Shown here piece by piece: positions 1 to 64,000 of a stretch of 64,000 nucleotides of DNA. Source of the stretch: Gordonia oryzae (GTDB lineage: Bacteria; Actinomycetota; Actinomycetes; Mycobacteriales; Mycobacteriaceae); contig NZ_RKMH01000006.1 of assembly GCF_003797185.1 (NCBI RefSeq), forward strand, positions 186,001 through 250,000. The letters are read 5' to 3'. Position 1 is the first letter of the stretch. Each line of letters starts with the position of its first letter. The position numbers were made by a program, and so were the translations under genes. The notes below the pieces were generated by a model that was given only the letters and a program-made list of their open reading frames with translations, was not told where the DNA came from and did not search any database.

Positions 1-329
1 GCGTCATCGCCGACGAGGATCCGCAGCGCGCCCGCGACCAACTCCACCAGGCCAAGCGGCATCGGGTCTCCGCGCTGTTCGGCCGGGGCGGACGCAAGTT
101 CACCGACGAGGACGCCGATGCGATCCTGTCGATGCCACAGGGACGCCAGATCGACGAGATGCTCACCTACTGCGGTGTCGGCACCCCGGACGAGGTACGG
201 GACTATCTCGACTGGTTCGCCGGACATGCCGACGCCGACGAGGTGATCGTCGCGTCGATCGCCCCCGACCGGCAGGTATGGCTGCAGACGCTGGAGCACC
301 TGGCGCCGGCGCAGGTCCCGGCGAGTTGA
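1..329 (+). CDS. LLM-class flavin-dependent oxidoreductase, C-terminal part (5' truncated)
   Basis: Only the last ~108 residues are in the window; the frame is open to base 3 and stops at 327-329. The tail carries the motif YCGVGTPDEVRDYLDWF followed by a strand ending VIVAS and an acidic/leucine-rich end helix. That pattern closes luciferase-like (group 1, MsnO8-type) flavin monooxygenases, where the VGTP segment sits in the last TIM-barrel helix. These enzymes use FMN, or in mycobacterial relatives F420, but the cofactor cannot be told from this piece. It converges on the cupin gene with only 6 bp between stops. Family assignment is by recognition of the C-terminal pattern; the substrate is unknown. 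Confidence 0.7.
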   Translation, partial: VIADEDPQRARDQLHQAKRHRVSALFGRGGRKFTDEDADAILSMPQGRQIDEMLTYCGVGTPDEVRDYLDWFAGHADADEVIVASIAPDRQVWLQTLEHLAPAQVPAS

Positions 330-335
330 GCGCCG

Positions 336-808
336 TCAGGCCAGCCGGAAGTCGGCGAACTCGAATCCGGGTACGACGACGCAACTGACCAGCGCCGCTT
401 CTGTTCCCACGGCTCGCGCCCGCTGCCAGTGCCCCGGCGGCACGAGGGCCTGCGGCCGGTGACCGGCCTCGATGTCGGGTCCGACGACGATCGTTTCGAT
501 GTGCGCGATGCCGGTGGGCCCGGCGCCGAGGGGCACAGCACCGTCACCGCCGAGATCGAGCTCCACCGGCGCACCGCGGTGGAACAGCCACATCTCCGCC
601 CCGCGCACGGTGTGCCAGGCCGATTCCTCGCCGGGCAGCAGCACGAAGTAGATCGCGGTGCCCGCGGCACGGTCGCCGTCGTATCCGGGCAGCGACGCCG
701 CCGGCAGTGTGAGTTCGCTGCGCCACGTCTCGGCGTACCAGCCGCCCTCCGGGTGAGGCGTCAGACCCAGAGGTTGCGCCCACTCCGGCAATGCCGCGTG
801 ATCTTTCG

Positions 809-812
<4 letters not shown>
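336..812 (-). CDS. Cupin family protein (DUF985-like)
   Basis: A 158-residue single-domain protein. The N-terminal HPEGGWYAETWRS motif and the following run AIYFVLLPGEESAWHTV are typical of the DUF985 cupin family, small beta-barrels of unproven catalytic role. A His in SAWHTV and a later PPGHWQRA segment could contribute to a metal site. The ATG overlaps the stop of the upstream PTH2-like gene by 4 bp (ATGA), which itself overlaps serB in the same way. The three genes are therefore very likely translated from one mRNA. No specific function can be assigned. Confidence 0.75.
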
Positions 813-4625
<3,813 letters not shown>

Positions 4626-4900
4626 AGATCCTCCTCTTGCCCGACCGGTCGGGATGCGATGTCCGCCGGTCGGCACATGAACAAACCGAGCGCTGGGTAC
4701 CGATCCTAAACCCTTGCACCCACCCTGGCCGAGTGGGTCCTACGATCTGTCGTACATGATTTCTCGTGGGCACCATCGACGCAGGTCAACCCCAGCACCG
4801 GAGCCGACGCGCCAGGCTCGCCGGAACGTCCCGCCACGGCGTGCGGCCCGGCGGCGACAAGCTCGGGCGGGTGCGGTGGCGGCCCTGCTAGGTTGGGCGG
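4626..4900. promoter_or_regulatory. Divergent promoter region ctaD/fecB
   Basis: 275 bp separates the divergent ctaD and fecB starts and must carry both promoters. The ctaD ribosome site (AGAGGAGG) is at the left edge. I see no perfect palindrome or clear iron-box (IdeR) site by eye. The right half is GC-rich and poor in recognisable -10 elements. Confidence 0.35.
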
Positions 4901-5941
4901 GTGCAGGGTGGCGGTGAGGAACGGGTCGAACGCGGATCCGGCGACAGTGTTCGGAGTCGGTCGAGCAGGCGTGGCGTGGTTGCCACGGCAGTGCTGGTGT
5001 GCGTCGCAACCCTGTCGCTCGGCGCCTGTTCCGACGATCAGCCGTTACTGACCACCCCCGATGGCAAGACCATCTCCACCTCCACCACCCGCATCGCCCA
5101 GGTCAACGTCGTCTCCGCCGACCGCGACTACTCGCGCACCTGCCTGGCACCGACCACCGCCTCCGACCCACGCACCGACCCTAGGCGCATCGTGGTCACC
5201 GACCCGGCGCTGCTCGATGATCTCTGTGCCCTGGGCATCGGCCCCAAAGTGACCGCAGTGACCGCGGCCCCCGGCTCGGTCCCCGCCTATCTCGGACCGC
5301 AGCTGACCTCGGTTCCGGCGATCGGCACCACCCCCGATCCGACGGCGGCCCGCACCGCGGCCCCAGACATCGTGCTCACCACCCCGGCAACCTCAAGCTC
5401 GGCACAGTCCTTTACCGGAACGAAGACGGCGACGATCGCCGACGGCACCTGGCAGGAACGCTTCCAGGCGGTGGCCGCCGCCCTCGGCCGCTCCGCCGAC
5501 GGCACCCGCCTCCTTCAGGAATTCACCGACGAGGCCACCAAGACCGGTACACGGATGGATGCCGCCCACAACCAGGTGTCGCTCGTGCGATTCACCAAGG
5601 ACACCGAGATCATCGCCGGCACCGGTACATTCGCCGGCCAGATCCTGACGACGATCGGCGTGCAGCGCCCCGCCCCACAGCGTGGTGCCGACAGCTTCAC
5701 CGTCACCGACAAGAACTTCACCGACGCCGACGCCGACCTCATCTATGTATCCTTCGACGGCGACGGGGGCCTCGATCACGGCACACAGGTTCTGCTCAGC
5801 GATCGCTGGCTCAACATGGGCGCACCCACTTGGAAGCGCGTCCTCTCGGTCAACGACGAGATCTGGTACAGCGGAACAGGCTTGGCGGCCGCGTGGCTCG
5901 TGCTCAACGATGTGAAGAAGTCGTTGAATGGCAATTCCTGA
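4901..5941 (+). CDS. fecB: FecB-like iron/heme-type substrate-binding lipoprotein
   Basis: 346 residues. A basic N-terminus and hydrophobic stretch end in the lipobox LSLGAC (lipidated Cys43), so it is an outer-face membrane lipoprotein. The remainder has the helical-backbone binding fold of Fe(III)-siderophore/B12 receptors: an IVVTDPALLDDLCALG segment, then PDIVLTT, and a C-terminal region with DLIYVSFDG. Position next to ctaD and serB matches Rv3044 (fecB) of M. tuberculosis, which is reported to bind carboxymycobactin/heme. No permease or ATPase is adjacent, as is usual for FecB. The GTG start is tentative because no strong ribosome site precedes it. Its end overlaps the next gene by 14 bp. 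Confidence 0.85.
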   Translation: MQGGGEERVERGSGDSVRSRSSRRGVVATAVLVCVATLSLGACSDDQPLLTTPDGKTISTSTTRIAQVNVVSADRDYSRTCLAPTTASDPRTDPRRIVVTDPALLDDLCALGIGPKVTAVTAAPGSVPAYLGPQLTSVPAIGTTPDPTAARTAAPDIVLTTPATSSSAQSFTGTKTATIADGTWQERFQAVAAALGRSADGTRLLQEFTDEATKTGTRMDAAHNQVSLVRFTKDTEIIAGTGTFAGQILTTIGVQRPAPQRGADSFTVTDKNFTDADADLIYVSFDGDGGLDHGTQVLLSDRWLNMGAPTWKRVLSVNDEIWYSGTGLAAAWLVLNDVKKSLNGNS

Positions 5942-6701
5942 AGAAGCAACTCCTGACCTGGTCACCCTCGCCCGCACCCTGGCCGATCTGCACGTGCCCG
6001 GCAGCCCGGTTGTGCTGCCCACGGTCTGGGACGCGTGGTCGGCGGCCCTGGCCGCCGACGCCGGGTTCGCGGCGCTGACCGTCGGCTCCCATCCGGTCGC
6101 CGACTCGATCGGTCGCGCCGACCACGAGGGCATGACCTTCGACGAACTACTGACCCGCGTCCGCCAGATCACCGCAGCGGTGGACCTTCCGGTGTCGGTG
6201 GACGTCGAGTCGGGGTACGGCCGGTCGCCGGCCGCACTGATCGACGGACTACTCGACGCCGGAGCGGTGGGTCTGAACATCGAGGACACCGTGCACGCCG
6301 ACGGTGGACGTTTGCGCGCCGCCGGAGAGCACGCCGAACTCGTCGGCGCGTTGCGCACCGCCGCCGACTCCGCCGGTGTCCCGGTCGTCATCAACGCACG
6401 GACCGATTTGTTCCTGCGTGCCGGAGGCGCCGAGACCGACCGCGTGGCCCGCGCGATCGAACGTCTGACGCTCTGTGCGCAGGCCGGGGCGAGCAGCCTC
6501 TACCCCGTCGGCCGACACACCGACGCGGTGCAGCGCGAGCTCACCTCGTCGTTGCCGTTGCCGGTCAACGCGATCGCCGTGCCCGCCGAGGATTCGCTCA
6601 CGCACCTGGCCGAGCTCGGCGTCGGACGGATCAGCTTCGGTCCGTTCTGGCAGGCCGATCTGGCCGCACGATCGAAGGACCTGCTGGCCCGCTGGCAGTG
6701 A
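5928..6701 (+). CDS. Isocitrate lyase/PEP mutase superfamily enzyme
   Basis: 257 residues forming one TIM barrel. Recognisable elements are VLPTVWDAWSAALAADAGF near residues 28-46, the SVDVESGYG segment with the metal-binding acidic residues, NIEDTVHADGG, and VVINARTDLFLRAGG. These are the standard landmarks of the PEP mutase/isocitrate lyase family. The signature Cys of isocitrate and methylisocitrate lyases (KKCGH) is absent, so a mutase, oxaloacetate decarboxylase-like or C-C lyase role on a small oxoacid is more likely. The gene overlaps the end of fecB by 14 bp in another frame, suggesting co-transcription. The substrate is unknown. Confidence 0.8.
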   Translation: MAIPEEATPDLVTLARTLADLHVPGSPVVLPTVWDAWSAALAADAGFAALTVGSHPVADSIGRADHEGMTFDELLTRVRQITAAVDLPVSVDVESGYGRSPAALIDGLLDAGAVGLNIEDTVHADGGRLRAAGEHAELVGALRTAADSAGVPVVINARTDLFLRAGGAETDRVARAIERLTLCAQAGASSLYPVGRHTDAVQRELTSSLPLPVNAIAVPAEDSLTHLAELGVGRISFGPFWQADLAARSKDLLARWQ

Positions 6702-6808
6702 GCGCCCAAAGCGGACCGGGCGCCGATACATGCGCCGACGCCGAGGTGTTCGGCCCGTCGTGATCGCAACCCTCGCGCCCCGGGCGTGCCGGCGCGCACA
6801 GTGGACGA

Positions 6809-7300
6809 ATGACTGTCACCGATGAGTACCTGGCCAACAACGCCGAGTACGCCAAGACCTTCTCCGGTCCCCTGCCCCTGCCACCGAGCCGTCACGTCGC
6901 GGTCGTCGCCTGCATGGACGCCCGCCTCGACGTCTACCGCGCGCTGGGGATCAACGAGGGCGAGGCCCATGTCATCCGCAACGCCGGTGGCGTCGTCACC
7001 GACGACGAGATCCGATCGTTGGCCATCAGCCAGCGACTGCTCGGCACCACCGAGATCATCCTTATCCACCACACCGACTGCGGGATGCTCACGTTCACCG
7101 ACGACGAATTCAAGCGCGACATCCAGAACGAGATCGGTCAGAAGCCGGCATGGGCGGCCGAGTCCTTCCCCGACGTCGAGGAGGACGTGCGGCAGTCGTT
7201 GACGCGCATCCGCAACAGCCCGTTCGTCACCAAGACCAGTTCACTCCGCGGATTCATCTTCGACGTGGCCACCGGCACGCTGACCGAGGTCACCGACTGA
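6809..7300 (+). CDS. canA: Beta-carbonic anhydrase
   Basis: 163 residues. The zinc site is complete: Cys and the Asp-Arg dyad in VVACMDARLDVYR, then HHTDCGML with the His and second Cys ligand. The length and the short C-terminus match the Rv1284-type (CanA) beta class rather than the larger CanB. It interconverts CO2 and bicarbonate in the cytoplasm. A 107-bp gap precedes it and it converges with the DUF2252 gene. The symbol is by similarity of length and motifs only. Confidence 0.9.
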   Translation: MTVTDEYLANNAEYAKTFSGPLPLPPSRHVAVVACMDARLDVYRALGINEGEAHVIRNAGGVVTDDEIRSLAISQRLLGTTEIILIHHTDCGMLTFTDDEFKRDIQNEIGQKPAWAAESFPDVEEDVRQSLTRIRNSPFVTKTSSLRGFIFDVATGTLTEVTD

Positions 7301-7333
7301 GGACTCCGGTCTCGTCACCGAACCCGCAGTACT

Positions 7334-8731
7334 CTACGGCCAGCCCGGCGCCGAAGGGATCGACCCGTCGGCGATCGCGGCGGCCAATTGTGCGTGATCG
7401 CGTTCGGTCTGGTCGGCGTAGGCGTGCGCGAAACGCACCATCGATTCCTCAACCTTGTCGGAGGTGCCGAGATAGTCGGCGATGGCGCGGGCGTCGCCGC
7501 TACGGGCATGGGCTCGCGCGAGCACGTGGCCGCACGCGGCGGCGAACTGCGACAGCGCACGCGACACAGTCGGACCATCCGGAATAACCTTGCCATCGCG
7601 GAACTGTCGGACGTAGAACTCCCACTCCCCGATCGTCGTCCACCCCAGGAACATGTCCGAGGCGGTCTGAATCAGGCGCTGACCGTTGACAACCCGCTGA
7701 CCGTGATGGCCGTAGGCGCTCGGTGCGACCACCTTCTCGTACACCGACGGGGCGGCCTGTTTGATCTGAAAGAACAGCGGGTCTCCGGTCTCGTGCTCCT
7801 CGGCGAGGTTCAGGAACACCCGCATGCCGACGCTGCCCACCCCGACGATCTGCTGCACCGCGTCGACGAGGTCGAAGCGACGCAGCAGGGCTGCGACGTT
7901 CTCCGGCACCGACGCGTAGTACGCGACGATCACGTCGTTGAGGACGTCGGAGTAGTCGGCCAACGCGTGCACCCGATAGGGCGGCTCCTCCTTGATCATC
8001 CGGCGGCCGTCGACGAGGTGGGTGAGTTTCTTCGAGGCTCCTCGGCTGGTCCGCTTCTGCGCCCGTTTCTCGATCACCCTGTCCAGGCGTGCCCCGTTCG
8101 CCGGGGTCGCAACGTAGCCGGTGAGCTCGTCGACGGAGAACTTCTCGGCCCACACATCGAGGATCGGCCACCCCGAATAGGTGCGCATCCACCTGCGGTA
8201 GCCGCCGAACCCGGCGCGAACCGCCTCGGTGGCAGTCGCGTCGGCGACCTTGTTATCTCGTGCCAGCACCACCAGACTTGCCAGGAATCGCAGCACATCC
8301 CACTCGAACGGCCCGGGCAGGGTCTCGTCGAAGTCGCGCAGATCGAAGGCCAGCGTCCGCTCCGGGGTGTTCCACAGCCCGAAGTTCAGGACGTGTGCGT
8401 CTCCGCAGAGTTGGACGGTGATGCCGGTGTTCGGCCGGGAACCGAGATCGGCGGCCATCACCGCGGCAGCGCCACGATAGAAGGTCCACGGCGACGCCGC
8501 CATCCGGCCGTGGCGGATGGGGACGAGCCGCTGATCGCGCGTCTCGTTCTGAGCCAGGATGGTCTGCAGCGCATCGTGCCCGCGCCCCGACGGGTCCCAG
8601 TCTCCGAGGGCTCGGCGAGGCACGATCTTGCGTGCGGCCTTGCCCGCCGAATGCTCATTGCCGGAGTAGACGGTGGGGCCGGAGGCCAGCGCCTCACCGT
8701 GGGTCTTCGGAGCGTCGTGGGTGGCGGTCAT
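7334..8731 (-). CDS. DUF2252 family protein (kinase-fold like)
   Basis: 465 residues from the ATG at 8731. An in-frame start at 8794 would add 21 residues lacking conservation features, so I prefer the inner start. The family is recognised by HGRMAASPWTFYRGAAAVMAADL, CGDAHVLNFG and FDLRDFDETLPGPFEWDVLRF. The CGDAHxxNFG / DxRDFDE pair resembles the HGDxHxxN catalytic loop and DFD metal motif of aminoglycoside-phosphotransferase-like kinases. A small-molecule kinase activity is plausible but unproven. It is divergent from the SNF2 helicase with a 78-bp gap. Confidence 0.85.
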   Translation of the reverse strand: MTATHDAPKTHGEALASGPTVYSGNEHSAGKAARKIVPRRALGDWDPSGRGHDALQTILAQNETRDQRLVPIRHGRMAASPWTFYRGAAAVMAADLGSRPNTGITVQLCGDAHVLNFGLWNTPERTLAFDLRDFDETLPGPFEWDVLRFLASLVVLARDNKVADATATEAVRAGFGGYRRWMRTYSGWPILDVWAEKFSVDELTGYVATPANGARLDRVIEKRAQKRTSRGASKKLTHLVDGRRMIKEEPPYRVHALADYSDVLNDVIVAYYASVPENVAALLRRFDLVDAVQQIVGVGSVGMRVFLNLAEEHETGDPLFFQIKQAAPSVYEKVVAPSAYGHHGQRVVNGQRLIQTASDMFLGWTTIGEWEFYVRQFRDGKVIPDGPTVSRALSQFAAACGHVLARAHARSGDARAIADYLGTSDKVEESMVRFAHAYADQTERDHAQLAAAIADGSIPSAPGWP

Positions 8732-8809
8732 CGCTGGATTCTCTCGCAGATTGGCACCGCCGGCGGCCGTTTCGCGGTCGTGTCCGGGTCGCAAACTACT
8801 CTGAAGACC

Positions 8810-11776
8810 ATGTCATCGACTCTCGCGACGCGGGACGGCGAGCCGTCGGCTCAGGGCGGGTCGCTGGTGGGATTACATGCGCTGTGGCGCCCGGGCGTGG
8901 GGTTGGCGGTCTGGGAGGACGCCGGCCGCACCGGCGAACTCCCCGATCCCCTGCGATCACTGTTGGCGGGTAGGCGTTTCCGCCGCCAGATCGACATCAT
9001 CGACGATGCCGGCCGCCGCGACTTCGTCGCCACGATGACCCTGGGTACGGCTTCTGCCGTCTCGTTCCTCGATGCCACCCGCTCGCTGCCCGTTCCCGGC
9101 GACATCGCCTGGTATCGGCACCTCGTCGACGGGGTCCGGCGCTTCGTCGCCGCTGGCGCGGTCGCCCCCGCCCTGGCCGACATCGCTGGTGAAACGGTGT
9201 TCCGCTGGGCGCCATTGCCGACCCCGGCGTGGCGTGCCTGGAGTGCGGTAATCACCGGCGGCGCGCCCGGCGCGCTCGCCGACAACGGTGGCGGCGCCGC
9301 CCTGATGGACTTCGCGGCTGAGGCGGTCGATCACGAATGCCGTTGTCGGATAGATACTTCCGCGTCAAGACTGGGCGCGATCGAACCCACGACGCCGCTG
9401 ATCGCCGCGCTCGTGGGCGACGGTGGGGTGCCGGCGGCCGCCACCCGCCCGGCGGCGATGTCGGCGTGGGCGGGCTGGGGCACGAGCGCCGCGGCCCATG
9501 AGGCCACCCTGATCTTTCGGCTGCACGAACCCGACGACCCGGACTCGCCGATCGACGACCTCGGCCCAGACGACACCGGCCGGGTGCGCACCGACCCGGA
9601 CCGGTTGCGATGGCGTCTTGCAGTGTGTCGACGCTCGATCGACGGTCATGTGGCGCCGGTGTTGCCGGGTCGGCTCAATGCCACCGACCTCGATGAGGTG
9701 ACCACCGAGCTGGCCACCGCGGTCCGGGCGTTTCCCGAACTGCACCAGGCGGATCCGGATCGAACGAGCCTGGACTACCTGCTGCCCACCGAACTTGCCG
9801 AACGACTGTTCACCACAGGCGCCGCCGCGCTGGCCGACGCCGGGTTCCCGGTGTTGTTGCCGCGCACCATCGCCGAGGTTCGGCCGAGTCTGACCATGCG
9901 GGCACGCCCGGTGGTCGGCGGCGGTGCGCCGGCACGCATGGTCGGGTTGCGAGAGATCCGGGAGTTCGAGTGGCGCCTGGCACTCGGCGACGGGCCGGAT
10001 GCGATCACCCTCGGGGAAGCCGATCTGGACGAGTTATCCAGGCAGAAAGGCGATCTCGTTCGAATCCGCGGAGTGTGGGTGCGCGCCGAGGGCGCTCGGC
10101 TGAGCCGGGCGGCCGCGTACGTCACCTCCCAGCGCGCGCTTGCCGGTTCGGGCGGCGCACCCGACATGGGTGAGTTGCTCGGGTTGGTCACCGGTGACAC
10201 CGACACCCTGCCGGTACCGGTGAGCGCAGTGCGCGGACTGGACTGGCTCGACGAGATCGCCGAGACCGGAGCCCTGCGCCCACACCCTATCCCGCCACCC
10301 GAACTGTTGGCGGCCTCGCTGCGCCCGTATCAGCAGCGCGGCCTGGAGTGGTTGGCGCATCTGGCGCGGCGTGGGATCGGTGGCGTCCTCGCCGACGACA
10401 TGGGGCTGGGCAAGACGGTGCAGGTGATCGCTCTGCTCGCCCACGAAGCACATACCGCAGACACTGCCACCCGCTCGCCCACGCTGATCGTGTGCCCGAT
10501 GTCGGTGGTGGGCAACTGGTCTGCCGAATTGGCCCGGTTCGCGCCGAGCATGCCGGTCGCGGTCCACCACGGTCCCGATCGCGCGAAGGGCGCCGCATTC
10601 GCCGCGGTCCACGGCAGCTCCGAGGTGGTGCTGACGACCTTCGCGATCGTCGCCCGGGACCGCGAGTTGCTGGCAGCGCACCCGTGGCGGCATCTCGTCG
10701 TCGATGAGGCCCAGCACGTCAAGAATGTGAGAACCGCTGCGGCCACAGCACTCCGGGCGATTCCTGCCGATCACCGGATCGCCCTGACCGGGACCCCCGT
10801 CGAGAATCGGCTGGAGGATCTGCGCGCGGTGATCGACCTGGTCAACCCCGGGCTGCTCGGGTCGGCATCGACCTTCCGTAATCGCTTCGCCGAGCCGATC
10901 GAGCGCGACCGTGATCCCGACGCGCTCGCCCGGCTGGCCGCACTGACCCGCCCGTTCATCCTCCGGCGCGAGAAGACCGACCCGTCGATCATCACCGACC
11001 TGCCAGAGAAGACCGAGATCACCGTGCGCGCCAATCTCACCGTCGAGCAGGCCGCGCTGTACCGCGCGGTCATCGACGATCTGATGGAGGCCCTGCGGGA
11101 CAGACAGCAGCGCGCGTTGCGCCGGCGAACGGTGTTGGCGGCGTTGACGCGACTCAAGCAGATCTGCAATCATCCCGCGCACTATCTGGCCGACGGCACA
11201 CCGCTGCTCCGTCGGGGCGCCCACCGGTCCGGCAAACTCGAACTACTCCACGACATCGCTACGACGCTGGTCGCCGAGGGTGATCAGGCCCTGCTGTTCA
11301 CCCAGTTCGCCGCGTTCGGCGACTTGCTCTCGGCGTGGCTCACCGAGTTGCTGGGCACCGAGGTCCCGTTGCTGCACGGCGGCCTGGCACGCGGCGATCG
11401 CGACCAGATCGTCGACCGATTCCAGCACGGCAACAACGGGATTCGATCGCCAATCCTGATCGCCACCCTCAAGGCCGGCGGCACCGGCCTGAATCTGACG
11501 GCCGCCAATCACGTAGTGCACGTGGATCGTTGGTGGAATCCGGCCGTCGAGGACCAGGCGACCGATCGCGCGTACCGGATCGGGCAGCGGCAACGTGTGC
11601 ACGTGCGACGCTTCGTGTGCGTCGGCACGCTCGAGGAACGCGTCGACGACCTCATCGCGAAGAAGCGCGAACTGTCACGACTGACGATGTCGGCAGGCGA
11701 GACCTGGATGGGCGAACTCGGCAACGATGAACTCTTCGAACTGTTCCGGTTGCGCGAGGACGCGGTGAGCGAATGA
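8810..11776 (+). CDS. SNF2-family DEAD/DEAH helicase (HelZ-like)
   Basis: 988 residues. The N-terminal half (~1-500) is the poorly conserved SNF2-associated region with a LTMRARPVVGGG segment. The motor follows: Walker A ADDMGLGKTVQV (~residue 525), DEAQ box VVDEAQHVKN (~630), ALTGTPVENRLEDLRA, then the helicase-C lobe with LIATLKAGGTGLNLTAANHVVHVDRWWNPAVEDQA (given here only as a landmark; conserved TGLNL and DRWWNP) and AYRIGQ. This is the Rv2101/helZ type, a double-strand DNA translocase of unknown physiological role. I use the ATG at 8810; the frame is open far upstream but that stretch is antisense to the DUF2252 gene. It is co-directional with the SWIM gene 25 bp downstream, its usual partner. 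Confidence 0.92.
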   Translation: MSSTLATRDGEPSAQGGSLVGLHALWRPGVGLAVWEDAGRTGELPDPLRSLLAGRRFRRQIDIIDDAGRRDFVATMTLGTASAVSFLDATRSLPVPGDIAWYRHLVDGVRRFVAAGAVAPALADIAGETVFRWAPLPTPAWRAWSAVITGGAPGALADNGGGAALMDFAAEAVDHECRCRIDTSASRLGAIEPTTPLIAALVGDGGVPAAATRPAAMSAWAGWGTSAAAHEATLIFRLHEPDDPDSPIDDLGPDDTGRVRTDPDRLRWRLAVCRRSIDGHVAPVLPGRLNATDLDEVTTELATAVRAFPELHQADPDRTSLDYLLPTELAERLFTTGAAALADAGFPVLLPRTIAEVRPSLTMRARPVVGGGAPARMVGLREIREFEWRLALGDGPDAITLGEADLDELSRQKGDLVRIRGVWVRAEGARLSRAAAYVTSQRALAGSGGAPDMGELLGLVTGDTDTLPVPVSAVRGLDWLDEIAETGALRPHPIPPPELLAASLRPYQQRGLEWLAHLARRGIGGVLADDMGLGKTVQVIALLAHEAHTADTATRSPTLIVCPMSVVGNWSAELARFAPSMPVAVHHGPDRAKGAAFAAVHGSSEVVLTTFAIVARDRELLAAHPWRHLVVDEAQHVKNVRTAAATALRAIPADHRIALTGTPVENRLEDLRAVIDLVNPGLLGSASTFRNRFAEPIERDRDPDALARLAALTRPFILRREKTDPSIITDLPEKTEITVRANLTVEQAALYRAVIDDLMEALRDRQQRALRRRTVLAALTRLKQICNHPAHYLADGTPLLRRGAHRSGKLELLHDIATTLVAEGDQALLFTQFAAFGDLLSAWLTELLGTEVPLLHGGLARGDRDQIVDRFQHGNNGIRSPILIATLKAGGTGLNLTAANHVVHVDRWWNPAVEDQATDRAYRIGQRQRVHVRRFVCVGTLEERVDDLIAKKRELSRLTMSAGETWMGELGNDELFELFRLREDAVSE

Positions 11777-11801
11777 GCGGCGCCGAGATGAGTGCACGCC
11801 G

Positions 11802-12605
11802 ATGAGTGCACGTCGCGGCACGGTCCCGGTGCGCGGGTATGCGCTCACTCCGTGGTCACGTGCGTTGGTCGACGTGGCCGAAGGTCGATTCACCGGCGAC
11901 GGCACCGATGCGGCAGTCGATAGCCGCAAAATCACCCAGGCCCGCAGGTACTTCCGCGATCGGCATGTGCATCGGCTGAGGATCGACGCAGGTCGGGTCA
12001 CCTCGTCGGTCGAGGGCAGTCAGCTCGAACCGTTCGAGGTGACGATCGAGATCCGCACCGTCGACACCGCGACGGTGGCAACGCTGCTGCGCGCCGCCGA
12101 CGCTGTGACAGAGGTGATGTCGCTTTCGCGTGGTGAGCAGCCGCGCACCGTCGGTGAACTGGTGCTACCGACCGAAAGCGCCGACATCGTCGGCGCATGC
12201 ACATGCCCCGACGACTCCGGACGGTGCATCCACATCCTGTCGACGTTGTACGAGGTGGCCGTCGAGATCGACCGGCGCCCCACCACCCTGCTGTCCGTGA
12301 TGGGGACGTCGCTGCCGGATCTGCTCGACGCGATCGAAGAACTCGCACCCGCCCCAGACTCCTCCCCGTCGGGTGATAGTGGTCGGATCGGCGACGAGAA
12401 TGACTCCGCACCGCCGCGAATCGACTTCTACGGCACCGGCGCGACCGCTCCCCCGCTCCCCTCACCGCCCCGGATGAATCCGCTCACCGACCTCGACGCC
12501 ACCGCTCTGCGCACCGCGTTGCGGGCCTCCGGAGTCGCCCCCGGCGACATCGCCGAGGCCGTCGACGAGTTGGGCGATCTCTACGACCGGATCATCGAAC
12601 CCTGA
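11802..12605 (+). CDS. SWIM zinc-finger protein, partner of SNF2 helicase
   Basis: 267 residues. The SWIM motif CxCxnCxH is at 133-144 (CTCPDDSGRCIH), inside a fold shared with helicase-linked SWIM proteins. The first ~120 residues contain the ARRYFRDRHV and QLEPFEVTIEI segments usual for this family, and the C-terminus (~200-267) is a Pro-rich linker plus a short helix. SWIM domains bind zinc and are thought to contact DNA or protein. Just upstream, ATGAGTGCACGCCG is repeated almost exactly at 11788 and 11802; the first copy runs into a stop after five codons, so the second is the start. Confidence 0.85.
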   Translation: MSARRGTVPVRGYALTPWSRALVDVAEGRFTGDGTDAAVDSRKITQARRYFRDRHVHRLRIDAGRVTSSVEGSQLEPFEVTIEIRTVDTATVATLLRAADAVTEVMSLSRGEQPRTVGELVLPTESADIVGACTCPDDSGRCIHILSTLYEVAVEIDRRPTTLLSVMGTSLPDLLDAIEELAPAPDSSPSGDSGRIGDENDSAPPRIDFYGTGATAPPLPSPPRMNPLTDLDATALRTALRASGVAPGDIAEAVDELGDLYDRIIEP

Positions 12606-12614
12606 GGGCGGCTC

Positions 12615-13130
12615 TTACACCAAACCTGCGAGCTTGTAGGCGACGAGCGACCCGGACACCGCAACATTCAGGCTCGCTCCGCGCCCGACCATCGGTATCT
12701 CGACGACGTCGTCGAGCACGTCGAGGACGGACTCGCCGATACCTGTGCGTTCGTGCCCGAGTACCACCACGGTACGTCGCCGTGCGATCGGTAGATCGGC
12801 CAGACGCGTTGCGCCCTCGGCCAATTCGACGCCGATGAGGTGAGCGCCGGCATCGCGCTCACGCTCGAGCCACCGGACCGGGTTGCCGGTGCGATGGATA
12901 CATGAGCGACCCGGAACGGTGTTGCCCCGTCGCAGGGCCGGACCCACCCAGTCGTGCGGTGGCACCGCCATACAGGCGCCCACCGCATCACAGGTGCGCA
13001 GCAGGGTGCCCAGGTTGGCTCCGTGCTGGGCCCACAGCGGCGCCAGAATGAGGTGGCCCCAACAGGAATGGGAGCGGGCTCGTCGGGAACGTCGGAGTTC
13101 GTCCGCCCTGCGGACGCGAACGCCGGCCAT
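12615..13130 (-). CDS. TrmH/SpoU-family RNA 2'-O-methyltransferase
   Basis: 171 residues from the ATG at 13130 (a TTG lies one codon earlier). SPOUT knot motifs are present: NLGTLLRTCDAVGA (motif 1), VVLGHERTGI (motif 2, SAM-binding loop) and MVGRGASLNVAVSGSLVAYKLAGL (motif 3). The N-terminal arm is short and there is no separate L30e-like substrate domain. It therefore resembles TrmL/TrmH-like tRNA or small rRNA methylases. The substrate nucleotide is not determinable. It converges with the SWIM gene with 9 bp between stops. Confidence 0.88.
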   Translation of the reverse strand: MAGVRVRRADELRRSRRARSHSCWGHLILAPLWAQHGANLGTLLRTCDAVGACMAVPPHDWVGPALRRGNTVPGRSCIHRTGNPVRWLERERDAGAHLIGVELAEGATRLADLPIARRRTVVVLGHERTGIGESVLDVLDDVVEIPMVGRGASLNVAVSGSLVAYKLAGLV

Positions 13131-13216
13131 CAACTCAGGTGAGGCGCAGCGCCCCTTTCGGTGATCGACATGGCGACCATGCTAGCCGACCGCGGGCGCC
13201 GAGTACGAAGGGACGC

Positions 13217-14188
13217 TCACTTGACGGCGCGTTGGTCGGCGATCTGCACATGCGGTGCGAGTTGTCGCAGCAGCGGCAGGAGATGCTCGACGGGCGGCTG
13301 GTAGCTCGCCTCGTAGGTGGGTCGGAGCCGCAGCTCATTTCCCTTCTGGTCAACCATATTCGTGACGATCACGAGCTTCGGTGTCCGCGACGTACTCTTT
13401 CCCATTCCGGTGCTGCCGCTGGTCGTGTGCAGATCGATGACCGCGATGACACCGGTGACCGACGTCCACGGCACGAACTTGCCGTCGGCGCCGACTCCGT
13501 TTCGGTCAAAGTACATCTTCTCCTTCCCGCGCCGCGTGGTCACCGCGACCCGTCCGGTCGCAGCCAACTGCCGGGTAAGCTCCTGCTGTGCGGTGGGGTC
13601 GACGACGTAATCGCTGACGTTCAGCGTGGTCCAGAATTCGACGTGCGGCGCCAAAGCCCTTACTGCACTGCGGAACTCGTCGAAGTTCTCCGAGTTGAAG
13701 TGATGCAGGGTCGTTCCGTACTGCAGGGGTCGCCCGTTCTTGTTCGTCGCGCGCGAGGTGACGACAAGCGACGTCTCCCGTCGCCGTGCCGCGTGCGTCT
13801 GATGCGGATCGATCTTTCCGTAGCTGGTTCCGCCGCTGACGAAATCCAGGGCACGGATCTGATCCCAGGGCAGCTGAAAGGCCGGCGCCCAGATCCCGTC
13901 CGGGCCTGCGGTGACCTGAGGTCTACCGATCACCGATCGTGCTCCCCACAGGGTCAGCAGAACCAGACCGCTCCAGCCCACACCAAAGATGCCGAAGAAG
14001 ATCACGCCGGCCACAGCATGCGCGGCCGCACAGATCGCGACGGCGACGAATGCTGCCACGCCGATTCCCCCACATACCCAAAACGCGGTCCAGCTCTTCG
14101 GTGGGGCGCCCACGACGCTCACCGTCGCAGGCGTGACCGGGCCCTTCCGGTGGTCGATCTTGCGGTGGTCGTTCTTGTCGTCACTCAT
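13217..14188 (-). CDS. Membrane protein with two N-terminal TM segments, PH-like C-terminus
   Basis: 323 residues, not recognised as a named family. A charged N-terminus (His/Lys/Asp-rich, ~1-30) is followed by two hydrophobic helices at about 35-60 and 63-83. The rest is soluble with alternating beta strands (VTAGPDGIWAPAFQLPWDQIRAL, VVTSRATN). The WDQIRAL and PWTSVTGVIAV segments resemble the paired strand-plus-Trp pattern of bacterial PH-like membrane-associated domains. The gene stands alone between trmH and nrdF. No function is assigned. Confidence 0.65.
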   Translation of the reverse strand: MSDDKNDHRKIDHRKGPVTPATVSVVGAPPKSWTAFWVCGGIGVAAFVAVAICAAAHAVAGVIFFGIFGVGWSGLVLLTLWGARSVIGRPQVTAGPDGIWAPAFQLPWDQIRALDFVSGGTSYGKIDPHQTHAARRRETSLVVTSRATNKNGRPLQYGTTLHHFNSENFDEFRSAVRALAPHVEFWTTLNVSDYVVDPTAQQELTRQLAATGRVAVTTRRGKEKMYFDRNGVGADGKFVPWTSVTGVIAVIDLHTTSGSTGMGKSTSRTPKLVIVTNMVDQKGNELRLRPTYEASYQPPVEHLLPLLRQLAPHVQIADQRAVK

Positions 14189-14256
14189 GACGGCGGCCCC
14201 TCATCTCATTCGTCTCCGTCTCCCCAGCTACACCCAATCAGGCGGGTGCTCCTATC

Positions 14257-16072
<1,816 letters not shown>

Positions 16073-16085
16073 GGTCGCCCGAGGC

Positions 16086-18293
16086 TCACAACATGCAGCT
16101 GACGCAACCCTCCACCTCAGTCCCTTCGAGGGCCATCTGGCGCAACCGGATGTAGTACAGGGTCTTGATTCCCTTGCGCCACGCGTAGATCTGCGCCTTG
16201 TTGACGTCGCGGGTGGTCGCGGTGTCCTTGAAGAACAGCGTCAGACTCAACCCCTGGTCGACGTGCTGCGTCGCCGCGGCGTAGGTGTCGATGACCTTCT
16301 CATAGCCGATTTCGTACGCGTCCTGGTAGTACTCGAGATTGTCGTTGGTCATATAGGGCGCCGGGTAGTAGACGCGACCGATCTTGCCTTCCTTGCGGAT
16401 CTCGATCTTGGCCGCCACCGGGTGGATCGAACTCGTCGAGTGATTGATGTAGCTGATCGAACCGGTCGGCGGAACAGCCTGCAGATTCTGGTTGTAGATG
16501 CCGTCACGCTGCACTGCCGCCTTGAGATCACGCCAGTCGTCGCGGGTCGGGATGGCGATCTCGGCGCGAGCGAACAACTCCGCCACCCGATCGGTCTTCG
16601 GCAGCCACTCCTGATCGGTGTACTTGTCGAAGAACTCACCGCTGGCGTACTTCGAACGCTCGAACCCAGCGAATGCCTTACCTCGTTCGCGCGCAATGGC
16701 ATTCGATGCACGCAACGCGTGATAGAGCACGGTGTAGAAGTATATGTTGGTGAAGTCGATACCCTCATCGCTGCCGTAGAAGATGCGCTCGCGGGCAAGA
16801 TAGCCGTGCAGGTTCATCTGACCGAGGCCGATCGCGTGAGACTCGTTGTTGCCGTTCTCGATCGACGGTACCGAGGTGATTGCAGTCTGGTCGCTGACGG
16901 CGGTCAATCCACGGATCGCAGTCTCGATGGTGTGCCCGAGGTCGGGCGAGTCCATGGTTTTGGCGATGTTGAGCGAGCCGAGGTTGCACGAGATGTCCTT
17001 GCCCACATGCGCATAGGACAGGTCATCATTGAACGTCGAGGGCGTCGAGACCTGAAGGATCTCCGAGCACAGATTGGAGTGGGTGATCTTGCCGTGGATC
17101 GGATTGGCCCGGTTCACCGTATCCTCGAACATGATGTAGGGGTAACCCGACTCGAACTGCAGTTCGGCCAGAGTCTGGAAGAACTCGCGCGCCTTGATCT
17201 TGGTCTTGCGAATCCGCTTGTCCTCGACCATGTCGTGGTACCTGTCGGTGACGTTGACGTCGGCAAACGGCACACCATAGACACGCTCGACGTCGTACGG
17301 ACTGAACAGGTACATGTCATCGTTGTTCTTGGCGAGCTGAAAGGTGATGTCGGGGATCACCACGCCGAGGCTCAGCGTCTTGATGCGGATCTTCTCGTCC
17401 GCGTTCTCCCGCTTGGTGTCGAGGAAGCGGTAGATGTCGGGGTGATGGGCGTGCAGATACACCGCGCCGGCGCCCTGACGGGCGCCGAGCTGATTGGCGT
17501 AGGAGAACGAATCCTCGAGCAGCTTCATGATGGGGATGACACCCGAGGACTGGTTCTCGATCTTCTTGATCGGCGCACCGTGCTCACGGATGTTGGACAG
17601 CAACAACGCCACCCCGCCGCCGCGCTTGGACAGCTGCAGAGCCGAATTGATGGACCGCCCAATTGATTCCATGTTGTCTTCGATACGAAGAAGGAAGCAA
17701 CTGACCGGCTCGCCCCGCTGCTTCTTACCGGAGTTGAGGAAGGTAGGCGTAGCCGGCTGGAAGCGACCCTCCATGATCTCGTCGACGAGATTACGGGCCA
17801 ATGCGGTGTCACCGTCTGCCAGCGTCAGCGCCACCATGCAAACGCGATCCTCGAACCGCTCGAGATAGCGCTTGCCGTCGAAGGTCTTGAGCGTGTAGCT
17901 CGTGTAGTACTTGAACGCGCCGAGGAAGGTCGGGAAGCGGAACTTCTTTCCATAGGCGTGTCCGAAGAGGAGCTTGACGAACTCGCGGTCGTACCGGGCA
18001 AGGACCTCGGGCTCGTAGTAGTTCTCCTCGACGAGGTAGTCGAGCTTCTCGTCGAGGTCGTGGAAAAAGACGGTGTTCTGGTTGACGTGCTGCAGGAAGT
18101 ACTGGTGCGCGGCCTCGCGGTCCTTCTCGAACTGGATCTTGCCGTCACGGTCGTACAGGTTGAGCATCGCGTTGAGGGCGTGGTAGTCGAGATCTCCCGG
18201 GTCGTGACCCGCCGGCGAGGCGTGCACACCCGACTTGCTGGCCGAGGTGGTGGTGTCGGTGGTCACGTCGGAGACGGATGCGGTGGGCGACAC
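16086..18293 (-). CDS. nrdE: Ribonucleotide reductase class Ib alpha subunit
   Basis: 735 residues, the catalytic subunit reducing NDPs. Landmarks are [22 protein letters not shown] with the first active-site Cys, the SNLCSEI loop with the central NLC thiyl Cys, and the C-terminal redox tail GCVSCML. There is no long N-terminal ATP-cone, as expected for class Ib. The GTG at 18293 is supported by AGGAG eight bases upstream. It follows nrdI by 94 bp, a gap that includes the end of a repeat-rich nrdI 3' region. Confidence 0.95.
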
Positions 18294-18387
18294 GAGAACT
18301 CTCCTGTGCTTTCAGGGTGTGCGGACGGGGGCGTGAAGGGCTGATCGGGGATGGGGTTGACGGATTACGGCTTCGACGATGAAACGA

Positions 18388-18951
18388 CTACCGCGACACT
18401 GTAACGACTGGGTCGGACACGTCCGAACGAACGACTGGGTCGGACACGTCCGAACGAACGACTGGGTCGGACACGTCCGAACGAACGACTGGGTCGGACA
18501 GGCTCGGACGCTTGAAGGCGGGACTCACCGCGAACTCGACGAGACCCTCCCGAACCCGCGAGACGTCGTGGTCGGTGCCCATCAGCTCGAACCTATAGAG
18601 ATAGGGCACGTGACATTTGCGCGAGATGATGTCCCCGGCGAGGCAGAACTCCTCACCGAAGTTCGTGTTACCCGCGGCGATCACCGCGCGAATCCACGAT
18701 CGGTTGTCGGGGTTGTTGAGGAACTTGATGACCTGCTTGGGAACGAATCCCCCGCTGACCGCGGTCGATGGCCTGCCACCGCCGTAGGTCGGGCAGATGA
18801 GCACGTACGGTTCGTCGACACGGAACGACTCCACTGTCATCCGATCGGCGACGGGAATCCGTACCGACCGCAGCCCCAGCTTGCGGACGAAACGGTGAGT
18901 GTTCTCCGACACGGAGGAAAAGTAGACAACCAATGGCGCGGTGCCCGTCAT
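18388..18951 (-). CDS. nrdI: NrdI flavodoxin-like protein with repetitive C-terminal tail
   Basis: 187 residues. Residues 1-150 are a normal Nrd[15 protein letters not shown] (FMN phosphate loop), ICPTYGGG, and [12 protein letters not shown]. NrdI supplies oxidant for Mn-tyrosyl radical assembly in NrdF. Residues 152-183 are an added tail built from a nine-residue repeat (SDPVVRSDV, 3.5 copies) that comes from the 27-bp DNA repeat at 18404-18500. Typical NrdI proteins end before this point. The ATG at 18951 matches the family start; upstream in-frame codons read through a hairpin and are not conserved-looking. Confidence 0.92.
18404..18500. repeat. 27-bp tandem repeat, 3.6 copies, in nrdI 3' end
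   Basis: Exact 27-bp units start at 18404, 18431 and 18458, followed by a 16-base partial copy at 18485. Each unit contains the dyad TCGGAC-AC-GTCCGA (6-base arms). The period is a multiple of three, so the array is read in frame as SDPVVRSDV. It lies just upstream of the nrdE ribosome site on the transcribed strand. Confidence 0.95.
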
Positions 18952-19058
18952 ATGTCCCACCCCCACCGAGTCTGATGAACGTCGTATTCGGTCAACAGCT
19001 ACCCGATCAAGGGCCGCATCTGGTTGAACACCGTGATCCCATGCAGAAGTTCGTGGTC

Positions 19059-19098
19059 CGGTTGCCTGCCCCGGTGGATCGCACGGGGCAGGCAACCG
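19059..19098. promoter_or_regulatory. 15-bp perfect hairpin between nrdH and nrdI
   Basis: CGGTTGCCTGCCCCG at 19059-19073 is the exact reverse complement of 19084-19098, with a 10-base loop. It lies in the 221-bp nrdH-nrdI gap, 75 bases after the nrdH stop in the transcribed direction. There is no U-tract, so it may be an attenuator, an mRNA-processing site or a leaky terminator that lowers nrdI-E-F relative to nrdH. Confidence 0.75.
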
Positions 19099-19172
19099 CG
19101 CACGTGGCTGCACGTCGACCCGCCTTCGGTTCGATCCCGACTTCCCCTCCGGATCGAACGAGCGTGGCGAGT

Positions 19173-19406
19173 TCAGGCAGCGCTGGCGGCGAGCGCCTTG
19201 ATGCGGTCGGGACGGAATCCCGACCAGTGGTCATCGCCAACCACGACCACCGGCGCCTGCAGGTAACCCAGGGCCATCACGTAGTCACGGGCCTCGTCGT
19301 CGGTGCTGATGTCGACGACCTCATAGGACAGCCCGTGCTTGTCGAGCGCCTTGTAGGTGGCATTGCACTGCACACAGGCCGGCTTGGTGTAGACGGTGAT
19401 GGCCAT
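19173..19406 (-). CDS. nrdH: NrdH glutaredoxin-like redoxin
   Basis: 77 residues. The redox motif CVQC follows VYTKPA, and the [18 protein letters not shown] segment gives the cis-Pro and the C-terminal WSGFRPD that is diagnostic of NrdH. It passes electrons from thioredoxin reductase to NrdE. GAGGAG precedes the ATG by about ten bases. It is the first gene of the nrd operon; the following nrdI is unusually far (221 bp). Confidence 0.96.
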
Positions 19407-19569
19407 TGATGAACGCTCCTCGGGTCACATGATGAACGGCAGATGCTCGTCGGATGGGTGGCGGTTGGTTCGGTTTTCCAGCGTGAAGAACGTGACGCAG
19501 ATCACCGCATCTAGCCCTCCCCTGCGACCGCTGACGCCTCTACGCATCTCGGCCCTGCCGGTGCTGAGA

Positions 19570-19585
19570 ACACTACACCTAGTGC
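19570..19585. promoter_or_regulatory. Candidate NrdR box
   Basis: ACACTACACCTAGTGC matches 12 of 16 positions of the NrdR consensus I know (ACACwATATATwGTGT), with both outer CAC/GTG halves preserved. It lies 164 bp upstream of the nrdH start. NrdR boxes usually come in pairs about three helical turns apart; I did not find a convincing second box. Confidence 0.45.
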
Positions 19586-19725
19586 CTGACATTTCAGAGC
19601 ACCCCAAGAAGTTGTGAATCACATTCATGAAACTCGCAGGTCGCGGCGCATACACAATCACGAATCCCGGCGTGTTGCGGCGCCGCCGGGCGTGTCGCGT
19701 TTGCGCGCCTCAGCGACCCCCTGCT

Positions 19726-19753
19726 CACGGCTCACAGGCCACCGCGAGCCGTG
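19726..19753 (-). terminator. Possible stem-loop after the FMN reductase gene
   Basis: CACGGCTC (19726-19733) pairs perfectly with GAGCCGTG (19746-19753) across a 12-base loop, starting 10 bases after the stop codon. There is no clear U-run, so termination is uncertain. Confidence 0.35.
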
Positions 19754-19762
19754 GCGCCGTGG

Positions 19763-20332
19763 TCAGAGGCGGGAGGGCACCTGATCGGCCAGCGCGCGCA
19801 CGGCCGCACCCACACCGTCGACGACGTCGGCGTGCAACGCGCCGTCGTCGAGCCCGCTCGCCTGAATTCCGAAGTCCACTTCTTCCACCACGCGACCACC
19901 GGCGATACCGACCGACTTGCGGGTGTCCGCGCGCGACCAGGTGCCCGCGTAACGACCCAGCGCGGCACCGATGACGCCGACCGGCTTGTCCTTCAGCGCA
20001 CCATTGCCGTACGGCCGCGACAGCCAGTCGATGGCGTTCTTCAGTACCGCCGGAGTAGAGCCGTTGTATTCGGGCGTGGCCAGCAGAACCGCATCGGCCG
20101 CACCCACCTGCGCGCGTAGCCGCGCCACCGCGGGATCGATATCATCGGCCTCCGATCCGGTCGCGGAATCGAGGTCCTCGTTGTAGAAGGGCAGTCGCTC
20201 GAGGCCGTCGACCAAGGTCACCGACACGCCTTCCGGCGCATTGTCAACGGCGGCCAGAGCCAACCGACGATTGATCGAGTCCTTGCGCAGACTCCCCACC
20301 AGCGCCACCACATGAACGATTGATTCGGACAT
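19763..20332 (-). CDS. NADPH-dependent FMN reductase family protein
   Basis: 189 residues of flavodoxin-like fold. VGSLRKDSINRRLA is the phosphate-binding loop and LLATPEYNGSTPAVLKNAIDWLSRP the signature of the NADPH:FMN reductase family. The ATG at 20332 follows GGAGGAG with good spacing. It is divergent from a TetR gene across 93 bp containing a palindrome, matching the Rv3054c/Rv3055 arrangement near nrdHIE in M. tuberculosis. It probably reduces FMN or quinones. Confidence 0.88.
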   Translation of the reverse strand: MSESIVHVVALVGSLRKDSINRRLALAAVDNAPEGVSVTLVDGLERLPFYNEDLDSATGSEADDIDPAVARLRAQVGAADAVLLATPEYNGSTPAVLKNAIDWLSRPYGNGALKDKPVGVIGAALGRYAGTWSRADTRKSVGIAGGRVVEEVDFGIQASGLDDGALHADVVDGVGAAVRALADQVPSRL

Positions 20333-20374
20333 CACATCTCCTCCTTCACTCGAGTATCGATTGATAGGATCAAC

Positions 20375-20388
20375 CGGACCACGGTCCG
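20375..20388. promoter_or_regulatory. Palindromic operator candidate between FMN reductase and TetR gene
   Basis: CGGACC-AC-GGTCCG is a 14-bp dyad centred in the 93-bp divergent region. Its position and symmetry suit the divergently encoded TetR regulator. Confidence 0.5.
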
Positions 20389-20425
20389 AATATTTCTGCA
20401 TGACGCCGAGAGTTAGGTACATCAC

Positions 20426-21052
20426 GTGTCCGAGTCAGAGCACAACGCACTGCCTCTGCGCCTGGCCGGCACCGGCGAACCCGAACGCGCCGACGCCGCA
20501 CGCAATCGCCGCCTATTGCTCGCCGCAGCACAGACACTCATCGACACCCGCGGTGCCGCGGGGGTGACGATGGATGCCGTCGCGGCGGCCGCAGGCGTCG
20601 GTAAAGGAACGGTGTTCCGTCGCTTCGGTAGCCGGACCGGGCTGATGCATGCCCTGCTCGACCACTCCGAATCCGAGCTCCAGCAGGCATACCTCTCCGG
20701 TCCCGAACCCCTCGGCCCCGGTGCACCACCTCTCGACCGACTGCTCGCCTACGGGCGGGTGCGGCTGAAGATGACCGTGGATCATCTCGACGTACTCCTA
20801 GAAGCCGGCGCCGACAGCGGCGAGTTCATGAAGCACCCCGTCTGGCGGGCGTCCACCCATCACGTGCAGATCTTGCTGCGCCAGTTGGGTTTCGGCGACG
20901 ACGTCCACACCTTGGCCATCGCGGTGCACGCACCGCTGGCGGCATCGTCGGTGCAGCACCTCACCGACACCGTGGGACTCGATATCGCCACCATCACCGA
21001 TCAATGGGAACGCATGGTGCGGACCCTCGTCGCGGGCAGCGCCGCCCGCTGA
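20426..21052 (+). CDS. TetR-family regulator
   Basis: 208 residues. The N-terminal helix-turn-helix reads VTMDAVAAAAGVGKGTVFRRFGSRTGLMHALL (about residues 48-80), typical of TetR. The C-terminal ligand domain is of the SCO-type seen in Rv3055, with no specific ligand visible. The GTG start is adopted because the divergent promoter leaves no room upstream. It probably represses itself and the FMN reductase through the dyad at 20375. Confidence 0.88.
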   Translation: MSESEHNALPLRLAGTGEPERADAARNRRLLLAAAQTLIDTRGAAGVTMDAVAAAAGVGKGTVFRRFGSRTGLMHALLDHSESELQQAYLSGPEPLGPGAPPLDRLLAYGRVRLKMTVDHLDVLLEAGADSGEFMKHPVWRASTHHVQILLRQLGFGDDVHTLAIAVHAPLAASSVQHLTDTVGLDIATITDQWERMVRTLVAGSAAR

Positions 21053-21170
21053 CCGCATCGGCGACTCCCACCAGTTCTCCCCGGATCGTATTCGATCGGA
21101 AAAAGATCCTCGGCGCGCGCGAACGCCCCGATCCCCTTAGCCTGTAGTGGTTCTGTGGGAAGGAAGTGTT

Positions 21171-22334
21171 GTGAAGGCTGTCATCATCGGGGCCGGCATG
21201 GGTGGACTCAGTGCAGCGATCGCGCTCAAACAACTCGGCATCGAGGTTGAGGTGTACGAGCAGGTCACCGAGAACAAGCCGGTCGGAGCGGCGATTTCGG
21301 TGTGGTCCAACGGTGTCAAGTGCCTCAATCACCTCGGACTCGAGCGGGAGGTCGCCGCACTCGGCGGCATCGTCGAGACGATGAGCTATGTCGAGGCCAA
21401 GACCGGCGACACCATGTGCCGCTTCTCGATGCAGCCACTCATCGACGAGGTAGGCCAACGACCCTACCCAGTCGCGCGCGCCGAGTTGCAACTCATGCTG
21501 ATGAACGCCTACGGGCTCGACGACATCCACTTCGGCAAGAAGATGATCTCGGTGAGCGACGGATCAGACGGTGCCACAGTCGAGTTCGCCGACGGGACCA
21601 CCGTCACCGCGGATCTGGTCATCGGCGCCGATGGCGCCAAATCGCGGACCCGCGAATACGTACTGGGAGGACCCGTCACCCGACGCTACGCGGGATATGT
21701 GAACTTCAACGGACTCGTGGAGATCGACGAGGCGATCGGGCCCGCCACCGAGTGGACCACCTACGTCGGCGACGGTCGCCGAGTGTCGGTGATGCCGGTG
21801 GCCGGTGGCCGGTTCTATTTCTTCTTCGATGTCCCGATGCCCGAGGGTGCGCCGTACGAACGGGGCAGCGCCCGAGAGGTCCTTGCCGCCGAGTTCGCCG
21901 ACTGGGCGCCTGGCGTACAGACGCTGATCGCCGCCCTCGACCCGTCGGCGACCAATCGCGTCGAGATCCTCGACCTCGACCCCTTCCACACCTGGGTCAA
22001 GGGCCGAGTCGCGGTGCTCGGCGACGCTGCGCACAACACCACCCCCGACATCGGACAGGGTGGTTGCTCAGCGATGGAGGACGCCGTCGCACTGCAGTAC
22101 GCGTTCCGCGACCATCCCGACGACGTTCCCGCAGCACTCGCTGCCTACCAGGCGGCGCGCACCGAGCGCGCAGGCGAACTCGTGTTGCGGGCGCGCAAAC
22201 GCTGCGACGTCACCCACGCCAAGGACCCGGAGAAGACCGCACAGTGGTATCGCGAACTGCGGGACGAGGACGGCACCAACATCATCCGCGGAATCGTCGG
22301 CAACATCATGGGCGGGCCGGTCACCCCGGTCTGA
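21171..22334 (+). CDS. hpxO: FAD-dependent urate hydroxylase HpxO-like
   Basis: 387 residues. GAGMGGLSAAIALKQ is the FAD Rossmann motif, GADGAKSRTREYVLG the DG motif and VAVLGDAAHNTTPDIGQGG the GD motif. Beyond the family motifs, segments such as PVGAAISVWSNGVKCLNHLGL, RRYAGYVN-NGLVEIDEA and RARKRCDVTHAKD resemble Klebsiella HpxO very closely from memory. HpxO converts urate to 5-hydroxyisourate with NADH. The start is the GTG at 21171, preceded by GAAGGA. No other purine catabolic gene is nearby. Confidence 0.85.
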   Translation: MKAVIIGAGMGGLSAAIALKQLGIEVEVYEQVTENKPVGAAISVWSNGVKCLNHLGLEREVAALGGIVETMSYVEAKTGDTMCRFSMQPLIDEVGQRPYPVARAELQLMLMNAYGLDDIHFGKKMISVSDGSDGATVEFADGTTVTADLVIGADGAKSRTREYVLGGPVTRRYAGYVNFNGLVEIDEAIGPATEWTTYVGDGRRVSVMPVAGGRFYFFFDVPMPEGAPYERGSAREVLAAEFADWAPGVQTLIAALDPSATNRVEILDLDPFHTWVKGRVAVLGDAAHNTTPDIGQGGCSAMEDAVALQYAFRDHPDDVPAALAAYQAARTERAGELVLRARKRCDVTHAKDPEKTAQWYRELRDEDGTNIIRGIVGNIMGGPVTPV

Positions 22335-22390
22335 CCAGCGATGTGCCGCGATCACGGCCGACCCGGTCGGACACCTGCTCGGAAGACGCC

Positions 22391-23887
22391 CTAACCAACC
22401 GGCGCGCCGGCGGGGTCGGCGGCGAGGGCATCATGCGCGACGAGCGCATCGTGACGCGACAACGTAGGGCCCGAGGTGAGCAGCGAGACCACCGACCAGG
22501 GTGCGAGCGCGGGAGCGTCACCGAGCCCCAGAATCCGGCCGGTGGCCACATCCTCGATGCCAAATCGAATGCCCGAATCATTCAGGTAGAACAGTGATTC
22601 GGACCGAATGCTGTCCGGCTCGTTACCGGTGACGCGGAGATACTCACCCGACCCTGGGCGAACGAATGCCTCGTCGATACCGGGTCCACTGCCATCGGCA
22701 GTGGCCAGCGTGACCGGTCGCTGCGACGACTCGATCGGCAATCCGCGGCCGAGGAGCATGGCCGTGGATGCACGCGGTTCGTCGACACCTCGGGCCCACG
22801 TCGTACACAGCGTCGGGACCGCTGCCACATCCACCAGATGCGGTGGTCGAGAAGGAAACTCGCCGACCGGCAGGGCGGTATCGGTGTGCGGCACCGCATT
22901 GACGACAGCCGGTGACACCGTCACCACCTCCGCGCCACCACGATCGTCGGCGAGCCGTAACATCTCGGCTGTGGCCGCCCCGACGGGCTGCACCGCGCCG
23001 GCGAGCACCGCGTAATAGTGTGCCGCACCGTCGATTCCGACCGTGCGCACCACCGATCCGATCCGCACACCCGGCGCCGAGATCACCGGCGCCACCGTGT
23101 CGGAGGAGATGTCGGGAACCCGCAGCGACGCCACCTCCGGCACCGAATTGAGCAAGCCGGTACTGACCGTGCGCACCGTGGCCCCCTCAAGACCGAACGC
23201 CCGCATGACCGCCGGGTCCGCGGTGTCGACCTCGGCGCGCACCGGCATCGGCCGGTCCCCACGCCGAACCGTGTACAGCAGGAAGGTCGAACGGCCGTCG
23301 GAGGCCAGTATCGCGTCTTCTGGTGCGGCCGTGCGGAATCGGTCACCGAGCGCCGGCCTCTCCCCGATCACCGCCAGCCGAACCGCGTGCGGCCCATCCG
23401 GCCGGCCCGCGAGTTGTCGGTCGTCGATCCGGTCGCACACGCTCCACGTCGAGATCCCAGGGTGTGCCGAACCTGGCAAACCGGCAGGTGCACCCGGGAT
23501 ACCCAGCAGCGCACCGCGCGGATAGTCCGACAACCTGCGATCGCCGACCGACGTCGGGGCGGCGTCGTCGCCGACGATCAGGCGCGCCGAGGCGAGATTG
23601 AGAACGGGATGCAAGGTCTCGTCGATCACCACGAAGAGGCCGCCGCTGTCCTTGCTCACCAGGATTGCCGACTTGCCCACACTGCCCTGTGGTTTCACCA
23701 GACCCCAGATCCCGAAGCCGGCCAACGCCAGCAGCGCCAGCACCGTTCCGAGGACCAGAGCACGCATCTGCGAGCGCATCGGATCGTGCAGCATCCGGGC
23801 GTCGCGTCGGACCAGAGCGTGCTCGAGTCTGCTCAGCAGAAACCGGTAGCCGTTGACCTGAGCCTTCGTGGTGAGTTGCCGCGCCAT
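22391..23887 (-). CDS. eccB: Type VII secretion protein EccB
   Basis: 498 residues. It begins MARQLTTKAQVNGYRFLLSR, the hallmark EccB start, then VRRDARMLHDPMRSQ, one transmembrane helix at about 44-64, and a large extracytoplasmic domain with the repeated beta elements of EccB. EccB is part of the ESX membrane complex, with its bulk in the periplasm. GGAGGGG precedes the ATG at 23887. It is divergent from eccE. No eccC, eccD, mycP or WXG100 gene is in the window. Confidence 0.95.
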   Translation of the reverse strand: MARQLTTKAQVNGYRFLLSRLEHALVRRDARMLHDPMRSQMRALVLGTVLALLALAGFGIWGLVKPQGSVGKSAILVSKDSGGLFVVIDETLHPVLNLASARLIVGDDAAPTSVGDRRLSDYPRGALLGIPGAPAGLPGSAHPGISTWSVCDRIDDRQLAGRPDGPHAVRLAVIGERPALGDRFRTAAPEDAILASDGRSTFLLYTVRRGDRPMPVRAEVDTADPAVMRAFGLEGATVRTVSTGLLNSVPEVASLRVPDISSDTVAPVISAPGVRIGSVVRTVGIDGAAHYYAVLAGAVQPVGAATAEMLRLADDRGGAEVVTVSPAVVNAVPHTDTALPVGEFPSRPPHLVDVAAVPTLCTTWARGVDEPRASTAMLLGRGLPIESSQRPVTLATADGSGPGIDEAFVRPGSGEYLRVTGNEPDSIRSESLFYLNDSGIRFGIEDVATGRILGLGDAPALAPWSVVSLLTSGPTLSRHDALVAHDALAADPAGAPVG

Positions 23888-24064
23888 GCGATCCCCTCCC
23901 TGCGCACACGACGGTGTCGATACCCGATTGGACGCACCCCATGTCCATTCGGTTCCCCTGTGGACTACGGGGTCACCGATCGGTCTCCGCGGCGATTTGT
24001 GCGATTTGGGTAGTACCCTAACCGATACACGCCGATCGTCTCGGCCCCGACATGCAGACGTCGT
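23888..24064. promoter_or_regulatory. eccB/eccE divergent promoter region
   Basis: 177 bp between the two starts. An AT-richer stretch around 23990-24035 (GATTTGGGTAGTACCCTAACC, quoted in part: GGGTAGTACCC is an 11-bp dyad around a central A/T) is the best promoter/operator candidate. Confidence 0.35.
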
Positions 24065-25903
24065 GTGCGCACACCTCGTCCTAGGCGCCGGATCGTGCAC
24101 CGATACGTGGCAGAGACAGGTCGAACAGGGGGCGAGTTGAGATCGAGCAGGTCGGGACGGAGAGGTTCTGGACAGGATGGTACGAGAGCGTATCGGCGGG
24201 CTGTAGGCCCATTCCCGGTGCGGTACGTGGTGCTCATCGAGGTGCTGCTGGCCCTGGGCCTGATGATCTGGGCCGTCGGGGGCGCCCACCTGGGCGGACC
24301 GGCACTGGCGATCGCAGCGGTGGCCGCACTCATGATGATCCCGTGGCGCGAACGCACCTCGCCCCTACAGCGTATCGGTCGCCGATGTGCTTTTACCTGG
24401 GCGCGTCTGCGTCGGCGCACCGACGATATCGCCCCCGCACCGTTCGACATCCCGACCCGCACGGTCGTGGGATCACCGGTCGCCGACGTCGACGAGGCGC
24501 GGATCGGCGCCCGCTGGGCCGGCGACACCCTGATCACCGCACTGCGGGTCCGCCCTGGCACACCAGTACTGACCCGGCTCGGCGCGCCGGCTGACGTCGG
24601 CTCGGAGACCGCCGAAGCGCAAGTGCCCCTTGATGTTCTCGCCGCGTGCATCGATCCGTTCGACATCCCACTCGCCTCGATCGACGTGGTGAGCCACGGG
24701 ATGCGTATCGGTGGTCGGGGCCCCGCGGCGTCGATCTATCTACGCACTCTGGGGCGACTGTCGGCCATCGCCTACCGGAACGTGTTCGTGATCCTGCGGC
24801 TCGATCCCCGGAACTGTCCCGACGCCGTCGCCCGGCGTGGCGGTGGCGCCGAAGGCGCACTCCGGGCGGCGACGATCACCACCAAGCGAGTCGCCCGCCG
24901 GCTGACCGAACGCGGGCTCGCCGTCACCGCGCTCACGGCGGCCGAGATGACCTCGGTTACCGACCATCTCGCCGCCGGCCACGAGCTCGACGAGCTGACC
25001 GAGGAGTGGGACGGGTTGCACGGCTCCCGACTGACCACGCGGTCACTCGCCGTCGATCCGAAGGAACTCCGGGCGGTTGCTGCCGACATCTGGTCACGGC
25101 CGAGCACTGCGACGACGCTGACGGTGCGTCTCGGACGAGGCACCGATGGTCGCCTGCAGATCGCCGCACTGGTCCGTCTCGATGGCGGTCCGGCTGATGT
25201 CGGTCCACACGGCAATGGCCCGAACAACGGTGACCCGGCCGGCACCATACGGCTGCACGGCCGCCAGTTCGATGCGTTTACCGCCTCACTCCCGGTGGCA
25301 TCGTCCTCGCGGCTCGCACGCGCGCTACCCGCGGCCGACGGCGCACGTGCCACGCGACTCGTCGAGCACCTGGTGCTCCCCGCCGGCGGCTGCGGACAAC
25401 TCCTCGGCGCCGATCGGGGCGGTCACGCGGTCGCGTTGCCGCTCGTCGGTCCAGGCATCGAGGCGGTCGTTCTCTCGGGCTCGTTTGCGATGATCGCCCA
25501 AACGGTGCTGCGCACGGTTGCGATCGGGACTCCGGTGGTGCTGCACACGGCCTCCCCGCAGCGCTGGCACCCGCTCGTCGCCGCTGTCGCCGATCCCCCG
25601 ATGCTGCATGTCGCACTCGCCGACAACGCTGCGCGTGGGGCGCGAGTGGATCTCTACGACGGGATCGACCCGCCGGCCGGTCCCCCGCCGACGGGTGTCA
25701 CGCGATTCGTCGTCGACGACGGCACGCGCCGACCCGGATCGGTCGCGACGATCTCGCTCATCCAGAATCCGCTTGTACCCCAACAGATCTCGGTGGTAAC
25801 CCCAGCTGCCCGAACGACGGTAACGATGGTTGCATTACCCGAAGAGTGGGCGATGATCGGAGAGGCCGCAGCCGCCGAGCCGGTGCCAGCCGGGCGAGGG
25901 TAA
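24065..25903 (+). CDS. eccE: Type VII secretion protein EccE
   Basis: 612 residues from a GTG at 24065. A TTG at 24137 preceded by AGGGGGCGAG is a real alternative start. After a basic N-terminus come two hydrophobic helices (about residues 50-72 and 76-92), then the cytoplasmic EccE domain with the segment IDVVSHGMRIGGRGPAASIY and YRNVFVILRLDP, which I recognise from mycobacterial EccE. EccE sits at the periphery of the ESX pore in ESX-1, -2, -3 and -5. Its pairing here with eccB alone is unusual. Convergent with manA, 6 bp between stops. Confidence 0.85.
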   Translation: MRTPRPRRRIVHRYVAETGRTGGELRSSRSGRRGSGQDGTRAYRRAVGPFPVRYVVLIEVLLALGLMIWAVGGAHLGGPALAIAAVAALMMIPWRERTSPLQRIGRRCAFTWARLRRRTDDIAPAPFDIPTRTVVGSPVADVDEARIGARWAGDTLITALRVRPGTPVLTRLGAPADVGSETAEAQVPLDVLAACIDPFDIPLASIDVVSHGMRIGGRGPAASIYLRTLGRLSAIAYRNVFVILRLDPRNCPDAVARRGGGAEGALRAATITTKRVARRLTERGLAVTALTAAEMTSVTDHLAAGHELDELTEEWDGLHGSRLTTRSLAVDPKELRAVAADIWSRPSTATTLTVRLGRGTDGRLQIAALVRLDGGPADVGPHGNGPNNGDPAGTIRLHGRQFDAFTASLPVASSSRLARALPAADGARATRLVEHLVLPAGGCGQLLGADRGGHAVALPLVGPGIEAVVLSGSFAMIAQTVLRTVAIGTPVVLHTASPQRWHPLVAAVADPPMLHVALADNAARGARVDLYDGIDPPAGPPPTGVTRFVVDDGTRRPGSVATISLIQNPLVPQQISVVTPAARTTVTMVALPEEWAMIGEAAAAEPVPAGRG

Positions 25904-25909
25904 CCCCGA

Positions 25910-27157
25910 TCACCCGCGGATCGGCACCAGCGCGCGGAAGAATACCGCGCGCGCCGACGCCGCGCGGACCACCACATCGGGATCGGCGTCGGTCAACCAG
26001 GCTGCCCGGCCCGCGGTCACCGCCATCGGCGCGTCCCCGGCCGGACGGACCTCGATGGTGCCGGACAATACCGCGAGGATCTGTGGGCCCGGCATGTCGA
26101 AACTGATCGATGCCGGCTGCGTCATCCCGGTGCCGTCGAGTTCCACACGGGACAGCCGGAATTCGGGAGCCGGGGTCAGATAGATGCGTTCGGCGCCTAC
26201 GGTGCGGATCGCCGGGATCAGGTCGGACACGTCAACCGGCGTGAAATCGAGGACCCGCAACAGTTCGGGCACGTCGATGTGTTTGGACGTCAGCCCTCCG
26301 CGCAACACGTTGTCAGAGTTGGCCATGATCTCCACCCCGGTGCCGTCGAGGTAGGCGTGCAGATTGCCGGCCGGCAGGTACAGACCCTCACCGGGTTGCA
26401 ATCGCACCCGGTTGAGCAGGAGCGAACCCAGCACCCCGGGATCATTGGGGTACATCTCACCGAGTTCGAGCAGGGTCCGCAGTTCGTCGCCGAAGCCGCT
26501 CTCACCCGATTCGAGCACGCGCACCGCAGCGGAGAGCACGGCGGGGGTCACCCGTTGGATCGCGGCCTCCGGCAGGGTGAGCCAGGTGGTGAACAACGCG
26601 CGCAGACCGTGTGAATCCGGTTGGCCCACCAACATTCCCAGGAACGGGTCGAGTTCGCTGACCTGCAGCTCGCGCAGCAACTCGACGGTGACCGCCGGGT
26701 CGCGGAAACCCGCGAGAGCATCGAACTCGGTGAGCGCGACCACCAACTCGGGTTTGTGCCACCGATCGCGGTAATTGCGATCGCGCGCATCGAGGGCGAG
26801 CCCCTGAGCGTTCTCCCGCGCGAAACCCTCACTGGCCTGGTCGGACGAGGGATGCGCCTGCAGCGACAGCGGTTCTTCGGCGGCGAGGACCTTGAGCAAG
26901 AACGGCAGCCGACCGGAGAACCGCTCAACGGTCGGCGCACCGAGCGCAGCGGTCCGATCGGACTCGATCACTGAGAGCAGATCGTCGCCCATCGTCGTCC
27001 CGTCGTCCTCCACGACGCACGCCGGACCGGCGCTGTGCGCGCCGAACCACAACTCGGCCTCGGGGTGCGGTGACGGAACCGGTTTGCCGCGCAGCGAAGC
27101 AATCGCGGTACGCGACCCCCACGCATACGTGCGGACTGCTCCCTCGATGACCTTCAT
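25910..27157 (-). CDS. manA: Mannose-6-phosphate isomerase, class I
   Basis: 415 residues. Zinc ligands are in SLQAHPSSDQASEGFA and HKPELVVALTEFDALAGFR, both hallmarks of type I isomerase; a cupin fold continues to the C-terminus. It interconverts fructose-6-P and mannose-6-P, feeding mannosylated lipids and arabinomannan. The ATG overlaps the stop of the upstream gene by 4 bp. This matches the Rv3255c-Rv3256c order. Confidence 0.95.
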   Translation of the reverse strand: MKVIEGAVRTYAWGSRTAIASLRGKPVPSPHPEAELWFGAHSAGPACVVEDDGTTMGDDLLSVIESDRTAALGAPTVERFSGRLPFLLKVLAAEEPLSLQAHPSSDQASEGFARENAQGLALDARDRNYRDRWHKPELVVALTEFDALAGFRDPAVTVELLRELQVSELDPFLGMLVGQPDSHGLRALFTTWLTLPEAAIQRVTPAVLSAAVRVLESGESGFGDELRTLLELGEMYPNDPGVLGSLLLNRVRLQPGEGLYLPAGNLHAYLDGTGVEIMANSDNVLRGGLTSKHIDVPELLRVLDFTPVDVSDLIPAIRTVGAERIYLTPAPEFRLSRVELDGTGMTQPASISFDMPGPQILAVLSGTIEVRPAGDAPMAVTAGRAAWLTDADPDVVVRAASARAVFFRALVPIRG

Positions 27158-28275
27158 CCTTGCTCGGCTCCGATCAGTCGCAGGTACACCGCTGCCATTT
27201 CGATACGCAACATCAACACCAACAGGGACGTGAGATCGCCAGGGGTGTCGGCCGGTTCGGCGGGGTGACCACCGACCACGGGCGGGGCGTGCGCGTCAGC
27301 GTCGGCTCCGACGAGAACCTCCATCGACGCCAGGGCACCGATGCGACGACGCGTGTCCCACTCACGGGCGGCGGTGGTGGCCACCAGCACCCGCGGTGGG
27401 GCATCGCCACGCGGCCCGTCGATCTGCGGGTCGTAGAACAGGGCATCGGCTGCCGACCCAGCCTCGGCCACCGGCCAGATATCTCGCGAAACACGCGAAA
27501 TCTCGGCGAGATCAGCTGTGGCGCAACGGCTTCCAGAAACCGCAAACAGCACCGCAGCGGCCCGATCGGCCACCGCGAGGGTCGCGGGCGAGTCACCGGT
27601 CCACATCACCGGCCCCTCGCCGAGCCGAGCGGCGAGGATCTTGGCCTGGTTATGGAAGGTCTCGCGCGCGGGATGATCGGCGGCAGCCTCGGAGTCGAGC
27701 GCGTCGGCAAGGTCGGACACCGTGGGCGGGGATCCGGTGAACCGGACCTGGGTGAGCGCGGTGAACACCGCGAGCAACACCGCCACGAAGCCGGGGAAAC
27801 GGAACCGGGGATCGACGTCCACCCGAGGCGAGAGGTCGATCCCATTGCCCCCCAATGCATCCCGTAACGGACCTTCGATGGGTGCACTGATCACAACCTC
27901 GGCGCGACGGCGCAACGACCGCGCCGCGGCGTCGGCGAGAATCATGTCGCCGCCATCGATACCGGCGAGAACGACGACGTCGAGCGGACCGATCCAACCG
28001 GGCAACGCCGAGGTGCACACGATGGGGACGTCGACCCGCGTGGCGATCGTCGCACTTACCATCGCAGTGGCGCCTGCGGCCGGACCACCCGGGGCGCACA
28101 CGATGACCACACTCCGGGGACGCAACTCCGAGAGTGGCTCGGCGACACCCTCACGCACGGCCTCGGCGACCGAGCGCACCTGCGCCCCGGCGAGTGCGAC
28201 CCCGTGCAGGAGTCCCTCGGTGTCGGCCGCGATCAGGTCGTCGACATCGTCGAGATCGGGGACACCGGTACGCAT
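27154..28275 (-). CDS. TobH/Rv3256c-like protein (SIS-like fold)
   Basis: 373 residues from the ATG at 28275, which is preceded by GAGGT. The MRTGVPDLDDVDDLIAADTEGLL start and the central VVVLAGIDGGDMILADAAARSLRRRAEVV segment are typical of the mycobacterial Rv3256c family, sometimes called TobH. The fold resembles a phosphosugar isomerase (SIS) pair without obvious catalytic residues. A role in mannose metabolism is inferred only from the overlap with manA. In M. tuberculosis manB (pmmA) lies directly upstream; here it is absent. Confidence 0.8.
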   Translation of the reverse strand: MRTGVPDLDDVDDLIAADTEGLLHGVALAGAQVRSVAEAVREGVAEPLSELRPRSVVIVCAPGGPAAGATAMVSATIATRVDVPIVCTSALPGWIGPLDVVVLAGIDGGDMILADAAARSLRRRAEVVISAPIEGPLRDALGGNGIDLSPRVDVDPRFRFPGFVAVLLAVFTALTQVRFTGSPPTVSDLADALDSEAAADHPARETFHNQAKILAARLGEGPVMWTGDSPATLAVADRAAAVLFAVSGSRCATADLAEISRVSRDIWPVAEAGSAADALFYDPQIDGPRGDAPPRVLVATTAAREWDTRRRIGALASMEVLVGADADAHAPPVVGGHPAEPADTPGDLTSLLVLMLRIEMAAVYLRLIGAEQG

Positions 28276-28410
28276 GACCTCTACAGTAGTCAGCCGTTCG
28301 CCACGGTGCCCACACAGCGCGGGACCCGACGACGCACGATCGGCCATCCGGTTCGCCGGAGAGCGCGGGCCATCGGGGGCGCTCGAGGCGATCAGCGAGA
28401 GACGAGTGGT

Positions 28411-28878
28411 TCAGTCAACGGGGTCGGGCAGGACCCGGAGGTGGCCGCGACGGCCCGGGCGCGGTGTGGTGGCGCCGCCACGCGGCCCGGGATCGGCGAG
28501 ATGTGCGTCGCGGGTGGACGCCCGGTGACGCCCTGGACGCATGTCGTCGAAAGCATCAATCGGATCGGGATGCGACATGTCGGCGGCAACCCGCCCGGCA
28601 CGTCCTCCGGAGCTTGCCTCGCGCACGGCCTCGGCAAGGGCGGTCAACTCGTAATCCTCGGCCAACGGCGCCGAGAAACCCCGTTCGCTGCGCAGCATCT
28701 CCCAGCCTCGGGGCACGGTGATCCGGCGCGCATGCTCGTCGCACAGATCCCAGGAATGCGGTTCGGCTGAGCTGGCGAGCGGCCCGATCACCGCGGTCGA
28801 CTCCGCGTAGACAAAGGTCAGGGTAGCTACCGCGGAACGGGCGCAGCCGGGCCTGCAGCACTGGCGGGGAAGCTTCAC
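28411..28878 (-). CDS. DUF3499 protein (Rv3258c-like)
   Basis: 155 residues from a GTG at 28878. The N-terminus KLPRQCCRPGCARSAVATLTFVYAES with clustered Cys and later WDLCDEHARRITVPRGW make a probable zinc-ribbon: C-C-x3-C and C-x2-H. This matches DUF3499, a short actinobacterial family of unknown function. The last ~50 residues are low-complexity Arg/Pro/Gly-rich. It is divergent from the Rv3259-like gene. Confidence 0.85.
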   Translation of the reverse strand: MKLPRQCCRPGCARSAVATLTFVYAESTAVIGPLASSAEPHSWDLCDEHARRITVPRGWEMLRSERGFSAPLAEDYELTALAEAVREASSGGRAGRVAADMSHPDPIDAFDDMRPGRHRASTRDAHLADPGPRGGATTPRPGRRGHLRVLPDPVD

Positions 28879-29019
28879 GCCATTGAGGTTAGCCCGGCCC
28901 GGATCGATCCAGTGATCCCGACACGCCTGAACCGCCGAGACCGACACCGTGGACGGGCAACCGACGCAAGACGGGCACCGGCACGAGACATCGGGCAGGC
29001 ACCCTCCTACACTCGCGCC

Positions 29020-29523
29020 ATGCGATTCGATGGTTTTCGGCCACTGCGCGCTGGTCGTACCGGGCCAGCGCGTACCCCTCGGCGTCGTGAACGCCGGGGG
29101 CGTGGTCTGCGGACACCGTTGTTGCCGCCGAACGTACCAGCCTGGCGCAGCAGATCCGACGACTTCGACGCGGTGGCCATCGAGGCATTCGCCGAGATCG
29201 ATGCGCGGTGGCACGACGAACTCGCCGGACTCGACATCGCCGTAGATGAGATCCCCCGCATGCTTCCGCGGGATCCGGAAACGATCCAGTGGCCCGACGA
29301 GGTGACCGCCGACGGCGCGATCCCGCTCGCACGGCTCATCCCGGCCGGTGTCGACGTCCACGGACAACCGACCCGCGCGAAGATCATCTTGTTCCGCAGA
29401 CCGTTGGAGAGCCGTGCGCGTCGCGACACCGAACTGATCGAACTGATTCACGAGGTCCTCGTGCAGCAGGTCGCCACCCACCTCGGCGTCGACGAGGACA
29501 CGATCGACGGGGGCCTGGACTGA
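29020..29523 (+). CDS. Rv3259-like zincin-family protein with degenerate HExxH
   Basis: 167 residues. The basic N-terminus is followed by the family core FAEIDARWHDELAGLDIAVDEIPRM and a C-terminal helix VLVQQVATHLGVDEDTID. In peptidases of this family (zincin_1) the same helix carries HExxH; here the equivalent positions read Q-Q-V-A-T, so the zinc site is probably lost. The gene lies between DUF3499 and whiB2, the order of Rv3258c-Rv3259-Rv3260c. Function unknown. Confidence 0.7.
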   Translation: MRFDGFRPLRAGRTGPARTPRRRERRGRGLRTPLLPPNVPAWRSRSDDFDAVAIEAFAEIDARWHDELAGLDIAVDEIPRMLPRDPETIQWPDEVTADGAIPLARLIPAGVDVHGQPTRAKIILFRRPLESRARRDTELIELIHEVLVQQVATHLGVDEDTIDGGLD

Positions 29524-29640
29524 CCTGGGACGGCCGGATGCTGTCGCCGGGCGACGATCTCACGGGCCGACCCCGGTGGCTGACGACTCATGGTGCTCAC
29601 CGTGCGGTGCTCACCATGACCGGAGTTCGCCGACCGCCGC

Positions 29641-30072
29641 TCAGATGATGCCGCGCTTGAGGCGGCGGCGCTCGCGCTCGGAGAGACCGCCCCAGATGCC
29701 GAAACGTTCGTCATTGGCCAGCGCGTACTCGAGGCACTCCGCCTTGACCTCACATCCGGAGCAGATGCGTTTGGCCTCGCGGGTCGATCCGCCCTTCTCC
29801 GGGAAGAACGCCTCGGGATCGGTTTGGGCGCACAGCGCCCGGTCCTGCCACTGATCCTCCATCGCATCGAACAGATCGTCGAACTCGTTGGGCACCAACG
29901 ACAAATGCCGACGAGGAGCGTCGGACTCGGCGTCGAAGACCCCGCCTTGCGGTGAGCTCAGGAACGTGTCGTTTACCGGTCCGAGACTGTGATACAACGA
30001 GTCGTCCGAGCCGGTGACGCGTGAAGGATCTTGTGGTTCAAGGGGATTGCCGATCGGGTTGTCGAATGCCAT
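29641..30072 (-). CDS. whiB2: WhiB2/WhmD-type Fe-S transcription regulator
   Basis: 143 residues. The four cluster cysteines are in RALCAQTDPEAFF and RICSGCEVKAECLEYAL (C...CxxC...C), followed by the GIWGGLSERERRRLKR turn and basic helix that bind DNA. WhiB2/WhmD is an essential cell-division regulator in mycobacteria. AGGAGG precedes the ATG at 30072. The position next to fbiA matches Rv3260c. About 60 N-terminal residues before the Cys region are poorly conserved. Confidence 0.95.
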   Translation of the reverse strand: MAFDNPIGNPLEPQDPSRVTGSDDSLYHSLGPVNDTFLSSPQGGVFDAESDAPRRHLSLVPNEFDDLFDAMEDQWQDRALCAQTDPEAFFPEKGGSTREAKRICSGCEVKAECLEYALANDERFGIWGGLSERERRRLKRGII

Positions 30073-30275
30073 CGTCGGCCCCTCCTGCCTGGGAAGTCGT
30101 TGTACTGCTGCTGTCTCGCGCCACGGCGTCACTGCCGCGCCACCCCGTCCACCTGTTCGTCGTTCGATCACCACCAGCGCCCGGCGTTCCGAGTCGCACT
30201 CACACATGCGAGCACCACCTCGACCCGAAGCGCCATCCGGTCGAACATTCTATCGAAACCACTTAGTTCTCAGTG

Positions 30276-30298
30276 ATTTTCGATCTCGAACCGAAAAT
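30276..30298. promoter_or_regulatory. Inverted repeat upstream of whiB2
   Basis: ATTTTCG and CGAAAAT (7-base arms, 9-base spacer) lie about 205 bp upstream of whiB2 in an AT-rich patch that stands out from the surrounding GC-rich DNA. It may be an operator for whiB2. Confidence 0.4.
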
Positions 30299-30513
30299 GA
30301 CACTCATGTGATTAGACACGCTGGCGACCACCCAGGTCAAGCCGAGCGAGAAATCTCCTTAATACCACCGGCCGGAGCAAACCGGAGTTGCGACACGTGG
30401 GGAAGATGATTCGTCAGGAATCTCACAGATCCTGCGCTCCCGGATGTCCGGATTGCGATCTGAACCGGCCCCTCGGGACACCGACCCGTACGGTCTACCG
30501 CAAGCGCGGGCGC

Positions 30514-30553
30514 AGCGCCACCCCCTGTCGAGGAGCGCCACCCCCTGTCGAGG
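30514..30553. repeat. 20-bp tandem duplication upstream of fbiA
   Basis: AGCGCCACCCCCTGTCGAGG occurs twice, head to tail and identical, at 30514-30533 and 30534-30553, about 95 bp before the fbiA start. Confidence 0.95.
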
Positions 30554-30647
30554 CCCGACGCGCACGTCGGTCATCGGTTCTGGTTCACCAGCCGTTGTGG
30601 GCCACCAGAGTCGGACCGCCGCCGTCGGGTCACTACAGTGGAGCGCT

Positions 30648-31712
30648 GTGAAGGTGACCGTTCTCGTCGGTGGTGTCGGTGGCGCTCGATTCCTGCAGGG
30701 TGTTCGCGAATTGTTCGGGCCGACGCCGTTTCCCGCACCCACCCAGGACTCGGCGGGCGCCGAGGCGCCAACTCCCCCCGGCCCCCACGAGATCACTGCG
30801 ATCGTCAACGTCAGCGACGATGCGTGGATGCACGGGGTACGAATCTGCCCTGACCTCGACACCTGCATGTACACCCTCGGAGGGGGCATCGACACCGAGC
30901 GCGGATGGGGGCGCAAGGCTGAAACCTGGCACGCCAAGGAGGAACTCGCCGCCTACGGCGCCGATCCCGACTGGTTCGGGCTCGGCGATCGCGACCTTGC
31001 CACCCATCTCATCCGCACCCAGATGCTCGACGCGGGCTACCGGCTCTCCGACGTCACCGCCGCACTGTGTCGACGTTGGCAGCCCGGCGTGCGGCTGTTA
31101 CCGGCCACCGACGACCGCCACGAGACTCACGTCGTGGTGTCCGCTCCGGATGGCGAGGACGGCGCCCGGGTGGCGATCCACTTCCAGGAGTGGTGGGTTC
31201 GACACCGGGCCAAGATCCCGACATTCGGGTTCGCCCAGGTCGGTTCGGACGACACGCACGCCGCTGCGGGCGTGATCGAGGCGATCGCCGACGCCGACGT
31301 CGTCCTGCTCGCCCCCAGCAATCCGGTGGTGAGCATCGGTGCGGTGATCACAGTGCCCGGCGTGCGCAGCGCGCTGCGCTCCACCGGGGCACGCGTCGTC
31401 GGCGTGAGTCCCGTCATCGACAACCGGCCCTTGCGCGGGATGGCCGACGAGTGTCTGTCGGTGATCGGAGTCGAGACCACCGCCGAGGCGATCGCGGCAC
31501 ACTACGGCGCGCGCAGCGGCAACGGAATCCTCGACGGGTGGCTCATCGCCGACGGAGACGAGGCCGTGGTCGAGGGCATCTCCATCGGCGCCGCTCCGTT
31601 GCTGATGACCGACCCGGCCACCACCGCGCACATGGTGCGCGCGGCGTGTGCCCTGGTCGGCGTCGACACCCCGCAGATCGTCGGACCGGACTCCACCGGG
31701 GTCGATCGATGA
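30648..31712 (+). CDS. fbiA: F420 biosynthesis: 2-phospho-L-lactate (phosphoenolpyruvyl) transferase FbiA
   Basis: 354 residues from the GTG at 30648 (TGGAG upstream). [15 protein letters not shown] is the conserved nucleotide/FO-binding start and [26 protein letters not shown] the metal-binding DD region of the CofD/FbiA family. It joins the LPPG-type donor to FO, giving (dehydro)F420-0. An earlier in-frame start at 30444 would cover the tandem repeat and add a non-conserved leader. The stop overlaps fbiB by 4 bp, so the two are coupled as in M. tuberculosis. Confidence 0.95.
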
Positions 31713-33076
31713 CCACAGGCAACGGCGCATCACCGATCACTGATCACCGCGCGCCGGACATCGTCGAGGTGCGCCCGGTGACCGGGCTGCCGGAATTCGA
31801 TACGACGACCGACCTAACCAGCGAAATACTTACGGCCGCACCGTGGTTGGCGTCCGGTGATGTGCTGGTGGTAACCAGCAAGGTCTTTTCCAAAACCGAG
31901 GGCCGCATGGTGCCTGCCCCCGCCAACCCCGACGAACGCGACGCCCTGCGCCGACGCCTCGTCGTGCAGGAATCGGTGCGGATACTCGCACGCCGCAACC
32001 GCACGCTGATCACCGAGAACCGGCTCGGCATCGTGCAGGCGGCCTCCGGCATCGACGGCTCGAATGTTCCGGTCGACTCGCTCGCGCTGCTGCCCGAGAA
32101 TCCCGACCGCAGCGCCGCAGAACTCCGCGCATCCCTCGCCGCGGCCGCCGGGATCGATGTGGCGGTGATCGTCACCGACACCATGGGCCGCGCGTGGCGG
32201 ACCGGACAGATCGACGTGGCGATCGGAGCCGCGGGTATCGCGGTCACCCACCCCTACGAGGGGTGTGTCGACAGCCACGGAAACCCGTTGGTGGTCACCG
32301 ACATCGCCGTCGCCGACGAGATCGCGGCCGCGGCAGATCTGGTGAAGGGCAAACTCGCGGGGGTACCGGTGGCCGTAGTGCGCGGATTGTGCCCCACCGA
32401 TGACGGGTCACGGGCGGCCGACCTGATCCGGCCGACCGACGACGACCTGTTCCACCTCGGTACCGCAGAGGCGATCGAGCAGGGCCGTCGGGAGGCGCTA
32501 TTGACGCGGCGGTCGGTGCGCGCCTTCGCCGACACCCCGGTCGATCCTGAGTCGATCACCGCGGCATGCGCGGACGCGCTCACCGCGCCCGCTCCGCACC
32601 ACACCCACCCAGTGCGATTCGTGTGGGTCCGCGACCCCGCGCGCCGAACGCGACTGCTCGATGCGATGGGCGAGGCGTGGCGCGCCGATCTCAGCGCCGA
32701 CGAGAAGACCGCCGAGTCGATCGAGAAACGCGTCGCACGAGGGCGAATCCTCTACGATGCCCCGGAACTGGTGATCCCGTTCCTGATCCCCGACGGCGCC
32801 CACACCTATCCCGACGAGCGTCGCAACGCCGCCGAGCACACCATGTTCACCGTTGCCGCCGGTGGCGCCGTCACGGCCCTGCTCGTGGCCCTCTCGGTGC
32901 GTGGACTCGGCTCCTGCTGGGTCGGTTCGACCATCTTCGCCGCGTCCGTGGTGACCTCCCACCTCGAGGTTCCCGCGGACTGGGAACCGCTGGGCGCCAT
33001 CGCTATCGGCCACCCTGCGCAAGAGTTCGGGCTGCGCGGGGGCGCACCTACCGACGATTGGCTGATCCTGCGGTGA
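31709..33076 (+). CDS. fbiB: F420 gamma-glutamyl ligase / FMN-dependent reductase FbiB
   Basis: 455 residues. The N-terminal half (~1-245) is CofE-like, with [12 protein letters not shown] and [24 protein letters not shown]. The C-terminal half (~250-455) is a nitroreductase-fold domain with [18 protein letters not shown] and [12 protein letters not shown]. The fused protein adds several glutamates to F420-0 and reduces dehydro-F420. Its ATG overlaps the fbiA stop and its own stop overlaps the NUDIX start (GTGA), making a three-gene operon. Confidence 0.95.
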
Positions 33077-33642
33077 GCGCCGAATCCCTGCACGATTCGG
33101 CGGTAGCGACCCTCGAGGCATGGACGGCGCCGTCACCGGAACAGGACTCATTGCGACACACCTATCGCGCCTTCCTGGACGCCGCTGCGCAGGCCTGCCT
33201 ACGGGTTCACGCTCCCGGTCACCTGACCGCGTCGGCAATCGTCTTCGACGCCGGGGCCGACCACGTACTGCTGACGTTGCATCCGCGGGTGGGCAGATGG
33301 ATTCAGCTCGGGGGGCACTGCGAACCCAACGATGCGACGATCGAAGACGCCGCGCTGCGCGAGGCGCGTGAGGAATCCGGCATCGACGGTCTGGAGTTGG
33401 CCGGGCTCGCCCAACTGCACACCCACCCGATCACCTGCTCGCTCGGCGTGCCGACGCGACATCTCGACGTGCGGTTTGTCGCGGTGGCCCCACCGACGTC
33501 CGACGGCGGCCTGCCGCCGATCACGATCAGCGACGAGTCACTCGATCTGCGGTGGTGGCCGGTCGAGGCGTTGCCCGCCGACACCGAGGGCACCGATATC
33601 GTCGCCCTCATCGCACTGGGACACCGGATGCTCGCACCCTGA
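33073..33642 (+). CDS. NUDIX hydrolase coupled to fbiAB
   Basis: 189 residues from a GTG overlapping the fbiB stop. The NUDIX box reads GGHCEPND...[13 protein letters not shown]: the REaREESG part is canonical, while the upstream Glu is replaced by Asp and the spacing is one residue longer, a variant seen in GGHcEp-type NUDIX proteins. The substrate, a nucleoside diphosphate derivative, is unknown. Placement in the F420 operon is consistent with Rv3263-adjacent order only loosely. A link to F420 or GTP use by FbiD/FbiA is speculation. Confidence 0.82.
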
Positions 33643-33684
33643 GCGAGACACTGCAAGAGTGAGCAGACCGGCGCCCCAGAGCAC

Positions 33685-34905
33685 TCAGACGCGGATGTTC
33701 TTACCGACGGTCACCACACCACCGGCACTGACCGCGAAGCGCTGACGGTCGGCCTCGAGGTCGGTACCGAGTTGTTCGCCCTCGCCGATGACGACGTTCT
33801 TGTCGAGGATCGCGCGTCGGACCACCGCACCCTTACCGACCCGCACGCCGGGCATCAGCACACTGCCCTCCACGACGGCGCCGTCCTCGATCATCACGTT
33901 TGCCGAGAGCACCGAGGTACTCACAGATCCGGCCGACACGATGCAGCCGGCGCCGACCACCGAGTCCTGGGCATGACCGCCCTGCACGAACTTCGCGGGC
34001 GGCAGATGTAGGGTCTCACCGCGAATCGGCCAACGACGGTTGTACAGGTTGAATACCGGGTGCACCGAAACGAGGTCCATATGTGCGTCGTAGAACGCGT
34101 CGAGCGTCCCGACATCGCGCCAGTACCCCCGGTCTCGCTCGGTGGCACCGGGCACCTCATTGTCGGCGAAGTCGTAGACAAACGCCCGCTGCTTGTTCAC
34201 GAATGCCGGGATGATGTCGCCGCCCATGTCGTGATCGGAATCGGAGTCGGCCGCGTCGGCGCGGATCGCTTCCACGAGAGCCTCGGTGGTGAACACGTAG
34301 TTGCCCATCGAGGCGAAGGTGACGTCGGGATCGTCGGGTGTGCCCGGCGGGTCGGCGGGCTTCTCCAGAAACCGGGTGATCAGACCGGACTCGTCGGCAT
34401 CGATACACCCGAATGCGCCGGCTTCCGAGCGCGGCACCCGGATGCCTGCGACGGTGACGTCGGCGCCGGAGTCGATATGCGCCTCGACCATCTGCGACGG
34501 ATCCATCCGATACACGTGATCGGCACCGAAAACGACGATGTACTCCGGCTGTTCGTCCTCGATGAGGTTCATCGACTGGAAGATCGCATCGGCGCTGCCG
34601 GTGTACCACCGCGGCCCAAGGCGCTGCTGCGCAGGCACCGGGGTGATGTACTCGCCGTGAAATCCCGATGACCACCAGGTCTGCGAGATATGTCGGTCGA
34701 GTGAATGCGACTTGTATTGCGTCAGAACGCAGATGCGTTCATAACCGGCGTTGACCAGATTGGACAGGACGAAGTCGATCAGCCGGTAGGCGCCACCGAA
34801 TGGGACCGCCGGTTTCGCGCGGTCCATCGTCAGCGGGTACAGGCGTTTACCCTCACCGCCCGCAAGGACGATACCGAGCACGTGCGGCTGTGATCTCACA
34901 CTCAC
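33685..34905 (-). CDS. glgC: Glucose-1-phosphate adenylyltransferase
   Basis: 406 residues. [28 protein letters not shown] is the nucleotidyl-transferase signature, [10 protein letters not shown] the Asp metal-binding site, and the C-terminal ~120 residues show the left-handed beta-helix hexapeptide pattern ([26 protein letters not shown]-like). It makes ADP-glucose for glycogen and maltose-1-phosphate. The GTG at 34905 is used; the ribosome site is weak. Divergent from glgM, its product's consumer, across 150 bp, as Rv1213/Rv1212c. Confidence 0.95.
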
Positions 34906-35055
34906 AACTTAACCGCCAATCTGTGCGCGGGCCAGACGAACACACGCCTCGATCCACCGATGTTCGCGACGTTCTCGCCTCGACGACATTCGGCTACCGC
35001 CGAGATTGCCCCGCTTTCGTGGCGAACTGCGCGCGCGGGCACTAGCGTCGTCGTC

Positions 35056-36222
35056 ATGAGGGTGGCGATGATGACACGGGAGTATCCACCCGAGGTCTAC
35101 GGCGGTGCCGGAGTCCACGTGACCGAACTGGTGCGACACCTGCGCGCACTGATCGCGGTCGACGTGCACTGCATGGGACAACCGCGGGACACCGCGACGG
35201 TCTACGCGCCCGACCCAGGGCTCGACGGCGCCAATGCGGCGATCACAACGCTGTCCGTTGATCTGCGGATGGCGGTGGGTGCCGGCGGCGCCGACCTGGT
35301 GCACTCACACACCTGGTACACCGGTCTCGCGGGGCACCTGGCGGCCGAGTTGCACGGCGTGCCACATGTATTGACCGCACACTCGCTGGAACCGATGCGG
35401 CCGTGGAAGGCCGAACAACTCGGTGGTGGCTATCGGGTGTCGAGCTGGGTGGAACGCAATGCCGTCGAGTACGCCGACGCGGTGATCGCGGTCAGCTCCG
35501 GGATGGCCAACGACGTATGCGAGACCTATCCTCGCCTCGATCCCGATCGAGTTCACGTGGTACGCAACGGGATCGACACGTCGCAGTGGTTCGCCGTCGA
35601 CGACCCCTTCGGTCCGGACTCGACATTGACCGCGCTCGGCGTCGACCCGGATCGGCCGATCGCGGCTTTCGTCGGACGGATCACGAGACAAAAGGGCGTC
35701 GCCCACCTCGTCGCGGCCGCCCACCATTTCGACCCCGACGTACAGCTCATCCTGTGCGCAGGAGCTCCGGACACCCCGGAGATCGGTGCAGAGGTCGAGT
35801 CGGCGGTCGCCTCGCTCTCGGCCTCGCGCCACGGTGTGCACTGGGTCCGGGAAATGCTCCCACTCCCGCGTATCCGAGAAATCCTCACCGCGGCAACGGT
35901 ATTCGTTTGCCCGTCGGTGTATGAGCCACTGGGGATAGTGAACCTCGAGGCCATGGCCTGCGGAACGGCAGTGGTGGCCTCGGCGGTCGGCGGCATACCC
36001 GAGGTGGTCCGCGATGCCGTCACCGGTGTGCTTGTCCCCTACGACCCCGCCGATCCGGTGGCGTTCGAGCGCGGGCTCGCCGACGGCGTCAGTGCGGTGG
36101 TGCGTGATCCGGCGACAGCCGAATCGATGGGCAAGGCCGGACGCGAGCGGGCCGCCGCGGAGTTCTCCTGGGATGCGATTGCCGAGCAGACCATCGGGGT
36201 ATATCAGTCCGTCACACGCTGA
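35056..36222 (+). CDS. glgM: GT4 glycosyltransferase, GlgM-type (alpha-maltose-1-P synthase) / glycogen synthase
   Basis: 388 residues. MMTREYPPEVYGGAGVHVTELVRHL is the GT-B N-terminal loop, VGRITRQKGVAHLV the nucleotide-binding hinge and CPSVYEPLGIVNLEAMACGTAVVAS the E-x7-E motif of GT4. Rv1212c, the syntenic homologue annotated glgA, was later shown to make alpha-maltose-1-phosphate from ADP-glucose and glucose-1-P. By synteny I favour that role. Its end overlaps the convergent RlmA-like gene by 19 bp. Confidence 0.93.
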   Translation: MRVAMMTREYPPEVYGGAGVHVTELVRHLRALIAVDVHCMGQPRDTATVYAPDPGLDGANAAITTLSVDLRMAVGAGGADLVHSHTWYTGLAGHLAAELHGVPHVLTAHSLEPMRPWKAEQLGGGYRVSSWVERNAVEYADAVIAVSSGMANDVCETYPRLDPDRVHVVRNGIDTSQWFAVDDPFGPDSTLTALGVDPDRPIAAFVGRITRQKGVAHLVAAAHHFDPDVQLILCAGAPDTPEIGAEVESAVASLSASRHGVHWVREMLPLPRIREILTAATVFVCPSVYEPLGIVNLEAMACGTAVVASAVGGIPEVVRDAVTGVLVPYDPADPVAFERGLADGVSAVVRDPATAESMGKAGRERAAAEFSWDAIAEQTIGVYQSVTR

Positions 36223-37139
36223 TCCGACCCCGACGGGTGGGACCGGTCACCGCGAACGCGGCACACCGTGACGGTGACCGCCACGGTGACCTCAAGGCTG
36301 CCGCCGCGAGCGTCGGCCACCGCATCGGCCACCTCGTCGATGTGCGCGCGGTCGTGGTGAAATGCCGAGGGCCCCATGGCGACGAGATCGGCGATCGTCG
36401 GCGCGGTCACCGTGCGCGTCTCCTGCACCACCCGCCGATCGATGATGCCGAAAGCCGGCGACAACGCGGCGTCGATCCGATCGTCCTTGTCCGGTCCCAC
36501 CCTCAGCATGCCCAGCGGGCCCACGAGTTCGGTCAGGTGATCGGGACGGGGAGTCACGATGACCAGGTGACCACCCGCGCGTAGGACACGCGCGGTCTCG
36601 GCGATATTGCGCGGTGCGAACACCGACAGCGCCACCGTTGCCGAGGCCGACCGCATCGGGATCTGCCGCCACACATCGGCGATGACACTCGCAGCGGTTG
36701 GCTCACCGCGCACCGCCGCGCGGGCGCACGCCTTGGACAGGTCGATGACCACCCCACGCGCGGTCGGGGCCCGGCGAAGGCACGCCCGTAGATACACCCC
36801 CGGACCGCCCCCGAGATCGACAATCAGGGGCGACGGCTCGTCGACTGCAGCGCACAGTTCGGCGACTGCGATGGCGGTGGCCTCGACGACCGGCGACAGG
36901 ACGCCCGCATCGTGCACACGCGCACGAGCGGCAACCATCTCCGGAGTGTCGGCGCGGAGTGCACCAGAGCGCCCGTCGAGGAGCGCAACGTAGCCGTGGC
37001 GGGCGATGTCGAACGAATGGCGCGCACCGCACCGCAGCGCGGCGCGGTCGGCGGTGAGATCCAGGTCATCCGAACAGATCGGACACCTCAGATCGGCAAG
37101 TAGCTCGGTCAGCGCCGAGCGGGCCTGCGACCCGGTCAG
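36204..37139 (-). CDS. RlmA/TlrB-like 23S rRNA guanine N1-methyltransferase (apparent CTG start)
   Basis: 311 residues if translation starts at CTG (37137-37139). The first ATG, at 36938, would give 244 residues and drop the conserved zinc region. Read in frame upstream of that ATG, the protein has LRCPICSDDL, then LRCGARHSFDIARHGYVALL, the CPxC...C...H zinc finger and Gly-rich turn typical of RlmA-type methylases; then VIDLGGGPGVYLRACL (SAM motif). No ATG, GTG or TTG occurs in this frame from 36939 up to an in-frame stop near 37317. The CTG overlaps the DUF3117 stop as CTGA, so coupled re-initiation is likely. An ATC or other near-cognate start cannot be excluded. Confidence 0.75.
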   Translation of the reverse strand: MTGSQARSALTELLADLRCPICSDDLDLTADRAALRCGARHSFDIARHGYVALLDGRSGALRADTPEMVAARARVHDAGVLSPVVEATAIAVAELCAAVDEPSPLIVDLGGGPGVYLRACLRRAPTARGVVIDLSKACARAAVRGEPTAASVIADVWRQIPMRSASATVALSVFAPRNIAETARVLRAGGHLVIVTPRPDHLTELVGPLGMLRVGPDKDDRIDAALSPAFGIIDRRVVQETRTVTAPTIADLVAMGPSAFHHDRAHIDEVADAVADARGGSLEVTVAVTVTVCRVRGDRSHPSGSDQRVTD

Positions 37140-37303
37140 CCGGTGACCCCGCGGAGTTCTTCGCCGAGAGCCGCGGCCTCGTCCGGAGTCAGCTCGACCA
37201 CCAGGCGTCCACCGCCCTCGATCGGAATGCGCACGACGATCCCACGTCCCTCCTTGGCCGCTTCGAGTGGCCCATCTCCAGTTCGTGGCTTCATCGCCGC
37301 CAT
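37136..37303 (-). CDS. DUF3117 small conserved protein (Rv1211-like)
   Basis: 55 residues: MAAMKPRTGDGPLEAAKEGRG, IVVRIPIEGGGRLVVELTPDEAAALGEEL. This short actinobacterial family is very conserved and of unknown function. The ATG at 37303 follows GAAGGGAG. An in-frame upstream extension to 37462 is not conserved-looking. Its stop overlaps the proposed CTG of the RlmA-like gene. Confidence 0.9.
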   Translation of the reverse strand: MAAMKPRTGDGPLEAAKEGRGIVVRIPIEGGGRLVVELTPDEAAALGEELRGVTG

Positions 37304-37473
37304 TCTCAAACTCCCTTCAGAGTCTCGCGTCGCCGAGGGCTCCCGCCGTCGCCGGACGATCATTCCGACATGACGGGGCAGCCCGGATCGCGGCCATGCG
37401 GCCGGTGACGGTGGTTGCCGCCAGAGCAATGATACGTGGCGCGCCGACGTGCAGATGCCCACGCGCCCACATG

Positions 37474-38001
37474 TCAGTGACGCGTTTCGGTCACGGACCC
37501 GCCACTGGGGTCGGCAGAAGCCGCCCCGGCACCCTCCGGGCGGGGGTCCAGGGCACCCTCCGGGCGGGACTCCAGGGCGCCCTCCGGGCGGGGGTCCAGG
37601 GCGCCCTCCGGGCGGGGGTGGATGGCGGCGCTCTGTGGATCGCCGACTCCCGTAGACGGCGTGCGCGCCTCGTGACGACCGACGCTGGCGGCGTCCAGGT
37701 GCACCGACGCACGGTCGCGATCCTGCAACTGCTGGATCAGCGCGCGGAGATCGTCGATCTCGTCGGAGAGACGGGCCAGCGCCCAGTCGACCTCGCTCTG
37801 CTTGTACCCGCGGACGGTGACCGCGAATCGCAGTGCGCGCACGTCGTATCCGCTGATCCCGTTCCGCGGAAGACGGGTCAGCGTCGTGGCCGCGTCAACC
37901 GGCGGAAGGTCCTCACCGCGACCGAATACGAACCAGACCACGGCAAAGACGACAGCCACAACGACCGCCATGATCAGCAGGTACAGCAAGAGGGTCTGCA
38001 T
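37474..38001 (-). CDS. DivIVA-domain membrane protein with repetitive tail (Rv1209-like)
   Basis: 175 residues. One transmembrane helix at 4-26, then a short DivIVA-type motif LRFAVTVRGYKQSEVDWALARLSDEIDDLR (about 57-86) that forms a coiled coil in relatives. The tail at 128-159 is a 8-residue repeat (DPRPEGAL and variants) encoded by the 24-bp DNA repeat. The order with gpgS, folP2 and fadD6 matches Rv1209. Function unknown; polar or septal localisation is suggested by the domain only. Confidence 0.8.
   Translation of the reverse strand: MQTLLLYLLIMAVVVAVVFAVVWFVFGRGEDLPPVDAATTLTRLPRNGISGYDVRALRFAVTVRGYKQSEVDWALARLSDEIDDLRALIQQLQDRDRASVHLDAASVGRHEARTPSTGVGDPQSAAIHPRPEGALDPRPEGALESRPEGALDPRPEGAGAASADPSGGSVTETRH
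37531..37619. repeat. 24-bp tandem repeat, about 3.7 copies, in DivIVA-like 3' end
   Basis: Units begin at 37531, 37555, 37579 and 37603 and share CCCTCCGGGCGGG...TCCAGGGC with one or two base changes. The period is a multiple of three and is read in frame as the proline/glutamate octapeptide. Confidence 0.95.
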
Positions 38002-38126
38002 GATCCCATGGTGTCAGAGAGGTGACCGGCGGTTCCGCTGTGGCCCGGTGCCGCGTCACGCTCACAACACACGGGCCGTGGCAAGCGTCTGCCGGGCGAG
38101 GGCGGCCCTTCGGAGGCGAGGCGCGC

Positions 38127-39188
38127 CTACGAGGCGATCTCCTCGTCGTCAACGGCGATGTCGACCGCGCGCAGCGTCTTCATCGGCGGCCGGTCCTCGA
38201 GATAGACGTCGGTGGTATGCGGGGTGAACGTGCCGTCGGGCTCCGCGGTGAACTGCGTCAGCCCGACCCCCGAATCCTCGATGCCGCAACGGCGCATCAG
38301 GGTGCCCACGATCTGACGGCTCATCACGCCGAGCTCTATGAGCGGGCGGTTGCGGTGGGTACGCACCCCGAGATTCACCTGCCCGATGCCCTCGAGTCCG
38401 TACCGGTCATAGGTATCGATCAGCAGGCCGATCTCCACGCCGTATCCGGGCGCAAACGGCACCGAGGAGAGCATCTCACGGGTGCCTGCGTACTCCCCAC
38501 CCAGGGGCTGGAGCACCGCTGTGAGTTCTGGTTTCTGCGAGGCGAGAAGTGGGCGGGCGACAAGTTCGGTGACCCGGCCGCCGCCGTTCGCGTCCTGTGT
38601 ACCCCCGGTGCGCAGGGGACGGCGGTAATAGCCCTTGACCAGCTGAATGCCGGGGTTCACCAGCAGGGGTCCGAGCATCTTCGGCACGAACATCGGGTCG
38701 GGGTCGATCAGGTCGGAGTCGACGAAGGCGATGATGTCCCCGGTCGCAACGGCGATCGAGCGCCACAGTACCTCGCCCTTGCCCTTGACGGGCTCGAGTT
38801 CGGGGACCGCATCCTCGCGGCTGATCACCTCTGCACCGGCAGCCCGCGCCCGTTCGACGGTTGCGTCGGTGGACCCGGAGTCCAGCACGATGAGCTCGTC
38901 GACGAGTGTTCCGACCAGCGGCCGGATGGTGGCGATGACGTCGGCGACGGTTTGTTCCTCGTTCAGCGCGGGCAGGACCACCGATACCGTACGTCCGTCC
39001 TTGGCGGCGACGAGTTCGTCGATTGTCCAGTCCGGTTGTTCCCAAGTGTGGGTGGTCGACCACGAACCCCGGTCGGCGGTGTCTGCGGGCGCCGGCCACA
39101 TGGCGGCCTTGTCCCGACCGGTGGATGCCTTCGGTGTCCGACCAGCGACGTGTGGGCGATTCTGGGTTCGACGTACCTTCTTGGTCAT
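38127..39188 (-). CDS. gpgS: Glucosyl-3-phosphoglycerate synthase
   Basis: 353 residues. A GT-A fold with VVLPALNEEQTVADVI, the DSGSTDAT loop, FVDSDLIDPDP (metal DxD-type) and the GYYRRPL segment of GT81. It transfers glucose from UDP/ADP-glucose to 3-phosphoglycerate, starting methylglucose lipopolysaccharide. About 30 N-terminal residues are extra compared with M. tuberculosis GpgS. The ATG overlaps folP2 by 4 bp. Confidence 0.95.
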   Translation of the reverse strand: MTKKVRRTQNRPHVAGRTPKASTGRDKAAMWPAPADTADRGSWSTTHTWEQPDWTIDELVAAKDGRTVSVVLPALNEEQTVADVIATIRPLVGTLVDELIVLDSGSTDATVERARAAGAEVISREDAVPELEPVKGKGEVLWRSIAVATGDIIAFVDSDLIDPDPMFVPKMLGPLLVNPGIQLVKGYYRRPLRTGGTQDANGGGRVTELVARPLLASQKPELTAVLQPLGGEYAGTREMLSSVPFAPGYGVEIGLLIDTYDRYGLEGIGQVNLGVRTHRNRPLIELGVMSRQIVGTLMRRCGIEDSGVGLTQFTAEPDGTFTPHTTDVYLEDRPPMKTLRAVDIAVDDEEIAS

Positions 39189-40084
39189 GCGAGTCCCCTG
39201 ACTGTTCTGGCTGGAGGCCGTGTGCCCGCTATCGCGGCGACCATGTCGACCACGCGGCGGGTGGCGGCGACCTCGTGGACGCGGAAGATCCGGGCGCCGT
39301 GTTCAGCGCTCAGAGCGGTCGCCGCGAGTGTGCCCTCCACCCGGTGTTCGAGGTCCACTCCCAGAGTCTCCCCCACGAAATCCTTGTTGCTCAGCGCCAT
39401 CAGCACCGGCCAACCTGTCTTAACAAGATCTTTTACGTGGCGTAACAAGGTCAGCCCGTGGTGGGTGTTCTTGCCGAAATCATGCGTCGGATCGATCACG
39501 ATCGAGTCACGGGCGACACCCGCGGCCTCGGCCCGGGCGGCCGCCGACGTCACCGCTTCGAGCACATCGGCCACGACGTCGGTGACCGCATCGCCGTAGG
39601 CGACCCGATGCGGCCGGGTCCGCACCACCGCGCCGCCGGTGTGCGAGCACACGATGCCGGCTCGGCGGGCGGCGGCCACCTCGACCAGTCCCGGATCGGC
39701 GCCGGCCCACGTGTCGTTGATGAGGTCGGCGCCCACCGCACACGCCTGATCGGCGACCTCGCTGCGCCAGGTGTCGACGCTGATCAGCAGATCGGGGTAA
39801 CGATCACGAATCCAGTCGATGAACGGCACCACCCGCGCGATCTCCCCCGCGGCGTCGACTTCCTCGCCCGGGCCGGCCTTGACGCCGCCGATATCGACGA
39901 TGTCGGCGCCCTCGGCCACGACACGATCGACCCGCTGTTTGGCCGCGCCGTCGGTGAAACTGGCCCCGCGGTCGTAGAAGGAATCGGGTGTGCGATTCAC
40001 GATCGCCATCACCAGCGCCCGATCGGCCGCGACGGGACGGCCGCACAGGGTCTCGCCGCCGTTCTCCGCATGTCGCGTATCCAT
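39185..40084 (-). CDS. folP2: Dihydropteroate synthase-like protein FolP2
   Basis: 299 residues, TIM barrel. MAIVNRTPDSFYDRG, DIGGVKAGPGEEV, DLINDTWAGAD and VIDPTHDFGKNTHHGL follow the pteroate synthase pattern, but the ADIIDIGGES motif of true DHPS is altered to DIGGVKAG. Rv1207 (folP2) has the same change and lacks detectable DHPS activity in reports I recall. A pABA-dependent role is therefore doubtful; a function linked to GpgS is suggested by the 4-bp overlap. Confidence 0.9.
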   Translation of the reverse strand: MDTRHAENGGETLCGRPVAADRALVMAIVNRTPDSFYDRGASFTDGAAKQRVDRVVAEGADIVDIGGVKAGPGEEVDAAGEIARVVPFIDWIRDRYPDLLISVDTWRSEVADQACAVGADLINDTWAGADPGLVEVAAARRAGIVCSHTGGAVVRTRPHRVAYGDAVTDVVADVLEAVTSAAARAEAAGVARDSIVIDPTHDFGKNTHHGLTLLRHVKDLVKTGWPVLMALSNKDFVGETLGVDLEHRVEGTLAATALSAEHGARIFRVHEVAATRRVVDMVAAIAGTRPPARTVRGLA

Positions 40085-40106
40085 GGCGACCAGACTACGA
40101 AAGCAC

Positions 40107-41876
40107 TCAGTTCTTGGGTGCCTTGGCCGCCGCGACGTCGTCGGGATAGGAGTCGTAGTACTTCACGTATCCGTCGGAGCGCCCGGCGAGCACGTAGAGC
40201 GGGTCGTCACCGACCTTCTCGTAACCCTCGTCGCGCAGCTCGACCTTGCGGTTCTTGAACGTGGAGGTGGCCTCGAGCTGACCGACGATCCGGATGAACA
40301 GCGGCATCGCATATGTCGGCAGAGCTTCGTAGAGGTGCGACGCCATGTCTCTGCCATCGAGGCTCACACCCTCACGCAGCGTCACCGCCGCCATTCCGGC
40401 CTTGCCGTCGGTGCCCGGGACCTCGACGCCGAAGACCACCGACTGCGCGATCGACGGGTGGCCGTCGACCCCGGCCTCGACCTCGGTGGTCGCGACGTTC
40501 TCGCCCTTCCAGCGGAACGTGTCGCCGAGTCGGTCGACGAAGGCGATGTGGCTGAAGCCCTGGTCACGGACGAGATCACCGGAATTGAACCAGGCGTCGC
40601 CGTCCTTGAAGGCATCGCGGATAATCTTCTTCTCGGTCTCCTCCGGATCGGTGTAGCCGTCGATCGGGACGCGGTCGTTGATGCCGGAGATGAGCAGGCC
40701 GGTTCCGCCGCGCTTCACCTTGGTCAGCCGACCGGCGGCGTTACGTGCGGGCTTGCCGTCCTCGTCGTACTCGACGATCGCGTACGGCAACGGACAGAAC
40801 CCGGCGGTGCGGCTGGCGTTGAAGGCGTTGACGAACACCAGGTTCAACTCACTGGCCCCGTAGAACTCGACGATCCGGTCGATGCCGAACCGCTCGCGGA
40901 ACTCGTCCCAGATGTCGGTGCGCATGCCGTTGCCGACCACGAGGCGCACGCTGTGAGCGCGGTCGGTCGGCTTCTCCGGCTGCGCCAACAGATAACGGCA
41001 CAGCTCGCCGATATAGCAGAACGCGGTAGCGCGATTGAGGATGACGTCGTCCCAGAATTTCGACGCCGAGAAATGTTTGCCGATGGCGATACAGGCGCCC
41101 GAGGCGAGCACCGACGACAGCGACACCGACAGTGCGTTGTTGTGATACAGGGGCAGCGGTACGTACATGGTGTCGCTGGCGCGCAGGCGCACCGCGAGGC
41201 CGCCAATACCCGAGAGACTGGCCAGCCACCGGTTGTGGCTCATCACGCTGGCCTTGGGCAGGCCAGTGGTCCCGGAGGTGAAGATGTAGAACGCCTCGGT
41301 GGATGCCGGCAGGGTCGCGGTGACCTGCGGGTCGGCCTCGGACCTTCCCTGCGCCGCGGCATCGAGTGCGGCGAAGTCGAGAACGTGCTCGGGCAGAGCA
41401 CTCTCGGGAATCGACTCGAAGGCCTCCGCACAATCCGGGTCGTGGACGAACACCCGGGCCCCGAGAAGTTTCATACTGTGCTCGAGGACATTGCCCCGCT
41501 GGTTGTAGTTGATCATCCCGGCGATCGCACCGAGTTTGACCGTCGCGAGCATCACGAACAGGTCGGTCGGACAGTTCTTCGACAGAATCGCCACCACGTC
41601 GCCGGTCTGCACACCCTTCTCAGCGAGCACCGCGGCGTAGCGGTTCACCGTCCGGTTGGCCTCACCGTAGGTGGTCGACTTACCCGCGAACCGCACGAAC
41701 GGACGATCTGGGTGGTTGGCGGCGTGCTGCGCGAAGATCAGGCCGATGGTGCGCTTGGCGTCGGCGGGTCGCCTGATGAGTCCGGGTGCGTGTTTGATCA
41801 TCTGGGGCGCCTGCGGCGCCATCTTGAGTACGCCTCTGAACAGATCTGTGATTCCGACGGTGTCCTGGGACGACAT
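40107..41876 (-). CDS. fadD6: Acyl-CoA synthetase FadD6-like
   Basis: 589 residues. AMP-binding motif FYIFTSGTTGLPKASVMSH (P-loop-like), A5-type FYGASELNLVF, and WFNSGDLVRDQGFSHIAFVDRLGDTFRWKGENV in the hinge. The length and the N-terminal FAGKSTTYGEAN are those of very-long-chain/FATP-type synthetases, matching Rv1206. It activates long-chain fatty acids with ATP and CoA. 22 bp upstream of folP2. Confidence 0.92.
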   Translation of the reverse strand: MSSQDTVGITDLFRGVLKMAPQAPQMIKHAPGLIRRPADAKRTIGLIFAQHAANHPDRPFVRFAGKSTTYGEANRTVNRYAAVLAEKGVQTGDVVAILSKNCPTDLFVMLATVKLGAIAGMINYNQRGNVLEHSMKLLGARVFVHDPDCAEAFESIPESALPEHVLDFAALDAAAQGRSEADPQVTATLPASTEAFYIFTSGTTGLPKASVMSHNRWLASLSGIGGLAVRLRASDTMYVPLPLYHNNALSVSLSSVLASGACIAIGKHFSASKFWDDVILNRATAFCYIGELCRYLLAQPEKPTDRAHSVRLVVGNGMRTDIWDEFRERFGIDRIVEFYGASELNLVFVNAFNASRTAGFCPLPYAIVEYDEDGKPARNAAGRLTKVKRGGTGLLISGINDRVPIDGYTDPEETEKKIIRDAFKDGDAWFNSGDLVRDQGFSHIAFVDRLGDTFRWKGENVATTEVEAGVDGHPSIAQSVVFGVEVPGTDGKAGMAAVTLREGVSLDGRDMASHLYEALPTYAMPLFIRIVGQLEATSTFKNRKVELRDEGYEKVGDDPLYVLAGRSDGYVKYYDSYPDDVAAAKAPKN

Positions 41877-41956
41877 CGACTTACTCGCTCTCTGGTTGGA
41901 CGACGATGGCGCGCGCTGTCCGCCGCGAACACACGACGCCAGCTCGTGTGCACACC

Positions 41957-42496
41957 TTACCGGGCAGTAGCATGACGCAGCGCACCCTCCACAGAATCGG
42001 TGACCACGAGCCGGTCCAACGAACTCTGTGCCACGAATCCCGGGGCCACCAGACCCTGCAACCACGACAACAGCGGGCTATAGAAGCCCACCGGATCAAG
42101 CAGCACCACGGGTTTGGTGTGCATGCCGAGGACTCCACCGGTCCACGTCTCGAACAACTCCTCGAGCGTGCCGATACCGCCAGGCAAGGTGATGAAACCG
42201 TCGGCCCGATCGTCCATTAGTTTCTTGCGTTCCCGCATGGTGTCGGTGATGACGAGTTCGTCGGCGTCGAGGTCGGCGACCTCACGCTGCATCAGGGTCC
42301 GCGGGATGATCCCGACCGTCCTACCACCGGCCGCGCGCGTGGCATCGGCGACCGCGCCCATCATCGACACGTTGCCGCCACCGGAGACCAGCGTGTGCCC
42401 GCCCGCCCCGATCGCTGCGCCGAGTTCGGCCGCGAGATCCAGGTACTCCTGCCCCACAGTTCGTCCCGACGCGCAGTACACGCAGATCGCGCTCAT
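41957..42496 (-). CDS. LOG-family nucleotide 5'-monophosphate phosphoribohydrolase (Rv1205-like)
   Basis: 179 residues, Rossmann-like. VYCASGRTVG, SGGGNVSMMGAVADATRAAGG and the signature LPGGIGTLEELFE. In M. tuberculosis Rv1205 this enzyme releases cytokinins from their 5'-monophosphates. It lies directly upstream of fadD6, the same order. Confidence 0.92.
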   Translation of the reverse strand: MSAICVYCASGRTVGQEYLDLAAELGAAIGAGGHTLVSGGGNVSMMGAVADATRAAGGRTVGIIPRTLMQREVADLDADELVITDTMRERKKLMDDRADGFITLPGGIGTLEELFETWTGGVLGMHTKPVVLLDPVGFYSPLLSWLQGLVAPGFVAQSSLDRLVVTDSVEGALRHATAR

Positions 42497-42614
42497 CAGT
42501 CCTGCACCCTCTCGCTGTTTGTTCGCGGACCCTCATGGTCGGCGAATGGAGTGTCCCTGTCGCCCGCCGGTACGTTCCGCGCGTGGCCGGAGCAGTTCCG
42601 GTAGGGGCGTCCCG

Positions 42615-43463
42615 TCAGTCGGCCTCGCCCCGTGCGGCGCGGCGCTGCGCCGCCGCCCGGATGACTTCGACCGCCTCGTCGGGTTCGTCGACGACGGTCA
42701 CCAAGTCGAGATCCTCGGGCGAGACCATCCTCTTGGCGACGAGAACCTCGCCCATCCACGCGAGCAGCCCGGCCCAGTGCTCGCGGCCGACGAGCACGAT
42801 CGGGAACCGGACCACCTTCTTGGTCTGCACGAGGGTCAGCGCCTCGAAGAGCTCGTCGAGTGTGCCGAGACCGCCGGGCAGGCAGACGAAGGCCTGGGCG
42901 TACTTCACGAACATCGTCTTGCGGACGAAAAAGTAGCGGAAGTTCATCCCCAGGTCGACCCAGGGGTTCAGATGCTGCTCGAACGGCAGCTCGATGTTGA
43001 GTCCGATCGACGTCGCCGACGACTCGTGTGCTCCCTTGTTTGCGGCCTCCATGGCGCCCGGCCCGCCGCCGGTGATCACGGCGTAGCCGGCCGCGCCGAG
43101 GGCGCGGCCCACGCGCACCGCGAGCTCGTAATCGGGTGAGCCGGGTTGTAGACGCGCCGATCCGAACACCGTGACCGCCTCGGCGACGTCGGAGAGCGCA
43201 TCGAAACCCGCCACGAATTCCGACTGGATGCGCAGCACGCGCCACGAGTCGCGCATGGTGCGCTCGGCGCTGCGTTCGGCGTCGCGCGGATCGACCCACT
43301 CGAGCAGCCGACGGTCGGTGGTCCGCTCGTCGCCGTCGGTGCGGCGCACGCGCATGGGGCCGATGTAGCGGGTGCTCTGGCGATCCTCGATGTCGACGTC
43401 GGTGACCGGATCAGGCTCGGCGGGCTCGCTACCAGAAGTCGTCTCGCTACCAGAAGTCGTCAT
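42615..43463 (-). CDS. Second LOG-family protein (long form)
   Basis: 282 residues from the ATG at 43463 (14 codons inside a longer open frame). It has an N-terminal acidic/Ser-Thr stretch with a repeated TSGSE, then AVTVFGSARLQPGSPDYELA, GGGPGAMEAANKGA and CLPGGLGTLDELFE. The extra ~90 N-terminal residues distinguish it from LOG1. It is usually annotated TIGR00730 and may be a nucleotide-binding regulator rather than a lyase. 118 bp before LOG1. Confidence 0.88.
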   Translation of the reverse strand: MTTSGSETTSGSEPAEPDPVTDVDIEDRQSTRYIGPMRVRRTDGDERTTDRRLLEWVDPRDAERSAERTMRDSWRVLRIQSEFVAGFDALSDVAEAVTVFGSARLQPGSPDYELAVRVGRALGAAGYAVITGGGPGAMEAANKGAHESSATSIGLNIELPFEQHLNPWVDLGMNFRYFFVRKTMFVKYAQAFVCLPGGLGTLDELFEALTLVQTKKVVRFPIVLVGREHWAGLLAWMGEVLVAKRMVSPEDLDLVTVVDEPDEAVEVIRAAAQRRAARGEAD

Positions 43464-43530
43464 GGGGCGTAACGCTAGCGCGCCCGGCCGATGTCCCCGC
43501 CACACCGACGGGAACCCGGTGTGCGTCAGT

Positions 43531-44625
43531 TCAGCTCAGGTAGGTCCGCAGCAGGTCGGTGACCTCACGGATCTGGGCGACCGGGACGCGTTCGTCGACC
43601 CGGTGGGCCAGGCTCGGGTCCCCCGGCCCGAGGTTCACCGCGGGAATGCCGAGAGCCGAGAATCGGGACACGTCGGTCCAGCCGTACTTGGCGCGGAATC
43701 GTCCCTGCGCGGCGTCGACGAGTGCGGCAGCAGCCGGATGCGAGAGACCGGGCAACGCGCCCGCGGCGGAATCGGTGAGCTCGAGCGTCACCGCACCGGA
43801 GGCGAGCGGCCCGGCCAACACCTCGCGAACGTGGTCGAGTGCGGTCTCGATGCTGCGGTCGGGCGCGAAGCGGAAGTTGACGTCGACGTGGGCGGCGTCG
43901 GGTACGACGTTGCCGGCCACCCCGCCGCCGATCCCGACGGCCGAGAGTCCCTCGCGGTACTCGCATCCGTCGATGTCGACGCGGCGCGGCGAGTACCCGG
44001 CGAGGGTGGTGAGCACCTCCCCAAGCTTGTGAATCGCGTTGTCACCCATCCACGCTCGCGCCGAATGTGCCCGCGTCCCGGTCGCTGTCAGGCGTACCCG
44101 CAGGGTGCCTTGGCATCCTGCCTCGATCTGCCCGGCCGTGGGTTCCCCGAGGATCGCCACGTCGCCGGAAAGCCACTGCGGCAGTTCACGTTCGATGACC
44201 CCCAGCCCGTTGTACTCGGCGGCGATCTCCTCGCAGTCGTAGAAGATGAGCGTGAGGTCGTGGCGCGGATCGGCCAGCGTCGCCGCGAGATGTAGGAACA
44301 CCGCGTCACCGGATTTCATGTCCACGGTTCCGCACCCGTGCAGGACCTCGCCCTCGGCGGCGTCGTCGGTGCGCCGGCTCGGCAGATTCGCGGCGATCGG
44401 CACCGTGTCGAGGTGCCCGGCGAGGATGACCCGACTGTCGAGCCCCCGGTTGGTGCGCGCGAGCACCCGGTTGCCGTGACGCACGATCTCGAAGCCGGTG
44501 GTCTGCTCCCGGAGCGCGGATTCGACGGCGTCGGCGATGGCCGTTTCGTCCCGGGATTCACTGTGGATGTCGACTAGCGCCGCGGTCAGGTCGATCGGAT
44601 CGCCATGGAGGTCGAGGGCATTCAC
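43531..44625 (-). CDS. dapE: Succinyl-diaminopimelate desuccinylase
   Basis: 364 residues, M20 family. [11 protein letters not shown] has the first zinc His and Asp, [16 protein letters not shown] the bridging Asp and [15 protein letters not shown] the Glu-Glu pair, and the C-terminal [26 protein letters not shown] the last His. It hydrolyses N-succinyl-LL-DAP in lysine and cell-wall synthesis. Preceded by a 71-bp gap to the DM13 gene. Confidence 0.95.
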
Positions 44626-44696
44626 GCCCCCACCGTAACGAAGCCGATGGCGCGGCGCCGAAAAGGGTTACACCCGCCTGGTTTACACCGCACGGA

Positions 44697-45269
44697 TCAC
44701 ACCGGTCGAAGCTCGGCGGCGCCGAATGACACGTGGAACTGCACACACCACAGCACCACCGCCGGGAACCGGGCGAGTTCGGTCCCCGCAGGCACCGAAT
44801 ACACCTGATCACCACGGTTACCCTTGATCGGGCCGAGGTCGACGTGCGGCGCACCGCCTGCGGTACGCCAGCCGTCGAAGCCGCCGATCACCTCGCCGGC
44901 GGAGAGCCACACATGCACATCCGGGCCGGTGGTGGTGTCGAGGTTCTCGATGGCGAGAATCCTTGAGCCATCCGGCTTCTCGATGATCGACACAGCGCCG
45001 GCGGTGTCGTGTTCGTGGCTGATGAAGGTCCCCGACGAGAGCACCACGGGCGTGACCGGCGGCGCGCCCCGCTGTGGCGCACCGCTCGCGGCGACCGGGA
45101 TCTCGTCGGCAATCTCGGTGTCGACGAACAACAACCACGGCTTGACGATCACGCCACCGATCACCGCCACGACGATCACCACCACTGCCAACCCGGCGAG
45201 CACCCACGGCCATCGCCGGCGCCGGCCCCGCCCGCCCTGGTGCGGAGTCCGGAGTCCACGTTCGGCCAT
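44697..45269 (-). CDS. DM13-domain single-TM protein
   Basis: 190 residues. A very basic N-terminus is followed by one transmembrane helix (about 22-46). The extracellular part (about 75-190) is a DM13 domain: GTFISHEHDTAGAVSIIE, DVHVWLSAGE and the Cys-containing VVLWCVQFHVSFGAAEL. DM13 domains are proposed redox/heme-like modules. The lone Cys in WCVQF is the expected active residue. Divergent from dapD. Confidence 0.85.
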   Translation of the reverse strand: MAERGLRTPHQGGRGRRRRWPWVLAGLAVVVIVVAVIGGVIVKPWLLFVDTEIADEIPVAASGAPQRGAPPVTPVVLSSGTFISHEHDTAGAVSIIEKPDGSRILAIENLDTTTGPDVHVWLSAGEVIGGFDGWRTAGGAPHVDLGPIKGNRGDQVYSVPAGTELARFPAVVLWCVQFHVSFGAAELRPV

Positions 45270-45631
45270 GATGCGACAATACGGACATCACCCGGTCGCG
45301 ACCAGCACGTTCGGCCGTTCGGATGATGGTTCGATCGTCTCCGGAGATGATCGCCATGTCCGCTCGTTCTCACTCGCTGTCACCGTCGTCGAAATGGTCG
45401 CCTTCGGTGTCGCCGCCACGACGACGACCACGCCGCGGGCCGGAAGGTGCATCGCAGCGCACTGATCCCGACTACACCGACACCGATACCGAGCACCACC
45501 TGCGCGACTATCGACACAGTGCGTGACCTGATGGTTCCGCCGGCTTGTGATGGGAGGCTCCGCCGCGGCGGAAAACCGCCGCCTGATCCGGCTGCCAACC
45601 GCACCGTGCCCCACCGGTAAGCTCGGGTGCC
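45270..45631. promoter_or_regulatory. DM13/dapD divergent region
   Basis: 362 bp with no convincing gene. A minus-strand 45-codon frame (45380-45517, GTG start) begins with a hydrophobic stretch (VAQVVLGIGVGVVGISAL) but ends in an arginine-rich run; it could be a small membrane peptide and is unproven. An inverted-repeat-like run CCGCCGCGGCGG occurs near 45555. Confidence 0.4.
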
Positions 45632-46597
45632 GTGACGAACAATGGTGCACACGCAGTCGGAATCGCCACGGTGACCAACGGGGGTTCCGCTGATCCCGGC
45701 GTCATCCTCGACGTCTGGTTCCCCGAGCCGCAACTCGGTACGAGTGAGCAGAGCGGCACGACGATCCTGGACGACGCCGCGACTCCTGGCGATCTTCGTG
45801 ACCTGGTCGGGGTCGACGCGGTCCGCCGGGTCAAAACCGTCGCCGTATCGACCACGATTGCCGAACTGTCGGCGCCGCCGGTCGACGCCTACGACGTCTA
45901 CCTGCGTCTGCACCTGCTTTCGCATCGTCTCGTTGCGCCGCACGGCACCAACCTCGACGGCATCTTCGGTCTTCTCGCCAATGTGGTGTGGACCAATCAC
46001 GGCCCCTGCCCGGTCGAGGGCTTCGAGAAGATTCGCGCCGGACTGCGCGCCCGCGGCAACGTGACCGTGTACAGCATCGACAAGTTCCCACGCATGGTTG
46101 ATTACGTCGCCCCCGGCGGCGTGCGCATCGGCGACGCCGACCGCGTCCGACTCGGCGCGCACCTCGCGCCCGGCACCACGGTCATGCACGAGGGCTTCGT
46201 GAACTTCAACGCCGGCACCCTCGGCGAGTCGATGGTCGAGGGCCGCATCTCCGCAGGTGTCGTCGTCGGTGACGGCTCCGACGTCGGCGGCGGCGCGTCC
46301 ACGATGGGCACGCTGTCCGGCGGCGGCAAGGAGCGCATCGTCCTCGGCAAGCGCTGCCTGCTCGGCGCGAACTCCGGCTGCGGCATCCCCCTCGGCGACG
46401 ACTGCGTCATCGAGGCCGGACTCTACGTCACCGCGGGCACCAAGGTCACCGGGCCCGACGGCACCACCGTCAAGGCCCGCGACCTCGCCGGCCAGTCCAA
46501 TCTGCTGTTCCGTCGCAACAGCCTCAACGGCGCGGTCGAGGTGGTGCCGTGGAAGGGCGACGGCATCGCCCTCAACGAGGCCCTGCACAAGAACTGA
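45632..46597 (+). CDS. dapD: Tetrahydrodipicolinate N-succinyltransferase
   Basis: 321 residues. The C-terminal part (~150-300) is a left-handed beta-helix of hexapeptide repeats ending [20 protein letters not shown], and the N-terminal domain contains [17 protein letters not shown], which is characteristic of actinobacterial DapD (Rv1201c, 317 aa). It succinylates tetrahydrodipicolinate with succinyl-CoA. GTG start. With dapC and dapE in the window, three consecutive succinylase-branch steps are encoded. Confidence 0.95.
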
Positions 46598-46669
46598 CAC
46601 ACCACCGCGCGCCGGGACCTGTCCGAAACGTTCAAGACACCTGTGGTGCGGTGACCATACGGTGATCGC

Positions 46670-47080
46670 ATGACCGACACCGCGCACACCCCAGGACCGA
46701 TCCTCGACGCCCTGTCCATCGTCGTCGCCGACATGGCGGCCACCGTCGACTTCTATACGCACCTCGGTCTGCGATTCGAGCCCGGCGCCGCCGACGCCTC
46801 GCATGTGGAGAGTTCGGTGGGCCCGATGAGGATTCTCTTCGACACCCGCACCGTCGTCGCCTCGTTCATGCCTGGGTGGACCGAACCCACCGGTGGCCAT
46901 CGGATCGCGCTCGCGTTCGCCTGCGCCACTCCGGCCGAGGTCGATGCCGAGCACGCGGCGCTCGACGCCGCCGGATACCGGTCGATACTCGAGCCGTTCA
47001 ACGCCGTCTGGGGTCAGCGGTATGCGGTCATCGCCGACCCCGACGGCAACCCCATCGACCTCTACAGTCCGCTGGTCTGA
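46670..47080 (+). CDS. VOC/glyoxalase-superfamily protein
   Basis: 136 residues of one betaalphabeta-betabetabeta pair: LDALSIVVADMAATVDFYTHLGLRF at the start and the closing AVIADPDGNPIDLYSPL. Metal-site residues of glyoxalase I are not all evident, so the ligand and reaction are unknown. Its 3' end overlaps the convergent AraC gene by 19 bp. Confidence 0.85.
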   Translation: MTDTAHTPGPILDALSIVVADMAATVDFYTHLGLRFEPGAADASHVESSVGPMRILFDTRTVVASFMPGWTEPTGGHRIALAFACATPAEVDAEHAALDAAGYRSILEPFNAVWGQRYAVIADPDGNPIDLYSPLV

Positions 47081-47754
47081 CCGCCGGTCCACACCGTCGG
47101 CGGTGCGCCGGTGAGTTCGGCGAAGTCGCGGCACATGTGCGCGTGGTCGGCGTACCCGGCGCGCGCAGCGATACCGCTGAGATCCTCCCCGGCGTCGCCG
47201 AGCAACGCCAGCGCAGCCCGCATCCGCAGGATCCGAGCGAGAATCTTGGGGCCATACCCGAAGTACTGCAACGACAGCCGATGCAGGGTGCGCACCGACA
47301 CCGAGGCCATCTCGGCGCATGCGGACACCGGGACACCGCGTGCCAGCATCGAAGGCAACGTCCCGATCCACGGCGGGGGTGATTGACCGGGTGTGGCGTC
47401 GCACAGCGCGAACAGCGTGGCCCCGACATCGTCGGCGGCCGCGAGCCTGTCCTCCCAGCGTCGCACGTCCGACGACGGCCAGAGATCGCCCAGCGACACT
47501 CGCGAATCCCGGAAATCCGACGCGGGGGCGCCGAGAAGTCCGGGCGCGTACCCGGGCGCGAATCGCAGTCCGGTCATGTCCCGGCGCCGGTCGGTGCCGA
47601 AGACGTACGGCCCGGTGTCGGGGCCCGCGATCAGGAGTTCCTCGCCGGTCCAGAGCAGATCCATGCATCCATCAGGCAAGATGATCGACTCACCAGGAGT
47701 AATCTCGGCGCGCCAGCACGTCGCCGGTCTCGCAGAGCGCTCGGCGGATGTCAC
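47062..47754 (-). CDS. AraC-family regulator with DUF6597-type N-terminus
   Basis: 230 residues. The N-terminal ~110 residues have ILPDGCMDLLWTGEELLIAGPDT, the cupin-like sensor of DUF6597 proteins. The C-terminal HTH_18 reads ARGVPVSACAEMASVSVRTLHRLSLQYFGYGPKILARILRMRAAL, then GIAARAGYADHAHMCRDFAELTGAPPTVW. A GTG start is used. It probably controls the adjacent VOC gene or itself; the ligand is unknown. Confidence 0.88.
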   Translation of the reverse strand: MTSAERSARPATCWRAEITPGESIILPDGCMDLLWTGEELLIAGPDTGPYVFGTDRRRDMTGLRFAPGYAPGLLGAPASDFRDSRVSLGDLWPSSDVRRWEDRLAAADDVGATLFALCDATPGQSPPPWIGTLPSMLARGVPVSACAEMASVSVRTLHRLSLQYFGYGPKILARILRMRAALALLGDAGEDLSGIAARAGYADHAHMCRDFAELTGAPPTVWTGGQTSGL

Positions 47755-47767
47755 CTGCGGTCGCGGC

Positions 47768-48883
47768 TCAGGCCAGGCGTTGCACCGCGGTCGCGATGCG
47801 CTCGTCGGTCGCCGTCAGCGCGATCCGCACGTGGTCGACGCCCGCGGGCCCGTAGAAGTCGCCCGGCGCGGCGAGGATGCCTCGCCGCGCGAGCCAATCG
47901 ACGGTCTCCCGGCACGGTTCGCCGCGGGTGGCCCACAGGTACAGACCGGCCTCAGAGTGGTCGATGGTGAAGCCCGCTGCGCGGACCGCCGCGGACAGCT
48001 CGGTTCGGCGCTCGGCATAGCGGGCGCGCTGGACCTCGACGTGCGCATCGTCGGTGAGCGCTGCTGTCATCGCCGCCTGAATCGGGTACGGCACCATCAG
48101 CCCGGCATGTTTGCGCACGGCCAGGAGTTCGGCGATCAGGTCGCGGTCACCGGCGAAGAAACCCGCGCGATAGGACGCCAGGTTGGAGATCTTCGACAAC
48201 GAGTGGACCGCGAGCAGCCCGGTGTGATCGCCGTCGGAGACACGTGGGTCGAGCACCGAGACGGCCTCGGCGTCCCAGGACAAACCGAGATAGCACTCGT
48301 CGGAGATGACGACGGTCCCGCGTTCGCGCGCCCACTCGATCACCTTGCGCAGGTGGTCGACCCCGAGGACTTTGCCAGTCGGGTTGGACGGCGAGTTCAG
48401 GAACAGCACGGCCGGGCGCGCCGGCCCGAGCGCCACCGTCGAATCGGCACGCACTGGGGTCGCACCGGCCAGCAGGGCACTGGCCTCATAGGTCGGGTAG
48501 GCGACCTCGGGAATGACGACCATCTCGCCGACGCCGACACCGAGCGTCGCGACCACCCCCGCGATGGCCTCCTTGGTTCCGACCACCGGAAGGATGCTCG
48601 ACTCGTCCACGCCGGCGGCGCCGTAGCGACGACCCAAGGCCGCGGCTGCGGCGTCGCGCAGAGCTGTGGTCCCGATCGTCGTCGGATAGCCCGGGAACTC
48701 CGAGGCCTGCGCGAGTGCCTCGCGGATGACCGGATCGACGGGATCGACCGGGGTACCGACCGAGAGGTCGACGATGCCATCGGGATGGCAGTTCGCGGTG
48801 GCCTTGGCCTCGGCAAGGGTGTCCCACGGAAAATCGGGAAGGGCGGCACTGACCCGGCGTCGGGCCGGACGGTCACCGGTCAC
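47768..48883 (-). CDS. dapC: Succinyl-diaminopimelate aminotransferase DapC
   Basis: 371 residues, fold-type I PLP enzyme. LDLSVGTPVDPVD-type N-terminus, FLNSPSNPTGKVL (PxNPTG), VISDECYLGL and HSLSKISNLASYRAGF with the Schiff-base Lys. It uses Glu to aminate succinyl-2-amino-6-oxopimelate. It follows ferredoxin by 7 bp, as Rv1177-Rv1178. Confidence 0.93.
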   Translation of the reverse strand: MTGDRPARRRVSAALPDFPWDTLAEAKATANCHPDGIVDLSVGTPVDPVDPVIREALAQASEFPGYPTTIGTTALRDAAAAALGRRYGAAGVDESSILPVVGTKEAIAGVVATLGVGVGEMVVIPEVAYPTYEASALLAGATPVRADSTVALGPARPAVLFLNSPSNPTGKVLGVDHLRKVIEWARERGTVVISDECYLGLSWDAEAVSVLDPRVSDGDHTGLLAVHSLSKISNLASYRAGFFAGDRDLIAELLAVRKHAGLMVPYPIQAAMTAALTDDAHVEVQRARYAERRTELSAAVRAAGFTIDHSEAGLYLWATRGEPCRETVDWLARRGILAAPGDFYGPAGVDHVRIALTATDERIATAVQRLA

Positions 48884-48890
48884 CGCGAAC

Positions 48891-49220
48891 TCAGTCCTCG
48901 TCCTCGTTCATCGGGGGCAAGGACTTGATGAAGGGCGGGTCGAAGTCGGTCTTGCCGACCTTGCTGGCACCGCCCGGCGAGCCCAGCTCGTCGAAGAAGT
49001 CGGCATTGGCACTGAGGTACGGATCCCATTCGTCGGGGACGTCATCCTCGTAGAAGATCGCCTCCACCGGACACACCGGCTCGCAGGCACCACAGTCCAC
49101 ACATTCATCCGGCTGGATGTAGAGACTGCGACCACCTTCGTAGATGCAATCGACCGGGCACTCCTCCACGCATGCCTTGTCCATCACATCCACGCAGGGT
49201 TCCGCGATGATGTAGGTCAC
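48891..49220 (-). CDS. fdxC: Seven-iron/4Fe-4S ferredoxin FdxC
   Basis: 109 residues from the GTG at 49220, preceded by AAAGGAG. The cysteine pattern is C-x-DVMDKAC-x3-CPVDCIYEGG for the first cluster and CVDCGACEPVCPVEAIF for the second. It matches mycobacterial FdxC (Rv1177). An electron donor to cytochrome P450s or reductases is likely but not specified. Upstream in-frame codons to 49343 are not conserved-looking. Confidence 0.94.
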   Translation of the reverse strand: MTYIIAEPCVDVMDKACVEECPVDCIYEGGRSLYIQPDECVDCGACEPVCPVEAIFYEDDVPDEWDPYLSANADFFDELGSPGGASKVGKTDFDPPFIKSLPPMNEDED

Positions 49221-49580
49221 CACACACTCCTTTGCTGCAAACACTTCGGTCGGCCGCCGTCGCGCAGCGGGCCGAGATGTACGCGAGGGCTGGTCGCGTC
49301 GAGCACGCAGGCAGCGGCAATCCGCAGCTCTGAAAGACCGCACACGCGCGTGGTCCTAGAGTATCTGCCCACCAGGCGCCCCTCCCACACCCGCCCCTGC
49401 TCACCGACGATCGTTGAGTCACACATCACACCGGGTCCCGGTTGCGCCCAGGGTGAGCAGAACCCTCCCGCTCATGTCGATCCGCGGTCACCCTGGTCGG
49501 GTGAGCACTCCATCGAGGCGATGTCGCGGCGGTCACCGTATCCGACGCACTCCCCTCGCCCCTCGTTCGCAGGAGAACTC
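49221..49580. promoter_or_regulatory. fdxC/cysteine dioxygenase divergent region
   Basis: 360 bp carrying both promoters. On the minus strand an AT-richer run near 49361 (TAGAGTATCTG as read on plus) is the only -10-like element I see for fdxC. The plus strand has AGGAG eight bases before the CDO ATG. No gene is evident; a long frame crossing from 48726 is antisense to dapC and fdxC. Confidence 0.4.
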
Positions 49581-50210
49581 ATGACTTCGACCCTGTCCTC
49601 CCCTACCCTGTCCTCCCGTACCCAGCCGTCCCGTTCACACCGCCCGGACCGGTCCGCCCGCCACACCGCCGCCCACCTTCCGACCCGGCTACGCCCGGCC
49701 GACCTGCTGCGAATCACCGACCAGGGCGTCGCCGACGTCCTCGACCGACGGTACGACCACCTGCTGCCGACCACCTGGGACCCGGTGGAACGGTGGTCGA
49801 CCCGTCTGGAATCCGACGACGACCTCGACCTGTGGCTGATCAGTTGGACGCCGGACCGCTCCACCCACCTTCACGATCATGCCGGATCGCTGGGAGCGCT
49901 GACCGTGTTGAGCGGCGCACTGCGCGAGTATCGCTGGACTGGTGACGATCTCGCGCTGCGCATCCTCTCGGCTGGCGATCAGGCGGCATTCCCGCTGGGC
50001 TGGGTCCACGACGTGCAGCATCACGGGAGCATCCCGCCGGCGCGTGGTCTCACCGCCCCGACAGGCGATGCCCCCGTGGCCACTTCGAGCGGTCCGACGC
50101 TCAGCGTCCACGCGTACTCCCCGCCATTGACCGCGATGTCGTTCTACGAGGTGACCGACGGCGGCGCACTCCGCCGGACCCGGACCGAACTGACCGACGA
50201 CCCGGAATAG
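49581..50210 (+). CDS. Cysteine dioxygenase (type I)-like
   Basis: 209 residues. After an N-terminal Ser/Thr/Arg-rich tract (~1-35), the cupin core has the iron His triad: HLHDHAGSLGAL (two His) and GWVHDVQHHG (third). STHLHDH-x-GSxGA and LSGALREYRW are strong CDO landmarks. It oxidises cysteine to cysteine sulfinate with Fe(II). It runs with the rhodanese gene 18 bp downstream, a logical sulfur pair. AGGAG precedes the ATG at 49581. Confidence 0.88.
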   Translation: MTSTLSSPTLSSRTQPSRSHRPDRSARHTAAHLPTRLRPADLLRITDQGVADVLDRRYDHLLPTTWDPVERWSTRLESDDDLDLWLISWTPDRSTHLHDHAGSLGALTVLSGALREYRWTGDDLALRILSAGDQAAFPLGWVHDVQHHGSIPPARGLTAPTGDAPVATSSGPTLSVHAYSPPLTAMSFYEVTDGGALRRTRTELTDDPE

Positions 50211-50228
50211 AGCACCTATCGTGAACCC

Positions 50229-50603
50229 ATGGCGATGACCATCGACGACATGCTGCTCGTCGCGCGGAAGTCCCTGCAACGACTAGCCGCCGAGGATCTC
50301 GCCGCCGAACTCGCCGCCGGTGCCGTGCTCGTCGACATCCGCCCAGCCGCGCAACGCGCTGCCGAGGGTGGGGTTGCCGAGGCACTCGTGATCGAACGCA
50401 ATGTCCTGGAATGGCGATGCGATCCGGCCAGCGACGCGCGGATCCCACAGGCCGTCAACCACGACGTGCGGTGGATCATCCTGTGCTCGGAGGGGTACAC
50501 CTCGAGCCTGGCGGCGGCATCGTTGCAGCAGTTGGGATTGCACCGCGCCACCGACGTCGTCGGGGGATATCGGGCCCTCGCGGCGCATCACGATGCCCGG
50601 TGA
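50229..50603 (+). CDS. Rhodanese-domain protein
   Basis: 124 residues with LAAGAVLVDIRPAAQRA (first helix-strand pair) and active loop ILCSEGYTSSLAAA, where Cys is the persulfide acceptor. It is the usual partner of cysteine dioxygenase in actinobacteria. The active loop is CSEGYTS rather than the CxxGxR of sulfurtransferases, so activity is plausible but not certain. Confidence 0.88.
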   Translation: MAMTIDDMLLVARKSLQRLAAEDLAAELAAGAVLVDIRPAAQRAAEGGVAEALVIERNVLEWRCDPASDARIPQAVNHDVRWIILCSEGYTSSLAAASLQQLGLHRATDVVGGYRALAAHHDAR

Positions 50604-50999
50604 GCCGATAACCCCGACCGAATTCATCGCCGTCGCTCGCCCCCGCGCGCTCGCTCGGGGGCCGTGACCGTCACGCCGGCGCAGCGCACGAGACGACGCC
50701 GCGCAGCAATGCCCGGACGCATACTTCGCGCAATATCCGGACCTGCAGCCGACGGCCGACCCCGACATCATGCGCCTGCGCGTCCGTCCACAATGGTTGT
50801 GCTGCAACGGCTATCGACCGGACGGCGGCGAGGCCATCGAGTGACTCTGATGAGCGCGGCCCCGCTGACGATCGGCAGCCAGACCGCTCACGCCACCGCC
50901 GACCACGTCCGGGGTGACGGAATCCGATCGGCAGCCAGACCGCTCACGCCACCGCCGACCACGTCCGGGGTGACGGAATCCGATCGGCAGCCAGACCGC
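50604..50999. other. Gap with tandem repeat downstream of cofG-like gene
   Basis: 396 bp: 50604-50869 has no recognisable gene in either strand, and the rest is part of the 56-bp tandem repeat (50870-51056) that continues into the cofG 3' end. I searched by eye for a CofH remnant here and found none. Confidence 0.6.
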
Positions 51000-51056
51000 T
51001 CACGCCACCGCCGACCACGTCCGGGGTGACGGAATCCGATCGGCAGCCAGACCGCT
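50870..51056. repeat. 56-bp tandem repeat, 3.3 copies, duplicating the cofG 3' end
   Basis: Identical 56-bp units start at 50870, 50926 and 50982, with a 19-base partial copy at 51038. The partial copy and the unit at 50982 encode the natural C-terminal residues [18 protein letters not shown] and stop (read on the minus strand). The units at 50870 and 50926 lie beyond the stop and are out of frame with it (56 is not a multiple of 3). The repeat therefore looks like recent tandem duplication of the gene end. Confidence 0.97.
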
Positions 51057-52244
51057 GTGCGGATCGCTCAGTGCCGCTACGTGCTCATGCAGTGCCGGGT
51101 CGATCCACGACGACGCGTCGAGGATGTACGGCGGCTGCGCGGTGAGACGTTCGGTCAGGGTGAATCCTGCGCCCGCGGTGAGGTCGGCGAGCGCGTCGAG
51201 GTTGGGCCACGGGCGTTCGGGATTGACGTGATCGGGCGTCAACGGTGACACCCCACCCCAGTCGTCGACGCCGGAAGCGATGAGTGCCTCGCATTCGGCC
51301 GCCGACACCAGGTTCGGCGGCGCCTGAATCCGCATGTGCCGACCGAGCACGATCCGCGCGGTCGCGACCGCGGCGAGGAATTCGGTCATCTCGGCATCGG
51401 GGGTACCACGCATCGCGGTGTCCGGCTTGGCCCGGAAGTTCTGCACGATCACTTCCTGAATGTGCCCGCCGGCAGCGGCGATCTCGGCCATCGCAAGCAA
51501 CGATTGCGCTCTCTCGGGGAGACTTTCACCGATGCCCACGAGGATTCCAGTGGTGAACGGAATCCCGACCGCGCCCGCGTCACGCAACACCTGCAGTCGT
51601 ACCAGCGGATCCTTGTCTGGGCTGCCGTAATGAGGCATACCCTTCCCGGTGAACAGTCGGCGCGAGGTGGTCTCGAGCATCATGCCCATCGACGGGGCGA
51701 CCGGGCGGAGGGCGGTCATCTCCTCGGCGCTCATCACACCCGGATTCAAGTGCGGCAACAACCCTGTGCGCGACAGGACCGCGATCGCGGCGGCGCGAAG
51801 GTAATCCAGCGTGGAGGTGTAACCACGCTCGGACAGCCATTGCGCGGCCTGCGGCCACCGATCCTCCGGCCGGTCACCGAGAGTGAACAATGCTTCCTTG
51901 CAACCGAGTTCGGCGCCCTTGCGCGCTATGTCGACGACCTCGTCGAGCTCGAGGTACATCCCCGCACCGGCCCGCGCGAGCTTCCCTGGGATCGTCACAA
52001 AGGTGCAGTAGTGGCATCGGTCGCGACACAGTGTGGTCAGTGGGATGAACACCTTGCGCGAGTAGGTGACCTGCCCGGATCGTCCGGCAGCCGCGAGTCC
52101 CTCATCGCGGAGATCGGCGGCGATTCGTTGCAGCGCATGCAGATCGGCGCCGGACGCCGACAACAGGGTGCTCGCCACCTCGACGTCGGTGACCTCGGCG
52201 CTCATCGCGGCATCGAGTGCCTCGACCATGCTCATGGACGGCAT
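51000..52244 (-). CDS. cofG: CofG-type FO synthase half (radical SAM)
   Basis: 414 residues. The radical SAM motif is intact: C73, C77 and C80 in [73 protein letters not shown] and [24 protein letters not shown] match the N-terminal half of mycobacterial FbiC nearly word for word from memory. This half closes the deazaflavin ring of FO using SAM. In most actinobacteria CofG and CofH are fused in FbiC (~850 aa); here the protein stops at the linker. It is the last gene of a three-gene operon, 6 bp after the monooxygenase. Confidence 0.93.
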
Positions 52245-52250
52245 CAGTGC

Positions 52251-53756
52251 TCACTCCCCTCGCTCGCTGGTGGTGGCCACTGAGGATCGGGTGACAAACG
52301 GCTCCGGATCGAACGTGCCGTTGCGCTCGCGGAACGACAACGCCGTACCCGGCCACAGCAGTGTCAGCCGACCACTCTCGGGATCGACATACCAACTGTC
52401 GCAACCGGTCAACCACACCGTATCGGAACTCCGGTCGTCGATCTCCCGGGTGTATGCGGCCTCGGCGTCCGCGGTGACCTCGAGTGCGGCAATCCCCGCC
52501 TCGGTCATGTGATCGAGGGCGCCGACGACGTAATCGAGTTGCGTCTCGATCATGTAGATCGCCGAATTGTGGCCGAGAGCCGCATTCGGGCCGTCGAGCA
52601 CGAACATGTTCGGAAAGCCGGCCACCACGGTCGAGGCGTAGGAGATCATGCCGTGCCGCCAGTGGTCGGCGAGCAACTCGCCGTCCCGGCCGTGCACGCG
52701 CGTGGCGACCGGCGGCCGCGCCGTCTCGAAACCCGTTGCCATGACCAGGATGTCAAGTTCATGACTGCGACCGCTGGACGCCCGCGCCTTCGATTCGACG
52801 ACCGAGTCGAGCGACCCCGGCTCGAAGACGACGTTCTCACGCAACAAAGTAGGATAGAAATCGTCACTGAGAAGGATTCGTTTACAACCGATCTCGTAGT
52901 CTGGGGTGAGTTCGGCACGCAGCACCGGATCAGCAATCTGCGCGCACAGATGCCTCAATGCCCGCGCCCGGATCTCGTCGATGTCGGGACGGCGACGCAG
53001 CCGCTGCGCGAACGCAGCGTCGGCGTTGAGCAGCAGTTCGTTCCGGTGTGCGGCTGCCCGCTGCGGGTCTACGAGCTCTGCCCGCTCGGCGGGGTCGAGT
53101 CGACGATCCTCGCGCGGCACGATGTAGGGCGGGGTGCGGCTGAAGATGACGAGCTCAGCGGCGCGGTCGGCCACATGCGGCACGATCTGGATCGCCGACG
53201 CCCCGGTACCGACCACCCCGACCCGGGCGCCTGCCAGATCGAGGTCGGGCTCCCAGGCGGCGGTGTGGACCACGGTCCCCGGAAAGTCGTCGAGGCCCTC
53301 GATGTCGGGGATTCTCGGCTCCGACAACCTGCCCACGGCCAGCAACAGGATTCGAGCGGTCAGCGACTGCGCACCCTCGCCGCACTCGGTAACCAGATGC
53401 CATCGGGCACTCTGCGCATCCCATGTGGCACTGGCGAGTTCGCGACCAAGAAGGATGTGGTCGGCAAGTCCTTCGTCCTGGACGAGCCGGTCGAGGTAGG
53501 CGCGGATCTCGGCGCCGGCGGGATAGACCGCCGACCAGTCGGCGGGAGGACGGAACGAGAACGAATAGAGGTGACCGGGGATGTCGCAGGCGATGCCGGG
53601 ATAGATGTTGTCACGCCAGGTTCCGCCCACGGCGTCGGCGCGTTCGAGGACCACGAACGATTCCTTCGCGCGCCGTGCCAGATGCGTGGCCATGCCCAGC
53701 CCGGCGAATCCCGCCCCGACGATCGCGACGTCGACGTGGGGTGCGCCCGCGGTCAC
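52251..53756 (-). CDS. Baeyer-Villiger-type flavin monooxygenase inside the fbiC locus
   Basis: 501 residues. Rossmann motif VGAGFAGLG (14-19), GGTWRDNIYPGIACDIP, the BVMO fingerprint FPGTVVHTAAWEP (158-170, FxGxxxHxxxW), and a second NADPH motif GTGASA (183-188). These are sufficient for the class B flavoprotein family; the oxidised substrate is unknown. Its start overlaps the end of the CofH-like gene by 4 bp (ATGA) and its end is 6 bp before cofG. Such a gene between FO-synthase halves is not part of any F420 pathway I know. Confidence 0.9.
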   Translation of the reverse strand: MTAGAPHVDVAIVGAGFAGLGMATHLARRAKESFVVLERADAVGGTWRDNIYPGIACDIPGHLYSFSFRPPADWSAVYPAGAEIRAYLDRLVQDEGLADHILLGRELASATWDAQSARWHLVTECGEGAQSLTARILLLAVGRLSEPRIPDIEGLDDFPGTVVHTAAWEPDLDLAGARVGVVGTGASAIQIVPHVADRAAELVIFSRTPPYIVPREDRRLDPAERAELVDPQRAAAHRNELLLNADAAFAQRLRRRPDIDEIRARALRHLCAQIADPVLRAELTPDYEIGCKRILLSDDFYPTLLRENVVFEPGSLDSVVESKARASSGRSHELDILVMATGFETARPPVATRVHGRDGELLADHWRHGMISYASTVVAGFPNMFVLDGPNAALGHNSAIYMIETQLDYVVGALDHMTEAGIAALEVTADAEAAYTREIDDRSSDTVWLTGCDSWYVDPESGRLTLLWPGTALSFRERNGTFDPEPFVTRSSVATTSERGE

Positions 53757-54880
53757 CGGCCTGCCCGGTGCGGGATCGGCCGACCGCCGGGCTGCCGATA
53801 GGCGGTGGTCCGCTGGACCGGCGTGCGGCCGGCGCGCTCGGCGAATCCGGCGAGGGTATCCGCGTCGAGGAGGCGACCGGCCTCAGGGCCGGCCGACGGC
53901 ATGATCGTGCCGTCGAGGAGCATTCCGCCGATATCGTCAACCCCGCCCCGCAGCACCTCGTCGACGACGTCGGCGTCGAGCTTGGTCCAGGCGACCTGAA
54001 TGTGGTCGAACCGACCCAGGGTGACCAGCCGCGCGACGGCGTGAATCGCCCGCGTCTCGCGGCGTGAGGCGATCGCCTCCGCCGCCGACCGCAGGTGGGG
54101 TGGGGTGTTGTCGGCGACCATCGGCATCAGGATGAGCTCACTGAACCCGCCTGTACGCGACTGGATCCCGCACAGGGTCCGCAAATGGGCGAGAACGTGG
54201 CCCGGCGTTTCGACATGCCCGTACAACACCGTCGCCGTCGAAAACAGTCCCGCCTCGTGCGCTGCGGTGATGACCTCGATCCATCGGTCGCGGGCGTGGT
54301 CGGCCCCGGACGGTGCGAGGACGGCACGGACCTCGTCGTCGAGGATCTGCGCCGCGGTTCCCGGCACCGAACCGAGTCCGGCGCCGCGTGCGCGGCGCAG
54401 GAACTCCTCGACGTCGATGCCCAGGCGGGCGGCGGCGTCGCGGATCTCCGGTGGGCGGTAGGCGTGCAGATGGACCGGCGCCGCGGCGGTGATCCGCTCG
54501 ATCAGGTTCAGGTATCCCTCGGCCGGGGCATCGGCGGGTAGTGGCCCCTGCATGCAGATCTCGGTCGCCCCGAGCTCGTGGGCCTCGACGACCAGATCCT
54601 CCAGTGACGGTTCGGCGGTCAGGCTCGCGGCGACCGCGGTGTCGAGATTGCGATTCACCACATAGGTGAGGGCCTCGGGATCGGTAACCGCACGGCGTGC
54701 CGCGTCGGCGTGCGCGCACAGCTCGTCGAGGAGATCGCCGTCGGCGCCGAGCAGCGCGATCCACTCCTCCTCGCAGAGGTCGGCCGACGTCCCTACCGGG
54801 GCGGTAGACAATCGCTCCAGCGCCGCGGCGACCCGCTCGACGGGCGCCCGTCGATCGGTCGCCCACGCGCGCAACACCAT
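53753..54880 (-). CDS. CofH-like protein without the radical SAM cysteine loop
   Basis: 375 residues. The N-terminal ~65 residues resemble the inter-domain linker of FbiC, and the rest follows CofH: LTYVVNRN (72-79), GATEICMQG, HLHAYRPPEI, GAGLGSVPGTAAQILDDEVR, WIEVITAAHEAGL, YGHVETPGHVLAHL, QSRTGGFSELI, and GGVDDIGGMLLDGTIMPSAG. Where CofH has CxxxCxxC immediately after NRN, this protein continues LDTAVAASLTAEPS and resumes alignment at LEDLVVEAHELGATE. About 19 residues and all three cluster cysteines are missing. The deletion is in frame with no stop or frameshift nearby. It cannot act as a normal radical SAM enzyme. Confidence 0.88.
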   Translation of the reverse strand: MVLRAWATDRRAPVERVAAALERLSTAPVGTSADLCEEEWIALLGADGDLLDELCAHADAARRAVTDPEALTYVVNRNLDTAVAASLTAEPSLEDLVVEAHELGATEICMQGPLPADAPAEGYLNLIERITAAAPVHLHAYRPPEIRDAAARLGIDVEEFLRRARGAGLGSVPGTAAQILDDEVRAVLAPSGADHARDRWIEVITAAHEAGLFSTATVLYGHVETPGHVLAHLRTLCGIQSRTGGFSELILMPMVADNTPPHLRSAAEAIASRRETRAIHAVARLVTLGRFDHIQVAWTKLDADVVDEVLRGGVDDIGGMLLDGTIMPSAGPEAGRLLDADTLAGFAERAGRTPVQRTTAYRQPGGRPIPHRAGR

Positions 54881-54929
54881 GGACCCACTCTAGCCGCAGC
54901 CCACCGGCGCCCGAGTCGGCTCGGGGTGC

Positions 54930-55304
54930 TCACACGTCTGGACGTGGCAGCCGTCCCGACCAGATCAGTGCCACCGGGATGCCAAGTCCGAACAGGACCA
55001 ACATCAGCGTCGCGGGAACGGTGGTACCGCCGAGGTAGAGCACCACGTCACCGCCCGGACCGGTGAACGCCGCGACCAGCAGGACCAGAACCCACGCGGT
55101 CAACGGCGCGAATCTCAGCGGCGATTCGGTGGTGCGCGCCGCCAGCCACAGCAGTATCGCGTTGACCAGGCCCGCGACGATGGCGACGGCCGGAACGGGC
55201 TGCCCCCACACCCGCAGGTAGCAGAACGCGACCGATCCCAGTCCAACCACGACACCGTCGACGACCAGCATCGCGAGGAGGAAGCGGTCGAGCGCGCGGG
55301 TCAC
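54930..55304 (-). CDS. Four-TM membrane protein (Rv1171-like)
   Basis: 124 residues with four hydrophobic segments at about 8-30, 36-56, 64-86 and 92-114, few charged residues, and a short basic C-terminus. Size, topology and position after mshB resemble Rv1171. Function unknown; the stop/start overlap of 4 bp with mshB implies coupling. Confidence 0.8.
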   Translation of the reverse strand: MTRALDRFLLAMLVVDGVVVGLGSVAFCYLRVWGQPVPAVAIVAGLVNAILLWLAARTTESPLRFAPLTAWVLVLLVAAFTGPGGDVVLYLGGTTVPATLMLVLFGLGIPVALIWSGRLPRPDV

Positions 55305-56233
55305 GGTCGCGCCTGTGCGGGACGGCGTTGCGGGGTGAACAGATCGCTGTTGCGAGCGGTGGGCTCGTTCGGTGCGGGGTTCGAGGACCCCTCTGCTGCC
55401 TGGCTGCGCAAGATGAAGTGCTCGACGTCGAAGATCGGCGCGAGGATGTTGTTGGACAAGGCGTATTCGGTCCGCGAGGGCGCCACGGTCACCTGCGTCG
55501 CGTGTACAGCCAGGGCGTCGACCTTGCGCTGGTACACCCCACCGATGTCGATGGCGGTGGTGATCCGGTTGTCGGGATAGCTGGGCAGTTCGGCGTCATG
55601 CGGCATCCGCCAGCCGTCGGGGACGCGGTCGGCCGCCGCGGCAAGACCGGCGCGCAGTGCGCTCGCCTCGGTGACCGACTCGTACACCAGGTAGTCGGTT
55701 CCGGTCCGCCCCGAGGCGATCGGTACCGCGGCCACCGATGCCTCGTGCACCGTCATGTGGTCGGGGTGTCCGTAGGTCCCCGCGGCGTCATAGGTGACGA
55801 CCACCTGCGGATCGAACTCGGCGATCTCGTCGGCCAGCGCCGCGACGACCGTGTCGAACGGTCCCTGCGCCAGCGCGCGCGGGTGCTCCGCCGACGGTGT
55901 CCCGGCCATCCCGGAGTCGCGCCAGCGTCCGGCGCCGCCGAGGAATCGCGGGGTCAGCGGCGGGCGACCGGGCGGGGTGAGCGCCTCGAGCGCCCTGGTC
56001 AATTCGAGGATGCGGTAGCCGCCGAGCTGATCGGCACCGCCGTCGGCGACCAGTCGAGCCCAACGGTCGCCGATCACCTCGCCCTCTTCACCCAGGGTGA
56101 AGGTGACCACCCGCACGTCGACCCCCTCGTCGAGATATCGGGCGATGGTGCCACCGGTCATGATGGTCTCGTCGTCGGGGTGGGCGTGCAGTAGCAGCAG
56201 TCGGCGGCCTGCCGACTCGGACGGTTCGGTCAT
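55301..56233 (-). CDS. mshB: Mycothiol deacetylase MshB
   Basis: 310 residues. Zinc motif LHAHPDDE at 16-22 (His18, Asp21) and the third ligand in YGHPDHMTVHEA; VVTYDAAGTYGHPDH is the family signature. It deacetylates GlcNAc-inositol in mycothiol synthesis, or acts as amidase on mycothiol conjugates. The start overlaps the lpqW-like stop by 4 bp; the order lpqW-like, mshB, Rv1171-like resembles Rv1166-Rv1170-Rv1171. Confidence 0.94.
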   Translation of the reverse strand: MTEPSESAGRRLLLLHAHPDDETIMTGGTIARYLDEGVDVRVVTFTLGEEGEVIGDRWARLVADGGADQLGGYRILELTRALEALTPPGRPPLTPRFLGGAGRWRDSGMAGTPSAEHPRALAQGPFDTVVAALADEIAEFDPQVVVTYDAAGTYGHPDHMTVHEASVAAVPIASGRTGTDYLVYESVTEASALRAGLAAAADRVPDGWRMPHDAELPSYPDNRITTAIDIGGVYQRKVDALAVHATQVTVAPSRTEYALSNNILAPIFDVEHFILRSQAAEGSSNPAPNEPTARNSDLFTPQRRPAQARP

Positions 56234-58185
56234 GTGATGTCCCAGGTGGCGGCGGTGCCGTAAATGGAGGTCTGAATCGGCCCGGACAGCGGCACACCGG
56301 TCACCGCCGGCGTCACCCCCACGAGCATGCTGTCCTGATAGAGCGGCAGGTAGATCGCCTGATCTGCCAGCAATGGTTCGGCCTCGGCGAGCATCGGCGT
56401 CGGGTCGTCGGCCGAGAGTGCATCGCGGGCAAGGGAGATCAGCGCGGGATCACACACCCCGGAGATGTTGCTGGCGTACACGGTGGTCGCACCCGACGCG
56501 TCCTGGCTGGGTGCGACGCTGGTGGGCGTCGGGGGTGTCGACAGCGACGGCGCGGTCCCGGGCTTGGGCTGATCGCAGTCGACCTGCGAGGCCAGCGCCG
56601 CCGCCGGGGGCACGCCGAGCCCCGTCCATCCGACGACCAGATCGACGCGGGAATCGGTCAGCGCAACGCCGTAGAGGTCACTGTTGGGCAGAGACACCAC
56701 CCCGGCTCGGACACCGGCGGACCGCAGTTGATCGACGATGTTCGCCGCGGCCGACGTCGCCCGGGGGTCACCGCTGATCGCCCCGACCCGAACCGTCAGA
56801 TCCTGGCCATCCTTCTCGAACGGGATGACACCGTCGGGCACCGGGGCGACACTGGGCTCCGCCGCTGTCGGGGTACTACTCGGTGCCGACGAGCTCCGCG
56901 GACTCACCGAACTCGACGGACCCGCCGAACTCGTTGGACCGACGGAAGTCGTTGGACCGGCGGAAGTCGATGGGCTCGGAGCGCCGGATGTCGGGGATTC
57001 CGGGGCGGGTGGCGTGCGCTTGTATCCCGCGGCGGCGAGCAGATCGTCGATCGCCTGCGGAGCCGGGCGTGGACGGTTCACCGGGAAGTATCCCGGGTCC
57101 GACGGTGCGTACACGGTGTTGGCGTACTGCTGCACCACCCATTCTCCGGCGCCGGCAAGCGTGGCGAGGTTGGTGTCGATCATGCCGAGGATCGCGCGCC
57201 GGACCTCCACCCGATTCATTACCGGGGTTCGTGCGTTGACACTGACCGTGAGGGCCCGCGAAGTCGGCCCGCGCTGATCGGTCACCCCAGGTACCGCGGT
57301 GAGCTCGGCCGCGGTCGCCGGGCCCGCGCCGACGGTCGCCAGCGCCGAGCCACCCGAGCGGATCGAGTCGATCATCTGCGAGTCGGTACCGGCTCGGCGC
57401 AACACCACCTGATCGAGTTTCGATGGCGTCATCCAGTAGCGGTCGTTGCGGATCAACCGCACCTCATCACGGGTGGGGTCGAGGGAAAAGATCTGAAAAG
57501 GACCGGCCGACACCGGCTTTCCCGAGTCCATACCGGTCTGGAAGCCGGCCGGGGTGCCACGAAGCACATGGCTGGGCAGCAGATTGGTGAATAGTTCCCG
57601 CCACCGCGGATAGGGCCGGGCGAACCGGACCTCGACGACCTTGCTCCCCGCACTGGAGGTAACCGAGTCGATCAACCGATAGCCGGCCGGCGCCACCACA
57701 TTCGGCTGTCGCGACATCTGCTGCCACAGGTAGTTGAAATCGTCTCCGGTCACGGGCAGACCGTCGGACCACTGCGCATTGGTGTGGATGCGGTAGGTGA
57801 CTGTGAACGGCTGGGTGGAGGTGACCTCCGCCGAGGTCACCAGAGCGTCGTTGCGTCGCCACACGACACCGTCGGGCGTCTGCATCGGAAGGAACGCACT
57901 GGGCAGAGTCATCGCGGCGATGGCCGTGGTGACCGGATTCTGATCGGCGCCAAGATGCGGATTGAAGCCCGTGCCGATCGAATCGGTGGCGATGTAGATG
58001 GTCTTGCCGTCGGGATACTCGGTCGGCGTCTGAGGGCTCGCGGTGTCCCGCACGGGCGGCGGCGGGTTGGCGGTACACGCCGCGGAGCCGAGCACCGCCG
58101 CCAGGACCGTGAGGACGAGCAGGAGTGATCGCCCGGCCGAATGCGTCGCGCGACGCCGCCTCGACCGCTCACATCCCACGTCCAT
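56230..58185 (-). CDS. LpqW-like lipoprotein (family 5 solute-binding fold)
   Basis: 651 residues from the ATG at 58185; GTGs at 58188 and 58200 are alternatives. The signal sequence ends in a lipobox-like GSAAC with lipidated Cys. A family 5 peptide-binding fold follows: TIYIATDSIGTGFNPHLG, YRIHTNAQWSDGLPVTGDDFNYLWQQM and FARPYPRWRELFTNLLP. A Ser/Thr/Pro linker of repeated short motifs (about 420-475) separates the lobes. In M. smegmatis LpqW steers mannosylated phospholipid synthesis toward lipoarabinomannan. The position next to typA and mshB matches Rv1166. Confidence 0.88.
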   Translation of the reverse strand: MDVGCERSRRRRATHSAGRSLLLVLTVLAAVLGSAACTANPPPPVRDTASPQTPTEYPDGKTIYIATDSIGTGFNPHLGADQNPVTTAIAAMTLPSAFLPMQTPDGVVWRRNDALVTSAEVTSTQPFTVTYRIHTNAQWSDGLPVTGDDFNYLWQQMSRQPNVVAPAGYRLIDSVTSSAGSKVVEVRFARPYPRWRELFTNLLPSHVLRGTPAGFQTGMDSGKPVSAGPFQIFSLDPTRDEVRLIRNDRYWMTPSKLDQVVLRRAGTDSQMIDSIRSGGSALATVGAGPATAAELTAVPGVTDQRGPTSRALTVSVNARTPVMNRVEVRRAILGMIDTNLATLAGAGEWVVQQYANTVYAPSDPGYFPVNRPRPAPQAIDDLLAAAGYKRTPPAPESPTSGAPSPSTSAGPTTSVGPTSSAGPSSSVSPRSSSAPSSTPTAAEPSVAPVPDGVIPFEKDGQDLTVRVGAISGDPRATSAAANIVDQLRSAGVRAGVVSLPNSDLYGVALTDSRVDLVVGWTGLGVPPAAALASQVDCDQPKPGTAPSLSTPPTPTSVAPSQDASGATTVYASNISGVCDPALISLARDALSADDPTPMLAEAEPLLADQAIYLPLYQDSMLVGVTPAVTGVPLSGPIQTSIYGTAATWDIT

Positions 58186-58240
58186 CACGAATCCACTCAC
58201 CCCCAGACCACGACCACGTTCACCCGAGCACGTTCGGGAC

Positions 58241-60166
58241 TCAGCCCGCCGCGGCATCCCGCGTCTTGGCGCGCGAACGCTCACGGGCTCGGGTGGTGGC
58301 ATCCAGATGCACCTTACGCACCCGCACCACCTCGGGAGTCGCCTCGACACACTCATCGGCGGCACAGAACTCCATCGCGCCCTCGAGCTCGAGATGCATC
58401 GGCTTGGCGAGGGTCTCCATCACATCGGCCGACGACTGCCGCATGTTGGTCAGCTTCTTCTCACGGGTCACGTTGATGTCGAGGTCCTCCGCGCGCGGGT
58501 TGATGCCCACGACGTGGCCCTCGTAGGTGTCGTCGCCGGGATCGACGAAGAACGTCCCGCGGTCGGCGAGCTGGATCATCGCGAACGGCGTGACGGTACC
58601 CGCACGGTCACTGACCAGCGACCCGGTGTGCCGGGCGCGGATCTCGCCGGCCCATGCGGCATACCCGTCGAAGACCGCATTGGCGATACCGGTACCACGG
58701 GTCTCGGTGAGGAAGTCGGTGCGGAAGCCGATCAGGCCGCGGGAGGGCACGGTGAACTCCATACGCACCCAGCCAGAGCCGTGGTTGTTCATCTGGTCCA
58801 TCCGCCCCTTACGGGCCGCGAGCAACTGGGTCACCGCGCCGAGGTACTCCTCGGGTACGTCGATGGTGAGGTGTTCGAACGGCTCGTGCACCTTGCCGTC
58901 GACCCGACGGGTCACCACCTGCGGCTTGCCGACGGTCAACTCGAAGCCCTCGCGGCGCATTTGTTCGACCAGGATGGCCAGCGCGAGCTCACCACGGCCC
59001 TGCACCTCCCAGGCGTCGGGCCGGTTGATGTCGACAACGCGCAGCGAGACGTTGCCGATGAGCTCGGTGTCGAGACGATCCTTGACCATGCGCGCGGTCA
59101 GCTTGTGGCCCTTGACCCGACCGGCCAGCGGCGAGGTGTTGGTGCCGATGATGACCGAGATCGCCGGCTCGTCGACGGTGATGCGCGGCAACGGGACCGG
59201 ATTCTCGGCGTCGGCGAGGGTGTCGCCGATCATGATCTCCGGGATGCCCGCGATCGCAACGATGTCACCGGCGACGGCGGATTCGGCCGGACTGCGCTCG
59301 ACGCCGACGGTGGCCAGCAGTTCGGTGATCTTCGCGCGTTCGATGACCGGCTCGAGCGTCCCGTCCTCCTTGGTGACCGCACGGCACCAGGAGACGGTCT
59401 GCCCCTTCTTCAGGGTGCCGTTGTGGATACGCACGAGTCCGAGGCGACCCAGGAACGGCGACGCGTCGAGGTTGGTCACATGGGCCTGCAGCGGCGCCTC
59501 GGGATCGCCCTTGGGGGCGGGCACGTGCTCGAGCAGGACATCGAAGAAGGGATCGAGGTTCTCCCCGTCGGGCACCTCACCGTTGGCTGGCTGCTCGGTC
59601 GAGGCGATACCGGCACGGCCCGAGGCGTAGAGGACGGGCAGGTCGAGCACCTGTTCGGCCGCCGACGCGGCTTCCTCGTCGAGGTCGGAAGCCAGATCCA
59701 GCAGCAGATCGTGGGTTTCTTCGACGACCTCGGCGATACGGGCATCGGGACGGTCGGTCTTGTTGACCACGAGTATCACCGGCAACGACGCGCTGAGCGC
59801 CTTGCGTAGCACGAACCGCGTCTGCGGCAGCGGGCCCTCGGAAGCGTCGACCAGCAGCACGACGCCGTCGACCATCGACAGACCACGCTCGACCTCACCG
59901 CCGAAATCGGCGTGGCCCGGGGTGTCGATGACGTTGATGACGACCTCGGTGCCGTCGGGCTGACGACGGTGGACCGCGGTGTTCTTGGCGAGGATGGTGA
60001 TGCCCTTCTCTCGCTCCAGGTCACCGGAATCCATCACACGGTCGACGAGCTCGGCGCGCTCGCCGAACACCCCGGACTGTCGGAGCATCGCATCGACCAA
60101 CGTGGTCTTGCCGTGGTCGACGTGCGCGACGATCGCGACGTTGCGGAAGTTGGGAGCAGGGCTCAC
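58241..60166 (-). CDS. typA: Ribosome-associated GTPase TypA/BipA
   Basis: 641 residues. G1 [11 protein letters not shown]3 [11 protein letters not shown]4 [10 protein letters not shown], then EF-G-like domains II, III and V and a C-terminal TypA domain with the [11 protein letters not shown] segment. It binds the 70S ribosome and aids assembly or stress translation. The N-terminus [13 protein letters not shown] is typical. Same strand as lpqW-like, 55 bp upstream, as Rv1165. Confidence 0.96.
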
Positions 60167-60318
60167 TGAGATCTCTTTCGTGTACGGGGGCGGTCACTCG
60201 GCGCACGCGGGACCGGCGCCGGCAGACTGACGACGGCTAACAGCGTATCGGGTCCACGGGAGAGACCGCGATCACAGCGGAGTGTCCGTGGGTGAACGGC
60301 CGGTGCTAGCGTCACCGC

Positions 60319-60495
60319 ATGGGCACGAAAAACCCGGCAAAGATCGCCGACCTCAAGCCCAAAAAGAAGTGCTGTCGCTCCAAGACCCGCTGCGTACGCT
60401 GTCCGGTCGTCATCGCTCGGATGCGCAAACTCGACGTCGACTCGATGAGCAAGAAGGAACTCGGCAAGGCACTCAAGAAGGCACGGGCTGCCTGA
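60319..60495 (+). CDS. Small Cys/Lys-rich conserved protein
   Basis: 58 residues, below the usual size cut-off for automated calls. It reads LKPKKKCCRSKTRCVRCPVV in the centre, with four Cys in CC-x5-C-x2-C, and ends in a basic amphipathic helix KKELGKALKKARAA. The same pattern (short basic helix after a CC...C..C knot) recurs in other actinobacteria in my memory, so I regard it as real. It may bind zinc or nucleic acid. It is divergent from typA and converges on the TetR gene. Confidence 0.7.
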   Translation: MGTKNPAKIADLKPKKKCCRSKTRCVRCPVVIARMRKLDVDSMSKKELGKALKKARAA

Positions 60496-60506
60496 CGGTA
60501 TCCCGC

Positions 60507-60629
60507 GCCGACAGCACCCCCTCTACCGCGACAGCGCCCGGTCTATTTGCCGACAGCGCCCGTCCCGACGCCGACAGCGCCCGGTTTATCGCCGACAGCG
60601 CCCGTCCCGACACCGACAGCGCTGTGAGC
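60507..60629. repeat. 21-bp repeat array A (about 6 units)
   Basis: Units begin at 60507, 60528, 60549, 60570, 60591 and 60612, sharing GCCGACAGCGCCCG with a variable 7-base remainder (GTCCCGA or GGTTTAT type). The array lies in the 145-bp gap between the converging stops of the small Cys-rich gene and TetR. The final unit ends in the perfect 10-bp palindrome ACAGCGCTGT. Confidence 0.93.
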
Positions 60630-60640
60630 ACCCAGCGCGC

Positions 60641-61222
60641 CTACCCAACGGCGTCGACCGCGTCGATCACTAGCGCCTCAACGTCGATCTCGATCAACGC
60701 TGCCATCGGTTCAAGAGCACGGTTGGCCACCAGCACGGCCAACCCGTGAATGGACATCCAGAAACGAACGGTGGCGGTCCACGAATACTGATCACCGACG
60801 AATTCCGCAACGACTGAGTGCAATTCGGCGATCATGGGTAGCGATAGCGATCGCAGGTCGGCCCCGGACCCGACGAGAATGTCGTGGCGGAACATAAGCT
60901 CAAACATCGCGCGCCGGCGTTGGGCAAAGCCGATGTACGCGCTCGCCGCGGAGACGAGTCGATCCCGCGGAGGTGTTGAGCGGTCTCGCAGTACCGGTGC
61001 GATCTCCGTACCAAGATCGTCGAGTCCGCTACGAGCGACGGCGGCCACGAGTTGCGCATGCGTCGGGAAGTACCGGCGTGGGGCACCGTGTGACACACCC
61101 GCGCTCCTTGCTATCGCCCGCACCCCCAGTGCTGTGAGCCCATCACTCTCGAGCAACTCCACTCCTGCGGCCACAAGACGAGAACGTGTCGTGTCGGCAG
61201 GCCTCCCTTTGGCGTTGGTCAT
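60641..61222 (-). CDS. TetR-family regulator of the adjacent acyltransferase
   Basis: 193 residues from the ATG at 61222. The HTH is GVRAIARSAGVSHGAPRRYFPTHAQLVAAVA (about residues 30-60). The C-terminal domain (FAQRRRAMFELMFRHDILVGSG) is of the TetR_C_25/33-like type and its ligand is unknown. Two perfect palindromes abut the start codon, between it and the divergent acyltransferase, so it very probably represses both genes. Confidence 0.9.
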   Translation of the reverse strand: MTNAKGRPADTTRSRLVAAGVELLESDGLTALGVRAIARSAGVSHGAPRRYFPTHAQLVAAVARSGLDDLGTEIAPVLRDRSTPPRDRLVSAASAYIGFAQRRRAMFELMFRHDILVGSGADLRSLSLPMIAELHSVVAEFVGDQYSWTATVRFWMSIHGLAVLVANRALEPMAALIEIDVEALVIDAVDAVG

Positions 61223-61237
61223 GTAGACATTGTCTAC
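61223..61237. promoter_or_regulatory. TetR operator 1 (15-bp palindrome)
   Basis: GTAGACA-T-TGTCTAC, exact, starting one base before the TetR ATG. Centre-to-centre distance to operator 2 is 25 bp. Confidence 0.8.
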
Positions 61238-61247
61238 CATGTGTCGA

Positions 61248-61262
61248 GTAGACAATGTCTAC
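61248..61262. promoter_or_regulatory. TetR operator 2 (15-bp palindrome)
   Basis: GTAGACA-A-TGTCTAC, identical to operator 1 except for the central base, 45 bp before the acyltransferase ATG. Confidence 0.8.
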
Positions 61263-61306
61263 GCGCTTTCCAACAAGCCTCCCATCGACGAACACAGGGG
61301 ACACGC

Positions 61307-61981
61307 ATGTGGTATTGGCTGTTCAAGTACGTCCTGATCGGTCCGGCATTGTTGGTGACGTGCCGCCCTCGGATCGTCGGCCGCGATCTCCTACCGGCGA
61401 CTGGTCCGGTCATCGTCGCGGCCACCCATAGCGCTTTTATCGACTCGCTCCTTCTGTGTCTGGTTCTTCCACGCCGGTTGACCTTCGTCGCGAAGAGCGA
61501 CTACTTCGACCGACCGGGCTTGCGCGGGCGGATGCAGCGGTGGTTTTTTCTCGCGGCCGGTCAGATTCCCATCGATCGATCCGGTGGCGACCGTGCCGCG
61601 ACCTCATTGACAACGGCGACCACCTTGGTGTCGGGAGGTGGCGCGTGGGCCATTCATCCCGAAGGGACTCGTAGTTGCGACGGCCGCGTGCACCGCGGCC
61701 ATACCGGCGTGATGCGGGTTGCCCGGGCAACCGGCGCGCCGGTGATCCCTATTGCCTTGCGCGGCACCGAAGGTGTGAACCCCCCGGATCGTCTGATGTG
61801 GCGCCCGCATCGAGTCGACATCGTCATCGGATTCCCAGTTCCCGTCGACCAGACAATGGCAGACGACGACCTACGGAGCGCCACCGACCGCCTGATGATC
61901 GAACTCTCTGCAATGGCGGGGCGGCCCTACCAGGATTCCTACGCCGAACGCCGTCCGCAGGCACCGACGGCAACACCATGA
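61307..61981 (+). CDS. PlsC-type 1-acylglycerol-3-phosphate acyltransferase
   Basis: 224 residues. The acyltransferase motifs are HSAFID (H41-x4-D46) and HPEGTRS, with the PVIPIALRGTEGV strand after them. It likely acylates lysophosphatidate or a related lipid at the membrane; the N-terminal MWYWLFKYVLIGPALLV is a hydrophobic anchor. The ATG at 61307 has AGGGGA upstream. Its stop codon is followed immediately by repeat array B. Confidence 0.9.
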   Translation: MWYWLFKYVLIGPALLVTCRPRIVGRDLLPATGPVIVAATHSAFIDSLLLCLVLPRRLTFVAKSDYFDRPGLRGRMQRWFFLAAGQIPIDRSGGDRAATSLTTATTLVSGGGAWAIHPEGTRSCDGRVHRGHTGVMRVARATGAPVIPIALRGTEGVNPPDRLMWRPHRVDIVIGFPVPVDQTMADDDLRSATDRLMIELSAMAGRPYQDSYAERRPQAPTATP

Positions 61982-62065
61982 GCGCTGTCGGCGAAATGGC
62001 GGGCGCTGTCGGCGAAATGGCGGGCGCCGTCGGCGGGCTGGCGAGCGCTGTGGCGTGGATCAAGC
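61982..62065. repeat. 21-bp repeat array B (about 3.5 units, opposite orientation)
   Basis: Units begin at 61982, 62003, 62024 and 62045, sharing GCGCTGTCGGCGAAATGGCG. Reversed and complemented they read CGCCATTTCGCCGACAGCGC, the same GCCGACAGCGC core as array A. The array begins at the first base after the acyltransferase stop and overlaps the last bases of the converging NUDIX gene. Confidence 0.93.
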
Positions 62066-62470
62066 GGGGCGTAGCCGCGCCACCAGTTCCGGAACCCACA
62101 CGGCGTCTGCGGGGACCAGGTAGCCCTGCTCACACATCGTCGACAGTTCCTCCGCACCGACCCACCGCACCGCCTGATGTTCACGGGCGGCGGGTTCGCC
62201 GGCAATCACATGCGCCCAACGGGCGATCAGCACCAACTCGTCGGAGAGCGCCACCCGTTCGCGTAGCTCACACTCGACGCCGACGTCGATACCCAGCTCC
62301 TCCGCCACTTCACGACGCAGGGCTTCCTCGTCGGTCTCACCCACCTCGGCCTTTCCGCCGGGCAGTTCCCAGAGACCGGCCAATTCGGCCGGTCGCGCCC
62401 GTCGGGCGAGCAATATCCGCGTGCCCGAAGAGTCGAGGATGGCTCCGGCCACCACATGCCGACGGCTCAT
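62060..62470 (-). CDS. MutT-type NUDIX hydrolase
   Basis: 136 residues. A complete NUDIX box runs GGKAEVGETDEEALRREVAEELGI. LLARRARPAELAGLWELPGGK and the C-terminal VRWVGAEEL are typical of 8-oxo-dGTP or (d)CTP pyrophosphohydrolases. The ATG overlaps the ABC ATPase stop by 4 bp (ATGA), so it is coupled to the transporter operon, a less common pairing. It converges on the acyltransferase with repeat array B between the stops. Confidence 0.88.
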   Translation of the reverse strand: MSRRHVVAGAILDSSGTRILLARRARPAELAGLWELPGGKAEVGETDEEALRREVAEELGIDVGVECELRERVALSDELVLIARWAHVIAGEPAAREHQAVRWVGAEELSTMCEQGYLVPADAVWVPELVARLRPA

Positions 62471-63510
62471 CGTCGGATCACCGCGACCCGGTCGGGAATC
62501 AACCGCACCACTACGCGGTCACCGACCGCGATCGCTCCGGCGCCGATCGCATCGATCTCACCGTGATCGGTGGCCACCCGCAGGCGAGGACCTCCGGGGA
62601 GGTCGGCGACAACCATCGCCGTACCGAATGCACCCGAGGACTCATCACCCTCCTGCATGGCAGGATCTGTGGCCGGCTCGGCAAGCACCGACTCGGCCCG
62701 CAGACCCAACCGTGCGCCCGCATCCGGCACATCGACGGCAAGTGCTCCGAAGACTGTGACGGCCAGACCTTCTCGCTCCTTGTGCGCGTCAATGATGGTG
62801 GTACACCCGAGGAATCGCGCTGTCCACTCATCCCTGGGCGCCGACCACAGAGCGGCCGGTCGCGCTGTCTGGACGATCTCGCCATCGCGCATCACCGCGA
62901 CGGAGTCGGCCATCAATGCTGCCTCCGTGTGGTCATGGGTGACGACGATCGTCGGAGTGCCTGCGGCACGGACGATTTCGGCGATCTCCACGGCCAGGCT
63001 GTCACGGAGTCGGCGGTCGAGGGCGGCCAGCGGCTCGTCGAGGAGAAGCAACCGCGGCCGCGGTGCCAACGCCCGCGCCAGCGCCACCCGCTGCGCCTGA
63101 CCACCCGAGAGCGACTCGACGCGGCGTTTCTCGACGCCAGGCAGTCGTACGAGTTCGAGCATCTGGACAACCCGTGCGGCGATGTCGGCTCTCGACCACC
63201 CCCGCACGCGGAGTCCATAGCCGATGTTAGCGGCCACCGTGCGTCCCGGAAAGAGCTGGCCGTCTTGGAAGACGACTCCGAAATCCCGCCGGTGGGTGGC
63301 GATCTCGGCAAGATCGGTCCCGTCGAAACGGATCATTCCGGCGGTCGGTCGCTCCAGTCCGGCGACCGCGCGGATCAACGTCGACTTGCCGCATCCGGAC
63401 GGCCCGAGCAGTGCGGTGACGAGTGAATCCTGGCCGCCCACAGACCAATCGAGTCCCTTGACGACCGATTCGGCCCCATACGCGACGCTCAGTTTCTCGA
63501 TGTGCAGCAT
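62467..63510 (-). CDS. ABC transporter ATPase, iron/thiamine-type
   Basis: 347 residues. Walker A GPSGCGKST, Q-loop VVFQDGQLFPG, signature LSGGQAQR, Walker B LLLLDEPLAALD and H-loop VVTHDH. A TOBE-like C-terminal ~90 residues follow (RLGLRAESVLAEP...VVRLIPDRVAV). The sequence resembles Fe3+ or thiamine/spermidine importers (FbpC, ThiQ, PotA). Its ATG overlaps the permease stop as TGATG. With the EGFGATSF-type permease, Fe3+ or thiamine is the most plausible cargo; a binding protein is outside the window. Confidence 0.9.
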   Translation of the reverse strand: MLHIEKLSVAYGAESVVKGLDWSVGGQDSLVTALLGPSGCGKSTLIRAVAGLERPTAGMIRFDGTDLAEIATHRRDFGVVFQDGQLFPGRTVAANIGYGLRVRGWSRADIAARVVQMLELVRLPGVEKRRVESLSGGQAQRVALARALAPRPRLLLLDEPLAALDRRLRDSLAVEIAEIVRAAGTPTIVVTHDHTEAALMADSVAVMRDGEIVQTARPAALWSAPRDEWTARFLGCTTIIDAHKEREGLAVTVFGALAVDVPDAGARLGLRAESVLAEPATDPAMQEGDESSGAFGTAMVVADLPGGPRLRVATDHGEIDAIGAGAIAVGDRVVVRLIPDRVAVIRR

Positions 63511-64000
63511 CAGATCAGTGTCCCCGAGCGGGGCCGGAAGATCTCCACGGCGAGCACCGCGACAGTGGTGACGACCACCAACACCATCGATGCGGCCATC
63601 GCCGTGGCGAGTTCGGTGGCACCCGGTCGGTTGAGGGCCGATCCGATCAGGACCGGCAAGGTGGTGGTGTCGGCGCGCGCGAGAAAGCTCGTCGCGCCGA
63701 ACTCTCCGAGCGCCATGACGAAGGCGAAACCACCTGCGGCACAGAGAGATCGGCCGATCAGCGGGAGATCGACGGTGCCCAACACCCGCAACGGCCCGGC
63801 ACCGAGGACCGCCGCCGCCTGACGCAATTGCTCGGGTACCGATTCCAGCGCCGGGATGACGATGCGGATAACGACGGGAATCGCGATCAGCGCCTGCACG
63901 CACGGGATCACCAACGGTGATCCGGCGATCTCTGCCGGCAGGACGGCCAACACGATCAGATACCCGAATCCCAGTGTGACCGCACTGATCCCCAACGGGA
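63510..64000 (-). CDS. ABC transporter permease, 3' part (continues beyond window)
   Basis: At least 162 residues of a multi-TM permease. The EAA-like loop LRQAAAVLGAGPLRVLGTVDLP is the coupling helix that contacts the ATPase, and VMALGEFGATSFLARADTTTLPVLIG is a landmark of Fe3+/thiamine-type importers. Several hydrophobic helices precede and follow it. The start lies beyond base 64000. Confidence 0.9.
   Translation of the reverse strand, partial: PLGISAVTLGFGYLIVLAVLPAEIAGSPLVIPCVQALIAIPVVIRIVIPALESVPEQLRQAAAVLGAGPLRVLGTVDLPLIGRSLCAAGGFAFVMALGEFGATSFLARADTTTLPVLIGSALNRPGATELATAMAASMVLVVVTTVAVLAVEIFRPRSGTLI

Follow-up and report, generated by a model that had tools for sequence, protein, structure and literature searches.

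A cluster-less CofH homologue and a partner flavin monooxygenase as a possible oxygen-dependent substitute for the radical-SAM half (CofH) of FO synthase in Gordonia oryzae

In Gordonia oryzae, a homologue of CofH that lacks the radical-SAM cluster motif is followed by a type I Baeyer-Villiger flavin monooxygenase (BVMO) and an ordinary cofG. Comparison of these sequences with their relatives in other genomes indicates that the cluster-less CofH and the BVMO probably take over, with the use of O2, the step of the radical-SAM CofH half, and that CofG finishes ordinary FO. The features of the window, that is the whole stretch of 64,000 nucleotides that was analysed, are as follows.

53753..54880, minus strand: cluster-less CofH homologue, 375 aa, start ATG
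54596..54646, minus strand: approximate site of the radical-SAM cluster loop of normal CofH, shortened and lacking CX3CX2C; residues 79-95, just past the retained NRN at 76-78
52251..53756, minus strand: type I BVMO, 501 aa, start GTG
51000..52244, minus strand: cofG, radical-SAM FO synthase CofG, 414 aa, start ATG, motif CRDRCHYC
55301..56233, minus strand: mshB, upstream neighbour of the trio
48891..49343, minus strand: 4Fe-4S ferredoxin frame (fdxC-like), downstream neighbour of the trio
47768..48883, minus strand: dapC, adjoining the ferredoxin frame
30444..31712, plus strand: fbiA (cofD) frame, matched over residues 71-402; the true start may lie further inside the frame
31709..33076, plus strand: fbiB, F420-0:L-glutamate ligase

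The trio is transcribed in the order cofH, BVMO, cofG, with a 4-bp overlap at the first junction and a 6-bp gap at the second, and its neighbours mshB, ferredoxin and dapC presumably also flank fbiC in M. tuberculosis. The coordinates and junction letters bear out the first-pass annotation on this arrangement, profile matches at the positions above do so for fbiA and fbiB within the same window, and its view that the three genes belong together also holds. It had not recorded the loss of the CofH radical site, which is the main point of the locus. The gene order, on which it had laid weight, was found again in other genomes, and is a local feature: cofG, cofH and BVMO are separate genes in that order in G302, a fused CofG-CofH precedes the BVMO in L058 and G104, and in some other lineages the CofH-BVMO pair stands with cofG elsewhere in the genome. 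Since the order differs between lineages, we dropped its reversal as a key feature. We found no separate full-length fbiC, no further cofG and no second CofH in the genome, which spans 4.52 Mb and has a completeness rating of 100%; the two weak further CofH matches are the cofG gene itself.

Loss of the radical site in CofH and conservation of its partners

The window CofH matches positions 3-344 of the 345 of the family profile TIGR03551, but with 280.9 bits, under the cut-off of 374.1. Its match to Radical SAM PF04055 begins at profile position 33 and scores 27.3 bits, under the gathering cut-off of 29.5, and the CX3CX2C motif is absent. The fused FbiC profile NF006687 (cut-off 1018) gave 653 and 323.9 bits, split over two genes. 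The same loss recurs elsewhere: CxxxCxxC is missing from the CofH part in 26 of 80 fetched loci, and in an alignment of 35 cluster-less with 89 canonical rows the cluster loop is deleted. A sequencing or assembly error was ruled out, as the loop is missing from 35 distinct rows from many assemblies.

Three further positions, which by radical-SAM motifs we take to bind SAM, are switched in the cluster-less rows: G113 is replaced by P in 83%, S142 by R in 100%, and E178 is lost in 100%. Kept in these rows are H137, H139, N76-R77-N78, Q111, H222, E248, R284 and W298; in all, 84 of the 212 family-conserved columns are retained and 66 lost. The sole cysteine among the columns invariant in 17 cluster-less rows, C109, is common to canonical CofH. 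G104, the most distant member, lacks D181, D182 and E145, though the others keep them. Judged from substitution rates, the cluster-less CofH is under purifying selection, and less constrained than its partners because its dN/dS is higher (0.14-0.30 over five pairs, versus 0.035-0.12 for the BVMO and 0.03-0.10 for CofG). No internal stops occur in the frames of 36 Gordonia matches of this type, and the best fold match of the structural model is MqnE (6xig, 6xi9; TM about 0.75).

CofG is that of an ordinary radical-SAM enzyme, with 448.8 bits against a TIGR03550 cut-off of 213.35 and CRDRCHYC as its CX3CX2C motif. Among 24 rows from genomes with cluster-less CofH, 164 of 200 conserved CofG columns are kept in at least 90% of rows and 3 are lost. 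As CofH is strongly changed and CofG hardly at all, the altered step would be that of CofH. The genome also holds fbiA, fbiB and fbiD, and five matches to PF04075 (F420H2-reductase family); these downstream genes suggest a need for FO.

Aligned to solved BVMOs, the window protein has the two Rossmann motifs, the fingerprint FxGxxxHxxxW and the conserved Asp and Arg of type I enzymes; the residue after the W is E in this protein, where the motif usually has P or D. The catalytic positions D58, F158-x-G160, H164, W168 and R293 do not vary among 22 sequences, and the best solved relatives are ketone Baeyer-Villiger enzymes.

Pairing, distribution and joint history

Among the 80 fetched loci, each of the 26 with a cluster-less CofH has this BVMO downstream of it on the same strand, with the aligned part of the BVMO starting between 3 bp ahead of the CofH stop and 86 bp past it, and none of the 54 canonical CofH loci has it downstream (L114 has a different BVMO, upstream). 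We also searched from the BVMO side through 397 genomes of the order and fetched the 20 best loci. The top five matches (881-610 bits) each lie next to a cluster-less CofH, and the other 15 (567 bits or less) do not. Conserved opposite-strand frames near the pair were taken as shadows of the coding strand.

Within Gordonia, a cluster-less-type match occurs in 36 of 59 species (421-814 bits), an FbiC-like match in the other 23 (213-248 bits) and both in none; the motifs themselves were inspected for 16 species of the first group and 8 of the second, and the remainder were classed by score. Outside Gordonia, CofG without any CofH over the family cut-off was found in three Williamsia genomes, Rhodococcus sp. 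HNM0569, Pseudonocardia kujensis, Nocardia miyunensis and a Microbacteriaceae MAG, all among the genomes reached through their loci (G041-G054), for which no completeness is given. G302 and G104 have a single CofH match each (E <= 1e-40) and likewise keep CofG without a normal CofH; in these two and in L058, CofG lies in the same operon or protein as the cluster-less CofH. Three Nocardia genomes and one MAG carry the pair together with an intact FbiC, which means that it does not act as a substitute in every case. The order-wide CofH search gave 5 of 397 genomes, a lower bound because score alone fails to separate distant cluster-less CofH, and a class-wide search of 394 genomes (E <= 1e-128) gave two Gordonia only, its threshold being too strict for distant members such as G302 and G104. 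Plasmid matches also occurred.

Phylogenetically, the cluster-less rows form one side of a 100% branch, also after the loop columns are cut, and the paired BVMOs form one clade against eight others (support 100/100). The distance matrices of the two proteins are correlated (r = 0.86, n = 22; a value not reached in any of 2000 permutations). In these genomes CofG scatters among ordinary FbiC, with seven label changes, at least four of them forced by starred branches, and in Nocardia miyunensis it ends in a remnant of the FbiC linker, the CofH half being gone. These patterns make a well-supported case that in each lineage the cluster-less CofH and its BVMO moved as a pair and displaced the radical CofH half next to CofG proteins of unrelated lineages. 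It is thus quite likely that the pair functionally replaces the radical CofH step.

A possible route to FO and its alternatives

We tentatively propose 4-hydroxyphenylpyruvate as the BVMO substrate. Using FAD, NADPH and O2, the enzyme would insert an oxygen beside the keto group, as phenylacetone monooxygenase does on phenylacetone, giving a 4-hydroxybenzyl oxalate ester that may readily lose oxalate to yield a p-quinone methide. The old TIM barrel of CofH would hold this compound together with 5-amino-6-ribitylaminouracil (ARU), whose C5 would attack it in a radical-free C-C coupling. The mass balance closes, ARU + C7H6O giving C16H22N4O7, which agrees in formula with what canonical CofH makes. 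CofG could therefore stay as it is and, still a radical-SAM enzyme, would complete ordinary FO. In the full scenario, which we hold slightly less probable than not, a radical-SAM enzyme lost its cluster but not its barrel and turned into an alkylating enzyme that joins p-quinone methide from the BVMO to the flavin precursor, and the resulting two-gene module spreads horizontally and displaces the radical FO synthase half.

The same replacement could well proceed by other chemistry, although we hold this somewhat less probable than not: the BVMO may act on 4-hydroxyphenylacetaldehyde to give a formate ester, for which the mass balance also closes, or N-hydroxylate tyrosine, class B flavin enzymes being able to oxidise nitrogen, or oxidise an adduct held by CofH, or CofH may serve only as a scaffold. 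The Baeyer-Villiger fingerprint and the kinship with ketone-oxidising enzymes argue against these chemistries, and the many internal residues kept in CofH against pure scaffolding. Gene context does not support any substrate, since across 12 loci the pair has no conserved helper gene next to it, whether an aminotransferase or another, save flanks common to Gordonia and Williamsia sterculiae.

That the pair serves an unrelated pathway, the strains importing FO or having an unrecognised CofH, would accord with the intact FbiC beside it in three Nocardia genomes and one MAG; it is unlikely, given the CofG kept without normal CofH in Gordonia, G302, G104 and the seven other genomes, and lodged in the same operon or protein in three loci. 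The first-pass annotation had read the trio as making a modified deazaflavin or another product, or as using CofG on a new substrate. A new enzyme has indeed joined the operon and the CofH site is rebuilt, but CofG has lost only 3 of 200 conserved columns despite its origin in several FbiC lineages, the genome has the usual later genes fbiA, fbiB and fbiD as well as the reductase-family proteins, and another FO source was not found in it; this reading is improbable, and a modified deazaflavin is not needed to explain the trio. Least probable is that the cluster-less CofH has remained a radical enzyme by means of an unusual cluster, or that it is a pseudogene in decay. It does lie inside the CofH family and its model resembles MqnE, but its only invariant cysteine is shared with canonical CofH and the presumed SAM positions are lost; the open frames and low dN/dS speak against decay.

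Relation to known systems

According to a 2021 review, all F420 producers studied make FO in the same, universal way, by means of two SAM-radical domains (PMC8498797). If true, the replacement proposed here would be an exception to that route. Another paper suggests that FO production in E. coli may be limited by how sensitive FO synthase is to oxygen (PMC11917521); the proposed replacement would offer a CofH step that is less so. Automatic annotation as FO synthase would hide such a route. In the open-licence PMC literature we found neither a CofH without cluster nor a BVMO active in FO synthesis described, which is weak evidence of novelty, nor, in the same literature, any report of F420 production by a cluster-less Gordonia.

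The cluster-less CofH resembles CofH, which forms the tyrosine-ARU adduct by use of SAM, and the C-terminal half of FbiC in fold, in family membership over its full length, in its CofG partner and in 84 of 212 conserved columns; unlike them, it has no cluster loop, its presumed SAM residues are replaced, and in the fetched loci a BVMO always comes after it. It also differs from MqnE, the aminodeoxyfutalosine synthase of menaquinone synthesis, which is an active radical-SAM enzyme. The window BVMO has the same fold, FAD motif, NADPH motif, fingerprint and catalytic Arg as the phenylacetone, cyclohexanone and steroid monooxygenases, type I enzymes, a class that converts ketones to esters with NADPH and O2, but belongs to a separate clade tied to the cluster-less CofH. 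A parallel in function may be HemF and HemN, where aerobes use an O2-dependent enzyme for the task of a radical-SAM one. These two proteins are unrelated, whereas here the radical-SAM scaffold itself was seemingly retained, minus its cluster and with an oxidase added as its partner; if so, an enzyme can move from radical to oxygen-fed chemistry with both scaffold and product retained.

An operon whose CofH-like protein lacks the radical site

Three adjoining genes in the window had been described in the first-pass annotation as a reversed FO-synthase operon with tight coupling:

53753-54880, minus: cofH-like gene (cofH*)
52251-53756, minus: gene for a type I Baeyer-Villiger flavin monooxygenase (BVMO)
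51000-52244, minus: cofG

This arrangement is borne out by the sequence, with a 4-bp overlap followed by a 6-bp gap. In profile searches CofG lies above its family cut-off, and the CofH-like protein falls below those of the CofH, FbiC (the fused CofG-CofH FO synthase) and radical-SAM Pfam models. Its CX3CX2C cluster loop is missing, and the conserved VVNRN leads directly into the next helix. We call such cluster-less proteins CofH*, and those with the motif canonical CofH. The G. polyisoprenivorans counterpart shares 91% identity with that of the window. The plus strand between cofG and the ferredoxin gene (48726-50603) carries a rhodanese-like gene and a frame resembling cysteine dioxygenase, and the interval from cofH* to mshB contains a frame of 124 aa (54930-55304, minus) without a Pfam match at E <= 1e-5. 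Outside this operon, the G. oryzae genome codes for at least six further BVMO-like proteins (273-385 bits).

We compared 35 cluster-less with 89 canonical CofH rows, all distinct sequences, some of them almost identical. Canonical CofH has 212 conserved columns, of which 84 persist in 90% or more of the CofH* rows; 66, the cluster loop included, are lost in more than 90%. G113, S142 and E178, which we take to be SAM-binding positions by analogy with radical-SAM motifs, are lost as well: position 113 is P in 83% of CofH* rows, position 142 is R in 100% of them and in none of the 89 canonical rows, and no CofH* row has E at 178. Many polar residues that likely line the barrel are retained, and R142 might, at a guess, hold a carboxylate. 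The best structural match of a CofH* model (pLDDT 85) is the radical-SAM aminodeoxyfutalosine synthase MqnE (TM about 0.75), and dN/dS indicates weaker constraint on CofH* than on its partners BVMO and CofG.

Association of CofH* with the monooxygenase

Among 80 loci from species genomes, picked by CofH* similarity as the best 80 of 520 relatives and not a census, the CofH part lacks the motif in 26 (Gordonia 15, Nocardia 4, Williamsia 3, and one each in Rhodococcus, Pseudonocardia, a Microbacteriaceae MAG and an Actinomycetes MAG) and has it in 54. The same BVMO directly follows CofH* in all 26 cluster-less loci, its aligned part beginning between 3 bp ahead of the CofH* stop and 86 bp beyond it, and a downstream BVMO occurs in none of the 54 canonical loci. 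The pattern recurs in a set of 30 loci, half of them lacking the motif and half carrying it (15 each), viewed with flanks of about 1.5 kb. In one locus (L007) the adjoining BVMO is split, with 400 bits in one frame and 326 bits in another that overlaps it; a frameshift in that assembly may be the cause. In a MAG locus (L060:7076-8623) it carries a glycine-rich low-complexity insert. Geodermatophilus tzadiensis (L114:2444-4564) has a different, weaker BVMO (272 bits) immediately upstream of an ordinary fused fbiC gene.

The reverse search, with a profile built from 22 paired BVMOs and run over 397 genomes of the order, led to the same association. Of the 20 best loci fetched, the top five (genomes G364, G005, G000, which is G. 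oryzae, G302 and G104; 881 to 610 bits) all have a cluster-less CofH adjoining the BVMO, and none of the next 15, at 567 bits and below, does. G104 was thus discovered through the BVMO profile, with CofH not used in the search. There CofH* forms one half of a fusion protein (up to 887 aa) whose CofG motif is intact, and the BVMO gene comes next; CofG and CofH* are likewise fused in the Microbacteriaceae MAG (L058). G104 forms a long branch and is missing D181, D182 and E145, which are kept in other CofH*.

Probable replacement of the CofH half and proposed transfer of the pair

Across 59 Gordonia genomes, 36 have a CofH*-like match (421-814 bits) and 23 an FbiC-like match (213-248 bits), and none has both; the class was read from the motif region for 16 of the former and 8 of the latter, and assigned by score for the remainder. 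We examined 14 genomes, 12 with CofH* and two controls with normal FbiC only. Eight of the 12, G. polyisoprenivorans among them, possess CofG and no CofH above the family cut-off. In the other four, which are three Nocardia and one MAG, CofH* coexists with a normal FbiC, perhaps as an intermediate or back-up state. Nocardia transvalensis retains both proteins, and the CofG of Nocardia miyunensis ends in a C-terminal remnant of the FbiC linker, the CofH half being absent.

CofH* rows fill one side of a branch with 100% support (62 rows, quick method), which holds when the loop columns are removed (34 rows, G104 included). The paired BVMOs form one clade versus eight other BVMOs, and CofH* and BVMO distances are correlated (r = 0.86, 22 pairs). 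The CofG proteins of CofH* genomes form no clade, with seven label changes, at least four of them forced, in a tree of 43 rows. The simplest account from these sequences would be that the CofH*-BVMO pair moved between lineages and that the resident radical CofH half was lost afterwards several times; because the trees are unrooted, the direction is inferred.

Product and proposed chemistry

The idea that CofG works on a new substrate finds no favour in its conservation: in CofH* genomes, 164 of the 200 conserved CofG columns are kept and three are lost (24 versus 86 rows), which argues that its substrate is probably unchanged. With fbiA, fbiB and fbiD present together with five PF04075 matches, F420 is probably made and used in G. 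oryzae; we found no literature report of F420 measured in a cluster-less CofH* strain.

According to two papers (PMC8498797; PMC8210684), canonical CofH cleaves tyrosine to a p-hydroxybenzyl radical, which is added to 5-amino-6-ribitylaminouracil (ARU) and then oxidized. By mass balance, the formula of its product is that of ARU plus p-quinone methide, so that a two-electron route would do without a radical. Both the fingerprint and the fold of a Baeyer-Villiger enzyme are intact in the BVMO, whose closest solved relatives are cyclohexanone, steroid and phenylacetone monooxygenases. The BVMO would convert 4-hydroxyphenylpyruvate to 4-hydroxybenzyl oxalate, which would fall apart into oxalate and p-quinone methide. 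4-Hydroxyphenylacetaldehyde satisfies the mass balance equally, and no neighbour gene in 12 loci backs either substrate. We regard this detailed chemistry as tentative. That CofH* and BVMO replace the function of CofH appears likely from the genomic data, and the best explanation as a whole, which we hold to be fairly likely, is an O2-dependent CofH*-BVMO pair that would take the place of the radical CofH half of FO synthase.
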